A stretch of DNA of 64,000 nucleotides, from NCBI RefSeq assembly GCF_024138125.1, contig NZ_CP099993.1, forward strand, positions 1,240,001 through 1,304,000, written 5' to 3'. Of this stretch, positions 1 through 64,000 are shown one piece after another. Origin of the DNA: Halorussus salilacus. GTDB lineage: Archaea; Halobacteriota; Halobacteria; Halobacteriales; Haladaptataceae. The translations under genes and the position numbers were made by a program. Every line of letters begins with the position of its first letter. Positions within the stretch are counted from its first letter, which is position 1. The notes beneath the pieces were generated by a model that worked only from the letters and a program-made list of their open reading frames with translations, did not search any database and was not told the DNA's origin.

Positions 1-429
1 GACCGCGTTGCCCGCCAGCAGATATCCGAGCAGGCCGAACACCGCGCCGCTGGCCCCGAGGACCGCGTTCGCCGGGCCGACGACCCCGGAAACGACGACC
101 TGCGCGAGGCCCGCGGCCATCCCGACCGTCGCGAAGAAGGCGTGGAATCGCCACCGGGTCGTCACGCGCTCGACGGCGAACCCGACCAGCACCAGCACGG
201 CGGCGTTCGAGACGAGGTGGCCGACGCTCGCGTGGGCGTACACGCTCACGAGCAGGGTCCACGGGCGGGCCTCGACGGGCGGGGCGAGGACGAACAGCCC
301 GGTCGCGAGCGACTGGGAGACCAGTCCCACGAGCGACTGGGCACCGAACACGGCGACGAAGACGACCAGCGTCTCCAGCGTCGGACTGCGGGCCGACTCG
401 GAACGGCGGGGTGGCCCTTGCACGCACAC
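1..429 (-). CDS. Rhomboid family intramembrane serine protease (3' end beyond window)
   Basis: Membrane protein with the rhomboid core read on the minus strand. The motif HASVGHLVSN (positions about 240-200) matches the HxxxxHxxxN signature of the second helix. GASGAVFGLLGY (about 50-15) is the helix-4 GxSG segment that carries the catalytic serine. Rhomboids cleave transmembrane substrates inside the membrane. The reading frame is open to base 1, so the C-terminal part with the catalytic histidine is outside the window. The start is uncertain: GTG at 429 or 423 fits the conserved region best and lies about 27 nt after a T-rich TATA-like run, while an in-frame ATG at 474 would add an arginine-rich leader. 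Family assignment is firm; the substrate is unknown. Confidence 0.8.
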   Translation of the reverse strand, partial: MCVQGPPRRSESARSPTLETLVVFVAVFGAQSLVGLVSQSLATGLFVLAPPVEARPWTLLVSVYAHASVGHLVSNAAVLVLVGFAVERVTTRWRFHAFFATVGMAAGLAQVVVSGVVGPANAVLGASGAVFGLLGYLLAGNAV

Positions 430-562
430 TCGTAGGAGCGGAGACGACAAAAAGACCGGGGAGCGTGCGCGCATGCGCGCGGCTGTCAGATGATGAAAGA
501 GAGAATCGCCCGCCAGTCGAACGGCGGGAGCGAGCCGAGAGGTGACGCCTCTCAGCTCACGT

Positions 563-822
563 CAGTTCCGGAAGACAAACCGCATCTTCCGACCTTCGGC
601 TCGCTCGCGCTCGCCTCAGTTCCGGAAGACAAACCGCATCTTCCGACCTTCGGCTCGCTCGCGCTCGCCTCAGTTCCGGAAGACAAACCGCATCTTCCGA
701 CCTTCGGCTCGCTCGCGCTCGCCTCAGTTCCGAAAGACAAACCGCGTCTTCCGACCTTCGGCTCGCTCGCGCTCGCCTCAGTTCCGAAAGACAAACCGCG
801 TCTTTCGGCCCTCGCGGAATCT
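563..822. repeat. Five tandem copies of a 54-bp repeat
   Basis: Units begin with CAGTTCCG at 563, 617, 671, 725 and 779, an exact 54-bp period. The first three are nearly identical. The fourth and fifth carry shared changes (GAAAG for GGAAG, CGC for CAT), and the fifth breaks off after about 30 bp. Each unit holds a small inverted repeat (GGAAGA...TCTTCC) and a run built on GCTCGC. As 54 is a multiple of three, several frames stay open through the array, producing 18-residue repeats that are not evidence of a gene. The interval 430-562 shows no other feature. Confidence 0.95.
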
Positions 823-832
823 TCGATTCCGC
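814..832 (-). terminator. Hairpin directly after rpsJ
   Basis: GCGGAATC (814-821) and GATTCCGC (825-832) form an 8-bp perfect stem with a 3-nt loop, ending one base before the rpsJ stop codon. It is a plausible 3' end for the rpsJ transcript, and the tandem repeats follow. Confidence 0.45.
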
Positions 833-1141
833 TCAGTCCTCGAGGACGATCTCGATGGAGACGTCGTTCGGGACCTGAATCCGCATGAGCTGTCGGAGCG
901 CGCGTTCGTCGGCGTCGATGTCGATGAGGCGCTTGTGGACGCGCATCTCCCAGTGCTCCCACGTCGCGGTCCCCTCGCCGTCGGGGGACTTTCGGGTGGG
1001 GATCTCCAGCGTCTTGGTCGGGAGCGGGATGGGACCCGAGAGCGAGACGCCGGTTTTGTTGGCGATCTCGCGGACGTCGTCGCAGATGTCGTCGAGGTCC
1101 TCGGGGCTGGTGCCCGCCAGACGGACGCGTGCTTGCTGCAT
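833..1141 (-). CDS. rpsJ: 30S ribosomal protein S10
   Basis: 102-residue S10 of the small ribosomal subunit (uS10), which contacts 16S rRNA in the head of the 30S particle. The N-terminal RVRLAGT strand, [19 protein letters not shown] loop and [12 protein letters not shown] segment are characteristic of archaeal S10, and the length is normal. It follows tuf by 3 nt, the standard archaeal tuf-rpsJ pairing, so the two are almost certainly co-transcribed. The ATG at 1141 is the only sensible start. Confidence 0.97.
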
Positions 1142-1144
1142 GCG

Positions 1145-2410
1145 TTATCGCTCGTTGACGCTGAGGACCTTGCCAGCCGCGATGGTCTGACCCATGTCGC
1201 GGACCGCGAAGCTACCGAGTTCCGGAATCTCGCTGGACGGCTCGATGGACAGGGGCTTCTGGGGTCGGACGGTGACGACCGCGGCGTCGCCCGACTGGAT
1301 GAAGTCGGGGTTCTCCTCGGCGACCTCGCCCGACGAGGGGTCCATCTTCTTGTCGATGGATTCGATGGTGCAGGCGACCTGCGCGGTGTGGGCGTGGAAG
1401 ACCGGCGTGTAGCCGTCGGTGATGACCGACGGGTGCTGCATCACGACGATCTGGGCCTGGAACGTCTCGGCGACGCTCGGCGGGTCGTCGGCGGGGCCAC
1501 AGACGTCACCGCGGCGGATGTCGTCCTTGCCGACGCCGCGGACGTTGGTACCGACGTTGTCGCCGGGTTCGGCCTGCGGAATCTCCTCGTGGTGCATCTC
1601 GATGGACTTGACCTCACCGCTCACGTCGCTGGGCTGGAACGAGACGTTCTCGCCGGTGTTGAGGATGCCCGTCTCGACGCGACCGACGGCGACGGTCCCG
1701 ATACCCGAAATCGTGTACACGTCCTGAATGGGCATCCGGAGGTCGGCGTCCGTCGGCGGCTCCGGCGGTTCGAGGTCGTTGAGAGCCTCGAGGAGAATCT
1801 CGCCGTCGTACCAGTCGGTGTTCTCGGACTCCTCGGCGATGTTGTCGCCCTCGAAGGCCGAGATCGGGATGAAGCTGGCGTCCTCGGTGTTGAACTGGAC
1901 CTGCTTGAGGAGCTGCTTGACCTCTTCGACGACCTCGTTGTAGGTGGACTCCTTGTAGTCGACGACGTCCATCTTGTTGACGCCGACGATGAGTTCGTCG
2001 ATACCGAGGGTGCGGGCCAGGAAGACGTGCTCCTGGGTCTGGGGCGCGACGCCGTCGTCGGCCGCGACCACGAGGACCGCGTTGTCGGCCTGCGAGGCAC
2101 CCGTGATCATGTTCTTCACGAAGTCGCGGTGGCCGGGACAGTCCACGATGGTGAAGTCGTAGGCGTCGGTGCTGAACTCTTGGTGGGCGATGTCGATGGT
2201 GACACCGCGCTCGCGCTCTTCGGCGAGGTTGTCCATGACGTAGGCGAACTCGAAGCCGCCCTTGCCCTTCTCCTCGGCCTCTTCCTTGTGCTGTTCGATG
2301 ACGTGCTCGGGTACGCTCCCCGTCTCGTAGAGGAGTCGGCCCACGAGCGTACTCTTACCGTGGTCGACGTGGCCGATGATGGCCAGGTTCTGGTGTTGTT
2401 CGTCGCTCAT
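1145..2410 (-). CDS. tuf: Translation elongation factor EF-1 alpha
   Basis: 421-residue GTPase that delivers aminoacyl-tRNA to the ribosomal A site. The P-loop GHVDHGKST is near residue 14, DCPGHRDF (G3) near 89 and NKMD (G4) near 146, followed by the two beta-barrel domains. The ATG at 2410 ([11 protein letters not shown]) is chosen over an upstream in-frame codon at 2470 because homologues begin just before the first strand and the extra 20 residues are basic and unlike the family. It sits between hom (upstream) and rpsJ (3 nt downstream). Confidence 0.97.
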
Positions 2411-2584
2411 TTGTATCTCACGCGCAGACGCGCTCTGTCGGTATCTTTTGGCAGAAGCAGTTAAAACCATTTCGATACGCTATGCTGGCCACCCCGACGC
2501 AGTCAGGCGGTTATTGGTAGACCGTCGCACGATTCTCGTCTCGCGCCGACGGATTAGCCCGGGGCCTGTCGGAAATGTTGACGC

Positions 2585-3529
2585 TCACTCGCCGAGTCGG
2601 TTCACGTCGGCCAGCACCGCCGTCGCGGTCTCGGGGCCGCCCGCGCCCCGACCGCTGAGGTTGAGGCGGCCCGCGTGTTCGGTCTCCAGTTGGACGATGT
2701 TGCGCGTACCCGACACCGCCAGCGTGCCGTTCTCGGGGACGAGTCGCGGGCCGACCCGGACGCCCCGGGGCGTCGCCTCGCCGATGAGTCGGACGGTCCG
2801 ACCGTCCTCGGCCGCGAGTTCGAGCGCTTCGCCCGGCAGGTCCTCGATGCCCTCGACGTCGGCGTCTTCGAGCGAGTACTCCCCCTCACCCAGCACGTTC
2901 GCTAAGATGACGCACTTGAGCCCGGCGTCGGTGCCGTTCACGTCGAACGAGGGGTCGGCCTCCGCGACGCCGAGGTCCTGGGCCTCCGCGAGGACGTGTT
3001 CGTAGCCGAGTCCCTCGGCGGCCATCCGCGAGAGGACGAAGTTCGCCGTCCCGTTGAGGACGCCCCGCGCGGCGGTGATGGCGTCGGGACCGTAGTCGTC
3101 GATGGTCGACAGCACCGGAATCGCGCCCCCGACCGTGGCCTCGAACCGGACCCGGCCCGCGCTCTCGCGTTCGAGCGCGCGCAGGTCGGCGTACCGCTCG
3201 GCGACCGGCCCCTTGTTCGCCAGCACGACGTGGCGGTCGCGTTCGAGCGCGGCCCGGACGTGACCGAATCCCGGCTGGGCGTCGCCGAGCGTGGTCGGGG
3301 TCGCCTCGACCAGCGCGTCGTACTCGGCGTCGAGGGCGTCGGCGGGGTCGGCAGACCCCACGCGGCCCTCGGCGTCCTTCGATTCGAGCGCCGCGGTCAG
3401 GTCGATTCCGTCGGAATCGACCGCGGCGCTCGTCGAGTCGGCCAGCGCGGTGACCTCGTGGCCGTACTTGCCCGCCAGTTCGGCGACCGACCGGCCGACC
3501 GCGCCCGCGCCGAGGATGGCGATCCTCAT
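2585..3529 (-). CDS. hom: Homoserine dehydrogenase
   Basis: 314-residue enzyme that reduces aspartate semialdehyde to homoserine in threonine and methionine synthesis. The NAD(P)-binding GAGAVGRSVAEL lies at residues 6-17, ANKGP near 104, and the catalytic-domain motifs TVGGAIPV (about 133) and LNGTANF (about 154) match the short, ACT-less archaeal form. The ATG overlaps the stop of the upstream ACT-domain gene (ATGA), which suggests translational coupling; that protein may supply the missing regulatory domain (inference). The ATG at 3529 is preferred, as the longer frame upstream merely overlaps the neighbour. Confidence 0.94.
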   Translation of the reverse strand: MRIAILGAGAVGRSVAELAGKYGHEVTALADSTSAAVDSDGIDLTAALESKDAEGRVGSADPADALDAEYDALVEATPTTLGDAQPGFGHVRAALERDRHVVLANKGPVAERYADLRALERESAGRVRFEATVGGAIPVLSTIDDYGPDAITAARGVLNGTANFVLSRMAAEGLGYEHVLAEAQDLGVAEADPSFDVNGTDAGLKCVILANVLGEGEYSLEDADVEGIEDLPGEALELAAEDGRTVRLIGEATPRGVRVGPRLVPENGTLAVSGTRNIVQLETEHAGRLNLSGRGAGGPETATAVLADVNRLGE

Positions 3530-4068
3530 GCTGACCCCTCCAGTTCCGCCAGCGGTTCGACCACGCGGAGGTCCTTGCGGTCGGCCACATCGCGGATCGC
3601 TGTCAGCGCCTCGCCGGTCGCGCCGGTCTCGGCCGCCAGCCGGAGGCGCGCGCTCGACTCGTCGGCGGTGCCGCCCGGTGCCGACAGCGACACGTCCACG
3701 ACCGAGGCGTCGGCGCTCGACTCGATGGACGACAGCGTCTCCGAGAGGTCGGTCTCGACGACGTGACCGACCAGCAGGACCGTCACCTCCTCGCTGTAGC
3801 GCTCGGCACCGGCCTGCATCACGTTGACGCCCGCCTCGCGCAGGCCCGAGACGATGGCGTCGAACCGGTCGGGCGGACATTCGAGGTCCACCTCGACCGG
3901 AATCCGTCCCCGGGGTGTGAGCGACCCGCGCTCGTGGAAGACCGACAGGAGGTTGCCGCCGTTGTCGGCGATGGGTTCGAGCGCCCGGAGGAGTTCGCCC
4001 GGTTCGTCCACCAGTTCGAGTCGGACCGTGTGCGCTCTGGGTTCGCCAGCGCTCGCGTCGTCGCTCAT
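3526..4068 (-). CDS. ACT-domain amino-acid-binding protein
   Basis: 180-residue acidic protein. Residues about 14-85 form an ACT domain (VRLELVDEPGELLRALEPI, then DNGGNLLSVFHERG), a fold that binds amino acids to regulate enzymes. The C-terminal half is a second alpha/beta region that may be another ligand-binding module. It overlaps hom by 4 bp, so a role in feedback control of homoserine dehydrogenase is a reasonable inference from the operon; nothing in the sequence shows direct binding. Confidence 0.9.
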   Translation of the reverse strand: MSDDASAGEPRAHTVRLELVDEPGELLRALEPIADNGGNLLSVFHERGSLTPRGRIPVEVDLECPPDRFDAIVSGLREAGVNVMQAGAERYSEEVTVLLVGHVVETDLSETLSSIESSADASVVDVSLSAPGGTADESSARLRLAAETGATGEALTAIRDVADRKDLRVVEPLAELEGSA

Positions 4069-4104
4069 CGTTGTGAGTTCTCACGCGCGGGCGGGCTTAA
4101 GGCT

Positions 4105-4263
4105 TCAGGCGACCCCAAATTTGGCCGCCCGTTCGCGGTCGGCCCGCACGACCGCCCAGACGCCAGCGGTGACGCCGACCAACAGGAACGAGACGAGGGC
4201 GGTTTAGAGGAACGAGACGAGGGGGTTCCATGGGGCCGTCTCGACGTATGCGAACGAGTCGCT
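4105..4263 (-). pseudogene. Remnant of a small membrane-protein gene broken by a 24-bp duplication
   Basis: One minus frame between fusA and the ACT gene reads FAYVETAPWNPLVSFL, then TAA, then TALVSFLLVGVTAGVWAVV (a good membrane helix), ending in a basic tail and TGA at 4105. The stop lies inside a duplicated segment: CTCGTCTCGTTCCT occurs twice, 24 bp apart, and removing one 24-bp copy restores a continuous frame. There is no ATG or GTG, because a TGA lies immediately upstream at 4264. I cannot name the family. It may be a decayed gene, or a sequencing error if the duplication is false. Confidence 0.4.
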
Positions 4264-4397
4264 TCAGTATACGCCACCTACGCGAGCCACAGGTCCGACC
4301 TGAACGAGAACGGGGAGGTGAGCGGTCGGCCGCGACGCCACTCGCTCTGCATCACATCGAAATGGAAACGTGAGAACCGACCGCGAGCGCGCGTCGA

Positions 4398-6584
4398 CTA
4401 GAAGTAGTCGATGGCCTCGGGCAGTTCGGTCTTCATGCCCTTGCGCTCGCGGATTTCGATGATGGTCTCGCGCTGGAGGTTGTCGGCCATGACCTCGAAC
4501 CCGGCGTTCTCGGTGTTCCACGACGCGCGACCCTCGGTCGCGCTACGGATGTCGCTGGAGAAGCCGATCATCTCGTCGACCGGCGCGATGCCCTCGACGA
4601 CCATGAGGTCGCCCTCCTGGTACATGTCGTCGACGCGGCCACGGCGGCCCTGAATCTCGCCGGACGCCGCGCCCATGTGGTCGTTGGGCACGTCGATGCG
4701 CACGTCCTGCATCGGTTCGAGCAGGCGAACTTCACCCTGCACGAGCGCGTTGTGGACCGCGTTGCGGACCGCGGGGATGACCTGCGCGGGACCGCGGTGG
4801 ATGGTGTCCTCGTGGAGCTTGGCGTCCTCCAGTCGGAGGAGCGTCCCCTGAACGGGCTCGCCAGCCAGCGGGCCGTCGTCGAGCGCCTCTTCGAGGCCCT
4901 CGATGACGAGCTCCATCGTCTCGTTGAGGTGCTGGATACCCTTCGTGTCGTCGATGAGGATGTTGGTCCCGTGGATGTGCTCGACGTTCTGGGACATGTC
5001 CTTCTCCATGCCCGCCTCCTGGAGCGCCTCGCGGCGCTCCTGCTCGGGCATGTCCATCGAGATGTCGCCCATCTTGATCTTCTCGATGATCTCCTCGGTC
5101 AGGGGCTGGGCCTGGATGTAGAACCGGTTGTGGCGGTTCGGCGAGATGCCCTCGATGACCTCGGTCATCTCCTGGATGGCCTCGCGGAACACCACGATGG
5201 GTTCACCGGTGTTGACCGGGATGCCCTGATTGCGCTCGATGCGCTGGGTGATGACTTCGAGGTGGAGCTCGCCCTGCCCGGAGATGAGGTGCTCGCCGGT
5301 GTCCTCGTTGATGGTGACCTGAATCGTGGGGTCCTCCTTCGAGACCTGCCGGAGCGTCTCGATGAGCTTCGGGAGGTCGTCCATGTTCTTGGCCTCGACC
5401 GACTTCGTGATGACCGGCTCGGAGATGTGCTCGATGGACTCGAACGGCGTCATCTCGACGCTGGACACCGTCGACCCCGCGATGGCGTCCTTCAGACCAG
5501 TGACGGCGGCGATGTTCCCGGCGGGGACGCGCTCGACTTCCTCGCGCTCGCCGCCCATGTAGATGCCGACGCTCTGGACGCGGTTCTTGCCCGCGGTCCC
5601 GGAGACGTACAGCTCTTGGCCCTTCTCCAGCGTGCCCGAGAAGACGCGACCCGCGGCGATCTCCCCGGCGTGGGGGTCGATGCCGATGTCGGTCACCATC
5701 AGGACGACCTCGCCGTCCTCGTCGACCAGACGCATCTGCTCGGCGAGCTCGGACTCGTCGTCGCCGCGCCAGATGCGCGGGATACGACGGGGCTGGGCCT
5801 CGATGGGGTCGGGGAAGTGCTCACAGACCATGTCGAGGACGACGTCCGACAGGGGCGTGCGCTCGTGGAGCTCCTGGCGCTTGTCGGCGCGTTCGAGCTC
5901 CATGATGTCGCCGAAGTCCATCCCGGTGCGCTGCATCGACGGCATCGAGACGCCCCACTTGTAGAGGGCCGACCCGAACCCGACCGTCCCGTCCTCGACG
6001 GAGACGGTCCAGTCGTCGATGTCGTCCATCTCCTCGGTCATGCCGCGGATCAGCTCGTTCACGTCGTCGATGACGTTGAGCAGACGCCGCTGCATCTCCT
6101 CGGGGCCCTCCTGCAGTTCGGAGATGAGGCGGTCGACCTTGTTGATGAACAGGGTGGGCTTGACGCCCTCACGGAGCGCCTGTCGGAGGACGGTCTCGGT
6201 CTGGGGCATCGCGCCCTCGACCGCGTCCACCACCACGAGCGCGCCGTCGACGGCGCGCATCGCGCGGGTCACGTCACCGCCGAAGTCGACGTGGCCCGGG
6301 GTGTCGATGAGGTTGATGAGGTGGTCGGTGTCCTCGTACTCGTGGGTCATCGAGACGTTCGCGGCGTCGATGGTGATGCCGCGCTCCTGCTCGTCCTCCT
6401 CGGTGTCCATCATCAACTGCGTCGCTTCGCCCTGGTCGGCGATCATGCCAGCACCGGCCAGGAGGTTGTCCGTCAGGGTCGTCTTGCCGTGGTCGACGTG
6501 TGCGGCGATTGCGATGTTCCGGATGTGCTCCGGCTCGTCCATCAATCGCTCGCACTGTTCGACGATCTTCTTTCGTCTACCCAT
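4398..6584 (-). CDS. fusA: Translation elongation factor EF-2
   Basis: 728-residue GTPase that drives ribosomal translocation. The P-loop [15 protein letters not shown] is near residue 27, DTPGHVDF near 94 and NKVDR near 148. Domains III-V follow, including the C-terminal region containing [12 protein letters not shown], whose later histidine site is modified to diphthamide in archaea (family knowledge). The ATG at 6584 ([10 protein letters not shown]) is used; the upstream in-frame extension to 6716 is unlike homologues and overlaps the divergent DUF5781 gene. Normal length for the family. Confidence 0.97.
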
Positions 6585-6714
6585 TATGGATGTTCTACCC
6601 GTAGGAAGTTGAAAAGCGTAGTGTTTCGAATCCGGCCAAACCGGCCGCAAGCCCTGTGAAACACTCACAACCAACGCAAGAGTCTTGTCCGACGAAGCCT
6701 TGCTAATCGTACGC

Positions 6715-7488
6715 ATGGATGTTCACGTCCACGAGCCCGGTCCGTCAGCGCCGTTTCTCCGCGCCCGCGACCTCTTCGAGACCGGCTACGACCTCGACCG
6801 GCCGGTCCACGTCCACGTCCGCGACAGCCCCGACGAGCGGACGTGGACCGCCCATCCCGAGGGCAGGCACGTCCTGAACATCTCCCGGCAGGCCGCCACC
6901 AGCGCGATGGCGCGCGAACTCGCCCTCCACGAGTACGCCCACATGGCGCGCCACGAGCAGGCCCATCCCTCCCACACCCAATCGACCGAGGAGGTCCTGT
7001 TCCTCGCGCTCTCGGGCACGTCGGTCGAGCGCAGGCGGGTGACCCACTGCTACCAGATCGCCAACCACATGAAGGACATCTACGCAGACGACATCACCCT
7101 CCGGGTCGGCCCGACCGACAAACTGGTGTCGTTCCTCGAATCCGAACTCGCGGCCGCGGTCGCCGACCGGCCCACGCCGAGACGCCACGGCCCGGCGGGC
7201 GACCGGGACGGTCTCCGCATCACCAGCACCGCCGACCCCGAGATGACCGCGGTCAACGCCGCGTTCGCGCTGGCGCTGGTCGAGCGCCACGGACTCGTCG
7301 ACGGGGACCACCGCCTCTACGACCTCGCGCACGCGGCGGCCGACGACGCGACCGACGTGGACCTGTGGGGGTTCAAGCGCCGGTTCGAGTCGCTGGGACC
7401 CGACCCCGACGAGAGCGAATACCGCCGCAACCTCGTGGACGCGGCCCGCGAGTACGCGGTTGGCGACCCCGGGCGGGCGGCCGATTAG
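6715..7488 (+). CDS. DUF5781-type protein with an HExxH motif
   Basis: 257-residue haloarchaeal protein matching what I recall as DUF5781, often found near the EF-2 gene. The segment [16 protein letters not shown] (about residues 75-90) contains HEYAH, a perfect HExxH zinc-metalloprotease motif, with further histidines next to it. No signal peptide or membrane segment, so a cytoplasmic enzyme is suggested; peptidase activity is inference. It is transcribed divergently from fusA and its last 4 bp overlap the end of the convergent PAP2 gene. The ATG at 6715 is used; an in-frame TTG at 6685 is possible. Confidence 0.8.
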
Positions 7489-8288
7489 AAGCGGTCGAAC
7501 TCGAATCGCGGCGACTCGGCGTACCGGACGCTACCGACCGCGACGAGGATGCCCGCGATCACGTCGGTCCCCCAGTGGATGCCCAGATACATCGTCGAGA
7601 ACGTGATGCTGGCCGCCAACAGCGTCGCGACGTAGAACCACCCGCGATAGACCTCCCGGGTCCGGGCCGCGAGCAACGCGACCGTGACCGACAGCGAGGT
7701 GTGTAGCGACGGGAAGACGTTGGTGTTGCTGTTGACCTCCGCCGTCAGCAGCTTGTACTCGGGGTAGGTCGTGAACAGCAGGCCCTCGACCATCTCGGGC
7801 ATGAGGTTCCGCGGCCCGTACGCGATGAACGCCAGATAGCAGAGGACGCCGATTCCGTAGTTGAGCGAGTAGGCGACGATGGTCTGGCGCAGTGGCTCGG
7901 TGTCCTCCAGCGCGAAGTACGCCACCACCGGGAAGATGAGCAGGAAGGCGTAGCCGTAGACGTACACGTACGAGAAGTACGCCGTGAGCATCGGCGACGC
8001 CAGCGTCGACTGGAGGTGGGCGACGAACTGCCCCTCGATGGCGTGAATGATGCCGGTGACGTTGTAGCCGACGATCCACGAGAACTCGGGACCCAAGTCC
8101 CGGACCACGCTGTTGACGGCGAGGAGGGCGACCAGCACCGCGACGTACGGCCCGACGGCTCGCAACCGTTGTCGGGCCGTCGCCGGAATCCGGGACAGGC
8201 GCGCCAGACCGACGAACACCGGGCTGGCGACCGCGATCAGGGCGAAGACGACGAACAGGACCTGTGCGATGATGCGAACGGGAAGCAT
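7485..8288 (-). CDS. PAP2-superfamily membrane protein
   Basis: 267-residue protein with about six membrane helices. The phosphatase motifs are FPSLHTS (about residue 197) and GIHWGTDVIAG (about 237), i.e. the C2 histidine and the C3 H...D pair of the PAP2 fold. The usual first motif KxxxxxxRP is not obvious, which points to the inositol-phosphorylceramide-synthase-like branch rather than classic acid phosphatase. The likely role is phospholipid or isoprenoid-phosphate headgroup chemistry at the membrane. It lies 6 nt after the solute-binding lipoprotein gene and is probably in its operon. Confidence 0.88.
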   Translation of the reverse strand: MLPVRIIAQVLFVVFALIAVASPVFVGLARLSRIPATARQRLRAVGPYVAVLVALLAVNSVVRDLGPEFSWIVGYNVTGIIHAIEGQFVAHLQSTLASPMLTAYFSYVYVYGYAFLLIFPVVAYFALEDTEPLRQTIVAYSLNYGIGVLCYLAFIAYGPRNLMPEMVEGLLFTTYPEYKLLTAEVNSNTNVFPSLHTSLSVTVALLAARTREVYRGWFYVATLLAASITFSTMYLGIHWGTDVIAGILVAVGSVRYAESPRFEFDRF

Positions 8289-8294
8289 TCGAGG

Positions 8295-10091
8295 TCACCG
8301 GTTCACGAGCGTGTTGCCGTCGTATCGGTATCCCGCCTGACGGAACGCCTCGCGGGCCGCCTCGACGTCGAGTTCGCCGTCGGAGCCAAAGAATGGTAGC
8401 ACGGGGTCCTCGCCATCCCACGAGAGGTCGGACGCCTCCCAGTCGGTGACTGCGAGCGGGCTCGCGGCGGGTATGGCGTAGCCGTCGAACACCTCCGAGG
8501 CGACGTGCTCCTTGTCGAGCAGTCGGGCGACGTTTCGACGGAACCGCGGGTTCCCCAGCGGTGGCCGCTGGACGTTGAACCCGAGGTGGTAGAACGACCG
8601 CGAGGTCTCGACGACCAGATTGATGTCGGAGCTTCTGGCGAGTCTGGGGACGATACTCGGTGAGACGGGCGACGCCATCGCGTCGGCCTCCTCGGTTTCG
8701 AGGAGTTCGACGGCCGACGGTTCGGAGGGAGCGACCTGCAACACGAGTTCCTCGAAGCCGACCTCGAACCGCGGGCGTTCGTCGTCCGAGTCGTCGTGGA
8801 GGAAGTGGTCGTCGAATCGCGAGAACACCACCTGCTCGGCCGCGTCCTTCTCCTCGAACTGCAACGGACCGCTTCCCACCGGTTCCGGGTTGTCCCAGAC
8901 GACCGCCTCGGTCGTCCGGTCGCCGAGGTCGATGCCCGCGACGTCGGCGTCGCTCGACTTCGACTCCCAGATGCGCTCGGGGAGTATCGGCACGGTGAAC
9001 GCGCGTTCGGCGACCGAGGGGTCGCTGGGGACGAACGCTATCTCGACCGTCCGAGAGTCGACCTGCTCGATGTTGTCGACCAGCGACACCCGAGACCGGA
9101 ACATGGGTGCCGGAACCGGGCCGTCGTCGCTACCGAGCGAGGTGTCGGCGAGGAATCGGTAGGTGAACACCACGTCCGAGGCGGTGAGCGACTCGCCGTC
9201 GTGCCACGTCACGTCCTCGCGGAGGGTGACGCTGGCGACTGGTCGGTCGTCGCTCGCGTCGTGGGTCCACTCCCAGTCCTCTGCGAGCCACGGTCGCAGG
9301 CTCTCGTCGTAGCGCCGGGCGAGCGGGTCGTACAGCAGTCCCGTGAACGTTCCCCGGTTCCGGAACTCGGTCGCCAGCGGATTGAGGTTCTTGGTCAGCC
9401 TGTCGTCGGTCACCAGCAAGTCCACCCGTTCTGCGTCGTCGCTCACTGGGTCGAGCGCGAGGTAGCCGAGCGGTCGACCGAGTCCGTACTGGTTCCAGCC
9501 CTCGAACCGGTCGGTCCGAGCGCCCCACACGTCGTCCGGGAACGCGACGACGGTGAACGGTTGCTGTTGGGCGACGGTCTCCTGGAGTTCCGCCAGCGTC
9601 TCGTGGCGTTCGGAGCCGTGTCTTCGGCGCTGAACGTCGAGGAGTTCGTCTACGTCGAGGTCGGAGTACCCGAAGGGGTTCTGCCACCCCGGTTCCTCGA
9701 TGTACTTGGAGTGGAGCAGAGAGCGCAGAAAGTCCGGGTCGTCGTATCCGGGGTGCTGGGCCACGTAGATGTCGAACTCCTTGTTGATGAGCACGTCGCG
9801 GAGGAGTTCCTGTTCGTCCATCGGCGTCACGCTCGCGTCGATGCCGACCTCGGTCAGGCGCTCGGTCACGATTCTAGCGATGTGGGCCGCCTGCGAGTCG
9901 ATGTCGGCGGGGACCGTCTTCACTTCGAGCGACACCTGTCGGGAGGGGTCGCGATTGGCGATGCTTCGGACGCGTCGGACACACCCCGCGGTACTCGCGG
10001 TCGCGACGCCCGCAACACCCGCGAGTAGCGCGCGCCTGCGACCGTCGAGTCGGCTTCCGTCGTCGTCGAGCATCGTATCTTCTTGCCCCAT
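8295..10091 (-). CDS. ABC transporter substrate-binding protein, family 5 (Tat lipoprotein)
   Basis: 598-residue extracellular solute-binding protein of the oligopeptide/nickel type. The N-terminus has the twin-arginine stretch RRRALLAG followed by a hydrophobic run and the lipobox STAGC, so it should be exported folded and lipid-anchored. Family 5 signatures include TWHDGESLTASDVVFTYRF (about residues 300-318) and EPVGSGP. No ABC permease or ATPase genes are adjacent; the PAP2 gene follows instead. A clear paralogue is encoded at 33525-35291. The ATG at 10091 lies about 22 nt after a TATA-like CTTGTAATG; the second ATG at 10073 is an alternative. The ligand is unknown. Confidence 0.92.
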   Translation of the reverse strand: MGQEDTMLDDDGSRLDGRRRALLAGVAGVATASTAGCVRRVRSIANRDPSRQVSLEVKTVPADIDSQAAHIARIVTERLTEVGIDASVTPMDEQELLRDVLINKEFDIYVAQHPGYDDPDFLRSLLHSKYIEEPGWQNPFGYSDLDVDELLDVQRRRHGSERHETLAELQETVAQQQPFTVVAFPDDVWGARTDRFEGWNQYGLGRPLGYLALDPVSDDAERVDLLVTDDRLTKNLNPLATEFRNRGTFTGLLYDPLARRYDESLRPWLAEDWEWTHDASDDRPVASVTLREDVTWHDGESLTASDVVFTYRFLADTSLGSDDGPVPAPMFRSRVSLVDNIEQVDSRTVEIAFVPSDPSVAERAFTVPILPERIWESKSSDADVAGIDLGDRTTEAVVWDNPEPVGSGPLQFEEKDAAEQVVFSRFDDHFLHDDSDDERPRFEVGFEELVLQVAPSEPSAVELLETEEADAMASPVSPSIVPRLARSSDINLVVETSRSFYHLGFNVQRPPLGNPRFRRNVARLLDKEHVASEVFDGYAIPAASPLAVTDWEASDLSWDGEDPVLPFFGSDGELDVEAAREAFRQAGYRYDGNTLVNR

Positions 10092-10193
10092 CCAGCTACG
10101 GTCAGGCCCATTACAAGTGCTCGGGTATAGACCTGACGGTATTTCCCGAATCGGGGCAGGAAACCGCCACGTTCGGATTCGCGGCGAACGGAA

Positions 10194-11531
10194 TCACTCC
10201 GCGGGACCGAGTCGGACGAGCACGTCGTCGCGCTCGCGTGGGAACGTGTCGCCGCGCGGGCGACCGTCGCGGTTCGACGTGATGGCGTAGAGGTGACCGT
10301 CGGGTCCCTGCTCGACGTGGCGGACCCTGCCGAGCACGTCCTCGAAGGTTCGGTGGGAGGTGGCCGCGAGCGCGTCGTCGTACCACGAGTCGTCGTACGC
10401 CTCGGCGTCGCCGTCGCGGGGCGGCCCCTCGCCTTCGCGGTTGAGCGTCACGACGTTGACGTGCTGGCCGATGAGCGTTCCGACGACCAGCCGGTTCGTC
10501 CACTCGGGGACCGTCTCGCCGGTGTAGAAGACGCAACCGCAGATGCCCCACGACTCCTCGGCGGTGTTGACCAGCGGGTGGGCGTAGGCGTCGTCCTCGG
10601 AGTACTCCTCGCGCGTGCGAACCTCGGGCCAGCCGTAGTTCTCGCCCGCCCGGAGGAGGTTCACCTCGTCGCGGCCGTCCGGGCCGTGTTCGGTGACGAG
10701 GGGCCGAGCGTCCGGGAGCCACGCGATGCCCTGCGGGTTCCGGTGGCCGTAGGTGAACACCCGGGGGTCGCCCGCGTCGGGGTTGTCCGGATGTGGCTCG
10801 CCGTCGGGCGTGAGTCGGAGGACGCTCCCCGGGAGCGCGTCGGGGTCCTGCGCGAGGTCGGGGTCCCCCGCGTCGCCGACCGTGACCCAGAGGTAGTTCG
10901 CCGGGCCGAACGCGATTCGCCCGCCGTTATGAACGGTGTCGGCCGGGATGTCGTCGACGAGGACCTCCGCGGTGTCTGCCGGGTCGTCGGCGTCGATGTC
11001 GTATCGGACGACCCGATTCACCGTGCCGTCGTCGGTCTCCGCGGTGAAGTAGACGTAGACGAACGGGGCGTCCGGGTACTCGGGGTGGACCGCGACCCCG
11101 AGCATGCCGCCTTCGCCGCCCTCGACGAACCACGTCTCCCAGTGGGGCTCGTCGTCGGGTCCGGGCGAGAGCGCCTCGGCGTCGATGACCGAGTCGGGTG
11201 CCGCGATCCGCTGGAGGTCGCCGCCGTCGAACTCGTGGACCCGGCCGGTCCGCTCGGTCACGAACAGTTCGCCGGTGGGCGCGAACGAGAGGTCCCACGG
11301 GATTTCGAGGTTCTCGACCAGCACCTCGACCTCGACGTCGGCCGGGAGCGGCGGGTCGGTCGGCCCCTCCCAGTCGGGGTCGTAGCGCTCCCACTCGGTC
11401 TCGTCGTGGGTCACCTCGTAGTCGTACTCGGGGGTCGGCTCGCCGACTTCGACCTTCCCACAGCCAGCGAGCGCGGTAGCGCCCGCGGCCGCGAGGAAGT
11501 GCCGTCTGGAGGTCGTCGGAACTCCGTCCAT
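10194..11531 (-). CDS. PQQ-type glucose/sorbosone dehydrogenase (lipoprotein)
   Basis: 445-residue six-bladed beta-propeller sugar dehydrogenase. The N-terminus TSRRHFLAAAGATALAGC is a Tat signal with lipobox, so the enzyme acts outside the cell, anchored to the membrane. IPWDLSFAPTGELFVTERTGR (about residues 78-98), VHNGGRIAFGP (about 200; His expected at the active site) and YGHRNPQGIAW (about 253) are family motifs. It would oxidise aldose sugars using pyrroloquinoline quinone, although cofactor supply is not visible here. A palindromic iron-box-like site overlaps its promoter (11544-11559). Confidence 0.92.
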   Translation of the reverse strand: MDGVPTTSRRHFLAAAGATALAGCGKVEVGEPTPEYDYEVTHDETEWERYDPDWEGPTDPPLPADVEVEVLVENLEIPWDLSFAPTGELFVTERTGRVHEFDGGDLQRIAAPDSVIDAEALSPGPDDEPHWETWFVEGGEGGMLGVAVHPEYPDAPFVYVYFTAETDDGTVNRVVRYDIDADDPADTAEVLVDDIPADTVHNGGRIAFGPANYLWVTVGDAGDPDLAQDPDALPGSVLRLTPDGEPHPDNPDAGDPRVFTYGHRNPQGIAWLPDARPLVTEHGPDGRDEVNLLRAGENYGWPEVRTREEYSEDDAYAHPLVNTAEESWGICGCVFYTGETVPEWTNRLVVGTLIGQHVNVVTLNREGEGPPRDGDAEAYDDSWYDDALAATSHRTFEDVLGRVRHVEQGPDGHLYAITSNRDGRPRGDTFPRERDDVLVRLGPAE

Positions 11532-11543
11532 ACCCACCGGTGA

Positions 11544-11559
11544 TTTAGGCACACCTAAA
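11544..11559. promoter_or_regulatory. DtxR/IdeR-like operator
   Basis: TTTAGGCACACCTAAA is a perfect 6-4-6 palindrome whose half-sites TTAGG/CCTAA match the known binding sites of DtxR-family metal repressors, including the haloarchaeal Idr/SirR proteins. It lies 13 bases ahead of the ATG of the sugar dehydrogenase and overlaps the place where its TATA box should be, so binding would block transcription. It also lies 85 bp ahead of the divergent cupin gene. Confidence 0.65.
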
Positions 11560-11644
11560 AGATATCCATTCGGCTCGGCCGTGGGAACGACCGACGGGGT
11601 GGGTCGGGACCAGCTATTAGCCCCTCCGTGCCGTCCGCTCGCAC

Positions 11645-11971
11645 ATGTCGTACACCAAGGTGGATTCGCGCGACGTGGACCCCATCGCCGACGGACTGCG
11701 CTTCCTCCGCGACCCGCTCGACTGCGAGAAACTCGGCGTGACCGTCCTCGACGCCGACCCCGGTTGGACCGGCAAGGAACACGACCACGCCGACGACGGC
11801 CAAGAGGAGGTGTACGTCCTGCTGGAGGGGTCGGCGACGGTCTCGGTCGAGGGCGAGGACGTGGAACTGGAGTCCGGCGAGGCGCTCCGGATTCCGGCCG
11901 ACGCGACCCGGCAAATTCGGAACGGCGACACCGAGAGCCAGTTCGTGCTGGTCGGGGCGTCCGGGGAGTGA
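11645..11971 (+). CDS. Cupin-domain protein
   Basis: 108-residue single-cupin beta-barrel. Motif 1 (EHDHADDGQEEVYVLLEG, about residues 43-60) holds the two histidines and glutamate used for metal binding. Motif 2 (around PADATRQIRNG, about 86-96) lacks the usual histidine. The function is unassigned: small cupins of this kind act as isomerases, dioxygenases or ligand sensors. Divergent from the sugar dehydrogenase, convergent with rpsG, from which it is separated by a strong hairpin. Confidence 0.88.
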   Translation: MSYTKVDSRDVDPIADGLRFLRDPLDCEKLGVTVLDADPGWTGKEHDHADDGQEEVYVLLEGSATVSVEGEDVELESGEALRIPADATRQIRNGDTESQFVLVGASGE

Positions 11972-12017
11972 CTCGCCGACGACTCGCCGACCGATAGCGT
12001 CCCCGACGACTCACCGA

Positions 12018-12057
12018 CCGATAGCGGCGGCGCTCCGCCGAGCGCCGCCGCTATCGG
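12018..12057. terminator. Perfect 18-bp hairpin between convergent genes
   Basis: Positions 12018-12035 and 12040-12057 are exact reverse complements (CCGATAGCGGCGGCGCTC and its complement) with a 4-nt CGCC loop. It lies between the 3' ends of the cupin gene (+) and rpsG (-), as expected for a bidirectional terminator. Confidence 0.75.
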
Positions 12058-12087
12058 AACGTGGAGAACGAAAGCAGAGAAATCCGC

Positions 12088-12705
12088 TTAGCGGGCCGCG
12101 GCCGCGACGCGCTCTTTCTCTTCTTTCTGGTTGATGGCGTAGGTCTGGACGTCGTAGTTGGCCGCGCCGACGAGCTGGTCGGCGAGCGCGTCGGCGGCGT
12201 CGGTCGAGGTCTTGAACGACGCGCTGTGGACGCCCTCGGCGATGAACTTCAGCGACTGGTCGACACGGCGCTGGGGCGCGACGTCGACGGCCTTCGGCAC
12301 CGAGATGCCGCCGTACTTCAGGCGGACGGTCTCCTCGCGCGGGGCGGCGTTCTCGACCGCCTCGACGAGCACCTGCACCGGGTTCTCGTCGGTGCGCTCG
12401 TGGATGGTCTCGAACGCGTCGCGGACGATCTTGAGCGTCTGCTGTTTCTTGCCGGTGTTCTCCTCGGTCTGCATCAGGCGGTTGGTGAGCCGCTCGACGA
12501 CCGAGACCTCGCTCTTCTTGAACTGCTTGCCAGCGTGGCGGCCCATCGTGTGGGCGACCGGCGTGACGTTGATGTAGCGCTCGGTCGAGGGGTCGCTGTA
12601 CTCGACGTTCGTGACGTCCCACTCGCCGAACAGCTTCGCATCGCCTACGGTCTCCTCGTCGGTCGCGACGGGCGCGTCGGGGTCGGGTTGGTCTTCTGCC
12701 GCCAT
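12088..12705 (-). CDS. rpsG: 30S ribosomal protein S7
   Basis: 205-residue archaeal S7 (uS7), a primary 16S rRNA binder of the 30S head. Diagnostic segments are MGRHAGKQFKKSEVSVVERL (about 54-73), a NPVQVLVEAVENAAPREET stretch and the C-terminal YAINQKEEKERVAAAAR. The acidic N-terminal extension is typical of halophiles. It starts 2 nt after rpsL; the ATG at 12705 is favoured over upstream in-frame sequence lying within rpsL. Confidence 0.97.
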   Translation of the reverse strand: MAAEDQPDPDAPVATDEETVGDAKLFGEWDVTNVEYSDPSTERYINVTPVAHTMGRHAGKQFKKSEVSVVERLTNRLMQTEENTGKKQQTLKIVRDAFETIHERTDENPVQVLVEAVENAAPREETVRLKYGGISVPKAVDVAPQRRVDQSLKFIAEGVHSASFKTSTDAADALADQLVGAANYDVQTYAINQKEEKERVAAAAR

Positions 12706-12707
12706 GG

Positions 12708-13136
12708 TTATCGCACCGGCTTTTCGGCGTTTCCGCGGACCAGTTCTTCGAGGCTCACGCCGTTGACCTTCTCGACCTTGTAGTTGACGCCACCGAGGTC
12801 GCCCATCGCGCGGCCCTTCGCGCCGCCGATGCCCGCGATGGTGACCTCGTCGTGCTCGTCGATGAACGAAATCGCGCCGTCGCCGGGGCAGAACGCGGTG
12901 ACCTGCTTGCCGTTCTTGATGAGCTGGACCCGGACGCACTTCCGGATGGCGGAGTTGGGCTGTTTGGCCTCGACGCCCACCTTCTCCAGAACGATACCTC
13001 GGCCCTGCGGCGCGCCTTCGAGGGGGTCGGACTTCACGTTGAGGCCGCGCTCGCGTCGGGCGTAATCGGAGTCGGACCACCGGTGATTCTGGCGGTCCTT
13101 CTTGAGTTTTCGCGCTGCGTACTTGCCGTTCGCCAT
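12708..13136 (-). CDS. rpsL: 30S ribosomal protein S12
   Basis: 142-residue S12 (uS12) of the decoding centre. [19 protein letters not shown] (about 58-76) and the [18 protein letters not shown] loop are hallmark segments; the first holds the region where streptomycin-resistance changes occur in homologues. Normal archaeal length. First gene of the rpsL-rpsG pair, preceded by a 730-bp gap separating it from nusA, so it probably has its own promoter. Confidence 0.97.
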
Positions 13137-13392
13137 ATGGCGTGGACTATCCGACGGAGCTACTTAAGCCTCCCTCTTTCGAGACGGAGTTACGGCCGCA
13201 GGTCGCCCGAGAGGGGTCGATTACGGAATCTGAGCCCGTTTCAGCGAATGGTTCTGCTCGTCGCTTAGGGCCGATTCGCCGCCGAGAGCTAGTGGTTCGG
13301 GGTTCGGGGGAAAACTGCGGGTTCTGGATTTCTATTTTCGGAAGCGGGGGTCACATTCGAATCGACGCCAACTACGAAACTACTCAGTCCTC

Positions 13393-13493
13393 GAAAGCCC
13401 CCGCCCGCTCGCGTGACCGCGAGCGGGCGGCCCCTTTCAGTCCCACCTCGTGGATTGTTCCACCGGTCGTCGCTCCGTGGACTGGTCCACCCG
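13393..13493. repeat. Palindromic dispersed element, copy A
   Basis: GAAAGCCC, then CCGCCCGCTCGCG (13401-13413) and its exact complement CGCGAGCGGGCGG (13418-13430), then CCCCTTTCAGTCCCACC. The same order, with matching flanks and a diverged GTGGACTG tail, recurs at 36882-37060. Confidence 0.75.
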
Positions 13494-13634
13494 GCGCGCG
13501 CTGGTGCGGCCCCGGCGGTCTGGGGCCGCACCAAGGCGTGCGAGGGATGACTGAGCGAGCGACCGAAGGGAGCGAGCGAGGGAGTCGGTTGGGGAGGGTC
13601 GTGGCCTGCGGTCGCGGTGCGGTCCTCATAGGTG

Positions 13635-13756
13635 CCGGGAGTCGCTAGCTTCTCCGGCGCAGTCGTCGCGTCGAGTGGAACCGAGTCGAGTCGAGTTCCT
13701 ATCGCGTCGAGTCGAGTTCCTATCGCGTCGAGTCGAACGGGGCTAGCGACTCCCGG
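13635..13756. repeat. Inverted-repeat-bounded block of 21-bp tandem repeats
   Basis: CCGGGAGTCGCTAGC at 13635-13649 is repeated in exact inverse at 13742-13756. Between them, a 21-bp unit containing GAGTTCCTATCGCGTC occurs twice with partial copies (about 13686-13735). The layout resembles a small non-autonomous element or a long structured RNA segment. Confidence 0.7.
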
Positions 13757-13872
13757 TATCTAGAGAACCCACTCGCTCACTTCCATCGCTCGCCCGCCGT
13801 GGAACGCGAGAATTCACGAACCCTGCCTCAACGGAAGGCCGCAAAGAGAAGCCGAGAAACGGAGAATCCAAC

Positions 13873-14322
13873 CTACGTCAGCTGTATGTCGTCGATGTCG
13901 TAGTGTCGCTTTGCCAACTTCTCGGCGGCGAGGATGTTCCGGCCGCCCTCGCCGATGGCGACGCCGGTGTCCTCGGTGTCCACCTCGGCGTAGGCCACCG
14001 TCTCGTCGCCCTCGCTGACGGTGACGTTGTGCACCGCCGCCGGGGCCAGCGCGTTGGCGACGAAGTCCTCGGGCGTGTCGGCGTCCTCGACGAGGGTCAC
14101 GTCCCTGCCGAGCTGGCCCTCGACCTTCCGGACGTTCTCGCCGCCCGACCCGATGGCTCGGCCCATGTCGCCCGGCTTGACGAGGAAGACGACGCGCTCG
14201 TCGGGCGCGTCGTCGCCGTCCCTCTCGTCCTCGAAGACGACGCAGTCGCGGGCGGTCGCGCCCGTCTCGTCCTCGAAGAGGGCGATGTACTGGCGGGCCG
14301 TGTCCGAGAGCGTGACGACCAT
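13873..14322 (-). CDS. nusA: NusA-like KH-domain transcription factor
   Basis: 149-residue archaeal NusA, much shorter than the bacterial protein and made of two KH RNA-binding domains. The GxxG-type loops are AIGSGGENVRKVEGQLGRDV (about 56-75) and AIGEGGRNILAAEKLAKR (about 120-137). It is expected to act with RNA polymerase in termination or antitermination. It lies 2 nt after rpoA2, the conserved archaeal order. Confidence 0.94.
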   Translation of the reverse strand: MVVTLSDTARQYIALFEDETGATARDCVVFEDERDGDDAPDERVVFLVKPGDMGRAIGSGGENVRKVEGQLGRDVTLVEDADTPEDFVANALAPAAVHNVTVSEGDETVAYAEVDTEDTGVAIGEGGRNILAAEKLAKRHYDIDDIQLT

Positions 14323-14324
14323 CC

Positions 14325-15518
14325 TCAGTCGGAGGCCTCGGGTTCGGCGTCGCCCGACAGCGACCCCATCCGGAGGTCCACGTCGCCCGTCCCGAGCTTG
14401 ATTGGCTTGCCCACGATGACGTTCTCGGTCACGCCGTTGAGGTCGTCGACCTCACCGTGGATGGCGGCGTCGAGCAGGTGGTTGACCGTGACCTCGAACG
14501 CCGCGCGCGCCAGCACCGAGTCCTTGCTACCGGAGATGCCGTGGCGGCCGATGGACTCGATGGTGCCCTGATTGGTCATGATGTCGGCGACCAGCATGAG
14601 GTGGCGGACGTTCACGTCGTCGAGGCCCTGCTCTTCGAGGGTGTCCATCGTCTCGTTGATGATGGCCTCGCGGGCGGCCTCGATGCCGAGATTCTTGTGG
14701 ATCTCGTGGATGTTGTTCGAGGTGGTCCGGCTGGCGTCGACCCCCTCGATGTCGATGACGTCGCCGAACGACGACCCCTCGGTGTAGAGGACGAACTCCT
14801 CGCGTTCGTCGAGCTGCTCCTTGCGGATGACGACCCGCGAGATGTCCTCAATGCCCTTGAACACGATGTCCCGTAGCTGTTCGACCAACTGGAGCAGGTC
14901 CCGGTAGCTGGGTTCCTGCGGGCCGAACTCGATGACCGTCCCCTGCTGGGTGGTCTGGACGCCCAGCGAGTCCTCGATTATCTCGGCGATCTCGTCGGGC
15001 GCGATCATCCGCTCTTCGAGGGTGTCCTCGTTGAGGTCGATGGAGACGATCATGTCGGCGACGTTGGTCGAGATGTCACCGAGCGCGAGTATCTTGGTCG
15101 CCTCGATCTGCCAGACGACCTCGTGGGCCTTCTCGCGGTCGGTGGCGTACTCGTCCTCCAGATGGACCGTCATCATCGGCGTGTCGGGGGTCTTGCGGGC
15201 GTCCACGAGCTCGATGAGTCGCGGCAGGCCCTGGGTCACGTCGATTTCCGCGACCCCCGCGTAGTGGAACGTGTTCATCGTCATCTGGGTTCCGGGCTCC
15301 CCGATTGACTGCGCGGAGACGGTCCCCACCGGGTCGAGCGGGTCCACGCGGGTGTCGAGGTACTGGCCCTCGACCGCCCGCGCGAGGTCGTCGGCCTGTT
15401 CGACGGTGACCCCGTCGCGTGCTTCGATGGTGCTGTACACCTCCTCTTTCAGCCGTCGCGGGAGGTCGGTGTCCTCGACGACGGCCTCGATGTCTTCGGA
15501 TACGTCGTATTCGGTCAT
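14325..15518 (-). CDS. rpoA2: DNA-directed RNA polymerase subunit A''
   Basis: 397-residue C-terminal part of the largest polymerase subunit (bacterial beta' C-terminus). [18 protein letters not shown] (about residues 72-89) is the conserved trigger-loop region needed for nucleotide addition, and [20 protein letters not shown] (about 327-346) is a standard A'' motif. It is separate from A', as in all archaea, and starts 6 nt after rpoA1. Confidence 0.97.
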
Positions 15519-15524
15519 GGGTTA

Positions 15525-18458
15525 TCAGTCGTCTCCCTCGACCTGTCGGGCGTCCGCATGCTCCGAGAGGTTGGTCGGCGGGCGCTTCTCGCCGAGGAAC
15601 TCCTTCTTGCGCGCCTCGTCGTCGAACTCCTCGTCGAGGACGCGGTCTGCGATTCGGTCGACGTCGATGTCGTGGTCCTCCTTCGAGGAGACCTGCACCG
15701 GGCTGGTGCCGTCCTCGCCGAACTCGAACTGGACGATGGTGTCGGAGGTGTCCCGAACCGTGCCGTCGTACTGGGTTTCGAGCTCGGAGAGCGCGTTGAT
15801 GAGACGGCGCTGGAGGTAGCCGGACTTGGAGGTCCGGACCGCGGTGTCGACCAGCCCCTCGCGGCCGCCCATCGCGTGGAAGAAGAACTCACGGGGGTTG
15901 AGCCCGCCCGTGTAGGAGTGTTCCACGAAGCCGTGGGCCTCCGCCGAGAGGTCGTCGGGCTTGTAGTGGCTCAGCGTGCGGTCCTCGTACCCCCGGTTGA
16001 TGCGCTCGCCCCGAACCGCCTGCTGGCCGACACAGCCAGCCATCTGGGTGAGGTTGAGCATCGACCCACGCGCGCCGGACTCGGCCATCACGACCGCGGG
16101 GTTGTCGTCGGCGAAGTGGTCCTCGGCGATGTCGCCCGCGGAGTCCCGGGCCTTGCCGAGCGTCTGCATGATCTTCATCTCCAGAGTCTCGTCGACCGTC
16201 CGGCCGGGCAGGGATTCGAGGTCGCCGTTCTGGTAGGTCTCGATGAGTTCCTCGACGCGGTCGTAGGCGTTGTCGATGGCCTCGTCGATGCGGTTCTGGG
16301 CCTCCGCCGGGATGGACTCGTCGTCGATGCCGATGGAGAACCCGAAGTGCATGATCGAGCGCATCGCCAGCGCCGCGACCTCGTTGATGAAGATGCGGGC
16401 GCGGGTGTTACCGTACACCTTGCAGATGGTGTCGACGATGTCGCCGCCGAACTCCCCGACCTCGTCCTCGGCGATGGTGCCCTCGACGAGCTGGCCGTCC
16501 TCGATGATGACGTCGTCGCCGACGGTGCCCGTGAATTCGAGGTTCATGTTCTCCGGGAGCAGTTCCGAGAAGATGTCTCGGCCGGTCCAGTAGGGCTCGC
16601 TGTCGTCGTCGTCGTGGCCCGACGGTTCCGGAAGCTCGTCGATGCGGGTCGCTCGCAGGAGGTCGAGCGCCTGCGTCTCGTTGAAGTGGGGGTTCTCGTT
16701 GGTGAGCAGGTAGGTGCCCGAGATGTGGTCCTGAATCGCGCCGATGATGTTCTCGCCGAAGCGCGGGCTCAGGATTTGTTCCTGCACGCGCATGAGCACG
16801 CGCGCCTCTGCGCGGGCCTCCTCGTTCTGGAGGGCGTGCATGTTCATCTCGTCGCCGTCGAAGTCGGCGTTGTACGGCGGGCAGACCACGGTGTTCAGCC
16901 GGAAGGTCTTGTACGGCATCACCACGACCTCGTGGGCCATGATGGACATCCGGTGCAGCGACGGCTGGCGGTTGAAGATGACGATGTCGCCGTCGACCAT
17001 GTGGCGGTTGACCTCCCACCCGGCCTCGACCTTGGTCGCGAGTTCCTCGCAGTTCTTCTCGGTCACCTTGAGGCGACGACCGTCGGGACGCTTGACGTAG
17101 TTCGCGCCCGGATGGCCCTCGGGGCCGTTGGCGACGTACCGGCGGGCGTCCTCGACGTTGCGCTCGGTGACGTTCATCGTCTGGGTCATCTCCCGGGCGA
17201 CGCGCTCGGGGACCCCGACCTCGTTGAGCGAGAGAGTCGGGTCGGGCGAGATGACCGTCCGGGCCGAGAAGTTCACGCGCTTGCCAGACAGGCTCCCGCG
17301 GAACCGGCCCTCCTTGCCCTTCAGGCGCTGGCTGAGGGTCTTGAGGGGCCGACCGGAGCGGTGGCGGGCGGGCGGCGTGCCCGATATCTCGTTGTCCATG
17401 AACGTGGTGACGTGGTACTGGAGGAGTTCCCAGAGGTCCTCGATGATGAGCTGGGGCGCTCCGGCCTCGCGATTCTCCATGAACCGCTGATTGATGCGGA
17501 TGATGTCGACCAGCTTGTGAGTGAGGTCGTCCTCCGAGCGCTGGCCGTTGTCGAGCGTGATGGAGGGTCGGGCCGTGACCGGCGGCACCGGCAGGACCGT
17601 CAGGATCATCCACTCGGGCCGGGAGCGCTCGGAGTTGATGCCCAGCGTCTCGATGTCCTCGTCCGGGATGTCCTCGAACCAGTCCCGGATGTCGCTTGGC
17701 ATCAGCTTGTTCATGTCCTCCTCGGTGAGGTCGATGTCGAGCGCCTTTTCGAGGGCCTTCCGGTCGGACTCGCGGGGCCGGAACTCGCCCGACATGATCT
17801 CGTTGATTCGCGAGAGGTCGATGCCGGTCTGGTCGGCGAGCTCCTGGGGCGCGATGGGTTCGCGCTCCTCGTCGTCCTCGTCGTCGCCGGACCTGCCCTG
17901 CATCGCGGCCGCGATCTGCTCGGAGTACTCGCTGGTGAGGACCTGCTGGACCTCGTAGTAGGTGGTGGGCTTCTCGTGGTTGATGTCGTACTGGACCTCG
18001 CCGCAGTAGGGACACCGGTCCTTCTTGCGGGCCTCCCGGATGGCGGCCTTGGTCACGTCGGTGAGGTCGTTACCGAGCTCGCGGGTCCGGTCGAGCTTGG
18101 ACTCGTACTTCTCCTGCTCGTCCTCGGTGAGCAGGAGCCGCGAGCAGTTCCGGCAGGTCCCGCGCAGGAGCCGCCGGATGAGCTTCGTGAACCCGACGTG
18201 GATGACGGGCGCGGCGAGCTCGATGTGGCCGAAGTGGCCGTTGCACGACCCGGAGTGCTTGCCGCAGGTCTTGCACTCCAGCCCGGGGTCGATGACGCCG
18301 AGCCGCGGGTCCATCAGCCCCATGTCGATGGGGAACCCGTCGTCGTCGTAGGTGTCGGCCGTGATTATCTTCGTCGCCGACATCTCGCGGTACTCCTCGG
18401 GGTCCATCAGCCCGAAGCTGAGCTTCCCGATCTCCTTGGGTGTTTGTCCTGTTGACAT
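15525..18458 (-). CDS. rpoA1: DNA-directed RNA polymerase subunit A'
   Basis: 977-residue catalytic subunit. The absolutely conserved NADFDGDEMNMH (about residues 529-540) supplies the three aspartates that bind the catalytic magnesium. The N-terminal zinc site CKTCGKHSGSCNGHFGH (about 62-78) and a second CxxC pair (CRNCSRLL, CPYCGE) form the clamp. RPEWMILTVLPVPPVTARPS is the lid/rudder region. It lies between rpoB1 and rpoA2 in the conserved archaeal order, 1 nt after rpoB1. Confidence 0.98.
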   Translation of the reverse strand: MSTGQTPKEIGKLSFGLMDPEEYREMSATKIITADTYDDDGFPIDMGLMDPRLGVIDPGLECKTCGKHSGSCNGHFGHIELAAPVIHVGFTKLIRRLLRGTCRNCSRLLLTEDEQEKYESKLDRTRELGNDLTDVTKAAIREARKKDRCPYCGEVQYDINHEKPTTYYEVQQVLTSEYSEQIAAAMQGRSGDDEDDEEREPIAPQELADQTGIDLSRINEIMSGEFRPRESDRKALEKALDIDLTEEDMNKLMPSDIRDWFEDIPDEDIETLGINSERSRPEWMILTVLPVPPVTARPSITLDNGQRSEDDLTHKLVDIIRINQRFMENREAGAPQLIIEDLWELLQYHVTTFMDNEISGTPPARHRSGRPLKTLSQRLKGKEGRFRGSLSGKRVNFSARTVISPDPTLSLNEVGVPERVAREMTQTMNVTERNVEDARRYVANGPEGHPGANYVKRPDGRRLKVTEKNCEELATKVEAGWEVNRHMVDGDIVIFNRQPSLHRMSIMAHEVVVMPYKTFRLNTVVCPPYNADFDGDEMNMHALQNEEARAEARVLMRVQEQILSPRFGENIIGAIQDHISGTYLLTNENPHFNETQALDLLRATRIDELPEPSGHDDDDSEPYWTGRDIFSELLPENMNLEFTGTVGDDVIIEDGQLVEGTIAEDEVGEFGGDIVDTICKVYGNTRARIFINEVAALAMRSIMHFGFSIGIDDESIPAEAQNRIDEAIDNAYDRVEELIETYQNGDLESLPGRTVDETLEMKIMQTLGKARDSAGDIAEDHFADDNPAVVMAESGARGSMLNLTQMAGCVGQQAVRGERINRGYEDRTLSHYKPDDLSAEAHGFVEHSYTGGLNPREFFFHAMGGREGLVDTAVRTSKSGYLQRRLINALSELETQYDGTVRDTSDTIVQFEFGEDGTSPVQVSSKEDHDIDVDRIADRVLDEEFDDEARKKEFLGEKRPPTNLSEHADARQVEGDD

Positions 18459-18459
18459 G

Positions 18460-20286
18460 TTAGACTGCGTCCTCCAGTTCGAGTCGCGGAGCGATACCGA
18501 GCGCCTTCATCTCGTCGAGCAGGAGCTTGAACGCGTAGGACATCTCTATCTCGTGGATGTCGGTCTCTTCGTCGCAGTTGGGACAGTAGACGCGGTTCTG
18601 CTCGACGTTCTCGACCGCGCTCATCCCGCAGTTCGCACAGACGTAGATCCACTCGCGGTCCGACTCGTCGAGGAGTCGCTCCTTGAGGGTGAGCGCCGCG
18701 CCGTGCCCGATGAGCACGTCGCGCTCCATCTCGCCCACGCGGAGGCCACCTTCGCGGGCGCGCCCCTCGGTGGGCTGGCGGGTCAGCACCTGCACCGGCC
18801 CGCGAGAACGGGCGTGCAGTTTGTTCGACACCATGTGGTAGAGCTTCTGGTAGAAGATGGTGCCGATGAATATCTCGGCCTCGATCTTCTCGCCGGTGAC
18901 CCCCGAGTACATGATCTCCTTGCCCGAGGACTTGAAGCCCTTCTCTTCGAGCGACGACCGGAGCTCCTCTTCGTCCTCGCCGGTGAACGGCGTGCCGTCG
19001 ACGCGCCGACCTTCGAGGGCTCCGACCTTGCCGCCGATCATCTCCAGTACGTGACCGACCGTCATCCGGGACGGCAGGGCGTGGGGGTTGATGATGAGGT
19101 CGGGCACGACGCCCTCCTCGGTGAACGGCATGTCCTCCTGCGGGGCGATGTGGCCCACGACGCCCTTCTGGCCGTGGCGGCTGGCGAACTTGTCGCCGAG
19201 TTCGGGGATGCGCTCGTCGCGCACCGACACCTTCGAGAGCTTCGAACCGTCCTCGCCCTCCATCAGGGTGACCGTGTCGACGACGCCCGACTCGCCCGAC
19301 CGCATCGTGACCGAGGTCTCTCGCCGCTTCTGCGGCGAGAGACCGCCCATGTCGTCGGGCTCTTCGAGGAACCGGGGCGGGCTCGTCTTGCCGAGCAGGA
19401 CCGAGTTCTCGTCGACCCGCGTCTCGGGGTTGACGAGGCCGTCCTCGTCGAGGTGGGTGTACGCGTCTTCACCGCGCGCGCCGCGCACGTCGTCGCTCGG
19501 AATCTCGAAGCGGTCCTCCTGACCGCCGGGATATCGGCGTTCCTCGCCCTCGTAAGTCCGGAAGAAGTGCGACCGGGCGAGCGCACGGTCGACCGACCCC
19601 TTGTTCATCACGAGCGCGTCCTCGATGTTGAACCCCTCGTAGCTCATCACGGCGACCGTGAAGTTCTGCGCGGCGGGGCGGTCGTCGTAGCCGATCTGCT
19701 CGGTGGTCTGGGTCTTGACCATCGAGAGCTGGGGGTAATGCAGGAGGTGCTGGCGGGTGTCCGGGCGGATGCGGTAGTTCGCCGCCGGGAGCCCCAGCGA
19801 CTGCTTGATCATCCCCGACCCCATCGTAATCCGGGGAGAGGCATTGTGCTCGGGGTACGGAATCATCCCCGCGCCGATGCCGAAGATGAGCTGCGGGTCG
19901 ACTTCGAGGTGGGTGTGGTCCTCGGTGAGGTCGTCCTCGTCGACCGCGACGTAGATGTCCTCTTCCTCCTCGGCGTCGATGAACTCGACCTTGCCGCGCT
20001 CGACGAGGTCCTCGAAGTCGAGGTCGCCGTTCTCGACCGCGCGAATCTCCTCCTCGGTGATGAGCGCCTCGCCGTCCTCGACGACGAGCAGGGGTCGGCG
20101 CGCCCGACCCGCGTCGGCGTTGATGATGACCTCGCGGGTCCGCTCCTTGACCGAGACGTTGACCATCTCGGGCACGTCGCCGCGTCTGCGGGCGTGTCGG
20201 ACCTGTTCTGCGAGCTGTTCGGGGTCGGGGTGAGTCCCGACCAGACTACCGTTCACGTAAACCTTGGCTTCTCGTCCCTGACTCAT
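18460..20286 (-). CDS. rpoB1: DNA-directed RNA polymerase subunit B'
   Basis: 608-residue C-terminal half of the second-largest subunit, split from B'' as in halophiles and methanogens. It shows [23 protein letters not shown] (NTP-entry region, about 226-248), [13 protein letters not shown] (about 361-373), [21 protein letters not shown], and a C-terminal zinc ribbon (CANCG...CPNCDEET). The ATG at 20286 ([13 protein letters not shown]) abuts rpoB2, leaving one base between it and the rpoB2 stop codon. Confidence 0.97.
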
Positions 20287-20287
20287 G

Positions 20288-21853
20288 TTAGTCGTCTGCG
20301 GATGCAGTGGAATCGACGCCCTCGATGCCGGGGATGCCCTCGACACCCATCGACGCCAGTTCTCGTTTCAGGCCCTGTTCGTCCTCGACGTTCTGGGACA
20401 GCTCCATCGCCTGCGCGAAGTTCTTCACCAGCCCACAGTTGGGCCCCTCCGGCGTCTCGGAGGGACAGATGCGACCCCACTGGGTCGCGTGGAGGTCCCG
20501 CGCCTCGAAGTGGGGCTGGGACCGCGAGAGCGGCGAGCGCAGGCGGCGGAGGTGCGAGAGCACGCCCATGAAGTCGGTGCGGTCGACGAGCTGTGAGACC
20601 CCCGACCGGCCGCCGACCCAGTTGCCCGTCGCGATGGGGTGTTCGAGCCGTTCGGTCAGCACGTCCGACCGGACCACGGTGTTGACCGACAGCTGACGGT
20701 TGCGCATGTTGGCGCGTTCGAGCTGGTACTTCACGTCCCGGGCCAGCTTGTTGAGCGCGGTCCGGAACAGGTCCTTCATCAGGTCGCCGCTGACCTTCAG
20801 GCGCTTGTTGGCGTAGTGGTCCTTGTCGTCGGGCTCGCGGCGTTCGAGCGCGAGCTCGAAGCACGCCTCGGCCATCCGACAGAGGTAGTACGCCTTGTTG
20901 ATGCGGACGTCCTCCTCCTCGACGCCCTCCTCGTGGAGATGGGGCAGGAGGTAGCGGTCGATGACGTAGTTGGCGCGCTTGAGCTGGTAGTTCTTGCCCT
21001 GCCCGGAGGCGACGCGCTTGCCGAGGGTCTCGATGGCCTCCTCCTCGGTCTGGACGTCGGCGGCCTCCAGATTTTCGAGCATGAACTTCACGATTTCGGG
21101 GTCGTCCGACACCCGGTGGACGATCTCCTCGTCGGACTCCAGCCCGAGCGCCCGGACCAGCGTCACGAAATTGACGCTCCCCGAGACCGAGGGGAACGAC
21201 ACTTCGAGCAGGCCGTCGCGGGTGCGCTCCACGAGGACGAGGGCGCGGTAGCCCCGGCGCTGAGAGAAGGTCTTGGCGACCTGAATCTCGTCGCCGTACT
21301 TGGTGTCGTACTCCGCGAGGATTTTGTTCGGCGCGAGGTCCTCGCTCGTCATCAGCACCCGCTCGGAGCCGTTGACGATGAAGTAGCCGCCGGGGTCGGC
21401 GGGGTCCTCGCCGATGTCGACGAGTTCCTCGTCGGAGAACCCGGCGATGTTGCACTTCTCGGAGCCGACCATGATGGGCATCCGGCCCACCTTGGTCTCG
21501 GTGGCGTCGACCACGCGCTCGTCTTCGCCCTCGCCCTTCACGATGGACATCTCCATGAACACGGGCGCGGAGTAGGTGATGTTACGGAGGCGGGCCTCCT
21601 GAGGGTAGAGGAGCTCCTCGCTCCCGTCGGCCTCCCGCACGCGCGGGGTCACGACTCGTACGTCGCCTAACTCGACGTGGACCGGCTCCTCGTCCTCCTT
21701 GTCGCCGATGTCGGTGTCGATGGTCCCCTTCTCGTCGACCACCTGTTGCATCCCTCGACCGAGGAACGCGTTGAACGAGCGGTAGTGGTGTTCTGCGAGC
21801 CGTTCCTTCGAGAAGTACTCCTTCGATATCGCGCGTCTGTCTTGCCTGTTCAT
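20288..21853 (-). CDS. rpoB2: DNA-directed RNA polymerase subunit B''
   Basis: 521-residue N-terminal half of the second-largest subunit. It contains the wall/fork region ([20 protein letters not shown], about 284-303) and the near-C-terminal [20 protein letters not shown] followed by [20 protein letters not shown] (about 468-487), a universal RNAP motif. Its ATG overlaps the last base of rpoH. Normal length for a split B''. Confidence 0.97.
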
Positions 21854-22080
21854 TATTCTACCACGAGTCGGTACACGGTCGCGGTGTCTGTCGTTCGGGA
21901 GTCGCGCACGATCTTGATCACGTCGCCGACCTCGGCGTCGTCGGGCAACGCCGGGTCGGTCCGTTTGATCTTCGGCAGGTCGGTTGGTTTGATGTCGTAC
22001 TCCTCCATCACGCCGTCTAACTCCTCGTCGTCGACGACGCTGTGGTCCGGCACCAGTTTGTGTTGGCTTACGTCTACCAT
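21853..22080 (-). CDS. rpoH: DNA-directed RNA polymerase subunit H
   Basis: 75-residue archaeal/eukaryotic-specific subunit H (Rpb5 C-terminal domain). Conserved elements are [22 protein letters not shown] and [12 protein letters not shown]...YRLVV. It promotes open-complex formation in archaeal polymerases (family knowledge). It heads the polymerase operon; the upstream region 22081-22170 should hold the main promoter for all the subunits. Confidence 0.96.
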
Positions 22081-22395
22081 GTGTGGCGGTGGATTCTCTG
22101 CGCAGAGGGAGAAATTGCTATCACGAGATACTACAGGGCATTACTCGCCCGATTCATTTAACACTTGCTAAGTAGGGCGCGCACCACGAGCTATCCGACC
22201 CCGCCCCCGTCGGCGGGTTCCGACGACGCCGGAGTGCCTAGTGGTGACAAGGACTGTACCGAAGTATAAATCGTTTGGGGCGGTGACGCGCCCGGGAGGC
22301 TCGAACCGGGGGTCGCCATCGGGACTCACCGACACGCCGACCTCGTTTGAGAAGCCTTAAGTCCAACCGGGGACAACCGGAGAATGCGTTCGAAA
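22081..22395. other. Intergenic region between rpoH and tRNA-Asp
   Basis: 315 bp with regulatory signals only. The minus-strand TTAAATGAATC around 22155-22163 fits the rpoH operon promoter. CCTTAAGTCC near 22355-22364 is the probable promoter of the first tRNA-Asp. AAGTATAAATCG near 22263-22273 is a good plus-strand TATA box with no convincing product: only a 25-codon GTG frame (22283-22360) follows. Confidence 0.55.
22150..22166 (-). promoter_or_regulatory. Candidate promoter of the polymerase operon
   Basis: On the minus strand AGTGTTAAATGAATC carries a TATA-like TTAAAT about 75 nt ahead of the rpoH ATG, implying an untranslated leader of roughly 50 nt, which is plausible for a major operon. 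It is the best AT-rich element in the upstream region. Confidence 0.35.
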
Positions 22396-22468
22396 GCCCG
22401 GGTGGTGTAGTGGCCCATCATACAACCCTGTCACGGTTGTGACGCGGGTTCAAATCCCGCCTCGGGCG
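22396..22468 (+). tRNA. tRNA-Asp (GTC), copy 1
   Basis: 73-nt cloverleaf. The acceptor stem is GCCCGGG/CTCGGGC with discriminator G; the anticodon stem CAACC/GGTTG closes a loop CTGTCAC with anticodon GTC (Asp). The T arm is GCGGGTTCAAATCCCGC. CCA is not encoded and there is no intron. Identical to the copy at 23178. Confidence 0.97.
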
Positions 22469-22635
22469 CTTTCTCTCGACGTTCGTTCAACAGAGGTCCG
22501 TCTCTGCGACGGTCGGTGTTCCGCAATCTGATTCCCGGATTCGTCTCCCATTACGACCGGACCACACGCATCGACTACAATCCAAAAATAGTCGATATAG
22601 GATAACTATATAAAGGGTAGCGAGTGAGAGAAAGT

Positions 22636-23064
22636 ATGGGAGGAACCGCGTCGTTCAATTCGAAGGACAAGGGTGATGAAACGGAAGCGACAGTCATTCA
22701 GAGGCTGATATCGAACGGCTATAGCGTCTCGATTCCGTTCGGAGATAACGACAAATACGACCTAATCGTGGACGACGGAAACCGACTCTATCGCGTTCAG
22801 TGCAAGACAGCGTGGGCCAACAAGGAAGAAACGATGCGGTTCAATACTCACTCCCAGACGACCAAAGACGGGGAGTATCACGAGAAGACGTATCACGGCG
22901 AGATAGACGCCTTCCTCGTACGCTACCCCGAAGACGGAACTATCTACTGGGTCGATGTAGAAGACGCCACCGAGCAGAAGATGGAGCTTCGATTCGATGC
23001 CGAGATAGCGCATCCGTCTATCAATTGGGCCGAGGAGTACAAGTTCGACGGGACGATTCCGTAA
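22636..23064 (+). CDS. PD-(D/E)XK endonuclease (PDDEXK_5 / group I intron-type)
   Basis: 142-residue nuclease-like protein. An early glutamate (DKGDETEATVIQRL), DKYDLIVDDGNRLYRVQCKTAW (about residues 38-59; catalytic D...QxK) and a following beta-alpha region fit the Holliday-junction-resolvase-like fold, close to the PDDEXK_5 family that includes proteins linked to group I introns. It lies between two identical tRNA-Asp genes. ATG at 22636; a GTG at 22624 would add four residues. Codon use is less GC-rich than its neighbours, suggesting transfer. Its target is unknown; the flanking tRNA genes are the obvious candidate. Confidence 0.85.
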   Translation: MGGTASFNSKDKGDETEATVIQRLISNGYSVSIPFGDNDKYDLIVDDGNRLYRVQCKTAWANKEETMRFNTHSQTTKDGEYHEKTYHGEIDAFLVRYPEDGTIYWVDVEDATEQKMELRFDAEIAHPSINWAEEYKFDGTIP

Positions 23065-23177
23065 GAGACGGACGAGTTCTACGGCACCTACCGTGGCCAT
23101 AGATAACATGGGACGGTGTCGGCCGAAATCGGCATACCTTAATACGGCCCGCCGAAATGAACGAGTGCACTCGGAAA

Positions 23178-23250
23178 GCCCGGGTGGTGTAGTGGCCCAT
23201 CATACAACCCTGTCACGGTTGTGACGCGGGTTCAAATCCCGCCTCGGGCG
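23178..23250 (+). tRNA. tRNA-Asp (GTC), copy 2
   Basis: 73-nt sequence identical in every base to the tRNA-Asp at 22396, with the same GAAAG and CTTTC flanks. The upstream sequence differs but keeps an ACCTTAATACGG promoter-like element about 40 nt before the mature 5' end, so both copies are probably expressed. Confidence 0.97.
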
Positions 23251-23340
23251 CTTTCCTGCTGACACCGAACTCCGAGACCCTTCTCACGCCCCGAGACGCG
23301 ATTGGACACGGTTTTGTGTTGCCGCCGCCGACCCGTGGAC

Positions 23341-23862
23341 ATGGTCAGACGGCGGCTCGGGACGAGCCTCTACGCGAGCGTCCTGTTCACGGTGCTCGGC
23401 CTGGTCGCGTGGCTCACCGGCCAGCCGTTCATCTTCCCGAGTCTCGGTCCCTCGGCGTTCATCCTCGCGTTCGACCGGCGCGGCGAGCGGATCACGACCT
23501 ACCGGATCGTCGGCAGTCACTTCATCGGGGCGGTGGCCGGACTGCTCGCGTACGCGCTCGTCGCCGACGGCGTCTCGCTCACCAGCACGCCCGCCGGGCT
23601 GTCGCCCGACGGGCTTCGGCTCGCCGCGAGCGGCGTCGTCTCCATCGCGGTCACCAGTTGGGGGATGATCGCGACCGACACGAACCACGCTCCGGCCTGC
23701 GCGACCACGCTCATCGTCTCGCTCGGACTGCTCTCGACCCCGCGACAGGCCGCGACCATCGTGGTGAGCGTCGTGATTCTGGTCGAGGCCCACTGGGCAT
23801 TCCTGTTCGCCTTCGAGCGACTGAAGTCCCGGTTGGAGACCGAGCCGGGGACCGCGGCGTAG
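23341..23862 (+). CDS. HPP family membrane protein
   Basis: 173-residue protein with about four membrane helices. FPSLGPSAFILAF (about residues 30-42) is the HPP-family signature region, and TNHAPACATTLIVSLGLL (about 117-134) is also conserved. Some HPP proteins transport nitrite into chloroplasts, but the archaeal members are uncharacterised, so the substrate is open. The ATG at 23341 fits; the longer frame upstream has no signal. It stands alone, followed by a short membrane protein. Confidence 0.85.
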   Translation: MVRRRLGTSLYASVLFTVLGLVAWLTGQPFIFPSLGPSAFILAFDRRGERITTYRIVGSHFIGAVAGLLAYALVADGVSLTSTPAGLSPDGLRLAASGVVSIAVTSWGMIATDTNHAPACATTLIVSLGLLSTPRQAATIVVSVVILVEAHWAFLFAFERLKSRLETEPGTAA

Positions 23863-23973
23863 GCCGGGAGGTCGGTCCGACCCCCGAGTCGCGCGTTCGA
23901 CGCGAGGCCTGCCCGAGGCGGGAAGCTCGAAGTCTGCCCGAAGGGGTAACTGGGTGGCCGACGTGGCTCGCGT

Positions 23974-24186
23974 ATGACCGCGAGTAAGGCGGGGCTCGAA
24001 ACCGACGCGACCGAGAACGATTCGTTCCCGAGACAAGAGCTGATTTCGGCGTTGATGGTGGTGGGGTTCGTCCTGCTGTTTTTCCCCGAACCCGTGACCT
24101 CCGTGCTGGGGGTCGTCCTCGTCACCCTCGGCGGCGGGCTGTGGGTCCGCGACCTCCTTCGGCAGCCCGGACAGTCCATTCAGTAG
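23974..24186 (+). CDS. Small membrane protein
   Basis: 70 residues, with two adjacent hydrophobic segments (ELISALMVVGFVLLFF and VTSVLGVVLVTLGGGLWV, about residues 22-57) separated by PEP, and a basic/amide-rich tail. I do not recognise the family. Convergent with the crcB pair, 21 nt from its end. Confidence 0.65.
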   Translation: MTASKAGLETDATENDSFPRQELISALMVVGFVLLFFPEPVTSVLGVVLVTLGGGLWVRDLLRQPGQSIQ

Positions 24187-24207
24187 GCGGGACCGCCGCC
24201 GGTCGCC

Positions 24208-24555
24208 TCACGCGAGCGCGGTCGCCAGCCACCCGCCGACGCCGACCGCGGCCAGCGCCCCGACCAGATTCGCGGCCGCGTTCCGGACCGCGGCCCGGCG
24301 CTCGCCGTCGTCGTAGAGCGTCACGGTCTCGACCGCGAAGCTCGAAAACGTCGTGAACGCGCCGCAGAATCCGATTCCGAAGACGGTCGAGAGGGCCGCA
24401 CCCTCGGCCGCGACCGCGGTCAGCGCGCCGAGCGCGAAGCTCCCGAGGACGTTCACCGCGAGCGTGTCCCGCGTCCGGCCGGGAAGCCACGCTCCGACCG
24501 CGTACCGGGCGAGCGCGCCGAGGACGCCCCCCGCGCCGACCAGCAGGAGGTTCAT
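24208..24555 (-). CDS. crcB: Fluoride exporter CrcB/Fluc, second subunit
   Basis: 115-residue four-helix membrane protein. VGAGGVLGALARYAVG (about 6-21), the NVLGSFALG motif (about 35-43; the Asn and Phe line the pore in Fluc channels) and GFCGAFTTFSSFAVET (about 62-77) match the family. Fluc channels are dimers that expel toxic fluoride. It overlaps the other crcB gene by 4 bp, indicating the obligate paired-gene form that builds a heterodimer. Confidence 0.94.
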   Translation of the reverse strand: MNLLLVGAGGVLGALARYAVGAWLPGRTRDTLAVNVLGSFALGALTAVAAEGAALSTVFGIGFCGAFTTFSSFAVETVTLYDDGERRAAVRNAAANLVGALAAVGVGGWLATALA

Positions 24556-24959
24556 CCGGCCACCTCCTCGCTCGCGGTCCGGACGACGGCCCTACCGGCC
24601 AGTACCGCCGCGAACCCGAGCGCGTAGTTCGCGCCGACGTTCGCCACCGCCAGTCCGGGCGACAGCGCGGCGGTCTCGACCGCGAAGGCGCTGTAGGTCG
24701 TGAACGACGAGAGGAAGCCCGTCCCGAGCAACAGGCGCATCCGGGGGCCGAGCCGCCCGACCAGTCGGGCCTCGTAGAACAGGACGCCGAGCGCGAAGCT
24801 CCCGGCGACGTTGACCGCCAGCGTCCCCCACGGGAAGCCGCCGGGGAGCGCGACCGAGACGGCGTACCGGAGGGCGGCCCCGGCGAAGCCGCCGACCGCG
24901 ACCAGCGCCAGCGGTCGGAGTCGCTCGGCGAGCGATTCGGTGGCGTCCGACCCGGACAT
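24552..24959 (-). CDS. crcB: Fluoride exporter CrcB/Fluc, first subunit
   Basis: 135-residue homologue of the next gene. It has VGGFAGAALRYAVS, NVAGSFALG (about residues 50-58) and GFLSSFTTYSAFAVET (about 80-95), with a longer, charged N-terminus. The two copies keep the aligned pore asparagine and phenylalanines. They probably assemble in antiparallel orientation (family knowledge). No riboswitch-like leader is evident ahead of the ATG at 24959. Confidence 0.94.
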   Translation of the reverse strand: MSGSDATESLAERLRPLALVAVGGFAGAALRYAVSVALPGGFPWGTLAVNVAGSFALGVLFYEARLVGRLGPRMRLLLGTGFLSSFTTYSAFAVETAALSPGLAVANVGANYALGFAAVLAGRAVVRTASEEVAG

Positions 24960-25009
24960 TCGGTTCTCGGGCGTGAGGAACCGCGGGCGGGAGATACCGC
25001 TTTCGAAGT

Positions 25010-25043
25010 GGCCGCGCGAGCCTCGTTCGAGGCTCGCGCGGCC
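25010..25043 (-). terminator. 16-bp hairpin after the HerA-like gene
   Basis: GGCCGCGCGAGCCTCG (25010-25025) and its exact complement (25028-25043) with a two-base TT loop, one base from the stop codon of the gene ending at 25045. Confidence 0.65.
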
Positions 25044-25044
25044 A

Positions 25045-26082
25045 TCAGCCGATCTCGGACGCGCGCGAGCTCCCGCCGCCGTGGGGCGTCTCGCGCTCGC
25101 GAATCCGGACCGCGTGAACGCTCTCGGTCGCGTCGTCGACCAGCAGTACCTCGCCGGGCGCGTCGGGCAGGCGCTCGTCGAGCGACGACGCGACGTAGGT
25201 GGGTCGCGCGTCGGCGAGCGCGCCGAGGTCGGCGCGGGAGGTCAGTCGGTGGGCCAGCAGGAGGTCGGCCTGCGAGACGGCCACGCCGGGGAGCGCGCTC
25301 GGACGCTGGGTCGCGCCGACGAAACTCACGCCGGGCTGGCGGCCGCGAGTCAACGCGGTCCGGAGCGCCGGGGCCGCGACTCCGTCGAAGAAGGCGTGGA
25401 CCTCGTCGACCAGCAACCACGGGAGGCGGTCGGGAGACCCACGGACACACCGGTCGTACAAACCGCCAGCCAGCCCGCGCAGGACCGCGTTCGCGGGCGC
25501 GGCGTCGAGTCCCGAGAGGTCCACCACGACCGCCGACTCCCCGAGGAGGTCGTCGGCTGTCAGGCCGTCGGGCTCGAATCCGCCCCACGAGTCGGCGAGC
25601 GCGAGGTGGTTCTCGGCCGCCCGGCGGGTCGCGCGCTCGGCCCTGGTGTCGGCGGCCGCGACGAACTCCCGCATGGCGGCCAGCGAATCGCGGGCGTCGG
25701 CGGCCTGCCAGACCAGCGCGCCGACCGGTGACTCGGGCGCGAGACCGAGCAGGTCGCACCACGCCCGCGGGCCGAGCGCGGCGGCCGACACCCGCGGGCG
25801 CGAGACCACCGTCGCGCCCACCTCGGCGAGCGATTCGAAGACCCCCATCGGGTCGGCGACGACCGGGACGGCCCCCTCGACTCGGGCGAGCTCCTCGGCG
25901 AGGACGCCGAGGGTGTAGGACTTGCCGTAACCGCGCTTGCCGACGACGAGTCCGGCGTGCGGCCGGTCGAGGTCGATTCGGACCCGCGCCCCGGGACTGC
26001 CGTCCCGGGCGCGGTAGGCTCCGAGGTGGCCGGTCGGGGCGTCCGGGTCGTCTGCGGCGCGGCGGCCGAGGATTCGGGTCAC
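25045..26082 (-). CDS. HerA/DUF87-type ATPase
   Basis: 345-residue P-loop ATPase. The Walker A GKRGYGKSYTLG is near residue 48, the Walker B LPWLLVDEVHAFF near 220, and GATQRPSALP (about 256) resembles the sensor region of HerA/FtsK-type motors. Long HerA has an extra N-terminal domain for end resection; here only the ATPase core remains. The GTG at 26082 is chosen because a shared TATA region (26127-26136) lies about 45 nt upstream; the ATG at 26160 would run through that promoter and read Pro/Cys-rich sequence. Role unknown. Confidence 0.78.
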   Translation of the reverse strand: MTRILGRRAADDPDAPTGHLGAYRARDGSPGARVRIDLDRPHAGLVVGKRGYGKSYTLGVLAEELARVEGAVPVVADPMGVFESLAEVGATVVSRPRVSAAALGPRAWCDLLGLAPESPVGALVWQAADARDSLAAMREFVAAADTRAERATRRAAENHLALADSWGGFEPDGLTADDLLGESAVVVDLSGLDAAPANAVLRGLAGGLYDRCVRGSPDRLPWLLVDEVHAFFDGVAAPALRTALTRGRQPGVSFVGATQRPSALPGVAVSQADLLLAHRLTSRADLGALADARPTYVASSLDERLPDAPGEVLLVDDATESVHAVRIRERETPHGGGSSRASEIG

Positions 26083-26124
26083 GGGCGGATTTGGTCCCGG
26101 CTTCGGACATAAGGGTTCGCACGA

Positions 26125-26138
26125 GGGTTTAAATCCGA
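26125..26138. promoter_or_regulatory. Shared divergent TATA region
   Basis: GGGTTTAAATCC is a self-complementary AT-rich element about 25 nt ahead of the ATG at 26159 (+), where it would give a leaderless transcript, and about 45 nt ahead of the GTG at 26082 (-). TTCGGACATAAGG nearby is a second option for the minus side. Confidence 0.5.
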
Positions 26139-26158
26139 AGCCGGGTCCAATCCGGGCC

Positions 26159-26635
26159 ATGACGTGCCTGCTCGGTTACTACGGCTACTTCGACGATTTT
26201 CGAAAAGACGACCGCGCCATCGAGGGCCTGCCCGTTCGGCTCGTCATCGCGCTCGTGGTCGGGGTCGCCAGCCTCGGCGTGATGATGAACATGCTGTCGG
26301 GACTCAGCGGGCTCACCGTCACGGAACTCGACGCCAGACCCTCCCCGGACGTGGTCGGCACCGACGCCGGGACCGTCGACGTTACGGTCGTGGACCCCGA
26401 CGGAAATCCGGTCTCGGACGCCACGGTCGTGGTCAAGAGCGCGACGGCGACCATCGACGGGGTCGCGACCGGCGAGACCGGCGACGACGGGACGGCCGAG
26501 CTCGCGCTCGACCCGGAACTCGGGCCGAATCAGGAGGAGGGAACTCTGGAGGTGAGCATCAAACCCCCCGCCGGAAGCGAGTACGCCGACGACCGGGAGA
26601 ACACCGCGATACTGGTGCTGGAGGACTACGAGTAA
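26159..26635 (+). CDS. Membrane-anchored carboxypeptidase-regulatory-like protein
   Basis: 158 residues. A single hydrophobic segment after a charged start (GLPVRLVIALVVGVASLGVMM, about residues 23-43) resembles pilin-like or type II anchor segments. It is followed by an acidic outer domain with VDVTVVDPDGNPVSDATVVVKS (about 74-95), a beta-sandwich of the carboxypeptidase regulatory-like / Big type. I associate this arrangement with small haloarchaeal surface proteins (DUF7382-like), but the function is unknown. Confidence 0.7.
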   Translation: MTCLLGYYGYFDDFRKDDRAIEGLPVRLVIALVVGVASLGVMMNMLSGLSGLTVTELDARPSPDVVGTDAGTVDVTVVDPDGNPVSDATVVVKSATATIDGVATGETGDDGTAELALDPELGPNQEEGTLEVSIKPPAGSEYADDRENTAILVLEDYE

Positions 26636-27384
26636 CTGTCCCAGTCGATCCATTCGTGTTCCCAGCCGGTCCGGCGCTCGCGAGCGCGCTCGGCGCGCTC
26701 GCGGTCCTCGCGGACCGTGCGGTTGCGCTCGATGGACCCGGACTGCTCGCCCTCCACGAGCAGCGGCGCGAACGCGACGGTCCCGAGGGGCTGTGCGTGG
26801 GTGTCGGCGTCACCGTCCCCGCTCCCCTCGATTACCGTCAGCGACTGGTCGCCCGCCCCGAGCGGGATGACCATCCGGCCGTCGGCCGCGAGCTGGTCGA
26901 CGAGCGCGCGCGGCGGCTCGACCGCCGCGGCCTCCACGAGGATGCGGTCGAAGGGCGCGTACTCGGGCAGGCCCTCCGCGCCGTTCCGGCAGTCGACGAA
27001 CACGCCGTCGTAGCCCGCCGACGCGAGGTTGGCCCGCGCGTCGAGCACGAGGGGCCGGGTGATGTCGACCGCGTGGACGTTCCGGTCGCCCGCGATCTCC
27101 GCGAGGACGGCCGCGGTGTAGCCCACGCCCGCGCCGACCACGAGGACCGAGTCGCCCGGTTCGGGGTCGAGGGCTTCGAGCAGTCGGGCGGCGGTGCTGG
27201 GCGCGAGGACCCGGGTGCCCTCGTGTTCGAACGACCGGTCAGCGTAGGCGAGCCGGTCGTCCTCGACGAACTCGTGGCGGGGGACCGCCCGCATCGCGGC
27301 GCTCACGCTGTCGCTGGAGACAACCCCCTTCGAGGGGTGTTCGAGGCTGTCGACCATGTCGTCGCGCAGCACCGCGAGTTCCAT
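26626..27384 (-). CDS. pcm: Protein-L-isoaspartate O-methyltransferase-like protein
   Basis: 252-residue SAM-dependent methyltransferase that repairs isoaspartyl residues. The family segment VSAAMRAVPRHEFVEDD (about 28-44), the SAM loop VLVVGAGVGYTAA (about 80-92) and PFDRILVEAAA (about 142-152) are present. A C-terminal extension with GTVAFAPLLVEGEQ and an Arg/Glu-rich tail is longer than in the second copy at 28420. The ATG at 27384 is selected because the sequence above it is unlike the family. Its 3' end overlaps the plus-strand gene end by 10 bp. Confidence 0.88.
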   Translation of the reverse strand: MELAVLRDDMVDSLEHPSKGVVSSDSVSAAMRAVPRHEFVEDDRLAYADRSFEHEGTRVLAPSTAARLLEALDPEPGDSVLVVGAGVGYTAAVLAEIAGDRNVHAVDITRPLVLDARANLASAGYDGVFVDCRNGAEGLPEYAPFDRILVEAAAVEPPRALVDQLAADGRMVIPLGAGDQSLTVIEGSGDGDADTHAQPLGTVAFAPLLVEGEQSGSIERNRTVREDRERAERARERRTGWEHEWIDWDSYS

Positions 27385-27462
27385 ATCGGGAGCGTGGGTC
27401 CGGAGGTTCTTGAATTGCCCGGCCGCAGTCGGGCGGTTATGTCGGTCGCGCGACCGTCCCGG

Positions 27463-27498
27463 CCAGCAGGTCATCGCCGACCGGCGATGACCTGCTGG
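27463..27498 (-). terminator. 17-bp hairpin at the methyltransferase gene end
   Basis: CCAGCAGGTCATCGCCG (27463-27479) and its complement (27482-27498) around AC. The last nine codons and the stop of the gene ending at 27471 lie within the stem. Confidence 0.6.
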
Positions 27499-28394
27499 TC
27501 GATGCCCGGAACGTCTCGGACCTCGACTCCCTCGAAGCCCGCCTCGCGGAGCCACTCGGTGAACTGGGCCTCGGTGTAGGTGTCGCCGTTCTCGGTCTGA
27601 GCGAGCATGTGCGCGCCGAACAGGGCGGCGCCGTCGGCCCGGCCCCGGACCCTGTCGAGGAGGACGACCGCCCCGCCGGGGTCGAGGGCGTCGTAGGCGT
27701 TCGCGAGGAGTCGGCGGTTCTCGTCGGGGCCGAGTCCGTGGGCGACCCGCGAGCAGAACACGAGGTCGAACCCCTCCGGGAGGTCGTCGGTCGCGTCGCC
27801 CGCGACCAGCTCGATGGGCTCGTGTTCGAGGAACCGCCGGTCGATGTCGACGACCTCGGGGCGGTCGAGCAGCGTCACGTCGAACCCCCGGCGGGCGAAC
27901 TCCTTGGCGAACCGCCCGGGACCGCCCCCGACGTCGAGGACCCGCTCGGCGTCGGGGGTGCGGTGGACCGCGGCGGTGACGCCCGCCCGGACCGCGGCGT
28001 CGTCGACGCTCGCCATCGCGCCCGCGAAGTTGGTCGTCCAGTCGTCGAGCGGGAGGTCGGCGAGGTCGCCCGATTCCATCGTCTCCGGGAGGCGAATCCA
28101 GCGCTCGACGCAGTCGAGAGTGTGGGGGACGGGACCGATAGAGCGGACGTCCCGCTTGGCGACGAACCCGAGCGCGCGGTTCGTGATCTCGTACCGAGGT
28201 TCGGCGTCCTCGTCGCCGCCGAGGACTTCCAGATACCCCAGCTCGACCATCGCGTCGAGCGCGATGCGCGCTGACCGCTCGGTCACGCCCGCCGACTCGG
28301 CGACTGCAGGGGCTGTCTCGGCCTCTGTCGTGACGGCGTCGAGGACGCCCGTCTCGCGGGCGGCCCGGAGGAGCAGTGCTTCGCGGTAGTCCAT
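27471..28394 (-). CDS. SAM-dependent O-methyltransferase with winged-helix domain
   Basis: 307 residues. The N-terminal winged-helix dimerisation domain (about 1-85) is followed by a class I methyltransferase with VLDVGGGPGRFAKEFARRG (about residues 170-188) and the acidic strand-2 end TLLDRPEV. FCSRVAHGLGPDENRRLL (about 233-250) resembles the catalytic region of the O-methyltransferase/hydroxyneurosporene-methyltransferase group. The substrate is unknown. Lies in a minus-strand run between two pcm genes. Confidence 0.86.
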   Translation of the reverse strand: MDYREALLLRAARETGVLDAVTTEAETAPAVAESAGVTERSARIALDAMVELGYLEVLGGDEDAEPRYEITNRALGFVAKRDVRSIGPVPHTLDCVERWIRLPETMESGDLADLPLDDWTTNFAGAMASVDDAAVRAGVTAAVHRTPDAERVLDVGGGPGRFAKEFARRGFDVTLLDRPEVVDIDRRFLEHEPIELVAGDATDDLPEGFDLVFCSRVAHGLGPDENRRLLANAYDALDPGGAVVLLDRVRGRADGAALFGAHMLAQTENGDTYTEAQFTEWLREAGFEGVEVRDVPGIDQQVIAGRR

Positions 28395-28419
28395 GCCCCA
28401 GTGAAGGGGCGACCCGGGC

Positions 28420-29067
28420 TTAATCCTCCTGCATCGGGACGAACCGGACCCGCCCGCGCTCCTCGCGGTCGACCGACCCGGTGGCGCGCTTGCGGGCGAA
28501 CACCAGCCGCTGGACCGAGGTGCCGAGGGGCGCGAGGATGCGCCCCTCGGGTCGGACCTGCTCGACCACCTTCGGCGGGAAGTCGCTCGCGGCGCACGTC
28601 AGGTAGGCGGCGTCGTAGGGCGCGCGCTCGGGCCAGCCCTCGTGGCCGTCGCCCACTCGAATCGAGACGCCGCCGTAGCCGAGGTCGGCGAGTCGCTCGC
28701 GGGCTGACTCGGCGAGCGACTCGTGGTACTCGACGCTGGCGACGTTCTCCGGGCCGACGACCTCGGCGGTGACCGCGGCGTGGTAGCCGCATCCGGTGCC
28801 GATTTCGAGGACGCGCTCGCCCGGGTCGAGGTTCAGCTGGTCGACCATCACCGCGACCATGTGGGGCGCGCTGATGGTCTGGTCGCTCCCGATGGGGAGC
28901 GGTCGGTCCTCGTAGGCGCGCTCGCGGCGGCCGGGCGGTACGAACTCGTGGCGCGCCACCGCGCGCATCGCGTCGAGGGTCGAGTCGTCGAGGTCGTCGA
29001 GGCGCGCGAGGCGCTCGACGAGCGCCTCGCGCGCCTCCTCGAAGTTCGGGCCCCCTCCCCCACGCAT
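28420..29067 (-). CDS. pcm: Protein-L-isoaspartate O-methyltransferase
   Basis: 215-residue canonical Pcm. MRAVARHEFVPPG (about 34-46), DQTISAPHMVAVM (about 62-74; the active-site TISAPHM motif) and VLEIGTGCGYHAAV (about 86-99) are all intact. It methylates isoaspartate formed by protein ageing. The glycine-rich start (MRGGGGPNFEEARE) may be a few residues too long. Six nt after the zinc-ribbon gene, so probably co-transcribed with it. Confidence 0.95.
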   Translation of the reverse strand: MRGGGGPNFEEAREALVERLARLDDLDDSTLDAMRAVARHEFVPPGRRERAYEDRPLPIGSDQTISAPHMVAVMVDQLNLDPGERVLEIGTGCGYHAAVTAEVVGPENVASVEYHESLAESARERLADLGYGGVSIRVGDGHEGWPERAPYDAAYLTCAASDFPPKVVEQVRPEGRILAPLGTSVQRLVFARKRATGSVDREERGRVRFVPMQED

Positions 29068-29073
29068 CTCAGG

Positions 29074-29727
29074 TCACCACGCCGACCACGCCGACGAGGT
29101 CTCGTCGTCGGCGTAGAGTCGCTTCACGTCCTTCGCGACCGCGCGGTCGCCCTTCTCGCCGAGGGGGTTGAAGTCGTAGCCCGCGGCGTCGTCTCGGAGC
29201 GCGATGGACTTGACTCGGAACTTCTCGTCGCCGAACTCCTCGGACTCGCCGACCACGAACTCGTGGTCGCCGGGCACGTCCATCTTGACGCTCTTCGAGT
29301 CGTCGTGGCTCCCGTCGTCGGGGTTGATGGTGACGTTGACCCGGACGTTGTCGACCGCGCGGGTCCAGAACGTCTCGACGTCCTCGACCTCGGCCTCCTC
29401 GGTTCGCTTCTCGTCGCCGAGTTGGAGGTCGGTGATCCGGACGACCATGATGGCCTCGGGGGTGTCGAGGACGAACTCCTCGCCGACCGCGACCGTCTCC
29501 TCGGGCGGGGCCTCCACGGTGGCGGTGAACGACTCGCCCTCCTGGGAGACCACCACGTCACGTTCGACTTCCTCCTCTCGCTCGATTTTGGTCTTGTGGA
29601 CGTGACTGCACTCGGTACAGCGCACGGTGGCGTGACCGCTCCCCTCCTTCAGCACCTCGTGGACCGTCTCGGCGTCGGGCGAGCAGGACGGACAGGTCAC
29701 CGCGACGCGTTCGGCTGTTTCGCTCAT
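29074..29727 (-). CDS. HVO_0476-family zinc-ribbon protein
   Basis: 217 residues. Two CxxC pairs (CPSC at about 12-15 and CTEC at about 37-40) form an N-terminal zinc ribbon resembling those of transcription or translation factors. An acidic beta-rich domain follows (VRITDLQLGDEKRTEEAEVEDVETFWTRAVDNVRVNVTI). The family is conserved across haloarchaea without a known role. It stands upstream of pcm in the same operon, with an unusual Trp-rich end (SSAWSAW). Confidence 0.88.
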   Translation of the reverse strand: MSETAERVAVTCPSCSPDAETVHEVLKEGSGHATVRCTECSHVHKTKIEREEEVERDVVVSQEGESFTATVEAPPEETVAVGEEFVLDTPEAIMVVRITDLQLGDEKRTEEAEVEDVETFWTRAVDNVRVNVTINPDDGSHDDSKSVKMDVPGDHEFVVGESEEFGDEKFRVKSIALRDDAAGYDFNPLGEKGDRAVAKDVKRLYADDETSSAWSAW

Positions 29728-29811
29728 GACCCGTTCTAAACTGGCAGGACATAAAAACCCAGTCTCACGACGCCCGCATTCCCCACGCTCGTTTCCCGAC
29801 GCCCGCTTTCC

Positions 29812-29850
29812 GTCGTCTCGGTCGCTCGCGGCGCGAGCGACCGAGACGAC
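29812..29850 (-). terminator. 18-bp hairpin after the glycosyltransferase gene
   Basis: GTCGTCTCGGTCGCTCGC (29812-29829) and its exact complement (29833-29850) with a 3-nt loop, 20 bp past the stop at 29870. Confidence 0.65.
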
Positions 29851-29869
29851 CGATGTGACGGACGGCCGG

Positions 29870-31390
29870 TCAGTTCGACTCCGTGCGCACCCGGAACACC
29901 TCGACGCCCTCGTTGCGGTAGACGCGCTCGTAGCGGTCGGACTCGCGCAGGTCCCGGACCAGCGCGTCGTTGACGGCGGGTTCGCCCCGGATGGTGAACG
30001 GCCCGCGGGGGGCGTAGAGGTAGTCGGGTTCGGCGTCCACGTCGTCGAGCCACCCCTCGACGCACTCGGCGGTCGGACACGCCGAGGCGTTCTCGTAGCC
30101 GTAGAGGTGGGCCTGAAACGCCGCCGACCCCCGCCACTCGACGCCCCACGGCCCGAGGAGCATGGTTCGGTCGGTCATCGACGGGAACCACTCGGCGGCG
30201 TCGCCGAGAACGACGAACGTCGCGTCGGCGTCGGTCTCGGTCTCGACCCACGCCATCGCCTCCACGTCGTGGTCGTCGATGAACTCGGGGGTCGTCTCGT
30301 CGGGGCCGACGAGGCCGGTCATCTCCGCGCCGAGACCGCCGTAGCCGAGGACCGCCCCCGACACGAGCAGGACGGCGACCGGCACGCCCGCGAGCCGACT
30401 CGCTCGGAGGCCCTCGCCCCGGAGTCGCCCCGTCTCCCGGAGGTAGGGCGCGAGCAACTCGGTCGCGGCGAGGACGAGGACGAACGACCCCACGAAGTAG
30501 GAGAACCGCGACTGCTCTATCGCGAACTCGACCGCCAGCAACCACACCGGAAGCAGTCGGTGGCCCTTCGCGAACGCGACGACCGCCACCACGACGATGG
30601 CGAACGCCCACACCGACAGCCCCTCCAGGATTCCCGGGAAGATGCCGCCGTGGGTGCCCGCCGCGCCGGTGAACACGTCGAGACCGTGGACCGAGACGAC
30701 CTGCGTCCACCACGGGGCGGCGACCGCGGTCCCGCCGAGACCGACCGCGAGTCCCCACAGGAGTCCCCGGGGCGTCCGGTCGAGCACCGCCCACGCCACC
30801 ACGTAGCTCAGGACGACGAACAGGGTGTAGGTCGGGTGAGTGAGAACGGTCAGCCCGAACAGCGCGACCGCCGGGGGGAGCCACCGCCGGTCGCCGTCGC
30901 GGAAGAGCCGGAAGCCCGCGTACAGACACGAGGTCGCGAGCAGGAACGCGGTCGCGCGAACGATGCCGCCGGACGAGACGTGCCATTCGAGTATCTGGGG
31001 GTTGAGCGCGACCAGAACCGCGGCCGCGGCCCCGCGCCGCGGCCCACCGAGCAGGTCCCGGCCGATGAAGTAGGTCGGGACGAGGTACGCGACCGTGAGG
31101 ACCGGCGGGAGCAGGCGTGCCACGGTCACCGGGTCGACGCCCGCGTCCAACAGCAGCGCGAACACGTAGAACGCCAGCGGCGGGTAGGAGAACGGGATTC
31201 CCTCCGCGGTGTAGTGGGGAATGGTCTCGGGGAGGGCGTAGCCGTGGCTCGATATCTCGGCGGCGGTGTGAGCGTAGAGTCCGGCACCGTGAGCGGGATA
31301 GCGGTTCGTCGCCAGGTAGAGGGCGGCGACGAGCAGACCGACGCCGAGCGCGAGCGCGAGGGGCCGCCGGTCGGATTCTCTGGGGAGCAC
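29870..31390 (-). CDS. Membrane glycosyltransferase-like protein (GT-C type)
   Basis: 506-residue protein with about ten membrane helices and a soluble C-terminal domain. The first loop after helix 1 carries acidic residues (AAEISSHG) and the family pattern YPPLAFYVFALLLDAGVDP (about 69-87), as in archaeal ArnT/PMT/STT3-like GT-C enzymes that use lipid-linked sugars. TAFLLATSCLYAGFRLF and FGLTVLTHPTYTLFVVLSY follow. The C-terminal part (FVVLGDAAEWFPSMTDRTMLLG) resembles glucosyltransferase outer domains. A role in N-glycosylation or cell-surface glycans is inferred. Confidence 0.8.
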   Translation of the reverse strand: MLPRESDRRPLALALGVGLLVAALYLATNRYPAHGAGLYAHTAAEISSHGYALPETIPHYTAEGIPFSYPPLAFYVFALLLDAGVDPVTVARLLPPVLTVAYLVPTYFIGRDLLGGPRRGAAAAVLVALNPQILEWHVSSGGIVRATAFLLATSCLYAGFRLFRDGDRRWLPPAVALFGLTVLTHPTYTLFVVLSYVVAWAVLDRTPRGLLWGLAVGLGGTAVAAPWWTQVVSVHGLDVFTGAAGTHGGIFPGILEGLSVWAFAIVVVAVVAFAKGHRLLPVWLLAVEFAIEQSRFSYFVGSFVLVLAATELLAPYLRETGRLRGEGLRASRLAGVPVAVLLVSGAVLGYGGLGAEMTGLVGPDETTPEFIDDHDVEAMAWVETETDADATFVVLGDAAEWFPSMTDRTMLLGPWGVEWRGSAAFQAHLYGYENASACPTAECVEGWLDDVDAEPDYLYAPRGPFTIRGEPAVNDALVRDLRESDRYERVYRNEGVEVFRVRTESN

Positions 31391-31438
31391 GGTGGATAGT
31401 AGCGAGAACGGTGATTAATGTGTCCCGGTTCGTCGCCG

Positions 31439-32860
31439 TTACCGACGGAATCGGACCGGCCAGCGGAACTCGACCGACCGGCCGCTCCAGCGCCACTCGG
31501 CGACCCCCAGTCCGAGCAGCGCCGGGACGCCCGCGAGCAGCGCGAGCAGTTCGAGCGTCCCGACCCACGACGGCAGGACGTACGCCACCGCGTTGACGAC
31601 CTTCGGGGGGAGGAGTCCGACCACCGCGGCGGTCACGCGCCCGACCGGTCCCGCGTCCTCGCCGACCTCGTCTGCGGTCCGGGAGGGGATGTCGGCCTCG
31701 CTCGCGGCGGGGCCGCCCGCGCTCTCGTCGCCGGTGCCGAGCCGTTCGGCTTCGTAGGGGAATCCGACGTCTGCGCTCCAGACGACCTCCCCCTCGTCGT
31801 CGATCTCGAAGACCCGGTCGCCGTTCGAGTCGGTGATGAGGGTGTGGCCGTTCGGGAGGCGGTCGGCGTCCCGGGGCCACTGCATCCGGGCGTCCGACCA
31901 CCGCCACGTCCGCTCCCACTCGACGTCTTCTTCTCCCGTTCGGAAGGCCTCGGGGTCCTCTGGTTCGTACTCGACCACGCGGCCGTTCTCGGAGTCGGCG
32001 ACGAGGACGGCGGGACCGCCCTCCGATTCGGGGACGAAGTCGGGGTTGTGCTGTTCGTAGATGACCTCGTAGTCGTCCTCCTCGCCGAGGGTCCGGTTCT
32101 CCTGCAGGCCGGTCTCGGGGTCGAGGAAGACGACCTGGTCCTGATTGCGGAGGCTCGCCATGATAGTGCCGTCGTCGAGGACCTCGACGTCGTTGACGTG
32201 GGTCCAGTCGTCGGGGAACGGCCCGCCGCCCGACAGCGGGAAGTCCTCTTGGGCCTGCCACTCCCACTCGGTGAGGCCCGTCGTGACGTTGGCGACGTAC
32301 ACCCGGTCGCGGTAGATGTCGGCGACGACGAACCGGTCGTCGTCGATGCGGTCGGCGTCGTGCCACCGGGTCGAGTGCTTGCCCGGCGTGACCCGCGAGT
32401 AGAGGCGCTCGGTCTCGCCGGTCGAGAGGTTCACGCGCTCGATTCCGTTGCGGGTGCAGACGGTCTCGGCGCTACACTCCGACTCGTCGAGGTGGTGAGC
32501 GAACACGTACGTCACCGTGTGGGTGGTGTTGGGTTCCGGGTCCACGTCCCAGTAGCGGGTGTGGGTGTCGTTGTGGTAGAGGACGCTCCCGTCGGTGTCG
32601 AACGCGACGAGTTCGGCCTGCGCCCGGGGACCCGACCCGTCGTCGGAGACGACCGCGTTCGAGTCGGTCGCGACCACCGTGACGTTCTCGCGGGGCTCGA
32701 CGACCGGCTCGTCCGCACCGCTCCGGAACGCCTGTTCGACCGACTGGTCGCCCTGACGGAGCCCGTCGCCGGGCGAACCGAGGTAGCCCGCGACGAGCAC
32801 GAGCGCCGACAGGACGACGACAGCGACGAGTGCGATTCGAATCGTTCGGCGTGACGCCAT
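31439..32860 (-). CDS. Arylsulfotransferase (ASST)-like beta-propeller protein
   Basis: 473 residues. N-terminal membrane anchor (IALVAVVVLSALVLVAG), a long extracytoplasmic beta-propeller with HSTRWHDADRIDDDRFVVADIYRDRVYV, WTHVNDVEVLDDGTIMASLRNQDQV (about 216-240), EQHNPDF and MQWPRDADRLPNGHTLITDSNGDRV (about 325-349), and C-terminal helices (LLALLAGVPALLGLGVAEW). Bacterial ASST moves sulfate between phenols through a histidine; several conserved His are visible here. The haloarchaeal function is untested. Next to the glycosyltransferase, suggesting surface-polymer chemistry. Confidence 0.82.
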   Translation of the reverse strand: MASRRTIRIALVAVVVLSALVLVAGYLGSPGDGLRQGDQSVEQAFRSGADEPVVEPRENVTVVATDSNAVVSDDGSGPRAQAELVAFDTDGSVLYHNDTHTRYWDVDPEPNTTHTVTYVFAHHLDESECSAETVCTRNGIERVNLSTGETERLYSRVTPGKHSTRWHDADRIDDDRFVVADIYRDRVYVANVTTGLTEWEWQAQEDFPLSGGGPFPDDWTHVNDVEVLDDGTIMASLRNQDQVVFLDPETGLQENRTLGEEDDYEVIYEQHNPDFVPESEGGPAVLVADSENGRVVEYEPEDPEAFRTGEEDVEWERTWRWSDARMQWPRDADRLPNGHTLITDSNGDRVFEIDDEGEVVWSADVGFPYEAERLGTGDESAGGPAASEADIPSRTADEVGEDAGPVGRVTAAVVGLLPPKVVNAVAYVLPSWVGTLELLALLAGVPALLGLGVAEWRWSGRSVEFRWPVRFRR

Positions 32861-32948
32861 TCTCAGAGCCTAGACAGACGAAGTACAAAGGCGTCTCGGT
32901 CGAGACCACCGGCAGTACTTTAACGGGTCTTTCCTATCTTCAGAGATA

Positions 32949-33008
32949 TGCTGGCACGCAACCGAGCCGACCGAACGCGACGAGCACCGAGAATCGAGGG
33001 CGAGTGAC
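32949..33008 (+). CDS. Possible 19-codon leaderless upstream ORF
   Basis: ATG at 32949 lies about 29 nt after the TATA-like ACTTTAACGG (32916-32925), where a leaderless transcript would start. It encodes a short arginine-rich peptide ending TGA at 33006, which overlaps a GTG (33004) in frame with the next gene's ATG at 33013. It may be a leader peptide coupled to translation of the membrane protein, or chance. Confidence 0.3.
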
Positions 33009-33012
33009 GCGG

Positions 33013-33528
33013 ATGGTCGCAGACGGCATCCACATCCTGCTCGGCGTCGCGATGGTGATGGTCCTGCTCCGGACCGACCGGGTCGAGCCGTACCTCGTCG
33101 CGATGCTGTGCGGGGCGCTCCCGGACCTCGACCGGTACGTCTTCGTCCCGTTCGTCTATCGGGGGTACCTGTCCGGGACGATGTGGACCCATCGGGGCAT
33201 CACCCACTCGCTGGTCGCGCTTGGCGTGGTCGTCGTCCTCGCGGCGAGCATCGGCCAGTGGCGCGCGGCCGCCATCGCGTACGGTTCGCATCTGCTCGCC
33301 GACATCGTGACCGGGTCGGTTCGGCTGTTCGCGCCGTTCGACCTCACGCCGTACGGCCTCCACTACGACTGGATGACCGGGACCCTCGTCGCGGGGGTAG
33401 TCTCGTCGCTGGTCGTCGGGGTCGGGCTGGTCTCGATGGTCTCCGACGAGTATCCGCGGACGCCGGTGGAGGTGCGACGCCGCGTCCTCGCGCTCCGACG
33501 CCGATTCCTGCGGAGGGAACAACCGTGA
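33013..33528 (+). CDS. YdjM-like membrane-bound metal-dependent hydrolase
   Basis: 171 residues, about four membrane helices. GALPDLDRYVF (about residues 34-44) and MWTHRGITHSLVALG (about 57-71) are the metal-ligand signatures (PDxD, HRGxTHS), and GSHLLADIVTGS (about 93-104) supplies another His/Asp pair. This family (DUF457/YdjM) is predicted to hydrolyse lipid-linked substrates. Its stop overlaps the GTG of the lipoprotein gene by 4 bp, so the two are translationally coupled. The ATG at 33013 is preferred over the GTG at 33004. Confidence 0.87.
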   Translation: MVADGIHILLGVAMVMVLLRTDRVEPYLVAMLCGALPDLDRYVFVPFVYRGYLSGTMWTHRGITHSLVALGVVVVLAASIGQWRAAAIAYGSHLLADIVTGSVRLFAPFDLTPYGLHYDWMTGTLVAGVVSSLVVGVGLVSMVSDEYPRTPVEVRRRVLALRRRFLRREQP

Positions 33529-35291
33529 CCGCGGAGGTCCGGCTCGGCCGCCGAGCGCTACTCGCGGGGGCCGCGACGGCAAGCACCGCGGGATGTCTCG
33601 ACCGGGTGGAGCGTGCCTTCGACCCCGAGGACCCCGAGCAGGTCTCGCTCCGGATAGCCTCGGCGTCGCGCGACGCCGACGAGTACGGGATGCAGATCGC
33701 GCGCCACCTCGCCGAACGCTGTCGGGAGGCGGGCATCACGACGAGCGTCCACCCCGTCGAGCGCGAGGAACTCGAACGTCGGGTCCTGCTCAACCACGAG
33801 TACGACGTGTACGTCGCCCAGTTCCCGAAGACCGGGAGCGTCGACCCCGACGACCTGTATCCGATTCTTCACTCGGCGTTCGAGCCGGGACTGGGGTGGC
33901 AGAACCCGTTTGGATACGTCGACGACGACGTGGACGACCGACTCGCAACACAGCGGCGTACCGAGGGGTCGAATCGCCGCGAGGCCGTCGTCGACCTCCA
34001 GCAGACTCTCGCGCGGACCCAGCCGTTCGTGCCGGTCGCCTTCCCGGACGTGATTCGGGCGCTCCGGCCCGGCCGCTTCGAGGAGTGGTCGACCGACGGT
34101 CTCGACTCGGCGCTCGCGTACCTCTCGCTCTCGCCCGCGGAGGGCGACGAGCCCCACGAGGAGTTCCGGGGCGTGTTGACCGACGGGCGCGCGACCGAGA
34201 ACCTCAATCCGCTCTCGGTCGAGTTCCGCCGCCACGGTGCGGTCATCGACCTGCTGTACGGCTCGCTCGCGCGCCGAATCGACGGCGAGGTCCGGCCGTG
34301 GCTCGCCGAGGAGTGGTCGTTCGACGGCGGCGACGAGCCGACCGCGACGGTCGCGCTCCGGGCCGACCTCGCGTGGCACGACGGCGAGGACCTCACCGCC
34401 GAGGACGTCGCGTTCACCTACCGGTTCCTCGCCGACACCTCGCTGGGCGACGCCGACGACCCCGTTCCGTCCGGCCGGTATCGGGGGCGGTCGTCGCTGG
34501 TCGCCGACATCGAGGCCGCAGACGAGCGCACGGTCCGCATCGAGTTCGAGGAGTCCAGCGAGACGGTCGCCAGACGCGCGTTCACCGTGCCGGTCCTCCC
34601 GGAACACGTCTGGGCCGACCGCTCGGACCGCACCTCCATCGAGGGCATGGACGTGGAGGGTGAGGTGACCGAGGCGCTGGTCTGGACCAACCCCGACCCG
34701 GTCGGGAGCGGCCCGTTCGAGTTCGTGCGGTCGACCCCCCGGGAGATGCTCCTGCTCGAACGCCACCCCGACCACTTCCTCTGGGAGGCCGAGGAGGGGG
34801 TCGCCGAGCGGTTCGGCGACCCCGCGTTCGACCGGCTCTCGCTGCGGGTCGCCTCCTCGGACGTGACCGCCATCGAGCGCGTCGCGGCCGGACAGGCCGA
34901 CGCGACCGTGACGGGCGTCGGCACCGAGACGGTGTCCCGAATCGAGGACGCCGACGGCCTCGAACTCGCGGTCGACCGGAGCCGGGCGTTCTACCACGTC
35001 GGATTCAACTGCCGCCGCGAGCCGATGGTCGACGCCGACTTCCGGCGCGCGCTCGCTGGACTCCTCGATAAGGCGTTCGTCGCCGACGACCTGCTGGACG
35101 GCTACGCGACCCCCATCGCCTCCCCGCTGGCCGGGACCGAGTGGCTACCCGAAGGACTCGAATTCGACGGACGCGACCCCACGGTGCCGTTCTACGGGAC
35201 CGACGGCGAACTCGACGCCGAGCGCGCGCGCGAGGCGTTCCGCGACGCCGGGTTCGAGTACACCGACGACGGCCGACTCGTCAGGGAGTGA
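33525..35291 (+). CDS. ABC transporter substrate-binding protein, family 5 (second copy)
   Basis: 588-residue paralogue of the protein at 8295-10091. Tat-type start RRALLAGAATASTAGC with lipobox near residue 23. It shares WQNPFGYVDDDVD (about 124), AWHDGEDLTAEDVAFTYRF, TLPEHVW-like and FYHVGFN with the first copy, plus the identical FTYRFLADTSLG run. No transporter permease or ATPase is adjacent. Starts at GTG 33525 within the stop of the YdjM-like gene. The parallel pairing of each copy with a membrane phosphatase/hydrolase-type protein is notable. Ligand unknown. Confidence 0.92.
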   Translation: MTAEVRLGRRALLAGAATASTAGCLDRVERAFDPEDPEQVSLRIASASRDADEYGMQIARHLAERCREAGITTSVHPVEREELERRVLLNHEYDVYVAQFPKTGSVDPDDLYPILHSAFEPGLGWQNPFGYVDDDVDDRLATQRRTEGSNRREAVVDLQQTLARTQPFVPVAFPDVIRALRPGRFEEWSTDGLDSALAYLSLSPAEGDEPHEEFRGVLTDGRATENLNPLSVEFRRHGAVIDLLYGSLARRIDGEVRPWLAEEWSFDGGDEPTATVALRADLAWHDGEDLTAEDVAFTYRFLADTSLGDADDPVPSGRYRGRSSLVADIEAADERTVRIEFEESSETVARRAFTVPVLPEHVWADRSDRTSIEGMDVEGEVTEALVWTNPDPVGSGPFEFVRSTPREMLLLERHPDHFLWEAEEGVAERFGDPAFDRLSLRVASSDVTAIERVAAGQADATVTGVGTETVSRIEDADGLELAVDRSRAFYHVGFNCRREPMVDADFRRALAGLLDKAFVADDLLDGYATPIASPLAGTEWLPEGLEFDGRDPTVPFYGTDGELDAERAREAFRDAGFEYTDDGRLVRE

Positions 35292-35295
35292 GGTC

Positions 35296-35383
35296 GCCGA
35301 CTCGGGAGGGTTCTCCGACTCCGGTGGGCTCGCCGACTCGGGAGGGTTCGCCGACTCCGGTGGGCTCGCCCACCGGAGTCGGC
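35296..35383. repeat. 18/36-bp tandem repeat with terminal hairpin
   Basis: A 36-bp unit made of two related 18-mers (GCCGACTCGGGAGGGTTC and TCCGACTCCGGTGGGCTC) occurs at 35296 and 35332. The last 18-mer forms a 15-bp stem with 35369-35383 (35350-35364 is the other arm, CTCG loop), placed between the convergent lipoprotein and CHY genes, so it can end both transcripts. Confidence 0.8.
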
Positions 35384-35386
35384 TCG

Positions 35387-35749
35387 TCACTCCTCGCCGA
35401 ACGCGAAGTACAGGTCGTAGTGGTCGGCGCATCCGGGGTTGAAGGTCGCACCGCAGTCGGGGCACTCGTGGTCTCCCTCGACGAACTCGCGTGGCGGTAG
35501 CTCGGCCCCGCAGACCCCGCAGAGGACCGCGGGCTCCTCGCTGTCGACCGACAGGCGCTCGGCCTCGTGGTCGGTGGCGGCCTCGTGACACCGGAAGCAG
35601 GGGTAGTAGGCGTCACAGCAGGCGAACCGGAGCGCGACCACGTCTCGGTCGGTGTCGTAGTGGGCGCAACGCGTCTCGGGGCCGACCTCGACGCCGCGTA
35701 CGGGGTGGCCGTAAACGTCGCGCTCGGTCGTCGCGTCGTCGCTCCTCAC
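35387..35749 (-). CDS. CHY zinc-finger protein
   Basis: 120 residues. CAHYDTDRDVVALRFACC, YYPCFRCHEAATDHE (about 48-62), CGVCGAEL and CPDCGATFNPGCADHY (about 95-110) give the Cys/His ladder of the CHY zinc finger, known from plant and yeast ubiquitin-pathway proteins and mitochondrial import factors (family knowledge). Archaeal single-domain members are uncharacterised. Its 5' end is 38 bp after the M29-like aminopeptidase stop; the two may be one operon. Confidence 0.9.
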   Translation of the reverse strand: MRSDDATTERDVYGHPVRGVEVGPETRCAHYDTDRDVVALRFACCDAYYPCFRCHEAATDHEAERLSVDSEEPAVLCGVCGAELPPREFVEGDHECPDCGATFNPGCADHYDLYFAFGEE

Positions 35750-35786
35750 GGTTCCGGCAGTTCGATTTCCGCGCCGTCTCGCGACT

Positions 35787-36737
35787 TCATCGCTCGACCA
35801 CCGGGAGGTCTACGACCTCCCCGTCTGCGTACACCGTCGGCTCCCGGAGGATGCCGTCGAAGTGGATGGGCGCGTCGGTGTCGCCGCCGATGCCCGCGTC
35901 GTCGCCGATGGCGACGTGGACCGTCCCGCCCGCCTTCTCGTCGAGCAGGACCGACCCGACGAGTTCGGTGACCGCGACGTTGGTGCCGATGCCGAGTTCC
36001 GCGAGGTTGTACGCGGCGTCGCCTACGTCCTCGGCGGCGTCCTCGACCAGTCCCCGAATCTCGTCGTCGGAGATGCGCGTGACCTGCCCGCCCTCCACGT
36101 CGAATTCGAGGGTCTGGCCCTCCTCCAGCAGGCCGTGGGGCATCATGGTCCCGTCCACGACGTAGGTGCCGTTGGCGTCGACGGGACTGACGAACACCTC
36201 GCCAGCCGGGAGGTTCGAGAACTCCCCGGGTTCGTGGACGATACCGGTGTCGTCGTGCCACTCGCGGTCGCCGGGTTCGAAGGTGATGTCGGTCCCCTGC
36301 GGGGAGGTCACGCGTATCTCGTCGGCTCCCTCGACCTGCGCGAGCACGTCCTCGCAGTGGCGGGCGATGGCGTCGTAGTCGGCCTGCAGGCCGGTGGTGA
36401 ACACCTCCTCGGTGATGCCCGGGAGGGTCGCGCCCCGCGCCCCGGCGTCGTTGGCCTTGCCGCGGGCGCGGGTGTGGCTCAGGCTCTTGGTCGTCGGCGC
36501 GAGGAACACGTCGGCTCCCGCCATCGCGGCCGCGACGGGCTCGGGCGGTTCCGCGCCGTGGGACTCTCCCGGCGGGTAGCGCGCGATGGTGGCGTCCCGG
36601 GATATCTGGCTCGCGACCTCGTAGAGCGCCTCGCCGATGGGCTGGCGCTTGTCGTCGGTCACGATGCAACACGACTCGGTCTCATCGAGGTCGAGACACT
36701 GGGTGAGTGCGGTCTCGGCCGCGTCTCGGAGGCTCAT
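35787..36737 (-). CDS. M29-like aminopeptidase
   Basis: 316-residue protein matching archaeal enzymes annotated as leucyl aminopeptidase (thermophilic M29-like). The segments LAPTTKSLSHTRARGKANDAGARGATLPGI (conserved substrate region, about 81-110), LPAGEVFVSPVDANGTYVVDG (about 173-193) and GELGIGTN-like AELGIGTNVAVTELVGSVLLDEKAGGTVHVAIGDD (about 240-274) carry the Glu, His and Asp expected to bind two metals. It would clip N-terminal residues from peptides. The ATG at 36737 is clean. Catalytic residues were not verified by alignment. Confidence 0.85.
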   Translation of the reverse strand: MSLRDAAETALTQCLDLDETESCCIVTDDKRQPIGEALYEVASQISRDATIARYPPGESHGAEPPEPVAAAMAGADVFLAPTTKSLSHTRARGKANDAGARGATLPGITEEVFTTGLQADYDAIARHCEDVLAQVEGADEIRVTSPQGTDITFEPGDREWHDDTGIVHEPGEFSNLPAGEVFVSPVDANGTYVVDGTMMPHGLLEEGQTLEFDVEGGQVTRISDDEIRGLVEDAAEDVGDAAYNLAELGIGTNVAVTELVGSVLLDEKAGGTVHVAIGDDAGIGGDTDAPIHFDGILREPTVYADGEVVDLPVVER

Positions 36738-37083
36738 GTTCGGGGTGTCGAGTGGACGGGGGTTAGGTCTTGTCTTCCCGGAACGGAGACGGGGAGTAGT
36801 CAGAGGGATCGAAATCGAGGCTACTGCAACCTCTAAAGGCCGTTCGTCACGGGCCGGAGAGTTCGGAACCGTGAACAGCCAGAAAGCCCTCGGGCGCTCG
36901 CGGTCGCTCTGCGGGATATTCTCGCGCTCTCCGCACCGCCCGCGCGAGAATAGTTGCCCGCAGAGCCGACCACGGGCCTTCGGCCCGCGAGCGCCCGACC
37001 CCTTTCAGTCCCACCCGAAGAAGGTGTCACCGGGCGGTTCTCGGTGGACTGCGTCACCGAGCTATGCGGTTCCGAACCCGCCC
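36738..37083. other. 346-bp intergenic region, no gene
   Basis: Lies between the aminopeptidase start and the hyuB end. It contains the palindromic dispersed element copy B and an 11-bp inverted pair GTTCGGAACCG at 36861-36871 and 37067-37077. No frame here shows a start signal and plausible protein. Confidence 0.75.
36882..37060. repeat. Palindromic dispersed element, copy B
   Basis: GAAAGCCC, then nested inverted repeats: TCGGGCGCTCGCGG with its complement before 37000, TCTGCGGG/CCCGCAGA, and ATTCTCGCGC/GCGCGAGAAT. It then has CCCCTTTCAGTCCCACC and a tail with GTGGACTG, in the same order as copy A at 13393-13493. Its centre is longer than in copy A. Confidence 0.75.
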
Positions 37084-38847
37084 CTACTCCTCGGAATTCG
37101 ATTCCTCTTCCTCGACTTCGACGCCGTACTCCGCTCGCGCCGACTCGGGGGACACCTTCCCGAGTTCCACGTCCCGGGCGACAGCCTCCGGGTCGCGGTC
37201 CTCGGGGTCGCCGTAGCCCCCAGCGCCCGGGGTCCGGACGCTCACCGCGTCGCCGGGGTCGAGGTCCCGAACCGTCTTGGCGTCGATGGGAACCGCCTCG
37301 CCCTCGCGCAGGAGGTAGTCGTCGCCGGGTTCGCCGTCCTCGCCGCCAGCGATGCCGTAGGGTGCGTGGGCCCGGCGGTCGGCGAGCAGGCTGAAGCTGG
37401 CGCGGTGGCCCCGGACCTCGATGTCGCGCCGGAGGCCGAGCCCGCCCCGGAACTCGCCCGCGCCGCCCGAGTCGGGGCGGTACTCGTACCGGAGGACTCG
37501 GAGCGGGTAGGCGGTTTCGAGGACCTCGGCGGGCGTGTTGAGCGTGTTGGACATGTGGACGTGGACGCCGTCCATGCCGTCCTTGCCAGCGCGGCCGCCG
37601 AAGCCCCCGCCCTGGGTCTCGTAGAAGGCGTATGGTGTCGGCTCGTCGCCCCGGGGGTCGGTCCCGCCGAGGGTCACGTTGTTCATCGTGCCCTGCCCGG
37701 CCGCGACCGACCGCTCGGGGGCGCGCTCGCCGAACGCGCCGAGAATCACGTCCGTGGTGCGCTGGGACGTTTCGAGGTTCCCGCCGACCACCGCGGCCGG
37801 GGGTCGGGCGTTGACGACGGTCCCCTCGGGTGCCTCGATGTCGATGGGGCGGTAACAGCCGGAATTGGGCGGGATGTCGGGGTCGGTGACGCATCGGAGC
37901 GCGTAGTAGGTCGCCGACGCCGTGACCGCGAAGGGGGCGTTGACGGGGCCCTCGACCTGCTCGGCCGTCCCCGAGAAGTCGACCTCGACCTCGTCGCCCT
38001 CGACCGTAATCGTGACCGCGATGGGGATGTCCCGGTTGCCCCGGCCGTCGTCGTCCAGCGCGTCCTCGAAGGCGTACTCGCCGTCGGGCAGGTCCCGAAT
38101 CTCGGCGCGCATCCGGCGCTCGGAGTAGTCCTGTATCGCGTCGGTCGCGGCCCGGAGGTCGGCGAGGCCGTGGGTCTCCGCGAGGTCGGCGAACCGCTCC
38201 TGTGCGGTGCGGTTGGCGGCCCGCTGGGCGCGGAGGTCCCCGCGGCGCTCGTCGGGCGTCCGGACGTTCGAGAGCAGGATGTTCATCGCGTCCTCGTCGG
38301 CCTCCCCGCCCCGATACAGCTTGACGGGCGGAATCCGAAGTCCCTCCTGGTAGATGTCGGTGCTGTCGGCCGCGACGCTCCCGGCCTGCGCGCCGCCGAT
38401 GTCGGCGTGGTGGGCGCGGTTGGCCGCGAAGGCCGCGAGTTCGCCCTCCACGAAGATGGGCGAGACGAGCGTGAGGTCCGGGAGGTGGGCCCCGCCGTGG
38501 AACGGGTCGTTGAGCAGGACGGCATCGCCGGGGTCGAGCGTCTCGGGCGGGAACGCCTCCACGGCGGCCGCCACCGAGAACGGCATCGCGCCCAGGTGGA
38601 CCGGCTGGTTCTCGGCCTGACTCAGCAGGTCGGCGTCGGCGTCGAACAGCGCGCACGAGCAGTCCTGTCGGTCCTTGATGTTGGGCGAGTAGCTCGTCCG
38701 GATCAGCGTCGCGTTCATCTCCTCGGCCACCGCGACGCAGGCGTTGCGAACCACTTCGAGCGTGACCGGGTCGACGCCGGTCGCGCCGGTGTTCTCGTCG
38801 GTCGCGCCGGTGTTCTCGTCGGTCGCGCCGGTGTTCTCGTCGGTCAT
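37084..38847 (-). CDS. hyuB: Hydantoinase/oxoprolinase subunit B
   Basis: 587-residue HyuB-type subunit. DPVTLEVVRNACVAVAEEMNATLIRTSYSPNIKDRQDCS (about 26-64) is the conserved start. HLPDLTLVSPIF, ANRAHHADIGG (about 142-152) and YETQGGGFGGRAGKDGMDGVHVHMSNTLNTP (about 415-445) are also diagnostic. With HyuA it performs ATP-dependent ring opening of hydantoins, 5-oxoproline or related cyclic amides. An unusual feature is three perfect copies of the heptapeptide DENTGAT after the start (residues 3-23), encoded by a 21-bp tandem repeat. Overlaps hyuA by 4 bp. Confidence 0.94.
   Translation of the reverse strand: MTDENTGATDENTGATDENTGATGVDPVTLEVVRNACVAVAEEMNATLIRTSYSPNIKDRQDCSCALFDADADLLSQAENQPVHLGAMPFSVAAAVEAFPPETLDPGDAVLLNDPFHGGAHLPDLTLVSPIFVEGELAAFAANRAHHADIGGAQAGSVAADSTDIYQEGLRIPPVKLYRGGEADEDAMNILLSNVRTPDERRGDLRAQRAANRTAQERFADLAETHGLADLRAATDAIQDYSERRMRAEIRDLPDGEYAFEDALDDDGRGNRDIPIAVTITVEGDEVEVDFSGTAEQVEGPVNAPFAVTASATYYALRCVTDPDIPPNSGCYRPIDIEAPEGTVVNARPPAAVVGGNLETSQRTTDVILGAFGERAPERSVAAGQGTMNNVTLGGTDPRGDEPTPYAFYETQGGGFGGRAGKDGMDGVHVHMSNTLNTPAEVLETAYPLRVLRYEYRPDSGGAGEFRGGLGLRRDIEVRGHRASFSLLADRRAHAPYGIAGGEDGEPGDDYLLREGEAVPIDAKTVRDLDPGDAVSVRTPGAGGYGDPEDRDPEAVARDVELGKVSPESARAEYGVEVEEEESNSEE
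38782..38844. repeat. Triple 21-bp repeat inside the hyuB start
   Basis: Three exact copies of a 21-bp unit (containing GCGCCGGTGTTCTCGTCGGT) encode DENTGAT three times at the HyuB N-terminus. Being in frame, copy-number change alters the protein length by seven residues each time. Confidence 0.85.
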
Positions 38848-40877
38848 GTTTCCACCAGAACGTTGCCGTACTCGTCCACCCGGCCGCGCTGGCCCGGATG
38901 GACGACGATGGTGCTCTCCTCGCCCTCCACTATCGCGGGACCGTCGAACTCGGCCTCCGCGGGAAGCAGGCTCCGGTCGTACACCCGGGTCTCGCGGGGG
39001 TCGCCGTCGTAGACCACGGTCCGCTCGTCGGCGAGGGCGTCGTCGACCGACGACGCCCGAGCAGAGGGTTCGAGGGTCGGCGGTTCGACGGGTCCCCGGG
39101 CGCGGAGCCGAATCGTCACGAGCTCCAGCGGTTCGTCGGGCGAGGCGTGGCCGTACCGCCGTTCGTGGGCCTCGTGGAACCGGGCCGCCACGTCGTCCAT
39201 CGCGTCGGCGTCGAGGCGCTCGGTCTCGACCGGCACCGTGAGTTCGAACGACTGGCCGCGGTACCGGAGGTCGACCGCGCGCTCGAAGACGGCGGCCTCC
39301 GCGAACCCCTCGTCGGCGAGGCGCTCGCGACCCTCGGCCTCGAACTCCGCGAACTCCTCGCGGAGGTCGGCGGGCGAGACCCCCGCCCACGGGCGCACGC
39401 GAGAGGTGCTGTAGTCGTAGGCCACGTCGCTGACCAGCAGGCCGAGCGCCGAGAGCACGCCCGCGGTCCGGGGAATCAGGACCCGGGGCACGTCGAGTTC
39501 GGCCGCGAGCGTCGGCGCGTGGAGCGGCCCCGCGCCGCCGAACGCCACGAGGCCGAACTCGCGGGGGTCGTGGCCGCGCTCGACCGACACGACCCGGAGC
39601 GCGCGCTCCATGCTGGCGTTCGCGACGTCGAGGATTCCCTGCGCGGCCTCCTCGACCGAGGTGCCGAGGGGGTCGGCGACCGACCGCTCCACGGCCTCGC
39701 GAACCGCCGAGACCTCCACGTCGAGGTCGTCCGACAGGAAGTTCTCGGGGTTGAGGCGGCCGAGCAGGAGGTGGGCGTCGGTCACGGTGGGCTCGGTGCC
39801 GCCCCGGCCGTAGCAGACCGGACCGGGGTCGGCCCCGGCCGACCGCGGGCCGACCCGGAGGGCGTCGCCCGCGTCGACCCACGCGACGGACCCCCCGCCC
39901 GCGCCGATGGTGTGGACGTCTATCGTCGGCACGCCGACGGGGTAGTCGCCGACCTCGACTTCGGTGGAGGTGACGGGGTCGCCGCCCCGGACGAGCGACA
40001 CGTCGCAGGAGGTGCCGCCCATGTCCATCGTGACCGCGTCGTCCATCCCGACGAGTCCCGCGACGTGGGCGGCCCCCTGCACGCCCGCCGCGGGCCCCGA
40101 CAGCAGGGTGTCGACCGGGCGCTCGCCCGCGGCGTCGGCGGTGATGATGCCGCCGTTCGACCCCATGATCTTGAGTCCGGCGGGGACGCCGAGGTCGGCG
40201 ACCTCGGCGTCGAGCGCGTCGAGGTACCCCCGCATCACCGGCTTGAGCGCGGCGTTGAGCGCGGTGGCGAGGGTGCGCTCGTACTCCCGAATCTCGGGGA
40301 GAACGTCGCTCGACAGCGAGACGGCGGCGTCGAGGCCCTCGGCGTCGAGGAGTTCGGCGACGCGTCGCTCGTGGGTCGCGTCCTCGAACGAGAACAGCAA
40401 CGCGACCGCGACGCTCTCGACGCCCGCGTCGGCGAGCGTCCCCGCGAGTTCGCCGACCGCGTCCTCGTCGAGGGGGGTCTCGACTCGCCCGCGCTCGTCG
40501 AGTCGCTCGGACACCTCGTATCGTCGGTCGCGGGGGACGACCGGTTCGGGCTTCTCGGCCCGGAAGTCGTAGATGTCGGGGCGGGCCTGACGCCCGATTT
40601 CGAGCGCGTCGCGGAACCCCTCGGTGGTCACCAGCGCGGTCTCGGCCCACTCGCGTTCGAGGACCGCGTTGGTCGCGACCGTGGTACCGTGACCGAGGAA
40701 GTCCACGTCCGAAAGCGGGAGGTCGGCGCGATTCGCGGCCCGCTGCAGGCCGTCGACCACGCCGTCCTCGGGCGCGTCGGGCGTCGACGCCGTCTTGTTC
40801 GCGCGGATTTCGCCGTCCCGGACCGTCACCACGTCGGTGAACGTGCCTCCGATGTCGACCCCTACTCTGGCGTCCAT
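38844..40877 (-). CDS. hyuA: Hydantoinase/oxoprolinase subunit A
   Basis: 677-residue HyuA of the actin-like ATPase superfamily. GVDIGGTFTDVV (residues 7-18) is the phosphate-binding loop, GHGTTVATNAVLE (about 62-74), PAAGVQGAAHVAG and MDMGGTSCDVS (about 280-290) the second phosphate and adenosine motifs, and GAGGGSVAWVD (about 330) a family signature. Paired with hyuB by a 4-bp overlap. Possible substrates are hydantoin, 5-oxoproline or N-methylhydantoin; the sequence does not decide. Confidence 0.95.
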   Translation of the reverse strand: MDARVGVDIGGTFTDVVTVRDGEIRANKTASTPDAPEDGVVDGLQRAANRADLPLSDVDFLGHGTTVATNAVLEREWAETALVTTEGFRDALEIGRQARPDIYDFRAEKPEPVVPRDRRYEVSERLDERGRVETPLDEDAVGELAGTLADAGVESVAVALLFSFEDATHERRVAELLDAEGLDAAVSLSSDVLPEIREYERTLATALNAALKPVMRGYLDALDAEVADLGVPAGLKIMGSNGGIITADAAGERPVDTLLSGPAAGVQGAAHVAGLVGMDDAVTMDMGGTSCDVSLVRGGDPVTSTEVEVGDYPVGVPTIDVHTIGAGGGSVAWVDAGDALRVGPRSAGADPGPVCYGRGGTEPTVTDAHLLLGRLNPENFLSDDLDVEVSAVREAVERSVADPLGTSVEEAAQGILDVANASMERALRVVSVERGHDPREFGLVAFGGAGPLHAPTLAAELDVPRVLIPRTAGVLSALGLLVSDVAYDYSTSRVRPWAGVSPADLREEFAEFEAEGRERLADEGFAEAAVFERAVDLRYRGQSFELTVPVETERLDADAMDDVAARFHEAHERRYGHASPDEPLELVTIRLRARGPVEPPTLEPSARASSVDDALADERTVVYDGDPRETRVYDRSLLPAEAEFDGPAIVEGEESTIVVHPGQRGRVDEYGNVLVET

Positions 40878-41123
40878 GGTTCGGCTCCCGTTCTCGCGTC
40901 CATCTATCTGTGTGGCACGTTCGCGAGCGACGATTTATAGGCTTGGGTCGCGGCGACCGCCGACTCCCCCCGGGAGCGTCCGACGACTCACCCGAACGCC
41001 CTCCAAGCGACTCGGCAGTCGGTCGGCTTCCCTCGGAAGCCGACCGACTTACTCGGGGTAGAGTTACTTTCCCGCGTCGGACCCCGAAACCATTATGCCC
41101 GAGTTCGTCGGAGGTTCGGGTAC

Positions 41124-42137
41124 ATGCTACGGGTCGGTATCAACGGGTACGGTACTATCGGCAAGCGCGTCGCCGACGCGGTCCGGGCGCAGCCGGACAT
41201 GGAGGTCGTCGGCGTCGCCAAGACGCGTCCCAACTTCGAGGCCGAGCAGGCCGTGGCGAAGGGCTTTCCGCTCTACGCCGCGGTCGAGGACCGCGTCGAA
41301 CTGTTCGACGACGCGGGCATCGAACTCGCGGGGATGGTCGAGGAACTGGTCGAGGACAGCGACGTGGTGGTCGACGCCTGTCCCTCCGGCATCGGCGAGC
41401 AGAACTCGGCGATGTACGAGGAGTACGACACGCCCGCGCTGTACCAGGGCGGCGAGTCGGCCGACTTCGTGGACACCAGCTTCAACGCCCGCGCGAACTA
41501 CTCCGACGCCAGCGACGCCGACCACGTCCGCGTGGTGTCGTGCAACACGACCGGGCTCTCGCGGCTGGTCGCGCCCCTCCGCGAGGAGTACGGCGTCGAG
41601 AAGGTCCGGGCCACGCTGGTCCGGCGCGGCGGCGACCCCGCCCAGACCGGTCGCGGTCCCATCAACGACATCCTGCCGAACCCGGTCAGCCTCCCCTCCC
41701 ACCACGGCCCCGACGTGAACACCATCTTCCCCGACCTCGCAATCGACACGCTCGGGCTGAAGGTGCCCGCGACGCTGATGCACATGCACAGCGTCAACGT
41801 CACCCTCGAATCCGAACCCGACGCCGAGGAGGTCCGGGACCTGCTGGAGGACGAGTCGCGGCTGTTCGTCATCCCCGAACACTTCGACATCGACGGCGCG
41901 GGCAAGCTGAAGGAGTACGCTCAGGACGTGGGTCGCCCGCGCGGGGACATCTGGGAGAACTGCGTGTGGGGCGAGTCGGTGACGATGGAGGGCGAGGACC
42001 TCTACCTCTTCCAGGCCATCCACCAAGAGAGCGACGTGGTGCCCGAGAACGTCGACGCCATCCGCGCGGTCACGAACACCGCCGACGCCGAGGAGAGCAT
42101 CGAGGCGACCAACGAAGCGCTCGGGATGGGCATCTGA
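41124..42137 (+). CDS. gap: Type II glyceraldehyde-3-phosphate dehydrogenase (archaeal)
   Basis: 337-residue enzyme of the archaeal-type GAPDH, which converts glyceraldehyde-3-phosphate to 1,3-bisphosphoglycerate, usually in the gluconeogenic direction in haloarchaea. [16 protein letters not shown] (residues 5-20) is the Rossmann loop, [13 protein letters not shown] (about 137-149) holds the catalytic cysteine, and [13 protein letters not shown] (about 193) is conserved. Distinct from the bacterial-type enzyme. Stands alone after a divergent gap from hyuA. Confidence 0.95.
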
Positions 42138-42165
42138 GTCGAGCGGTCGGCGGCAGTTTTTCGGG

Positions 42166-42408
42166 TCAGTTCGAGGCGACGCCCCACGCGACGTGGTCCC
42201 AGAGGCGCTCGTAGACGTAGTAGGTCCCCGTCTTGAGGACGTTCGTGACGAGACCGATGTTGAGCGCGTCGCTCACGTCGCCCACCACGAACCACGCGAC
42301 GCTCACGGTTATCAACAGCATGAACAGCCGGTAGCACAGCGTCTTGACGACTGCTCGGGACCGGGCCTGGTGTGCCGACCGCGACAGGAACCGCGCGACC
42401 CCCATCAT
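42166..42408 (-). CDS. DUF2061 membrane protein
   Basis: 80 residues. The pattern SRAVVKTLCYRLFMLLITVSVAWFVVGDVSDALNIGLVTNVLKTGTYYVYERLWDHVAWG, mostly two membrane helices, is the DUF2061 signature (R..K..CYR, N...K...YY.YER.W). Function unknown; homologues occur as C-terminal domains of adenylylsulfate kinase. The ATG at 42408 lies 25-30 nt after GTTACTTTATC (about 42432-42442), indicating a leaderless transcript. Convergent with the gap gene. Confidence 0.88.
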   Translation of the reverse strand: MMGVARFLSRSAHQARSRAVVKTLCYRLFMLLITVSVAWFVVGDVSDALNIGLVTNVLKTGTYYVYERLWDHVAWGVASN

Positions 42409-42516
42409 GCGGGAGGCTCCCACGCCCAGCGTGATAAAGTAACCGGGCGCAGTATCATTATTCAGAGATAGTAACTGAATACGGTCACATTCCTCGGGTT
42501 CGAGTCCGACGTGTAA

Positions 42517-42556
42517 CCGGAATCGCCGCTCGGCTGGAGCCGAGCGGCGATTCCGG
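42517..42556. other. Perfect 19-bp palindrome between divergent genes
   Basis: CCGGAATCGCCGCTCGGCT (42517-42535) and its exact complement (42538-42556) with a 2-nt centre. It lies between the DUF2061 start (42408) and the Hsp20 start (42631), where no transcript is expected to end. Confidence 0.7.
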
Positions 42557-42630
42557 ACCGGGTCGACGAACGCGCGGCAAACGACCACGGGTGCCAAAGG
42601 CTTTTGCTTGCATGCGCCCTATCGCCGAAC

Positions 42631-43026
42631 ATGCGACGAGACGACCGCGACGACCCCTTCGACGACCTCTTCCGGGAGATCGAGCGGATGATGAACGAGA
42701 TGATGGGCGGGGACTTCGACATGCAGGTCGAGCGCGGCGGCGACGCGACCGGGTTCGGTACCGACACCCACGTCGACATCCACGAGGCCGACGACGAGGT
42801 CCGGGTCATCGCCGACCTCCCGGGCGTCGAGAAGTCCGACATCGACCTCAAGTGCGACGGCGAGGTGCTGACCATCAGCGCCGCGAGCGACCACCGCGAG
42901 TACGACGAGCGCGTCCGACTCCCCGCGCAGGTCGACGAGCACTCCGCCACCGCGACCTACAACAACGGCATCCTCGAAGTCGCCTTCGAGAAGTCCGACG
43001 AGTCAGCGGATATCGACGTACAGTAG
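42631..43026 (+). CDS. Hsp20/alpha-crystallin family chaperone
   Basis: 131-residue small heat-shock protein. The alpha-crystallin domain (about 48-125) contains HVDIHEADDEVRVIADLPGVEKSDIDLKCDGEVLTISA and the closing NNGILEVAFEK (G-I-L/E motif at about 113-123). The short N-terminal arm (RREIERMMNEMMGGD-like) and near absence of a C-terminal IxI tail suggest a smaller oligomer. It should hold unfolding proteins under heat or salt stress. The ATG at 42631 follows a T-rich CTTTTGC. Confidence 0.9.
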   Translation: MRRDDRDDPFDDLFREIERMMNEMMGGDFDMQVERGGDATGFGTDTHVDIHEADDEVRVIADLPGVEKSDIDLKCDGEVLTISAASDHREYDERVRLPAQVDEHSATATYNNGILEVAFEKSDESADIDVQ

Positions 43027-43069
43027 GTCCCATTCCGCAGTTCTCCCGCTTCTTCCGTTCTCGCGCTCC

Positions 43070-43939
43070 TCACTCCCCGGCGGTCTCGCGAATCAGCCCC
43101 GCCAGCCTGTCGTAGAACCCCGCGTCGTACTTGGTCTCGGCGTCGATGGTCGGGCGGGCGTTGGTCTCGTTGACCACCGCGCGGTCGCCCGAGACCAGGA
43201 TATCCACGCCGAGGAAGTCGATGCCGAGCGCACCCGCGGTGCGCTCGGCGAGGTCTCGGAGGTCGGCGGGCAGGTCGACGCCGGTCGCCTCGGCACCGCG
43301 GTGGACGTTGTGCTTCCAGCGCCCCGACTCGCGCTCGGCGTCAGGCAGTCTGCGCTCGACCCCGCCGACGCACTCGCCGTCGACGACCATCGCGCGGTAG
43401 TCGGTCGCGTCGGCGACGTACTCCTGGACGAGGAACGACTTGTCGCCGGTGGCACGGTAGTCGTGGACGAGGTCGAGGTAGTCGGTCACGCCCAGAAACG
43501 AGTCGGCGTCGCCCACCTTCGCCACGCCGACCCCTCGCGTGGTGGAGTTTGGCTTGACCACGACCGGCGTGTCGAACCGGTCGAACGCCGCGAGCAGGTC
43601 GGACTCGTCGGCGGGGTTCGACACGAGGACGGTCTCGGGGACCGGAATCCCGGCGCGTTCAAGGCGGGCGACGACTCCGGCCTTGTTCCGCGACGTGAGC
43701 ACGTCCTCGCGGTCGTTGACCCACGGCACGCCGAGGGCGGCGTCGAGGACGCCGCCCTCCATCGCCCGCGAGGGGTAGACGAATCCCGCGTCGAACCCCT
43801 CGGCGTCCCACGGCGGGTCGGCGAGCGCGATTGCCCGCCCCTCGGTGGGGACGTGGCGCGCTCGAATCCCGCGCTCTTCGAGGGGGTCGCGCATGCGCTC
43901 GAACGTCTCCTCTCGGTAGGCGACCGCGAGGTCCAGCAT
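43070..43939 (-). CDS. RimK-type ATP-grasp ligase
   Basis: 289-residue ATP-grasp protein. VPWVNDREDVLTSRNKAGVVARLERAGIPVPETVL (about 72-106), PVVVKPNSTTRGVGVAKV (about 124-141), LVQEYVADATDYRAMVVDGECVGGVERR (about 170-197) and the metal site FLGVDIL...VVNETNARPTI (about 243-263) match RimK/LysX-type carboxylate-amine ligases. It probably adds an amino acid to a carboxylate of a small molecule or protein; the substrate is unknown. Convergent with the Hsp20 gene. Confidence 0.88.
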   Translation of the reverse strand: MLDLAVAYREETFERMRDPLEERGIRARHVPTEGRAIALADPPWDAEGFDAGFVYPSRAMEGGVLDAALGVPWVNDREDVLTSRNKAGVVARLERAGIPVPETVLVSNPADESDLLAAFDRFDTPVVVKPNSTTRGVGVAKVGDADSFLGVTDYLDLVHDYRATGDKSFLVQEYVADATDYRAMVVDGECVGGVERRLPDAERESGRWKHNVHRGAEATGVDLPADLRDLAERTAGALGIDFLGVDILVSGDRAVVNETNARPTIDAETKYDAGFYDRLAGLIRETAGE

Positions 43940-44052
43940 ACGCTCTCAGAGGGAGTGGGTGGGTAAAAAGGTGGGTTTCGGGAACGTTCGGTATCTACCG
44001 AGCGGTCGGCTCACGGACGATAAACAACGAAAGGAAACCGACGAGAACCGCG

Positions 44053-44583
44053 CTACGCGACCAGCAGTTCCTCGCCGCGCTCGACCTTGATGCGACACGG
44101 CGGGGAGATCTTGTTGTACGCGCGGCGGAGCGCGTCCTTCACGACCGGGGCGTCCTCGGGCTGGCACCACGCGGTGAAGATGCGGTCGTTGCGCGGAATC
44201 CGGGCGGCGGTACCGACGACCTTCCCGAACGCCTGACGCATCCCGTCGGAGACACGGTCTGCACCCGCGCCGGTCGCCTGCTTGTTCTCCCGGATGACGT
44301 GGTGGGGGAACTTCCGGAGGATCATCTTGTAGTTGTCCTGACCGAGTTCCTTCAGCAGGTAGCGGTTGGCCGACAGGCGGGAGGCCTCCAGCGCGCCGTG
44401 GCGGAGCTGGACCTCTTCCTCGGTGAGGAGGCTGATCTGGACGGGGTAGTCGTCCTCGTCGCTTTCGATGTTGCCCATCTTGTGCTGTGCGATCTTCGAA
44501 CCGGGGATGCCGGTGATGTACTCGCGTCGGGTGTACGGCGGCTTGCTGATCTCCCGGTACATCGAGGCGGGTTTGTCCGACAT
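44053..44583 (-). CDS. rpl10e: 50S ribosomal protein L10e (uL16)
   Basis: 176-residue archaeal L10e (uL16) near the peptidyl-transferase centre and tRNA entry. [19 protein letters not shown] (about 5-23), the [35 protein letters not shown] central region (the loop facing the P-site tRNA, about 95-130) and [21 protein letters not shown] are typical. The ATG at 44583 is preceded by GTTTATCC as a promoter about 35-40 nt upstream. Confidence 0.97.
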
Positions 44584-44704
44584 GGTTATTACTGGTGTCT
44601 GAGGGTCACTGCGCGGATAAACCCTTCGAAGCGAGACAAGGGAATCCGGTGGAGACGGGCGGACCCGGCGGTTGTGACGGGCCAGCACACACCACAGAGT
44701 CCCG

Positions 44705-45541
44705 TCACGGCCGGACCGCCACGAGCGTCAGCGCCGCGAGCAGGCCGCCCTCGACGAACCCCGCCGCGTGCGCGAAGACGTTGGTGAAGGTGCCGCCAGC
44801 GACGGGGCTGGCCGGGAACAGGCCGTAGACGAGCCAGACCAGCAACGCGAGGACGAGCGAGACGTACACGAGGTCGAAGCCGACCCGCCGGTAGTGGTCG
44901 CCGCCGAGCTTCGCGCCGAGACCGCGCGTGACGATGCCCGAGACCGCGAGCGCGAGTCCCGCCGAGACCGCTGCGACCTCGACCGGATCGGTTCCGTCGC
45001 GGTATATCCAGAGCAGTTCGGCGAGCAGGAGGAGGACCGCGAACCCGCCGACGAAGAACGCGGTCGCCCGGGAGTAGTTGGCCCGGAGCTGGACCGCGAC
45101 CGCGGCCAGCAGGAACCCGCCGAAGCCAGCGACCACGCCCGAGAACCCCCGCGATATCGGCGTGGAGCCGGGATATCGGGATTCGAGCAGGACGTAGCTG
45201 GTGAGGTTCACCGCCACCGGGAGCGCGAGGAGGAAGACGGGGAGCGTCCGGCGGAACCACGCCCGACGGCCGGTGTTGAGACAGACGAGGTAGGTGACCA
45301 CCGCGAGCGAGAGGTAGCCGCCGACGTTGTTCAGCAGGTGGTCGTTCCCCGCGTGGACGTAGGCCGCGGTGAGGAGCGTCTCGGGGGCGAACGCGCCGTG
45401 GTCGAACGCGAGGCGGTCGTGGGTCGCCTCGGGGAGCAGGACGTGTACCGCGACGAGGACGACCGCGACCGCCGCGACGACCGCGAGGTCCCCGGCGACC
45501 GCGGCGCGCGGATAGTCGAACCCCTCGGACGCGTCGGTCAT
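44705..45541 (-). CDS. Rhomboid-like intramembrane protease
   Basis: 278-residue, about seven-helix membrane protein. [22 protein letters not shown] (about 58-79) matches the H...HLxxN helix 2 signature. [14 protein letters not shown] (about 130-143) is the helix 4 GxSG serine site. [16 protein letters not shown] (about 255-270) holds the final AHxxG motif with the catalytic histidine. All three core motifs are present, so activity is plausible. Leaderless: TCTTTTTGC lies 25-30 nt before the ATG. Confidence 0.88.
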
Positions 45542-45576
45542 CGGACGTAGACTTCGCGGGGCGGCGGCAAAAAGAC

Positions 45577-45612
45577 ACCTGCCGGGCGCGCCTGACGGCG
45601 CGCCCGGCAGGT
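45577..45612. other. 16-bp palindrome in a divergent promoter region
   Basis: ACCTGCCGGGCGCGCC (45577-45592), TGAC loop, then its exact complement (45597-45612). It adjoins the TATA-like element (45568-45575) of the leftward rhomboid gene and precedes the rightward aldo/keto reductase by about 95 bp. Confidence 0.7.
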
Positions 45613-45708
45613 CGTCGAATCGGTTCCGCGGGCCAGACTGGTCGCTCGAAGCGACTCCGCGGACCCGGCCGCCGGAACGACTATTGGCGGTCGCCGTGCA
45701 GGTTCGCC

Positions 45709-46548
45709 ATGGTCGAAAACGAGAGCGACACCTTCGACATCGGCGGCGAGCTTGCGGTCCGTCGGCTCGGCTACGGCGCGATGCGGCTCACCGGCGAGGG
45801 AATCATCGGCAGGCCCGACGACGAGGAGGCGGCCCGCGAGCTGCTCCGGCGAGTCGTCGAGACGGGCGTCGACTTCCTCGACACCGCCGATTCCTACGGA
45901 CCGGGCGTCAGCGAGCGACTCGTCGGCGAGACCCTCGACCCCGACGACGCGGTGGTGGCGACGAAGGCCGGACTCCTCCGAAATCGGGAGGGCGACTGGA
46001 TTCCCCACGGCGACCCCGACTACGTACGGAATCAGGCGCTCGCCAGCATCGACCGCCTCCGGACCGACAGCATCGACCTCTACCAGTTCCATCGCCCCGA
46101 CCCCGACACGCCGTTCGCCGAGTCGGTCCACGCCTTCGCGGAGTTGAAGGACGAGGGGCTGGTCGACCACGTCGGGCTGAGCAACGTGAGCGTCGACCGG
46201 CTCGACGAGGCCCGCGACATCGTCGAGATAGCGACCGTCCAGAACGAGTACAACGTCGGGAATCGCGAGCACGAGGACGTGCTCGAAGCCTGCGAGCAGG
46301 CGGGCATCGGGTTCATTCCCTACTTCCCCATCGGCGCGGGCGACCTCGGCGAGAAGGCCGACGCGCTGGCGGCGGTCGCCGAGGACCGGGACGCGACCCC
46401 GCGGCAGGTCGCGCTGGCGTGGCTCCTCCAGCACTCGCCGGTCACCCTCCCGATTCCGGGCACCGCCAGTATCGAGCATCTGGAGGAGAACGTCGGCGCG
46501 TCGGCGGTCGAACTGTCAGACGAGGAGATGGCGCGACTCGACGAGTGA
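45709..46548 (+). CDS. Aldo/keto reductase
   Basis: 279-residue TIM-barrel oxidoreductase using NADPH. GYGAMRLTG start, DTADSYGPGVSERLVGE (about 58-74; Asp and Tyr of the catalytic set), TKAGLL (Lys, about 84-89), LYQFHRPD (His, about 124-131) and PIPGTASIEHLEENVGA (NADPH phosphate site, about 250-266) are all present. The carbonyl substrate cannot be told. Followed by 17-bp tandem repeats that copy the end of the gene. Confidence 0.94.
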   Translation: MVENESDTFDIGGELAVRRLGYGAMRLTGEGIIGRPDDEEAARELLRRVVETGVDFLDTADSYGPGVSERLVGETLDPDDAVVATKAGLLRNREGDWIPHGDPDYVRNQALASIDRLRTDSIDLYQFHRPDPDTPFAESVHAFAELKDEGLVDHVGLSNVSVDRLDEARDIVEIATVQNEYNVGNREHEDVLEACEQAGIGFIPYFPIGAGDLGEKADALAAVAEDRDATPRQVALAWLLQHSPVTLPIPGTASIEHLEENVGASAVELSDEEMARLDE

Positions 46549-46618
46549 ACGGACTCGACGAGTGAACGGACTCGACGAGTGAGCAGACTCGACGGGCGAA
46601 TCGACTCGACCGGAAGGT
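46535..46618. repeat. 17-bp tandem repeat copying the gene end
   Basis: The last codons and stop of the aldo/keto reductase lie in GACTCGACGAGTGAACG (46535-46551), repeated at 46552 and, with rising divergence, at 46569, 46586 and 46603. Confidence 0.85.
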
Positions 46619-46620
46619 GA

Positions 46621-46655
46621 CGCGGTGGCCCGGCGCGACGCGCCGGGCCACCGCG
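46621..46655. terminator. Hairpin between convergent genes
   Basis: CGCGGTGGCCCGGCG at 46621-46635 pairs with 46641-46655 around a 5-nt loop, a 15-bp perfect stem between the aldo/keto reductase (+) and cspA (-). Confidence 0.7.
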
Positions 46656-46719
46656 TGGATGCCTCTGGGCGGCGTGATAAACGTAGGATGGTTAGTAGTA
46701 CGCGAAAGTCCGAGCCGAC

Positions 46720-46914
46720 TTACAGTCGCTCGACGTTGGTCGCGCGCGGGCCCTTGTCGGCCTGCTCGATGTCGAATTCGATCTCCTGTCCCTCTTCGAG
46801 GTCGGGTCCGCCAACGTCCTCCATGTGGAAGAAAACGTCCTCGTCCGCGTCCTCAGTGTCGATGAAACCGTAACCGCCAGTATCGTTGAAGAAATCAACC
46901 GTACCTGTTGCCAT
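46720..46914 (-). CDS. cspA: Cold-shock protein
   Basis: 64-residue single cold-shock domain. RNA-binding motifs RNP1-like GGYGFIDTED (about 13-22) and RNP2-like DVFFHMEDV (about 26-34) are present. It acts as a single-strand nucleic-acid chaperone. Start ATG 46914 with a TATA-like CTTATTTG about 30 nt upstream (minus strand). Acidic compared with bacterial CspA, as expected for a halophile. Confidence 0.96.
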   Translation of the reverse strand: MATGTVDFFNDTGGYGFIDTEDADEDVFFHMEDVGGPDLEEGQEIEFDIEQADKGPRATNVERL

Positions 46915-47016
46915 TGCTTTTGGACACAGTGGCGGTGGACAAATAAGGCTTCCGAGAGAACCGGTACCACGGGTCGTGGGGATACGTCCGGCCGGGAGCC
47001 GGGCCAATCGGCACCC

Positions 47017-48462
47017 TCAGTCGTCGGCGACGGGGGTCTCGGGTCGGAACTCCCTGCTGATGGCCTTCCACTTGCCGGTCGAGAACCGGTAGTAGTTGAC
47101 GGCCGCCGGAACCACGGTCTCGGCCATGAACGACAGGTACAGCCCCACGAGTCCGAGCGGAGTGGTGGCCCCGAGGTACGCCACGGGTATCGCGAACCCG
47201 AACATCCCGAGCACTTGGCTGTAGAAGGGCCATCGGGTGTCGCCGCTGGCGTCGAGCGGCCCCGCGGCCGCGCTCTTGACGCCCTGCGGGACGACGGCGA
47301 GACACGCCGCGTAGACCAGCGCAATCGCGACCGGGACCGAGGGGTCGGTGGGGTCGTCGACGAACGAGTGGACGATGGGTTCGGCGAACACGGCGACGAC
47401 GACCGCCGCGACCGCGTACGTCGCGACCGAGAAGGCCACCACGTCGCGGGCGTACGACTCCGCGCCGGGCTCGTCGCCGTCGCCCAGCGCCTGTCCGACC
47501 AGACTACTGGAGGCCAGTCCGAAGCCCCACCCGGGCGTGTTCATCAGCCCCCAGATGCGCCGGGCGATGACGTAGGCGGCGACCACGCTCGGGCCGAACA
47601 GGCCGACGATGGCGAGCATCGGGAACTTCGCGACGGTCCACACTGTGTTGCGACCCACGACCGGGAGGCCGATTCGGACGAGGTCGCGCATGGTGTCGAG
47701 GTGGACGTACGAGCCGAGCGGGTCGACCGTGACGGGCAGCGCCCCCGCGCCGGGGAGCCGACCCGCGACCAGTCCGACCGCGAACGCCGCGGTCACGAGG
47801 ACGTTCGCGAGCACCGTGCCCCACGCCGCGCCCGCGACGCCGAGACCCAACCCGAAGATGAACGCGGCGCTCAGCACGATGTTCGAGAGCGCGCCGCCCG
47901 CCCGGACCAGCATCGGAGTCCACGCGTCGTCGGCCCCGATGTAGACCCGACTCCCGATGAGGTTGAGGCCAGCGAAGGGCACACCGAGCGCGAGGATTCG
48001 GAGGTAAGTCGCGCCGAGTTCGATTGCGCGCGCGTCGTCGGTCATCACCGAGATGAGTTCGGCGGGGAGCGCCCAGAAGGCGACCGAGACCGGGATCGTC
48101 ACCGCGACCACGAGTGCCACGCTCGACCGGACCGCGCGCCCGAGTTCGTCGAACGCCTCCGCGCCGTAGCGCTGGGAGACCAGCGCGATGGTGCCGCCAG
48201 CGAGACCGCCCCCGAGCGAGAACGCGACGCCCCAGTACGGCGCGGCGAAGCCGACCCCCGCGATGGCGACCGGCCCGACCGCGATGCCGACCATCGCCAC
48301 GTCGACCGCGTTCTTCGACATCCGCGCCAGTCCGGTGACGATTCGCGGCCACGCCAGGTCCGTCGTCCGGCGGACGTGCTTGGGGTCCACGAGGCCGACG
48401 CGCGCGAGCGCGAGGCCGATGGAGAGGATGAGCAGTCGGACCGGGTTCGGGAAGCGAGCCAC
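47017..48462 (-). CDS. MATE family efflux transporter
   Basis: 481-residue, 12-helix transporter. WPRIVTGLARMSKNAVDVAMVGI (about 38-60), LALGVPFAGLNLIGSRVYIGADDAWTPMLV (about 155-184) and the second-half repeat PVVGRNTVWTVAKFPMLAIVG show the internal two-fold symmetry of MATE exporters, which use Na+ or H+ gradients to expel drugs or metabolites. The start is GTG at 48462, about 25 nt after ACTTTAATTTTCG. A second MATE gene lies at 59745. Confidence 0.9.
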   Translation of the reverse strand: MARFPNPVRLLILSIGLALARVGLVDPKHVRRTTDLAWPRIVTGLARMSKNAVDVAMVGIAVGPVAIAGVGFAAPYWGVAFSLGGGLAGGTIALVSQRYGAEAFDELGRAVRSSVALVVAVTIPVSVAFWALPAELISVMTDDARAIELGATYLRILALGVPFAGLNLIGSRVYIGADDAWTPMLVRAGGALSNIVLSAAFIFGLGLGVAGAAWGTVLANVLVTAAFAVGLVAGRLPGAGALPVTVDPLGSYVHLDTMRDLVRIGLPVVGRNTVWTVAKFPMLAIVGLFGPSVVAAYVIARRIWGLMNTPGWGFGLASSSLVGQALGDGDEPGAESYARDVVAFSVATYAVAAVVVAVFAEPIVHSFVDDPTDPSVPVAIALVYAACLAVVPQGVKSAAAGPLDASGDTRWPFYSQVLGMFGFAIPVAYLGATTPLGLVGLYLSFMAETVVPAAVNYYRFSTGKWKAISREFRPETPVADD

Positions 48463-48546
48463 TACGGGGGTGTTTCGAATCGAAAATTAAAGTGTCTTCC
48501 TGATTCGGTAAGAGACGGCGATTACACTCCGGAGGTAGTAATAATA

Positions 48547-48570
48547 TTTTTATACCCCCATACTTAATCG
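48547..48570 (+). promoter_or_regulatory. AT-rich promoter of the 37-residue peptide gene
   Basis: TTTTTATACC (48547-48556) and TACTTAATCG (48561-48570) are both TATA-like. The second lies about 26 nt ahead of the ATG at 48592 and would give a leaderless message. Confidence 0.5.
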
Positions 48571-48591
48571 TAAGTCGGTGTAATACGAACA

Positions 48592-48705
48592 ATGTCACCA
48601 ATGACCAAGACTCGATTGGCACTCCTCGTGACGCTCGCACTACTGGCTACCGCTGTCGACCCGGCACTCGCTTGTGACTGGCGGTACGACTGCGTCAGTC
48701 CCTGA
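48592..48705 (+). CDS. Small secreted peptide with two cysteines
   Basis: A 37-codon gene too short for usual callers. The start ATG (a second in-frame ATG at 48601) follows TATA boxes. Residues 4-27 are a textbook signal peptide: charged MTKTR, hydrophobic core LALLVTLALLATA, then PALA. Cleavage after ALA would release CDWRYDCVSP, a ten-residue peptide whose cysteines are five residues apart and could form a disulfide. ALAC is also a weak lipobox. Roles such as a peptide halocin or signal are only possibilities. Confidence 0.55.
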   Translation: MSPMTKTRLALLVTLALLATAVDPALACDWRYDCVSP

Positions 48706-49031
48706 TTCGGACCGAGAAGCACCGACCGACATACGGTGATTTCGGGGCACCCATCCCCATCCGTTTCGGATCGAAAGTCGAGGAGCGGCGACCATCGTGA
48801 ACTCGCTCCCGATGCGCACAGTATGGTTCGTCTTCTACTGTATTCGGACAGCTTTGCTCGAAGCCGGAGATTGATATCGGAGAGAGACGATTAGAGCGGT
48901 AGACACTACGAACGTTAGTGTCTGTCAACTCGGGCTGGTATCCCGTCACCACTACCCCCCAAACTGGTACGGACCGGCGGCCGGGCGTTCTCGGCGGTGA
49001 ACTACAAGGACCCGGAGCCCGATGCTCGGAT
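48706..49031. other. 326-bp region without a clear gene
   Basis: Nothing coding is convincing. AGACACTA (48901-48908) and its complement TAGTGTCT (48916-48923) form a small hairpin. The frame running into the next gene from 48918 lacks a start signal and has composition unlike its downstream part. Confidence 0.6.
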
Positions 49032-49364
49032 ATGGACCCGAACGAGGGCACCGACGACCCAGACCGGCTCGCTCGAATACTCCTCGCGACCGCGCTGGCG
49101 GTGGTCGCCGCGGTCTGGCTCCGAAGCGGAAAGCGAGTTCGCGGGGCGCTGGCCGGAGTCGGCGCGCTCGCGGTCGGATACGGACTCGCGACCGAATCGG
49201 GCGACCTGATGGAGACCATCGACATCGAGGGAAGCGAGGAGCGAGCGGGTCTGAGTGAGGAGGACGGCGGTCTGCGGTGTGCGGCCTGCGGTGAGCCCAT
49301 CGTCCCCGGACAGCGACGCGGGCCGAACGAGAACCACGAGATCGTCCACGAGGACTGCGAGTAA
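49032..49364 (+). CDS. Small membrane protein with a C-terminal zinc knuckle
   Basis: 110 residues. A DUF2892/YgaP-like pair of helices (RLARILLATALAVVAAVWL and GALAGVGALAVGYGLAT, about residues 12-58) is followed by an acidic linker and CAACGEPIVPGQ...HEDCE, a CxxC...H..C metal site (about 89-109). The function is unknown. The ATG at 49032 is preferred over upstream codons. It is the last host gene before the tRNA-Phe element. Confidence 0.72.
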   Translation: MDPNEGTDDPDRLARILLATALAVVAAVWLRSGKRVRGALAGVGALAVGYGLATESGDLMETIDIEGSEERAGLSEEDGGLRCAACGEPIVPGQRRGPNENHEIVHEDCE

Positions 49365-49426
49365 TCGAGAGTTCGGAAGTAATCTCGACCCGACAACCGT
49401 CGCTGTCCGGTCGAACGTAGAGAAGC

Positions 49427-49450
49427 ATGCCGCCTCCCGGATTTGAACCG
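49427..49450. other. attL: remnant of the tRNA-Phe 3' end
   Basis: Twenty-four bases starting ATGCCGCCTCCCGGATTTG are identical to 59406-59429, the 3' end of tRNA-Phe. The tRNA-derived match resumes as GGGGACAGCTCG near 49500, after a short insertion with two hairpins. Marks the left edge of the element. Confidence 0.85.
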
Positions 49451-49541
49451 CCGGAGAGCAAAGCTCTCCGAGCCCCCGCTCGCTTCGCTCGCGGGGACGG
49501 GGACAGCTCGTCCGACGCCCATGGGCGCTTCGGTGAACCCC

Positions 49542-50570
49542 ATGACGAAGGACCAACTCGAACCCATCTCGCCTGCTGAGGCGAAGAAGATGTACCTCAA
49601 TGCGCGCGAGCGCGAAGTATCGCAATCAACCCTCGACGGCTACCACTACCGACTCAAACACTTCATCCGATGGTGCGAGGACGTCGAGGGGATCGAGAAC
49701 ATGAATACCCTCTCCGGTCGGGACTTGCAGAGATTCAAAACGTGGCGTCGAGACGATGGAGACTTGAAACCCATCTCGCTTGAGGGACAACTCGACGCAC
49801 TCCGACTTTTCATCCGATGGTGTGGCTCTATCGATGCCGTCGAGACAGACCTTCACGAGAAGTTCGACGCTCTGATGCCGACACTCGACAAGACAGACGA
49901 GCAGAGCGAATCCATCCTCGATTCCGACCAAGCGGAGGCTCTACTCGAATACCAGCGGAAGTTCGAGTACGCGTCTCGTCCCCACGTCATCATCGAAATC
50001 CTGTGGCACACCGGGATTCGGCTCGGGGCACTTCACGCACTGGACGTAGACGACTACGACGAAGAGGCTGAGCGGCTTGCAATCCGCCATCGACCGAAGA
50101 AAGGGACACCACTCAAGAACGGGAAAGAAGGCGAGCGTATTGTCGCTCTGAACGCCGAGGTTTGCCGCTCAATCGAAGACTGGAGGGATAATCATCGCCA
50201 TGACGTGGAGGATGATTACGGCCGAGAGCCGCTTCTCACGAGCAGGAATGGGCGGATGAATCGGTCGAGCATTCGGGACGCGGTCTACAGGGTCACTCGA
50301 CCTTGCTATTATGGGGCTGATTGTCCCAAGGGACGGAATCCAGACGACTGTGAGGCGGGGTCTTATCCCGGATACAGCAAGTGTCCCGTCAACGTCTCGC
50401 CTCACGACATCCGTCGAGGCTCAATCACCTACTTTCTGACCGAAGACGTGCCCGAGAAGGTCGTTTCTGACCGGATGAACGTCGGACAGGACGTTCTGGA
50501 CAAGCACTACGACAAGCGAGACGAGGAGGTGAAGGTGGAACAACGGCGGGGCTATCTCAGCAATATCTAA
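49542..50570 (+). CDS. Tyrosine recombinase/integrase
   Basis: 342-residue phage-type integrase. The N-terminal SAM-like core-binding domain (about 15-115) precedes the catalytic domain with the first arginine in HTGIRLGALHALDVDD (about 167-182), PHDIRRGSITYFL (HxxR, about 286-298) and LDKHYDKR (nucleophilic tyrosine, about 322-329). The Cys-rich CPKGRNPDDC...CPVN insert is typical of haloarchaeal integrases. It lies next to attL. ATG at 49542 (MTKDQ); 49521 is possible. It should catalyse integration into the tRNA-Phe 3' end. Confidence 0.94.
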   Translation: MTKDQLEPISPAEAKKMYLNAREREVSQSTLDGYHYRLKHFIRWCEDVEGIENMNTLSGRDLQRFKTWRRDDGDLKPISLEGQLDALRLFIRWCGSIDAVETDLHEKFDALMPTLDKTDEQSESILDSDQAEALLEYQRKFEYASRPHVIIEILWHTGIRLGALHALDVDDYDEEAERLAIRHRPKKGTPLKNGKEGERIVALNAEVCRSIEDWRDNHRHDVEDDYGREPLLTSRNGRMNRSSIRDAVYRVTRPCYYGADCPKGRNPDDCEAGSYPGYSKCPVNVSPHDIRRGSITYFLTEDVPEKVVSDRMNVGQDVLDKHYDKRDEEVKVEQRRGYLSNI

Positions 50571-50630
50571 CTGTTCTACTTTCACTACCTCTCCATAAGC
50601 ATTTTTACGGGATGTATCGTTCGATGACAT

Positions 50631-50849
50631 ATGGGAAAAGCAATCACGAATCTCAAAATAATGGTACTTGCTCTCGTCGCTTCCTTCCTGATGTTGACCG
50701 TAGCAGGGTTTTGGAGTTACACAGGAGCAAGTGGTCCCATTGACGCTCTTGGGTCAATGCTCGGTTTACTCATCGAGTATCCCCGATTTGGTGGAATGTT
50801 GGTGATAGTCATCGGGTTTGTCGTTGTCGCAGATCGAATAGCAGGCTAA
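50631..50849 (+). CDS. Small two-helix membrane protein
   Basis: 72 residues with two hydrophobic segments (IMVLALVASFLMLTVAGFW, about 10-28, and FGGMLVIVIGFVVVAD, about 53-68). ATG at 50631, about 25 nt after CATTTTTACGG, implying a leaderless message. No family recognised; short membrane proteins next to integrases are common in haloarchaeal viruses and plasmids. Confidence 0.6.
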   Translation: MGKAITNLKIMVLALVASFLMLTVAGFWSYTGASGPIDALGSMLGLLIEYPRFGGMLVIVIGFVVVADRIAG

Positions 50850-50984
50850 CTTCCGATATAACAAACGGAGTTATGAGGACGAAAGCTGAAACCACCAAGA
50901 TTACGTCAACAGTAACGAAATAGCGTTTCCGCCAACTGTCACCGTAAGAAATATTATTTGATAGTGTACACGCCAGTATAACAT

Positions 50985-51674
50985 ATGGAAATCACCATTA
51001 CCTTAGACCATGGTCCTCTGAATGCAGAATTTACGGGTGAGGACCGAGAGGAACTTGAGGACAGCGTTCTCGGATTCGTTGAGTTTTTGGAACAAAATAA
51101 GGAGGTCTTTGATGGAACTTCTTTTTCAATAGAGCAGAATGGGGGAGACGAGAATCCAGGACTTGATGCAGAGTTTTGGGAAGAACAACAGGATGAAACT
51201 GAAGAATCAAACGGCGACGAAGGGTGGGATGTAGAAGTTAGCTACGGTTCCATCCCCACCCGAACGGGCCTTAATGAGGAAACGCTTAGTAGATACTTTG
51301 ACATTGACCCGGAAGGAGAGGAACCACCGTATTTGAATTTCGACCCAGAGATACTGGGAGAATCTGGGAATAGTCGAAGTGAGAAGCAAATGCGTAGCTC
51401 TCTGATTCTTATGACGCTTTGGCGCGAATGCAATGATATTGAAGCAGTTCGTTCTCCTGACCTCAAAGATGCAGTACGGATTTCGGGAGTTGACGATAAT
51501 GGTCTATTCAATATGTATCAGTTCAATAATGGGGAAGGAGATAGATATTTCCGCCGAGACGGGAGTGGAGCAAATACGGATATTAGTCTAACGCTACCTG
51601 GAGAACGAGAAGGATACGACCAAATCCAGAGAACGGTTGAACGACTGGAAGCGGAAGAGGAAGACAACACGTAA
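50985..51674 (+). CDS. Acidic hypothetical protein, first of a gene pair
   Basis: 229 residues, low GC. The N-terminus MEITITLDHGPLNAEFTG looks like a beta-hairpin start. An acidic spacer (EEQQDETEESNGDEGWD, about 66-82) leads to the region EVSYGSIPTRTGLNEETLSRYFDIDPEG (about 84-111) and a C-terminal DNGLFNMYQFNNGEGDRYFRRDGSG. I do not recognise it. Its stop touches the next gene's ATG (TAAATG), so the pair is co-translated. A TATA-like TATTATTTGATAG lies about 30 nt ahead of the ATG. Confidence 0.75.
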   Translation: MEITITLDHGPLNAEFTGEDREELEDSVLGFVEFLEQNKEVFDGTSFSIEQNGGDENPGLDAEFWEEQQDETEESNGDEGWDVEVSYGSIPTRTGLNEETLSRYFDIDPEGEEPPYLNFDPEILGESGNSRSEKQMRSSLILMTLWRECNDIEAVRSPDLKDAVRISGVDDNGLFNMYQFNNGEGDRYFRRDGSGANTDISLTLPGEREGYDQIQRTVERLEAEEEDNT

Positions 51675-52448
51675 ATGTCATTTGACCGTTTTTTGGAACA
51701 CTACGATAGCGACGCAGGACAGAAGGAACAAATTGGGCTGGCGATTTACTATCTTGAAGCTGAACAAGAGCAGGATGAAGCAAAGCAGGCAGACGTAAAG
51801 GACTTGATTCAACGCTCGCGATCATCTATCTCACCGTCAAGCGTTTCAACCTATTTCAGTCGCCTCCGAGAGACGGGTTGGATTACACCAACCGAAAACG
51901 AGGGATACCGATTGACACATACTGGAGAAGATGAGGTGGTAATGTTGCTTGATGACGAAGCACTTGGTAATCCCCGCAACGAAGGAGAGAGTTTCATTGA
52001 CTCGGAAGTAGTTGATGACGAACGGTACGAGAGACTAATCAAGGACATTAACGACTGCTATCGCTACCGCATCTACGATGGAACAATGGTCCTTACTCGC
52101 AAACTCTTCGAGGACATGGTCTTTGAGATCTTGAAAACGCACTATGCAGGTAGAGATGTGCAGATGTTCTATAATCAGGAAGACGATTGCCACTATTCAT
52201 TCAATGAACTACTCAACAAACTCAAGGACGGCGTTTCGACCTTACGACGCTACTCCCGGGAACTTGATGACGCCTTCGTAGAGGAAGTTCGTGAACTCAA
52301 AAATGCAGGTAACCGAGGTGCTCACTCAATCAGAGTCGATTTTACTGATGATGAAGTTGAGGAGTGGGCAAGCGATGCTACAAGGATGTTTGAGGTTCTC
52401 TACGATGTACTCCTTGGCGCTCGCATTGCAGATGAGCAGGGGAACTAA
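51675..52448 (+). CDS. Winged-helix + DUF4145/HEPN-like protein, second of pair
   Basis: 257 residues. An N-terminal helix-turn-helix-like region (SSISPSSVSTYFSRLRETGWITPTENEGYRLTHTGED, about 50-86) resembles a winged-helix reader. The C-terminal third has VREL-KNAGNRGAHSIR (about 207-222) and a last helix EEWASDATRMFEVLYDVL, which resemble DUF4145/HEPN proteins found in restriction and abortive-infection loci. The R/N...H motif is suggestive but unproven. Starts directly at the stop of the previous gene. Confidence 0.7.
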   Translation: MSFDRFLEHYDSDAGQKEQIGLAIYYLEAEQEQDEAKQADVKDLIQRSRSSISPSSVSTYFSRLRETGWITPTENEGYRLTHTGEDEVVMLLDDEALGNPRNEGESFIDSEVVDDERYERLIKDINDCYRYRIYDGTMVLTRKLFEDMVFEILKTHYAGRDVQMFYNQEDDCHYSFNELLNKLKDGVSTLRRYSRELDDAFVEEVRELKNAGNRGAHSIRVDFTDDEVEEWASDATRMFEVLYDVLLGARIADEQGN

Positions 52449-52583
52449 GCCTCGCTGACTCTCATTTCGCTCTCACGGCTCTTCATGCCGCTCTTAGGAG
52501 GTCCTCAAGGTAAGCAAAGGAGAACATTGGCAAGATATTATCTCTGCGCATATCGCAGTCTACTCGCTCTCACGAGAGATGGG

Positions 52584-52931
52584 CTATACGTCACTCTTTG
52601 GAGCACCTGGCCCCCACGAGTCGTCATGTCCGTCGGCAGACTCCATCTCGTCAATACTCGGTGGTGAATCAAAAGCAGGAACGCCAAACCCCCAGTCCAT
52701 CTCCTCCCAGTGAACCTCGATCTCCAAGTCCTCGGTCAACGTTCGGTGACGATGGGCATCGTCGCTGGCCTGACTTACGTGATTCCTGAGATGGCCAGGT
52801 TCACCGACAACCGTTCGACTACACCCGTCAATCGGACAGGTGTACACCTCGGGGCCGTCCGTCGAACCATCATCCCCGTCTCGGACCTTGCGAATCTGTT
52901 TGAGTTTATCACGGCTTTCGGTCTTACTCAT
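52584..52931 (-). CDS. C2H2-like zinc-finger protein
   Basis: 115 residues. CPIDGCSRTVVGEPGHLRNHVSQASDDAHRH (about 32-62) has the CxxxxC...H...H spacing of an atypical C2H2 finger; the rest is acidic with Trp-rich segments (WEEMDWGFG, DDSWGPG). It overlaps the helicase gene by 8 bp at its start and is the last gene of the leftward operon. It may bind DNA or act with the helicase (inference). Confidence 0.68.
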   Translation of the reverse strand: MSKTESRDKLKQIRKVRDGDDGSTDGPEVYTCPIDGCSRTVVGEPGHLRNHVSQASDDAHRHRTLTEDLEIEVHWEEMDWGFGVPAFDSPPSIDEMESADGHDDSWGPGAPKSDV

Positions 52932-54936
52932 GGGAGTTCCTCCGGGCTTGTTTCATCTGTTCATCGAACTTCCGCTCACGGGCACGATGCATCGTATCCC
53001 GCATCCAGTCAGGGTACCGACGTTCAGGAGGGAGTTCAAATGGGTCGCGACGGGGGATGACGCGGTCTGAGAATGGCCGAGATTCCCTTAAAGAATTCTT
53101 TAAGGAGTGTTCGGCCATTCTTGTAAGATCAACTCTACCCGCGATATTCAACGATTCAACCCCATTAGCGTGCCATTTAGTTCCTCGACCAGCACCGGTC
53201 TTTTCAGCTATGCCCTCCTCGCGGAGTCGGTTGAGTGAATCCATCGCCGTCGACTTCGACAAATCGGCCCGGCGTGCAATTTCTCGACCAGAAATACCGT
53301 CCTCGTTTTCGAGTACAGACAGGACTGCTCGATCACTGTCGTTGCGAAGATTGCCGTGAGGACAAGCATCGAATGATCCGCTTGGCGTTTCCCGACCGAT
53401 CTTCTTGGTTTCGAGCCAGTCAGGAACTAAGCCCGTGGCGATGTAGACTGTCGCTTCAGTGTCGTCTTTTCGACCAGCACGCATCGCCGCCTGAAATACG
53501 CCCCCACGACGATGCATATTGAGGATATCATCTGCGATTGGATTTCCGAGTGAGAGATTCATCCCCTGAGTTTCCTCTACCCGTTCAGCACTTTCGCCGA
53601 ATAGTGCCGTGAGATGCTGGTAGTAACTATCTCCCCGAGAGGGAGCGCCCAGCACTACCAGAAGCTGAGAGTCACCAATTTGGTTCTTCCCCCGGAGGGC
53701 ATCGTAATACAAGTCTTCATCCCAAAGATGATCGAGTCCTCTCTCTTCGAGTTGGTCTCGAATATCCTTGCCAGTTATCAGGTCCGGGCGTTTTCCGTGT
53801 TTTTGGTGAACTTCTCGAAGGTATGCCTCACATTTGGGAATGCTAAGGTTCCCTCCCTGTGCAGGCCATGCGTGGGAGTTCAGTTGGATGAACTCGTATC
53901 CTTTCTCGCGGAGGTATCGGTTACGCTCCTGCTCGCCGAATAGGCGATAGTGCTTGAAGTCCCCACCGAGAACTCGTCTCCACTTCGAGAGGCAAGGCGT
54001 AGCGTCGAGCCCGATGACCGCCTCTGCTCCTGAGAAGTCCGGTAAGTCGAAGAACCACATTGTCGGGGTACCATCATCGTGACCATCTCCGCTTGTCTCG
54101 TATAGTTTTTCGAAGACTGCCGTCCGGTCTCCGGGAAGTTCCGTGTATTTTAGACCGTTATCTAACTTTTTAGCCCCGTAGATAGCGTACGCGATGAGTG
54201 GGGCCTTTGCATGGAAGTCCCCTACTGAATCCCTGTGATCGGTTGGTTCAAGACCGATCTTTCCAAGTTCTTCTAATGCCTTTACTCGGTCATCTCCTTC
54301 GAGACGCCGTAGGCTATCGAAAGGGAAGTCATCAAGCGTATCGATGAACTCTTGCGCTTCCTTAGCCGGGTTTTCGATAACGGTATAGTATTCATCAAAG
54401 GCGTCTTCATCGAGGACGACAACGCGATTCTCGACGTATGCTGGGTTGTACGCCTGCACGAAATTTCCTACGAGGAGATCGAGACCGTCCGCGTCAATCT
54501 GAGTGACTCGTTCGCAGTATGGACAACTGTTCTCTCCCCGCTGGCATGGAAGATCGAACTCTCGATGAATCTCACCCGGTGACCAGCCGTTATTGCGAGC
54601 GTTTCGCGCTTCTTGAGCGACCGGGTCATCTCGATAGGAAGGATTCTCGTCTCGTAGCGTTGGGCAGAATTCTCGCTTCGGAAGTTTCTCAACCCCGACT
54701 CCGTCCTCCTTGCCCCAGTCCTCGAATTGGTCGTAGTTATCGGTCAGATTCGTGAGAACCGTGACCGGCATAGCATCGGCAACCTTCGGAATACTTCGTG
54801 ACTTTCCTATGCCGGGGAGAACATCGAACAGCGCGGTCTCTCCGTTGAGCGCAGCTTCCGTAATACCGTATTTCAGGACTTCTCGCGGAGGTTGCCGCCC
54901 GGTAGGTCTTTTACTTAGGGGCTTCTTTTTGCTCAT
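52924..54936 (-). CDS. Helicase-like protein with C-terminal winged helix
   Basis: 670 residues. Helicase-type motifs are ALFDVLPGIGKSRSIPKVAD (motif I, about 34-53), VVVLDEDAFDE (motif II, about 171-181), VIGLDATPCLSKW (motif III-like, about 306-318) and FQAAMRAGRKDDTEATVYIATG (motif VI-like, about 486-507). A winged helix follows (AVLSVLENEDGISGREIARRADLSKSTAMDSLNRL, about 546-580). It is probably the replication or unwinding protein of the element. It is preceded by an overlapping small frame; an internal Zn pair CPYC is present. Confidence 0.82.
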   Translation of the reverse strand: MSKKKPLSKRPTGRQPPREVLKYGITEAALNGETALFDVLPGIGKSRSIPKVADAMPVTVLTNLTDNYDQFEDWGKEDGVGVEKLPKREFCPTLRDENPSYRDDPVAQEARNARNNGWSPGEIHREFDLPCQRGENSCPYCERVTQIDADGLDLLVGNFVQAYNPAYVENRVVVLDEDAFDEYYTVIENPAKEAQEFIDTLDDFPFDSLRRLEGDDRVKALEELGKIGLEPTDHRDSVGDFHAKAPLIAYAIYGAKKLDNGLKYTELPGDRTAVFEKLYETSGDGHDDGTPTMWFFDLPDFSGAEAVIGLDATPCLSKWRRVLGGDFKHYRLFGEQERNRYLREKGYEFIQLNSHAWPAQGGNLSIPKCEAYLREVHQKHGKRPDLITGKDIRDQLEERGLDHLWDEDLYYDALRGKNQIGDSQLLVVLGAPSRGDSYYQHLTALFGESAERVEETQGMNLSLGNPIADDILNMHRRGGVFQAAMRAGRKDDTEATVYIATGLVPDWLETKKIGRETPSGSFDACPHGNLRNDSDRAVLSVLENEDGISGREIARRADLSKSTAMDSLNRLREEGIAEKTGAGRGTKWHANGVESLNIAGRVDLTRMAEHSLKNSLRESRPFSDRVIPRRDPFELPPERRYPDWMRDTMHRARERKFDEQMKQARRNSHE

Positions 54937-55081
54937 GTCGAAGGGCTCCCTCCTTCGGCGACTGGAACTTGGTTCCCTCCGAGTTCCGATGTACCACGTC
55001 GAGCCAACTTCGGATGGCGTCGGGTCCGTTCTGACCCACCCTGTTCGACAGTTCGTCGATTTGGGGGTTCCGAGTGCCCAC
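54911..55081 (-). CDS. Possible 56-residue protein overlapping the helicase start
   Basis: A GTG at 55081 opens a frame of balanced composition (starting VGTRNPQIDELSNRV, then a helix IRSWLDVVHR) that ends 26 bp inside the helicase gene. The competing ATG frame at about 55110 is arginine-rich and less likely. Its place between the RHH-like gene and the helicase in a leftward operon supports it, but no homologue comes to mind. Confidence 0.4.
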   Translation of the reverse strand: MGTRNPQIDELSNRVGQNGPDAIRSWLDVVHRNSEGTKFQSPKEGALRHEQKEAPK

Positions 55082-55119
55082 CTCGCCCCCTGTCCTTCGT
55101 TACGTTCATTGTCTTAGTC

Positions 55120-55251
55120 CTACTTGTCGGGATCCAACTCTTCGGCAGCTTTCTGCACGAACTCGTCCCACGTAACTCCGAGCTTTGCTTTGGTCACTCG
55201 GGCTTCATCACGGGTCGATTCCTCGGCAGGGATAATTGGCTTGGAAGCCAT
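55120..55251 (-). CDS. 43-residue ribbon-helix-helix-like protein
   Basis: Short gene that heads the leftward operon. ATG at 55251, about 26 nt after GTTTTATGGG (about 55277-55285), so leaderless. The pattern STRDEARVTKAKLGVTWDEFVQKAAEEL (about 12-39) matches the helix-turn-helix half of RHH proteins, lacking only the initial strand. Such proteins act as plasmid copy-number or autoregulators. Family placement is by pattern only. Confidence 0.55.
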   Translation of the reverse strand: MASKPIIPAEESTRDEARVTKAKLGVTWDEFVQKAAEELDPDK

Positions 55252-55626
55252 GTCAAAGGTTTAGAATTACTGACCCATAAAACGCCAAGTAAGTTATTAC
55301 GAATACGAAGTATGAAATTTATTCCCCGAAAGTGTACCGACTGAAACTGAGAATCTCATCGGAGTCAGTAGTAGCAATAGAAGCCGTTAGACCCCATCGC
55401 ATGAATTTGCCGTGAGCGGCTCCCTCTCGAATTTGAGGTTCTATCAGACCGATTCCTCTGCAAATGATGAGAAATTGATTGAGCGGCGCGAGAGCGGCTC
55501 CTATGAAGAGGTAAGAGGACACTTCTCGTCTAGAAACTCGATTTGGCCTTTAGAACCCCTGATTGTACGATATTCGGTCGAATTACCCGGTAACCTCTTT
55601 GGCGTATACGAGTATTCTCAAATGTA
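55252..55626. other. 375-bp divergent intergenic region of the element
   Basis: Between the leftward helicase operon and the rightward run. It has AT-rich stretches (TAAGTTATTACGAATACG near 55290) and a direct repeat GAGCGGCTCC at about 55414 and 55492. Divergent promoters must lie here; an origin of replication is possible. A GTG-started hydrophobic frame on the minus strand (55319-55522, 67 residues) is not well supported. Confidence 0.5.
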
Positions 55627-56187
55627 ATGTCAGAAAGACTGTCGAAGGCACAGAGGGAGAAGGTACAGGAACTGATTGACGAGCGGGTTGAGGATATCAG
55701 ACGCGCCGCCCTGAAACTCAAGATAGAACAACTGACAGGGGAAGTCCTTGGCGAACTCCATAACCGTGGTGTAGATACCGACCCCGAAGGCATCGATATG
55801 GTGGAGATAGCTCGGGAGTGCGTATTGGACGTGATGTTCGGAGATGAGACATCAGCAGAGACCATCGAGATTCCAGTCGGTGGTCGGCATAACCACGGCC
55901 ACACTACGGAAGTCACTCTGGAAACAGAGGATGCGCCGGAGACGTATCTTGAGGAAGTCCCCATCGAGGACGGAGAAGACCCCGAAACTGTAGAGGTCGA
56001 ACGAGTTGAGCCATCCGGTGACCCTCGACTGAACGGAGAACTCAGCTCCTCCGAGATAACCCGGGCTTTCCAAGAGGGACTAACTCCCGAGATGATTCTA
56101 GGGGACCGTCACACGAATGACGAGGATACGTCTGAAGAGCCGAACCCGGAAGATGTACCCAGAGCCGGACTACCGTGGTACCAGTAA
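55627..56187 (+). CDS. Hypothetical acidic protein of the element
   Basis: 186 residues. N-terminal helices AQREKVQELIDERVEDIRRAALKLKIEQLTGEVLGELHNRGVD (about 8-50) look coiled-coil-like, followed by acidic, proline-rich linkers (EEVPIEDGEDPETVEVERVEPSGDP) and a short helical end. No known domain. First gene of the rightward run; the ATG follows a TGTA.ATG context directly. Confidence 0.65.
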   Translation: MSERLSKAQREKVQELIDERVEDIRRAALKLKIEQLTGEVLGELHNRGVDTDPEGIDMVEIARECVLDVMFGDETSAETIEIPVGGRHNHGHTTEVTLETEDAPETYLEEVPIEDGEDPETVEVERVEPSGDPRLNGELSSSEITRAFQEGLTPEMILGDRHTNDEDTSEEPNPEDVPRAGLPWYQ

Positions 56188-56189
56188 CA

Positions 56190-56396
56190 ATGAGTACGAG
56201 TGATTCCCTCAACGCGACGCCCAAAGACGCAGATCGGGTAGTGAAGATGGAGACGAACAGGGTCTACAATCCCGTCGTGAGTACAGAAGAGGTCGCCGAA
56301 GAACTTGGGATTGGTACGGAAGAGACGTTCGAGCTACTCGAAGAAGCCCCAAGACCCTCAGGAAAGCAAGTTGGGGATACTCACGTCTGGTGGTAA
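56190..56396 (+). CDS. Hypothetical protein with a helix-turn-helix-like segment
   Basis: 68 residues, ATG two nt after the previous stop. VVSTEEVAEELGIGTEETFELLEEAP (about 29-54) reads like an HTH with a recognition-type helix, suggesting a small DNA-binding protein. It ends THVWW. No family assigned. Confidence 0.55.
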   Translation: MSTSDSLNATPKDADRVVKMETNRVYNPVVSTEEVAEELGIGTEETFELLEEAPRPSGKQVGDTHVWW

Positions 56397-56485
56397 TAGG
56401 GATACAGAAAAGGGTCAAGAACGATGGAAATTGGACCTAATCCCTCTCGTCATCACCACACGTCCGAATCTCTCCAATCAATCCT

Positions 56486-57037
56486 ATGACGGACGATATC
56501 TGTGGCGCGACGAACCGTCACGGTGAACCCTGCCAGCAACCTGCTGGATGGGGAACCGACCACGTCGGAAAGGGTCGGTGCAAACTGCATGGTGGTAATG
56601 CAGGTGCGCCAGCGGATAATCAGAACGCCTCCAAACACGGGCTCAACGCTGACCTGCATCACTACTACCGGGACCTCCCACCTGAACAGAAGGAGTTCAT
56701 CGAGAAGATTGCCGCGACAATCGAGGATCGAGTTCGAGAGAACACGGGAACAGTCGACTATATGGACCGGGTCTTGTCCAAACAAGTGGCGATTCAACTC
56801 CACATCTCCTCGAAGGCGTCGGCATACATAGAGAAGGAGTCGGGGCTGGTTCAGGACGTTCCTGCAAGAGGTTCGACTCGCAAGGAAGCGGCTCCACTCC
56901 TCGAAGAGGTTCGTCGATACGATGACTCGATATTCAGAAATCTCAAGAAACTCGGTGTTCTCGACGACCCCGATTCACAGAAAGCTGATGCACTGGAATC
57001 TTGGCGCGATTTCATCGAGAAGAGCTACGATTCGTGA
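56486..57037 (+). CDS. HGG-motif, terminase-small-subunit-like protein
   Basis: 183 residues. CGATNRHGEPCQQPAGWGTDHVGKGRCKLHGGNAGAP (about 6-42) is the Cys/His cluster followed by CKLHGG, seen in small terminase-like and HGGxSTG proteins of phages and their parasites. The rest is helical. If it acts as a terminase small subunit, the element would carry DNA-packaging functions, yet no large terminase is present. ATG at 56486. Confidence 0.7.
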   Translation: MTDDICGATNRHGEPCQQPAGWGTDHVGKGRCKLHGGNAGAPADNQNASKHGLNADLHHYYRDLPPEQKEFIEKIAATIEDRVRENTGTVDYMDRVLSKQVAIQLHISSKASAYIEKESGLVQDVPARGSTRKEAAPLLEEVRRYDDSIFRNLKKLGVLDDPDSQKADALESWRDFIEKSYDS

Positions 57038-57478
57038 GCCGCCGTGAACGAGGTCCTATGCGATTTTTCGATTCATCAGGTTCATTCCTCTGCTCCAGAT
57101 AACAATTGGCAAATGACGGCAGATATAGCCGTCTCTGCGAAAGTGGGTGTCAGAAGGTGGACTTGAAACGTGACCCCCGGTCCCTTTCGTGCCTCGACGC
57201 ACCTCGGTCATGGACGGGATATCCTCTTTAGCCCAACCCCCCGTTTTCGAAATACGGCGCAATAGTATTCAGAGTATCAAAATCTTCCGGAGAATGCTCG
57301 TAAGAGGGATCTGTGCCGGAGAGGTCAATTCCCTAATGAGATAGCAGTGAGGCTGGTTCACAGGTAGGTGAATGATCCTTACTGGAGCCTCACCGAGTTC
57401 AGGTGTGACCCCGTAATGGAGATAGGGAACATATTCAGAAGAGAAAGAATTGTAAATCTACCAAAGGTGGTGGCGAGT
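57038..57478. other. 441-bp region without a supported gene
   Basis: No reliable coding frame. A minus-strand frame (57056-57262) has low support. TGTAAATCTACC (about 57450-57461) is the probable promoter of the pentapeptide-repeat gene. No other sites are evident. Confidence 0.55.
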
Positions 57479-58618
57479 ATGGAAAGTTCACCCTCTGACC
57501 GATGTTGTTACACATGGCCAGAGGACCATGCAGTTGATGATCGACCTAATCAACAGAGTTCGTGCTGGCGGAAGGCGTATTCCGAAGAAGCAGACCATTG
57601 TCTCTGGCATGCAAACCCGAATAGTGTGTCAAAGTCTGCTGAAGAACTCAGGGTTGTTTGCTCGGATACCGAGGTCCGGGAACAGTGTTCAGGATACTCC
57701 GAGTTACTTGACGGAGCCAAGCTATCGGGTGTAAATCTCGAAGATTCCCTTTCATTTACAAACGTCGCGTTGCGAGACGCGGTTCTTCCGGGGTCGAATC
57801 TCTCCGGAGTGGTCCTAAAGGATGCGGATCTCACTGACGCAGTTCTTTGGGATGCTGATCTTTCTAACGCAAATCTTTCAAAAGCGGACCTTTCCGACGC
57901 AGATCTTCGGGATATAGACCTTTCCGATGCAAACCTATCAAATTCCGACCTCTCTGACGCAGATCTTCTGGATGCTGATCTCTCTAATGCTTCACTCAGA
58001 GGTGCAACTCTCACCGGTGCAGACATTCGGGAAGCAGATATCACGGGAGTATCCGTAACCGGAGCGACGACTTGCAAGCGTCTATTTGAGGGGTATGATG
58101 GTGAGATATCGACTGAAGATAGTTTCATACCAATGCGTCTCCGGAAGTGGCACTTCGGCTCAAACTTCGGACCTAGAGAATGGGAATCAACTGCACGAGC
58201 TTACCATGAGCTCAAATCCATATTAAGTGATCATGGATTAGTGGGTCAGTCTAGAGACATATATGTGAGGGAACGCCGGGCCCGTAGCCTTGAAGCGAAG
58301 GCTGATGGGGGTTCCCTGAATCTCAGGTATTGTGGTTCGCTTCTCTCTCAACTCTTTACCGGATACGGTGTTAAAGTTCGAAACCTCTTGGGTTGGATGG
58401 TAGCGTTATTTCTCTTTTCGACATCGATTTACGTTATCGCGGGTGTTGAGGAGAGTCTCATGAGGAATATTTCCTACAGTGTTCTTGCCTTCACGGTTGC
58501 TCCTCCAAAGATTCCTTCAGGTACTGGAGTACAATTTGTCATGATGATAGAAACGTTCTTTGGAACACTTTCGATAGTGCTATTAGGTTACATCCTTGGC
58601 AACCGAGAACGGTTTTGA
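57479..58618 (+). CDS. Pentapeptide-repeat protein fused to an ion-channel-like domain
   Basis: 379 residues. An N-terminal Cys-rich CCYTWP...CLWH domain is followed by about fifteen pentapeptide repeats, A(D/N)LSx type (about residues 85-195), forming a right-handed quadrilateral helix, then two membrane helices with a pore-like TVAPPKIPSGTG segment (about 340-379). Such fusions resemble potassium-channel-like haloarchaeal proteins. The ATG at 57479 is leaderless (TATA at 57450); a GTG at 57368 would add 37 residues. It may depolarise the membrane when triggered, but this is inference. Confidence 0.8.
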   Translation: MESSPSDRCCYTWPEDHAVDDRPNQQSSCWRKAYSEEADHCLWHANPNSVSKSAEELRVVCSDTEVREQCSGYSELLDGAKLSGVNLEDSLSFTNVALRDAVLPGSNLSGVVLKDADLTDAVLWDADLSNANLSKADLSDADLRDIDLSDANLSNSDLSDADLLDADLSNASLRGATLTGADIREADITGVSVTGATTCKRLFEGYDGEISTEDSFIPMRLRKWHFGSNFGPREWESTARAYHELKSILSDHGLVGQSRDIYVRERRARSLEAKADGGSLNLRYCGSLLSQLFTGYGVKVRNLLGWMVALFLFSTSIYVIAGVEESLMRNISYSVLAFTVAPPKIPSGTGVQFVMMIETFFGTLSIVLLGYILGNRERF

Positions 58619-58667
58619 TAGTTGCAGAGAGGCAAGGTTCTCGAAGAGGCACCCAAAATTGGAGCTA

Positions 58668-59081
58668 CTATGGCCAGTCAACCTCATCTGCGTTTTCTTG
58701 TCCGGGATATGGAGGCCAACGGCCGTGTTCATTTGGGCCGTATTCTTCTGGACGAGCTATCTCTGACCGCTCTCGTACAACTCGGTCAGTAACTTTAATC
58801 GCTACGTCATTACGCTTGTGGACTCCAAATACTCGTTCGTCTTGGTATTGGAATTCCCAATACTGGTGGTCGTCGAGGAAGATTAACCCTGGTTCCTTGC
58901 AACCAGGTCGTCCGCAGGTCGCGGCCGTATCGGGATATCCGATAGGTTTGACGGCCGCGATGTAGGTGTACCCATCCTTCCGTTCCTGCGGCCCCCCACC
59001 GTGAACGTGCCCATTACAGCGACTGAGCATAGAAAGGAGGTCAATCCCCTTCCCTATAAAGAAGCTTCTCGACGCCGTCAT
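58668..59081 (-). CDS. Hypothetical protein, last gene of the element
   Basis: 137 residues on the minus strand. CGRPGCKEPGLIFLDDHQYWEFQYQDERVFGVHKRND (about 61-97) contains a CxxxxC pair and aromatic-rich strands; the N-terminal part has CNGHVHGGG. No family recognised. An ATG at 59030 is an alternative start (87 bp shorter frame from CNGH); a TTTAATCTTA box at about 59091-59101 serves either. Confidence 0.55.
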   Translation of the reverse strand: MTASRSFFIGKGIDLLSMLSRCNGHVHGGGPQERKDGYTYIAAVKPIGYPDTAATCGRPGCKEPGLIFLDDHQYWEFQYQDERVFGVHKRNDVAIKVTDRVVRERSEIARPEEYGPNEHGRWPPYPGQENADEVDWP

Positions 59082-59406
59082 TAGTAGGAGATAAGATTAA
59101 ACCAGGCTATTCCCTTGTCCCATTCAGGAATTCGGTCTCAAGCGCAGTCAGCCGCCTTAGAATTTGATTCAGAGCGATTGGGAAGCCATGGAGCTTCAAG
59201 AATCTCGAATATCGTCGTGTCACGGTCTGCGTGTACCGTGTACGGGAGCACGAGTAATTACAAGGGCCTCGCAATTCAATTGAGAGCGAAGCGCCCGAAG
59301 ACGTTAGGGCGCGAGCTAAACCATGGTCAAATCTCAGGGCGGTTTTCGGAAGATAATGGCCGGAAGGCGTTGCTGGCTGGTGAATGAGGACCGAGTAAAT
59401 TTCGGA
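59082..59406. other. 325-bp region, nothing convincing
   Basis: Between the last gene of the element and tRNA-Phe. Frames on both strands overlap the tRNA or lack starts. The promoter of the minus gene at 58668 sits at its left edge. Confidence 0.55.
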
Positions 59407-59429
59407 TGCCGCCTCCCGGATTTGAACCG
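59406..59429. other. attR within tRNA-Phe
   Basis: The 24 bp identical to 49427-49450, covering the T-arm and acceptor 3' strand of tRNA-Phe. The tRNA stays intact after integration. Confidence 0.85.
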
Positions 59430-59480
59430 GGGACAGCTCGATCTTCAGTCGAGTGCTCTCCCAGTCTGAGCTAAGGCGGC
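59407..59480 (-). tRNA. tRNA-Phe (GAA)
   Basis: 74-nt cloverleaf on the minus strand. Acceptor GCCGCCT/AGGCGGC with discriminator A; D arm TAGCTCAGACTGGGAGAGC; anticodon stem CTCGA/TCGAG with loop CTGAAGA and anticodon GAA (Phe); T arm CCCCGGTTCAAATCCGGG. No intron, CCA not encoded. Its 3' end is the integration site of the adjacent element. Confidence 0.97.
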
Positions 59481-59597
59481 GCACTTGCAACGAGGCGTAT
59501 GGCAAAGAAAAGGGTTTCGAAAGGCGGCGAGGGCGCGGCGGCCGCCGCGCCCTCGCCCGGGCGAAGCCCTTTGTTCCTCGGGAACGAACCGCACGCC

Positions 59598-59699
59598 ATG
59601 GGCGAGCGCGCGTGCTACCTCGACTTCTGTCCGGAGTGTGACGCACAGGTCACCGTCGCCGACGAGGAGTGTCCCGACTGCGGGGCCGACCTCGGGTAG
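59598..59699 (+). CDS. 33-residue CPxCG zinc-ribbon protein
   Basis: Tiny zinc-ribbon (MGERACYLDFCPECDAQ... CPDCGADLG) with two CPxC(D/G) knuckles, typical of haloarchaeal small zinc proteins (DUF7563-like). The ATG at 59598 is chosen over the in-frame ATG at 59499, whose added Ala/Pro-rich stretch is unlike this family. A CCCTTTGTT box lies about 27 nt ahead. Confidence 0.75.
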   Translation: MGERACYLDFCPECDAQVTVADEECPDCGADLG

Positions 59700-59744
59700 T
59701 CGGCGCGAGGATGTCCACGAAAGCCGAGCGGTTCTCCGGGGCGG

Positions 59745-61178
59745 TCAGTCCTCGGCGACGCCGTCGACCTCGACCGCCGGGTCCGACGGCCCCGCGTCGA
59801 CGACCGCCTCCTTCCAGGTACCGCGGGTGAACCACGCCGCGGCGGCGAGAGCGCCGACGACGTGGCCGAGCGCGACGCCGACCCAGATGCCGGTCGCGCC
59901 GAGCGAGGTCTCGAACGCGAGGAGGTAGACCACCGGCACCCGGATTATCCACAGCGTGACCATCGACAGCACCATCGCGGTCTTGGTGTTGCCCGCGCCG
60001 CGGTACGCACCGACCAGCACCTGGAAGACGCCGATGAACGCGAACTCGACCGTTCGGATGCGGAGGTACTCGCTGGCGTACCCGATGGTCGCGGCCGCGT
60101 CGGCGGTGTCGGTCGCCATGAACACCGAGACGATGGGTTCGGGAAACAGCGCGGCGAGCACCGCCAGCGCGAACATCACGCCCGCACCGGCCTTCGCCGC
60201 GAGCGTGACCGCCTGCTCGGCGCGCGCGGGGTTCCCGGCACCGAGGTTCTGGCCGACCATCGTGTTGGTCGCCTTGCCCAGACCGACCGCGGGGAGGAAC
60301 ACCAGCGAGATGAGGCGGTTGCCCAGCCCGTACGCCGCGATGACCGCGGGTTCGAACGTCACGATCATCACCGTGAGCATCACCATGGCAAGCGCGCCCG
60401 CCGACTGCTCCAGCGCGGCGGGCGTTCCGATGCGAACGATGTCCCGGACGTAACTCAGGTCGGGCGCGAGATGGCCGACGCTCACGTCGGGACCCATGTC
60501 GGTCCCGAACAGGATGGCGACGCCGAGGACGCCCCCGGCCGCGCGTGCGACGAGCGTCGCCCACGCCGCCCCCTCGATGCCCATCTCGGCGAACGGGCCG
60601 ACCCCGAAGATGAGGATGGGGTCGAGCACCACGTTGAGCGCGACGCTGAGCGCCATCACCCGCATCGGCGTCCGGGTGTCGCCGTACCCCCGGAGCAACG
60701 CGGAGAACGCGAGGAAGCCGAACATGAAGGGGAGCCCGAGGAAGAATATCTCCAGATACGACTGGGCGAGCGGGACGACCCGCTCGGCGGTCGCGGGGTC
60801 GCTGGGGAACACCGACAGCATCGGCCCGGCGCTGAAGCGTCCGACGACCGCGAGGACGACCCCGATGCAGACGACGAACCCGAGCGTCTGGCCCGCGACC
60901 TTCCCGGCCGACCCGTCGCTGTCGGCCCCCGTGTACTGCGCGACGAGCGTGCTTCCGGCGACGTTGAACCCACCGCCGAACGCGATGAGGAAGAAGATGA
61001 GCGGGAAGGCGAGACTGATAGCGCCGACCGCATCCGCGGAGTACCGGCCGAGCCAGAACGCGTCGGCGACGTTGTAGGCGACCTGCAACAACTGAGTGAC
61101 CACGATGGGCCACGCGAGATGGAAGAGCGGACGCGCCAGCCCACCCTCCGTGATACCTTCAGAGTTCCTCGATGCCAC
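59745..61178 (-). CDS. MATE family efflux transporter (second)
   Basis: 477-residue 12-helix MATE exporter of the NorM/DinF type. PLFHLAWPIVVTQLLQVAYNVADAFWLGR (about 17-45), FLGLPFMFGFLAFSALLRGYGDTRTPM (about 151-177) and the second-half YGLGNRLISLVFLPAVGLGKATNTMVGQNLGAG (about 279-311) show the repeated halves. Different lineage from the transporter at 47017. A charged N-terminus MASRNSEGITEGG precedes the first helix. Confidence 0.93.
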   Translation of the reverse strand: MASRNSEGITEGGLARPLFHLAWPIVVTQLLQVAYNVADAFWLGRYSADAVGAISLAFPLIFFLIAFGGGFNVAGSTLVAQYTGADSDGSAGKVAGQTLGFVVCIGVVLAVVGRFSAGPMLSVFPSDPATAERVVPLAQSYLEIFFLGLPFMFGFLAFSALLRGYGDTRTPMRVMALSVALNVVLDPILIFGVGPFAEMGIEGAAWATLVARAAGGVLGVAILFGTDMGPDVSVGHLAPDLSYVRDIVRIGTPAALEQSAGALAMVMLTVMIVTFEPAVIAAYGLGNRLISLVFLPAVGLGKATNTMVGQNLGAGNPARAEQAVTLAAKAGAGVMFALAVLAALFPEPIVSVFMATDTADAAATIGYASEYLRIRTVEFAFIGVFQVLVGAYRGAGNTKTAMVLSMVTLWIIRVPVVYLLAFETSLGATGIWVGVALGHVVGALAAAAWFTRGTWKEAVVDAGPSDPAVEVDGVAED

Positions 61179-61249
61179 TGTTCGATTGGAATACGGCTTG
61201 GGATTTTAATGCTTTGGGTTGAAATTGCGCCGACGGCGCCGAGAACAAT

Positions 61250-61825
61250 TCAGGGCGTCTCGTTGGTCTCTAGCGAGAACTCCGCGGTCGGATACGCGGT
61301 GCAGGTGAGGACGTACCCCTTCTCGACCTCGTCCTCGCCCAGCGTCTCGTTGTTGCTGTGCTGGACGTACTCGTGGGCGTCGCCGTCGGCCACCTTGCCG
61401 CCGCAGGAGAGACACTGGCCCTGCCGACACGCGTAGGGCAGGTCCCAGCCCTCTTCCTCTCCGGCTTCGAGTAGCGTCTCGTTGTTGGCGACCTCGATGG
61501 TCTCGCCCTCGTTGACGTACTCGATCTCGTAGTACTCGACCTCGTCATCCGAGATGGCGGCGGGGTCGAAGCCCTCGTCTTCGTCCTCGTCGCCTTCGAG
61601 TTCGCCCTCGGCGCCGCCGCCGACCGCGACCGCGCCGCCACCGCCGCCGATGGAGCGGTTCATCGGTTCGGGGAAGTCGGTCTCCGGCACGGTCGAAGCC
61701 CGGCGTTCGAGCACCTCTTGGGAGATGTCGTCGGGGGTTCGCCACTCGGTTCCCTTCGAGTAGTGAAGGGCCACGACGAGGAGCAGCATCGTCAGTCCGA
61801 GTCCCAGACCCAGTGCGTCTACCAT
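61250..61825 (-). CDS. Membrane-anchored [2Fe-2S] ferredoxin
   Basis: 191 residues. A membrane helix at the N-terminus (ALGLGLGLTMLLLVVALHYS) and a Gly/Asp-rich linker are followed by a plant-type ferredoxin domain. PYACRQGQCLSCGGK (about 137-151) gives C-x4-C-x2-C, with a fourth cysteine in GYVLTCTAYP (about 175). It would pass electrons at the membrane surface. The ATG at 61825 is leaderless: TGTTAAACCA (about 61850-61858) is ~28 nt upstream. Confidence 0.93.
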   Translation of the reverse strand: MVDALGLGLGLTMLLLVVALHYSKGTEWRTPDDISQEVLERRASTVPETDFPEPMNRSIGGGGGAVAVGGGAEGELEGDEDEDEGFDPAAISDDEVEYYEIEYVNEGETIEVANNETLLEAGEEEGWDLPYACRQGQCLSCGGKVADGDAHEYVQHSNNETLGEDEVEKGYVLTCTAYPTAEFSLETNETP

Positions 61826-61929
61826 GCGCGGGGCTACGGAATACTGGTTTAACAGCATTGTGATTGCTCGCGGGCACTCGGGTCGGCGTCGACCACACGC
61901 TTTTGGCCTCAGCCTCCGAGACACCCACC

Positions 61930-62541
61930 ATGACAACCGAAATCGCGGTCATCGTCTACGACGGCTTCGACGAACTGGACGCGGTCGGTCCCTACGAAGT
62001 GCTCTCGGCCGCGGCCGAGAGCGGCTGTGACCTCGACGTGAGCCTGCGAACGCTCGACCCGGCCGAGCAGGTGACCGCGGCCCACGGCCTGCGAATCGCG
62101 GTCGACGGGACGCTCGACGAGGCCGACCCCGACGTCGTCGTGGTCCCGGGCGGCGGTTGGAACGACCGCGCGGACGCGAGCGCGTGGGCCGAGGCCAAAA
62201 AGGGCGACCTCCCGGACGCTCTGGCCGACCTCCACGAGCGCGGGGTCGAACTCGCGGCCGTCTGCACCGGCGGGATGCTCCTCGCAAGGGCCGGAGTGCT
62301 GGAGGGCCGCCCCGCGGTCACCCACGCCAGCGCGGTCGGGGACCTCCGGGAGACCGACGCCGAGGTCGTGGACGCGCGGGTCGTCGACGACGGCGACGTG
62401 CTGACCGCGGGCGGAGTGACCTCGGGACTCGACCTCGCGCTCCGCCTGGTCGAGCGGCTCTGCGGGGCCGACACCGCCGAGGAGATGGCGACCAGAATCG
62501 AGTACGAGCGACGCGGAGCGCTCCACCGGACCGGAGGATAA
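61930..62541 (+). CDS. DJ-1/PfpI family protein
   Basis: 203-residue glutamine-amidotransferase-like fold. VVVVPGGGWNDR (about 68-79), LAAVCTGGMLLARAG (about 108-122; the nucleophile-elbow cysteine) and THASAVGDLRET (about 128-139) fit the ThiJ/PfpI type. The ATG at 61930 is the start used by homologues. Small members act as glyoxalases, proteases or chaperones; function here is open. Upstream of a DoxX-like gene. Confidence 0.9.
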   Translation: MTTEIAVIVYDGFDELDAVGPYEVLSAAAESGCDLDVSLRTLDPAEQVTAAHGLRIAVDGTLDEADPDVVVVPGGGWNDRADASAWAEAKKGDLPDALADLHERGVELAAVCTGGMLLARAGVLEGRPAVTHASAVGDLRETDAEVVDARVVDDGDVLTAGGVTSGLDLALRLVERLCGADTAEEMATRIEYERRGALHRTGG

Positions 62542-62659
62542 GTTATGGATACGTATGATACATCGTATCTCGGTTATTTATATTCGTGATACTTACTATC
62601 TCAGTAGTTTAATATACTCGCGAAACCTCTATAGAAGTAGGAGTACTTCTCCGTCAATC
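62542..62659. promoter_or_regulatory. AT-rich regulatory region before the DoxX-like gene
   Basis: Markedly AT-rich for this genome. GATACG and CGTATC flank TATGATACAT (about 62549-62570), a palindrome-like site. AGAAGTA/TACTTCT (about 62633-62650) is a second, with its 3' end 10 nt before the ATG at 62660. TTTAATATACTCG near 62608-62620 is a TATA candidate. Confidence 0.5.
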
Positions 62660-63235
62660 ATGACTACCAGCACGATTAACCCAGAAACTACCAATACGTT
62701 CACGAGCACCATCCGGGGCTACACCGTCCGAGGGAAGGCCCACAGCCTCAGCGCGTGGTTCGTCCTCTCGCTCCGGCTCATGATGGGCTGGGCGTTCGCC
62801 TACTCCGGATTCACGAAGATCGTCGCGTCCGAACCGTTCAGCGCCGGTGGGTATCTCACCCACAGCGCCGCCGCGAACGGCAACCCCCTCGCGGGGCTGT
62901 TCGCGTGGATGGGCTCGACGCCGTGGTTCGTGGAGTTCGCGAACGTCGCGGTCCCGTGGGGCGAGCTGTTCATCGGCCTCGGACTGCTCGTCGGCGCGAT
63001 GGTCCGGCTCGCCGCGTTCTTCGGCGCGCTCATGATGCTCATGTTCTACTTCGGCAACTGGGACATGGCCCACGGATTCATCAACGGCGACTTCGCCTAC
63101 ATGCTGGTGTTCCTCGCGGTCGCGGCGTTCGGCGCGGGCCGAATCCTCGGCCTCGACGCCTACATCGAGCGCTACGAGGTCGACGGCGAACCGCTGATCG
63201 AGCGCTACCCCGTCCTCGACTACGTCCTCGGATAG
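62660..63235 (+). CDS. DoxX/DoxD-like membrane protein
   Basis: 191-residue four-helix protein. LSLRLMMGWAFAYSGFTKIV (about 35-54), ELFIGLGLLVGAMVRLAAFFGALMMLMFYF (about 101-130) and a last helix MLVFLAVAAFGAGRILGLD (about 147-165) match the DoxX family, whose relatives carry quinone-linked electron transfer or thiosulfate:quinone activity. ATG at 62660. The AT-rich leader suggests regulated expression. Confidence 0.9.
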   Translation: MTTSTINPETTNTFTSTIRGYTVRGKAHSLSAWFVLSLRLMMGWAFAYSGFTKIVASEPFSAGGYLTHSAAANGNPLAGLFAWMGSTPWFVEFANVAVPWGELFIGLGLLVGAMVRLAAFFGALMMLMFYFGNWDMAHGFINGDFAYMLVFLAVAAFGAGRILGLDAYIERYEVDGEPLIERYPVLDYVLG

Positions 63236-63289
63236 GGACTTCGCTCGGACTCCCGAACTCCTGTTCTATCGCTTTCCTGTTCCATCGGT

Positions 63290-64000
63290 CTATTCCTCGC
63301 GCCGCGCGACCTCGTGGCGACCGAACCCGTACCGAAGCCGGTTCGCGAGCCGCCGCGAGAACCGACCCCCCTCGGGCGCTCGCGACCCGAACCGCTCGGC
63401 GAGCGCCTGGTAGATGAGCGGGAGCGGCACCTCCTGTTCGAGGGCCTCCTGCACGGTCCACGTCCCGGTCGAGCCGCCCGCCACGTAGTCGTCCACGTCG
63501 CCGAGGTCGGTGCCCTCCTCGCGGAACGCCTCCTCGCAGAGTTCCAACAGCCACGACCGGATGACAGCGCCGTTGTTCCACGTCCGGGCGACCGCTTCGA
63601 GGTCGAGGTCGTATCGGCCCTCCGCGAGCAGTTCGAACCCCTCGCCGTAGGCCTGCATCAGCGCGTACTCGACGCCGTTGTGGACCATCTTGACGTAGTG
63701 ACCCGACCCGGCCGGACCCATCCGGTCGTGGCCTGCGGGTCCGGTGGCGACCGCGTCGAACACCGGCCGCATCTCGTCGTAGGCCCACTCCGGGCCGCCG
63801 ACCATCAGCGAGAAACCGAGTTCCGCGCCCGCGGGACCCCCGGAGGTCCCGCAGTCGAGGTAGGCGGCGCCCGTGGCGTCGGCCCGCCGGACCGAGTCCT
63901 CGAAGTGGGAGTTGCCGCCATCGACGACGATGTCCTCCTCGGAGAGGTGCGGTTCGAGGTCGTCGAGCGCCGCGTCCACCGGCGCTCCGGCGGGGACCAT
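63290..64000 (-). CDS. gnd: 6-phosphogluconate dehydrogenase (5' end beyond window)
   Basis: 236 residues of the catalytic part. DIVVDGGNSHFEDSVRR (about 23-39), YLDCGTSGGPAGAELGFSLMVGG (about 47-69), GSGHYVKMVHNGVEYALMQAYGEGFELL (about 97-124; Lys/Asn active-site region) and a helical C-terminus are clear. The NADP-binding N-terminal domain of about 65 residues lies past base 64000. It oxidises 6-phosphogluconate to ribulose-5-phosphate. Confidence 0.93.
   Translation of the reverse strand: MVPAGAPVDAALDDLEPHLSEEDIVVDGGNSHFEDSVRRADATGAAYLDCGTSGGPAGAELGFSLMVGGPEWAYDEMRPVFDAVATGPAGHDRMGPAGSGHYVKMVHNGVEYALMQAYGEGFELLAEGRYDLDLEAVARTWNNGAVIRSWLLELCEEAFREEGTDLGDVDDYVAGGSTGTWTVQEALEQEVPLPLIYQALAERFGSRAPEGGRFSRRLANRLRYGFGRHEVARREE

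Follow-up and report, generated by a model that had tools for sequence, protein, structure and literature searches.

A chromosomal PD-(D/E)XK nuclease linked to tRNA-Asp genes in haloarchaea: a probable free-standing homing endonuclease with matched tRNA alleles

Within the window analyzed here, a stretch of 64,000 nucleotides from the chromosome of Halorussus salilacus, two direct repeats of 82 nt (positions 22392-22473 and 23174-23255, plus strand) are 100% identical, and each comprises one whole tRNA-Asp(GTC) gene (22396-22469 and 23178-23251, respectively, plus strand), matched by the Rfam tRNA family. Both tRNA genes carry the pair A28-U42 in the anticodon stem: the left stem-loop (22423-22439, plus strand; CAACC-CTGTCAC-GGTTG) has A at 22424 and T at 22438, where the common allele has G and C, and the right one (23205-23221, plus strand) has A at 23206 and T at 23220. 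The association of alleles with nuclease types described below makes this stem-loop the putative target region, here in what would be its resistant form. The single intact open reading frame (ORF) between the repeats (22636-23064, plus strand) encodes a free-standing PD-(D/E)XK nuclease of the PDDEXK_5 family, 142 aa long when counted from the ATG, with a GTG at 22624 as a possible alternative start; the only other open frames of at least 60 aa in the segment, on either strand, overlap it. The nuclease segment has a GC content of 49-55%, compared to 64-78% in the flanking coding regions, and no integrase was found between the repeats. The identical repeats with their whole tRNA-Asp genes, the AT-rich nuclease enclosed by them and the lack of an integrase had been noted in the original prediction and are borne out by the present analysis. 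A group I intron remnant was considered and rejected: comparison of positions 21800-23600 with Rfam gave no intron at E <= 1, and the nuclease ORF sits between intact tRNA genes, outside any group I intron. The genome contains one nuclease gene of the PDDEXK_5 family and no second copy of the cassette. Elsewhere in the window, positions 55627-59480 encompass phage-like ORFs, one of which resembles a small terminase, and a gene for a pentapeptide-repeat membrane protein, upstream of a tRNA-Phe gene on the minus strand; this region is perhaps an integrated element.

The nuclease matches the Pfam profile PF11645 (PDDEXK_5) with an E-value of 1.9e-40 and a score of 138.5 bits (curated cut-off, 26.1), residues 8-137 aligning with positions 2-137 of the 138 in the profile. 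The nearest sequence in the PDB is 2OST, the endonuclease I-Ssp6803I, in agreement with the proposed kinship to intron-associated enzymes. When an AF2 model of the nuclease (pLDDT 89) was compared to known structures with Foldseek, 2OST was again the best match (E = 2e-9), and the top four hits were all chains of this structure. The motifs YD and VQxK are common to both proteins, and the residues E17, D42, Q55 and K57, invariant across 27 homologs, line up with the active site. Among the nuclease copies, synonymous differences are near saturation and pN is about 0.15, and therefore the nuclease evolves under strong purifying selection. The relatives from plasmids and phages are all less than 60% identical to the window nuclease, and no close relatives were detected among viral contigs; the one plasmid copy examined has no tRNA gene beside it. 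In several tRNA-Pro-linked ORFs (L360, L365, L366, L371, L376 and L379), two nuclease domains are fused, the second one lacking the Q-x-K motif. A step from homodimer to monomer is known for the LAGLIDADG enzymes, and the fused Pro-linked nucleases resemble it in outline.

A relative of the nuclease is present, at E <= 1e-5, in 189 of the 392 haloarchaeal genomes, a sample that holds one genome per species and thus addresses differences between species. The loci chosen for inspection were the better matches among these relatives. In this set, 178 of the 185 distinct haloarchaeal copies are separate ORFs with a tRNA gene on the same strand within 1 kb upstream, that is, beside the presumed target gene, as is characteristic of free-standing homing endonucleases; four of the remaining seven have a tRNA gene only downstream and three have none, and none of the 185 has a tRNA gene on the opposite strand within 1 kb. 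The median gap between the tRNA and the nuclease is about 210 bp. The close relatives of the window nuclease are located at tRNA-Asp, and the more distant ones at tRNA-Asn, tRNA-Pro(TGG), tRNA-Lys(TTT), tRNA-Gly(TCC) or tRNA-Ser(TGA). In the nuclease tree, the Asn-, Lys- and Pro-linked copies form separate supported clades, and the Asp-linked copies fall into three groups, A (which includes the window nuclease), B and C.

The usual gene order in Halorussus and its relatives is tRNA-nuclease-tRNA; elsewhere, the order is tRNA-nuclease or tRNA-tRNA-nuclease, so that many carriers of the nuclease have a single tRNA-Asp or two copies on one side. Conversely, four Halorussus genomes (G017, G090, G130 and G176) contain tRNA-Asp pairs with broken nuclease remnants or with no nuclease, G017, from the same genus as the window, being a case of a pair kept without the nuclease. 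Moreover, the identity of the repeats in the window extends only 4-5 nt past the tRNA-Asp on each side, and at other two-copy loci the identity beyond the tRNA is mostly short, with a few longer cases, which rules out the 82-bp repeat as a cassette boundary. The two tRNA-Asp copies within one genome are nearly always identical, suggesting gene conversion between them. The two-tRNA bracket is incidental, and the homing-like cassette of the original prediction survives only in part: fold, sequence and comparative evidence favor an enzyme that would attack the tRNA gene and move by repair of the resulting break, but the idea that the two tRNA copies define the mobile unit finds no support. The proposed comparison of empty and filled sites could be made, with empty loci, that is, a lone tRNA-Asp without a nuclease, in several genera, and clean pairs of empty and filled sites at tRNA-Asn; the arrangement is thus not a fixed one devoid of empty sites. 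An integrase-type genomic island with att sites in the tRNA genes would account for direct repeats at a tRNA gene that enclose a segment of foreign appearance, but there is no integrase, the repeats are whole tRNA genes rather than 3' ends, and many carriers lack one of the repeats, so that we reject this reading as extremely improbable. As a separate observation, many haloarchaea (L012, 865-1500; L083, 370-895; L174, 2470-2960; L035; L151; L163; L169) have up to three units in tandem, each about 130 bp long, downstream of tRNA-Asp, whereas the window has none; a unit contains an inverted GGATTTGAA/TTCAAATCC pair, and the 3' end of the tRNA is repeated as a 22-bp copy at its end. In the four loci tested, the units gave no Rfam match at the gathering threshold.

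The tRNA-Asp allele follows the type of nuclease. Clade-A loci have A28-U42 in the anticodon stem, and clade-B/C loci have G28-C42. In a scan of the 392 genomes with the pattern CAACCCTGTCACGGTTGTGACGC, which is independent of the nuclease, A28 was found in 65 of 69 clade-A genomes, 2 of 44 clade-B/C genomes and 53 of the 279 others. When stratified by genus, the association has a P-value of 2.7e-15 over 14 genera, and it is almost perfect within these 14 genera that hold both kinds. Three of the four clade-A carriers without A28 have another altered pair, G29-C41 in two and C28-G42 in one (stem codes GGCC, GGCC and CATG); the fourth, G180, combines a clade-A nuclease with the common stem and has a transposase gene between the tRNA-Asp and the nuclease, with some 70 bp separating the end of the transposase gene from the nuclease ORF. 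G180 is also one of the three copies without any tRNA gene within 1 kb. The G180 transposase gene (L191, 1502-2499) is split over two frames and has the look of the IS630 type. As for the two clade-B/C exceptions, G102 is actually a clade-A copy with an internal deletion, judging by its sequence and position in the tree, and G293 has a stop codon near the start of the nuclease. With G102 reassigned, G180 is the only one of the 70 clade-A genomes with the common form of both pairs, 28-42 and 29-41, the other 69 having a change at one of them. The A28 allele is not exclusive to carriers, given its presence in the 53 genomes without an Asp-linked nuclease. Two genomes without the nuclease, G027 and G056 (L144 and L172), are 93% identical over 5 kb and differ in the tRNA-Asp allele, A28-U42 against G28-C42; a nuclease that has since disappeared may have left this difference behind.

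Close linkage would by itself suffice to associate alleles with nucleases, and haloarchaea recombine freely, so that the two neighbors might simply have been exchanged together by ordinary recombination, the tRNA gene being no target at all. However, only the pair 28-42 follows the nuclease clade: at positions 7, 21, 66 and 67 of the same 74-bp gene, including the acceptor stem, both variants occur in both clades, which restricts the signal to the anticodon stem. In addition, three different altered pairs accompany clade A, the sole carrier of the ancestral allele is the one in which a transposase gene separates the tRNA from the nuclease, and tRNA-Asn shows another kind of change in this arm, an intron, in the same role (see below). 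Thus, we consider hitchhiking unlikely.

The tRNA-Asn loci were compared across 52 genomes of one Halorubrum-like genus. In the empty loci, tRNA-Asn lies near tRNA-Met, and in the filled ones the nuclease is in between. An intron of 34-37 nt in the anticodon loop of tRNA-Asn is present in 23 of these genomes and absent in 27, and an intact Asn-linked nuclease is found in 20 of the 23 with the intron as opposed to 3 of the 27 without it (P = 7e-8). Broken copies occur at four more intron-free loci and at no intron-bearing locus (P = 0.002), so that 7 intron-free loci have nuclease copies (4 of them broken) and about 20 are empty; the intact copies beside an intron-free tRNA-Asn are those of G021, G301 and G398. 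In Halorussus, the tRNA-Lys intron is polymorphic, and the Lys-linked nuclease is present in none of the 7 intron-free genomes; the Lys carriers inspected, a small sample, have the intron in 5 of 5 cases. For tRNA-Pro(TGG), the common stem CGGGC accompanies 1 of 19 intact carriers (G288) compared to 25 of 53 non-carriers (P = 8e-4). Anticodon-loop introns in tRNA-Asn (L330-L354) and tRNA-Lys (L269-L273) were observed in several haloarchaea and are polymorphic within genera. The anticodon arm is a usual place of attack for tRNA-cleaving toxins, and both the allele changes and the introns fall in this arm, as would be the case if the protein cleaved tRNA-Asp itself, with the neighboring tRNA allele or intron serving as the antidote. 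Such a toxin acting on RNA is very unlikely, considering that the fold and active site fit a DNA homing endonuclease and that an intron, being absent from the mature tRNA, would not protect the RNA, yet interrupts the DNA site.

The fold, sequence and comparative evidence agree, and tRNA alleles and types of nuclease go together; we accordingly consider it likely that the window nuclease is a selfish, free-standing homing endonuclease of the tRNA-Asp gene whose carriers are immune owing to an altered stem. Owing to the base pairing of the anticodon stem, the DNA of the tRNA gene is palindromic there and would naturally suit a small nuclease that works as a homodimer. Under this scenario, the enzyme, probably such a homodimer, would act on the palindromic DNA of the tRNA-Asp anticodon stem-loop. 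It would cut a tRNA-Asp gene whose stem is the common one (half-site CGACC, with G28-C42 and A29-U41), and when the break is repaired from the nuclease-bearing locus, the cut locus would acquire both the nuclease and the resistant tRNA, as in intronless homing with co-conversion. The carrier's own tRNA-Asp would escape by virtue of a different pair, A28-U42 here and either C28-G42 or G29-C41 in other carriers; as the two sides of the stem pair with each other, a single compensatory swap alters both half-sites while the tRNA still folds. An intron in the anticodon loop would separate the two half-sites and likewise confer the donor immunity that intronless homing requires. The sister clades would do the same at tRNA-Asn, tRNA-Lys and tRNA-Pro, with immunity provided by an anticodon-loop intron or another stem. 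We infer cleavage, dimerization, the exact cut site and repair-driven transfer; the carrier-specific changes in the anticodon arm, as read from the sequences, imply resistance of the donor allele. The joint carriage of the nuclease and the resistant tRNA would explain their joint switching within genera, and the decayed nuclease copies are in keeping with the life cycle of homing endonucleases. Several observations count against the scenario: the three intact Asn-linked copies beside an intron-free tRNA-Asn, the Pro-linked copy beside the common stem, the small Lys numbers, the A28 alleles in genomes without an Asp-linked nuclease, and clades B and C. The allele of these two clades is shared with most empty genomes, and their immunity must therefore have another basis; a reciprocal specificity of these clades is only a guess, which their near-confinement to genomes without A28 fits.

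Viral genomes also contain relatives of the nuclease next to tRNA genes. The halovirus HSTV-4 has a tRNA-Asn directly upstream of a PDDEXK_5 relative, and phages of Salmonella, Pectobacterium, Pseudoalteromonas and Enterococcus have tRNA genes close to one; in the viral loci L390, L391, L392, L393 and L395, the nucleases lie within or beside tRNA genes, and the Enterococcus phage EFP01 also has a ROOL RNA nearby. In EFP01, ARAGORN permits a tRNA-Asp interrupted by 463 nt that include the nuclease ORF, but a search there for a group I intron gave nothing, and this case was set aside. The carriage of tRNA genes, and even of related nucleases, by haloviruses such as HSTV-4, along with the strong purifying selection on the nuclease, is compatible with a role in host defense whereby the nuclease cuts the tRNA genes that invading viruses bring in, the host's own tRNA allele being a mark of self. 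We view this possibility as quite unlikely given that the patchiness, the broken copies, the linkage to one isotype and the occurrence of the nuclease in viruses suggest a selfish gene and not an immune function; defense and homing are, nevertheless, compatible and not mutually exclusive. The patchy distribution, the coexistence of empty and filled alleles and the decayed copies, observed at both the Asp and the Asn loci, are among the features of intronless homing, which remains our preferred explanation for the window nuclease. A broader proposition, somewhat doubtful at this stage, is that this PD-(D/E)XK family hunts tRNA genes by the palindrome of the anticodon arm, with a clade for each isotype, such that clade A would spare A28-U42 and cut G28-C42 and clades B and C would do the opposite, and that the ensuing arms race drives both stem diversity and the gain of tRNA introns, the introns being a form of immunity. 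More generally, a chromosomal archaeal nuclease family appears to target the tRNA anticodon arm, and the evolution of host tRNAs seems to respond by compensatory stem swaps, new introns and tRNA duplication, which would offer a testable cause for the introns and odd anticodon stems of some archaeal tRNA genes. The matched pairs of nuclease clade and putatively resistant allele would also provide compact enzymes for which resistant controls exist in nature.

For the tRNA genes of cells, the known homing endonucleases are mainly encoded within introns, and the free-standing ones known come mainly from phages. In the open-licence literature, we found no report of a haloarchaeal tRNA-linked homing nuclease or of a link to tRNA alleles. 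The closest relative of known structure, I-Ssp6803I (2OST), is encoded by the group I intron of tRNA-fMet in Synechocystis (PMC1995217), and its site of action, according to the title of Bonocora and Shub 2001 (as cited in PMC3984707), is the anticodon region of a tRNA gene. I-Ssp6803I shares with the window nuclease the Pfam family, the fold and the Q-x-K active-site motif, but is intron-encoded, whereas the window nuclease is free-standing, beside a tRNA gene on an archaeal chromosome and outside any group I intron, and so falls outside the class of ORFs within such introns that I-Ssp6803I typifies. Immunity is conferred by a self-splicing intron in the case of I-Ssp6803I and would be conferred by a stem-pair swap or a small tRNA intron in haloarchaea, where, unlike I-Ssp6803I, the nuclease clades are tied to different isotypes. 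Among the systems covered by reviews of intronless homing (PMC3984707, PMC2988022), SegB of phages T4 and T6 is described, in the relevant passages, as a free-standing GIY-YIG homing endonuclease for the phage tRNA region, where it cleaves inside tRNA genes and drives the inheritance or amplification of the region (PMC2988022, PMC13096335). SegB is free-standing like the haloarchaeal nuclease but belongs to an unrelated nuclease family and is phage-borne, whereas the haloarchaeal copies are chromosomal; it is described as having no isotype preference (PMC13096335), in contrast to the haloarchaeal clades that follow the isotype, and the passages on SegB (PMC2988022, PMC13096335) make no mention of immunity by tRNA allele. 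Compared to both systems, a chromosomal, free-standing PD-(D/E)XK homing endonuclease that would be directed at tRNA genes and matched by tRNA immunity appears to be a variant not reported in the open-licence literature.

Follow-up and report, generated by a model that had tools for sequence, protein, structure and literature searches.

Two abutting genes on a roughly 10 kb element in the genome of Halorussus salilacus, which we call A and B, are best read as a two-component defence cassette of the abortive-infection type carried by an SNJ2-integrase element. This is a predicted function, to which we assign a probability of roughly 0.55. Our best reading of the sequences makes A the sensor, specificity or restraint component and B the effector. 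The window, that is, the whole stretch of DNA analysed, spans 64,000 nucleotides (contig NZ_CP099993.1, positions 1,240,001 to 1,304,000, forward strand), and coordinates without a locus label refer to it.

The A-B gene pair

The pair and its parts lie as follows:

50947..50963, + strand: AT-rich TATA-like stretch, 22-38 bp before the ATG of A, read from the sequence
50985..51674, + strand: gene A, 229 aa (ATG 50985, TAA 51674)
50985..51119, + strand: N-terminal domain of A (residues 1-45), conserved at 76% identity to the L057 homologue
51090..51674, + strand: exchangeable region of A, its C-terminal domain (in a sliding DNA comparison with L057, identity drops over about 51090-51680 only)
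51675..52448, + strand: gene B, 257 aa (ATG 51675, TAA 52448)
51675..51980, + strand: winged-helix domain of B, residues 1-98 (AlphaFold model, fold search)
51984..52445, + strand: DUF4145/HEPN-like helical domain of B, residues ~105-257 (sequence motifs, relatives)

The first-pass annotation had described A and B as fused end to start. The stop of A and the start of B are indeed contiguous as TAAATG, but these are two abutting genes rather than a fusion. Compared to the nearest relative pair, on contig JARUKX010000074 of a Haloarculaceae archaeon (locus L056), pS is 0.74 and pN 0.19 for A, and pS is 0.79 and pN 0.19 for B, with the differences in both genes concentrated at third codon positions. 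Because synonymous differences are near saturation while pN is 0.19 in both, A and B are evidently translated and under purifying selection. The TATA-like stretch before A is consistent with one leaderless A-B transcript. A is acidic, as had been noted, and acidic proteins are ordinary for haloarchaea.

The element that carries A-B

The surrounding element comprises these features:

49427..49450, + strand: attL, 24 bp that duplicate the 3' end of tRNA-Phe, an exact direct repeat
49542..50570, + strand: tyrosine integrase of the SNJ2 type, next to the A-B cassette on its upstream side
50631..50849, + strand: small membrane-protein ORF of 72 aa, an insertion between the integrase and A
56486-57037: terminase-small-subunit-like gene (phrog_9231, 1e-20)
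57368-58618: pentapeptide-repeat protein of the element
59406..59429, + strand: attR, 24 bp identical to 49427-49450, situated at the tRNA-Phe 3' end
59407-59480, minus strand: tRNA-Phe

The integrase matches Pfam Phage_integrase (6e-12) and is 44% identical to the SNJ2 integrase and up to 46% to that of HHPV4, over its length. GC content is 45-55% between the att repeats and 61-75% in most flanking host bins. In a genome of the same genus (L188), the left flank and tRNA-Phe lie ~0.4 kb apart with no element between them. Together, the integrase, the tRNA-Phe repeat, the drop in GC and the element-free site place A and B inside an integrated element of ~10 kb, which bears out the earlier assignment to a mobile element; with an SNJ2-family integrase and an att repeat at a tRNA 3' end, it belongs to the SNJ2-type integrase elements. 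An SNJ2-type integrase lies upstream of A-B in L056 and L057 as well, and the 72-aa membrane-type ORF is not at this position in either.

We recognised no capsid or large-terminase gene within the element (49427-59429), which also encodes a 670-aa protein with a winged helix and, from its sequence, a Walker-type GIGKS motif. With an integrase, a replication-type protein and the terminase-like gene, it has the look of a PICI-like satellite of a tailed halovirus. Its pentapeptide-repeat protein has a hydrophobic C-terminal end, and a similarly described pentapeptide protein is found near the SNJ2-type integrase of the pleolipovirus HarHp1 (MW344767). Close to the tRNA in L188 (1284-1311) and in other genomes of the genus, additional short stretches repeat the 3' end of tRNA-Phe; their presence in other species suggests that the tRNA-Phe site is a repeated integration hotspot.

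Protein B joins a winged helix to a HEPN-like domain

The AlphaFold model of B is confident at residues about 8-98, where it forms the winged helix that had been annotated, of the MarR/DtxR/PadR type (Z about 10-11). Equally good fold matches are found to many DNA-binding families, including the centromere-binding protein AspA, and the AspA match is therefore not specific. The first-pass annotation had named a replication or partition fold as the result that would speak against its proposal, and B did not turn out to have one. The remainder of B (residues ~105-257) is modelled as helical at low confidence, with helices at 116-130, 134-157, 199-216 and 225-254 and pLDDT <50 at 158-221. Every match in the fold search with the B model fell on the winged helix and none was informative for the HEPN half, and searching the sequences of solved structures with the HEPN-like domain gave no match. 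Structure prediction, which had been suggested as a check, thus gave a confident winged helix for B, but a low-confidence HEPN half and a poor model of A.

Against Pfam DUF4145 (PF13643), B scores 14.7 bits, below the cut-off of 23.1. Among 30 relatives of its HEPN-like domain, two match DUF4145 at E<=0.05 (best 1.7e-5) and one matches HEPN_Cthe2314 (1.1e-3). R142, K143, E146, A216 and H217 are invariant across these relatives and N126 is nearly so; the motifs in B read R142-x3-E146 and K209-x3-N213-x2-A216-H217. The spacings [K/R]-x3-N-x3-H and R-x3-E are those of haloarchaeal proteins that pass the DUF4145 cut-off, with Lys for Arg in some B proteins. In a profile comparison of the B domain with haloarchaeal DUF4145 the motifs align, at a statistically weak level (E 0.033, probability 1.5%). 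The canonical motif of active HEPN RNases, Rx4-6H, is absent from B, which has [KR]x7H instead, and residue H-5 is Gly or Ala in 11/11 full-length homologues. The HEPN/DUF4145 likeness that had been proposed thus stands as a distant similarity only, stronger in relatives than in B. As a family statement, calling the second half of B HEPN-like is well founded in sequence; its role as an RNA-cutting domain is putative, if probable.

The two halves of B recur in other conflict proteins

A search with the B profile returned two proteins in which the winged helix is retained and the C-terminal part is a TIR domain (L172 and L173), and a search with the winged helix alone returned a further such fusion (L212), so that three other genomes encode one. 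The TIR parts of L172 and L173 resemble the solved NADase AbTIR (E = 2e-37 for L172, 1e-33 for L173). Kinship with B is seen by BLASTP for L172 (2e-5 against window B) and by hhalign for the winged helix of L173 (97%, the L173 winged helix lying outside that profile). Ten of the 13 strong matches to the B winged helix carry a HEPN domain and three a TIR domain. The L172 gene sits between PglZ (6.6e-20) and BrxL (3e-219) of a BREX locus, and no A-like partner was found alongside the winged-helix-TIR relatives. The HEPN-like domain, for its part, is preceded by AbiJ_NTD5 in 12/30 relatives (best 1.3e-8) and elsewhere by a zinc ribbon (DUF2321) or other N-termini. The TIR exchange and these varied N-termini indicate that both halves of B circulate among conflict proteins.

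Several further arrangements were noted. A protein of ~304 aa with a distant HEPN-like domain is present in many sampled genomes of one genus of the same phylum, outside the class of the window (L155-L165), and may have a housekeeping role in that branch. A two-gene pair (326 and ~640 aa) repeatedly lies beside an AbiJ_NTD5-HEPN protein (L085/L090, L098, L099). Trios of winged-helix genes (~130 aa each) accompany an XPB-like (ERCC3/RAD25) helicase or a HerA-type ATPase at L064, L071, L072, L104, L176 and L059; they sometimes adjoin A-type genes, one trio member carries the winged helix of B, and at L104 another member is fused to the HEPN-like domain. The trios with their helicase or ATPase look like a separate uncharacterised conflict module. 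At L104, the XPB-like helicase (3654-6986) is interrupted by an intein that bears a LAGLIDADG homing endonuclease.

Protein A and the exchange of its C-terminal domain

A has no informative match in Pfam, PHROGs, NCBIfam or PADLOC. Its structure model is of low confidence (pLDDT 42), too poor for a fold search, and shows a beta-beta-alpha unit followed by helical/winged elements. Together with the alignment, the model points to a probable layout of a short beta-beta-alpha N-terminal domain (~1-45), an acidic linker of low conservation and a C-terminal winged helix (~130-229). In this layout, a G-x-G-(P/A)-S-A-T-x-x-L-x-x-P-G-like stretch, which is conserved, would close the C-terminal domain.

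Between the window and L057, identity is 89% for the integrase, 72% for the B winged helix, 62% for the B HEPN-like domain and 76% for residues 1-45 of A, whereas the rest of A, its C-terminal part, is only 25% identical. The comparison of L056 with L057 gives the same pattern. At the DNA level, identity to L057 is 35-47% within the exchange block only and returns to 55-78% in B, so that homology flanks the block on both sides. The C-terminal domain of the L057 protein is nearer to that of L072 (40%) than to that of the window (25%). These comparisons argue that the C-terminus of A is replaced as a domain between close relatives, in one clear case. Domain replacement is seen in the specificity parts of defence systems.

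Conservation of the pair across haloarchaea

We found B-like proteins in 33/391 Halobacteria genomes, full-length in ten including the window; an eleventh full-length locus is L084 (Halorubrum sp. CBA1125). For the A family, a threshold of E<=0.01 gives 23/391 genomes of this class, with strong matches in about 18. The genes in relatives were predicted with a simple gene caller. The 11 loci with a full-length B come from diverse haloarchaea, and in eight of them A immediately precedes B in the same orientation, at a distance of -4 to +3 bp (the window, L056, L057, L058 with A broken into two ORFs, L060, L062, L063 and L084), and this arrangement is kept down to ~30% B identity. At L064, A is near B but not adjacent, and no A was detected at L059 and L061. 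By genome, A is present in 8/10 with B and in 10/381 others (Fisher p = 1.5e-10), or in 15/381 others if weak A matches are counted (p = 1.6e-9). A also occurs without B at at least seven other loci, several of them beside integrases. Since A is found without B, and B without A at two loci, neither gene is strictly dependent on the other.

At L065-L070 and L073, A-type genes without B lie on related elements or islands, where their partner is a divergent gene of ~187 aa whose product starts '...WDELTPARRRV...'. At L065 and L070, the A gene adjoins an SNJ2-type integrase that is 85-90% identical. No relatives of A or B were found in viral contigs and phage records.

Defence neighbourhoods

GmrSD is encoded beside the A-B pair in L058, and a PLD nuclease and HSDR_N beside that in L084; near other family members we found TIR (L092), ThsB (L093), HKD-Snf2 (L098) and HerA (L059). 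The two nearest genes on each side of family members (123 proteins) matched 151 PADLOC models at 1e-8, counts being of models rather than independent genes. Genes 5.5-10 kb away (113 proteins) matched 124 models; being defence-rich as well, they failed as a neutral control, and random loci were taken instead. There, 123 genes of related haloarchaeal genomes matched nine models, mostly promiscuous ones. Most loci in this test belong to AbiJ_NTD5-type or other HEPN-like relatives rather than to A-B pairs. Because of this, and because the models are not independent, the signal is a strong one at the level of the domain family but no more than indicative where the pair is concerned. The co-occurrence with defence genes that the first-pass annotation had suggested looking for is therefore seen for the family (151 vs 9) and indicated for A-B. 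A PADLOC scan of A-B-family proteins gave no known component; the best match of B to a PADLOC model was 0.0057, not a strong one, and A had none.

A predicted defence function and its alternatives

In the working that we propose, a single transcript would yield both A and B, and the two would cooperate by way of B and the conserved N-terminal domain of A. The exchange in A suggests that its winged-helix-like C-terminus may recognise invader DNA, a DNA-bound complex or a protein; alternatively, this domain could restrain B until an invader is recognised. The winged helix of B would tie the complex to DNA or to A. Once activated, B would cleave RNA through its HEPN-like domain and stop growth or translation, a step suggested by the domain family and the TIR replacement, and the arrest may limit rival viruses or elements.

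The defence reading draws on the A-B operon, the HEPN/TIR exchange, the AbiJ_NTD5 fusions, the defence-rich neighbourhoods and the swap in A. We also count in its favour the position of the cassette beside the integrase of a mobile element, as prophages and satellites carry defence hotspots at such places (PMC9122126). Counted against it are the absent Rx4-6H, the DUF4145 score below cut-off, the weak profile comparison, the low-confidence HEPN model, the occurrence of A without B and of B without A, the lack of a known PADLOC component and a neighbourhood signal that comes mostly from AbiJ_NTD5-type relatives. The earlier suggestion of a defence-like module in which a sensor controls an RNase-like effector accordingly gains from the operon, the effector exchange, the AbiJ_NTD5 fusions, the neighbourhoods and the swap in A, but its RNase part lacks the canonical motif and a confident model.

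The main rival is that A-B maintains the element as a toxin-antitoxin pair, with A as antitoxin and autorepressor and B as a HEPN-type toxin, so that a host from which the element is lost dies or is arrested. This reading shares much of the defence evidence: the putative antitoxin gene is upstream and the ORFs abut, A is small, acidic and probably a winged-helix protein, the pair is on a mobile element, and HEPN toxins are common in such pairs (PMC3710099, PMC7641770). The counter-points bear on its simple form, and we consider it unlikely. B stands without detectable A at L059 and L061, A without B at at least seven other loci, and the winged-helix-TIR relatives without an A-like partner; A matches no Pfam or NCBIfam antitoxin, and exchange of its C-terminus while B is kept is less expected of a simple antitoxin.

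Two other readings seem to us improbable, each to a similar degree. A and B could be proteins that assist or regulate the SNJ2-type integrase or the gene control of the element itself, like SNJ2 Orf2 and Orf3: the pair adjoins the integrase in the window and at L056 and L057, A does so by itself at L065 and L070, and the SNJ2 integrase is aided by two small proteins, one of them MarR-like (PMC8371274). However, A and B (229 and 257 aa, downstream of the integrase) show no sequence relation to Orf2 and Orf3 (111 and 140 aa, upstream of int), and there is no SNJ2-type integrase among the nearest genes of A-B in L060, L062 and L084, while L063 has another integrase. The missing relation and these pairs make such a role unlikely, and a HEPN/TIR effector would make no sense in it. 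The pair might instead regulate transcription, with the second half of B a catalytically dead HEPN-like domain that binds RNA or protein. Both proteins are of winged-helix type, the canonical Rx4-6H is absent, and inactive regulatory HEPN domains such as MtlR are known (PMC3710099). Yet across 30 diverse relatives His217, Ala216, Arg142, Lys143 and Glu146 never vary and Asn126 hardly does, the conservation that a site would show, haloarchaeal DUF4145 proteins have the same motif spacing, and replacement by TIR points to an effector.

Returning to the defence reading, it is tempting to speculate that A-B is one form of a modular haloarchaeal immune architecture, made up of A-type proteins whose recognition domain can be exchanged, effectors in which a winged helix carries HEPN or TIR interchangeably, and related small winged-helix trios with an XPB-like helicase; SNJ2-type satellite-like elements would use it against competing viruses. 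This wider reading is tentative and more doubtful than the function predicted for the pair. If true, it would amount to an undescribed immune architecture, with such elements armed against competing viruses. With its HEPN/TIR effector swap and swapped partner domain, the A-B pair is a concrete, clonable candidate in tractable hosts, and it may offer a view of how small mobile elements reshuffle the parts that recognise and the parts that kill.

Comparison with known systems

As far as we searched the open-access literature, the A-B pair was not found. In placement, it resembles the defence hotspots of P2/P4-type prophages and satellites (PMC9122126), in that a small element carries a small variable cassette at a set position next to its integrase; here the element is archaeal and SNJ2-type, and the comparison extends over a handful of elements. 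The same integrase family is found in the SNJ2 integrase operon (Orf1-Orf3), but A and B differ from Orf2 and Orf3 in sequence, size and position, and were rejected as their counterparts when BLASTP and hhalign gave no significant match. BREX and Thoeris touch the family through relatives, a winged-helix-TIR protein between PglZ and BrxL and an AbiJ_NTD5-type protein near a ThsB gene; the A-B pair itself has no component of either. It resembles HEPN-MNT toxin-antitoxin systems in that two genes abut and one of them encodes a HEPN-type domain, but differs in order and domains, and A has no nucleotidyltransferase (MNT) match in Pfam, NCBIfam or PADLOC.

Among DUF4145 HEPN domains (PF13643; for example in R-M proteins and BxaP), haloarchaeal members share with B the R-x3-E helix motif and the [R/K]-x3-N-x3-H spacing. 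B differs in scoring below the Pfam cut-off, in having no zinc ribbon, REase or helicase fusion and, in the window, in having Lys for Arg. The AbiJ-type systems (AbiJ_NTD + HEPN) offer a HEPN-like domain of recognisably the same family, in haloarchaeal AbiJ_NTD5 proteins, and a proposed growth-arrest effector. B is not an AbiJ_NTD-HEPN fusion, having a winged helix in place of the AbiJ N-terminal domain, and it has a dedicated upstream partner in A. A regulated HEPN or TIR suicide effector is a known principle; within PADLOC and the open-access literature searched, a two-gene arrangement that couples a winged-helix-HEPN-like protein to a partner with domain swapping appears to be undescribed.
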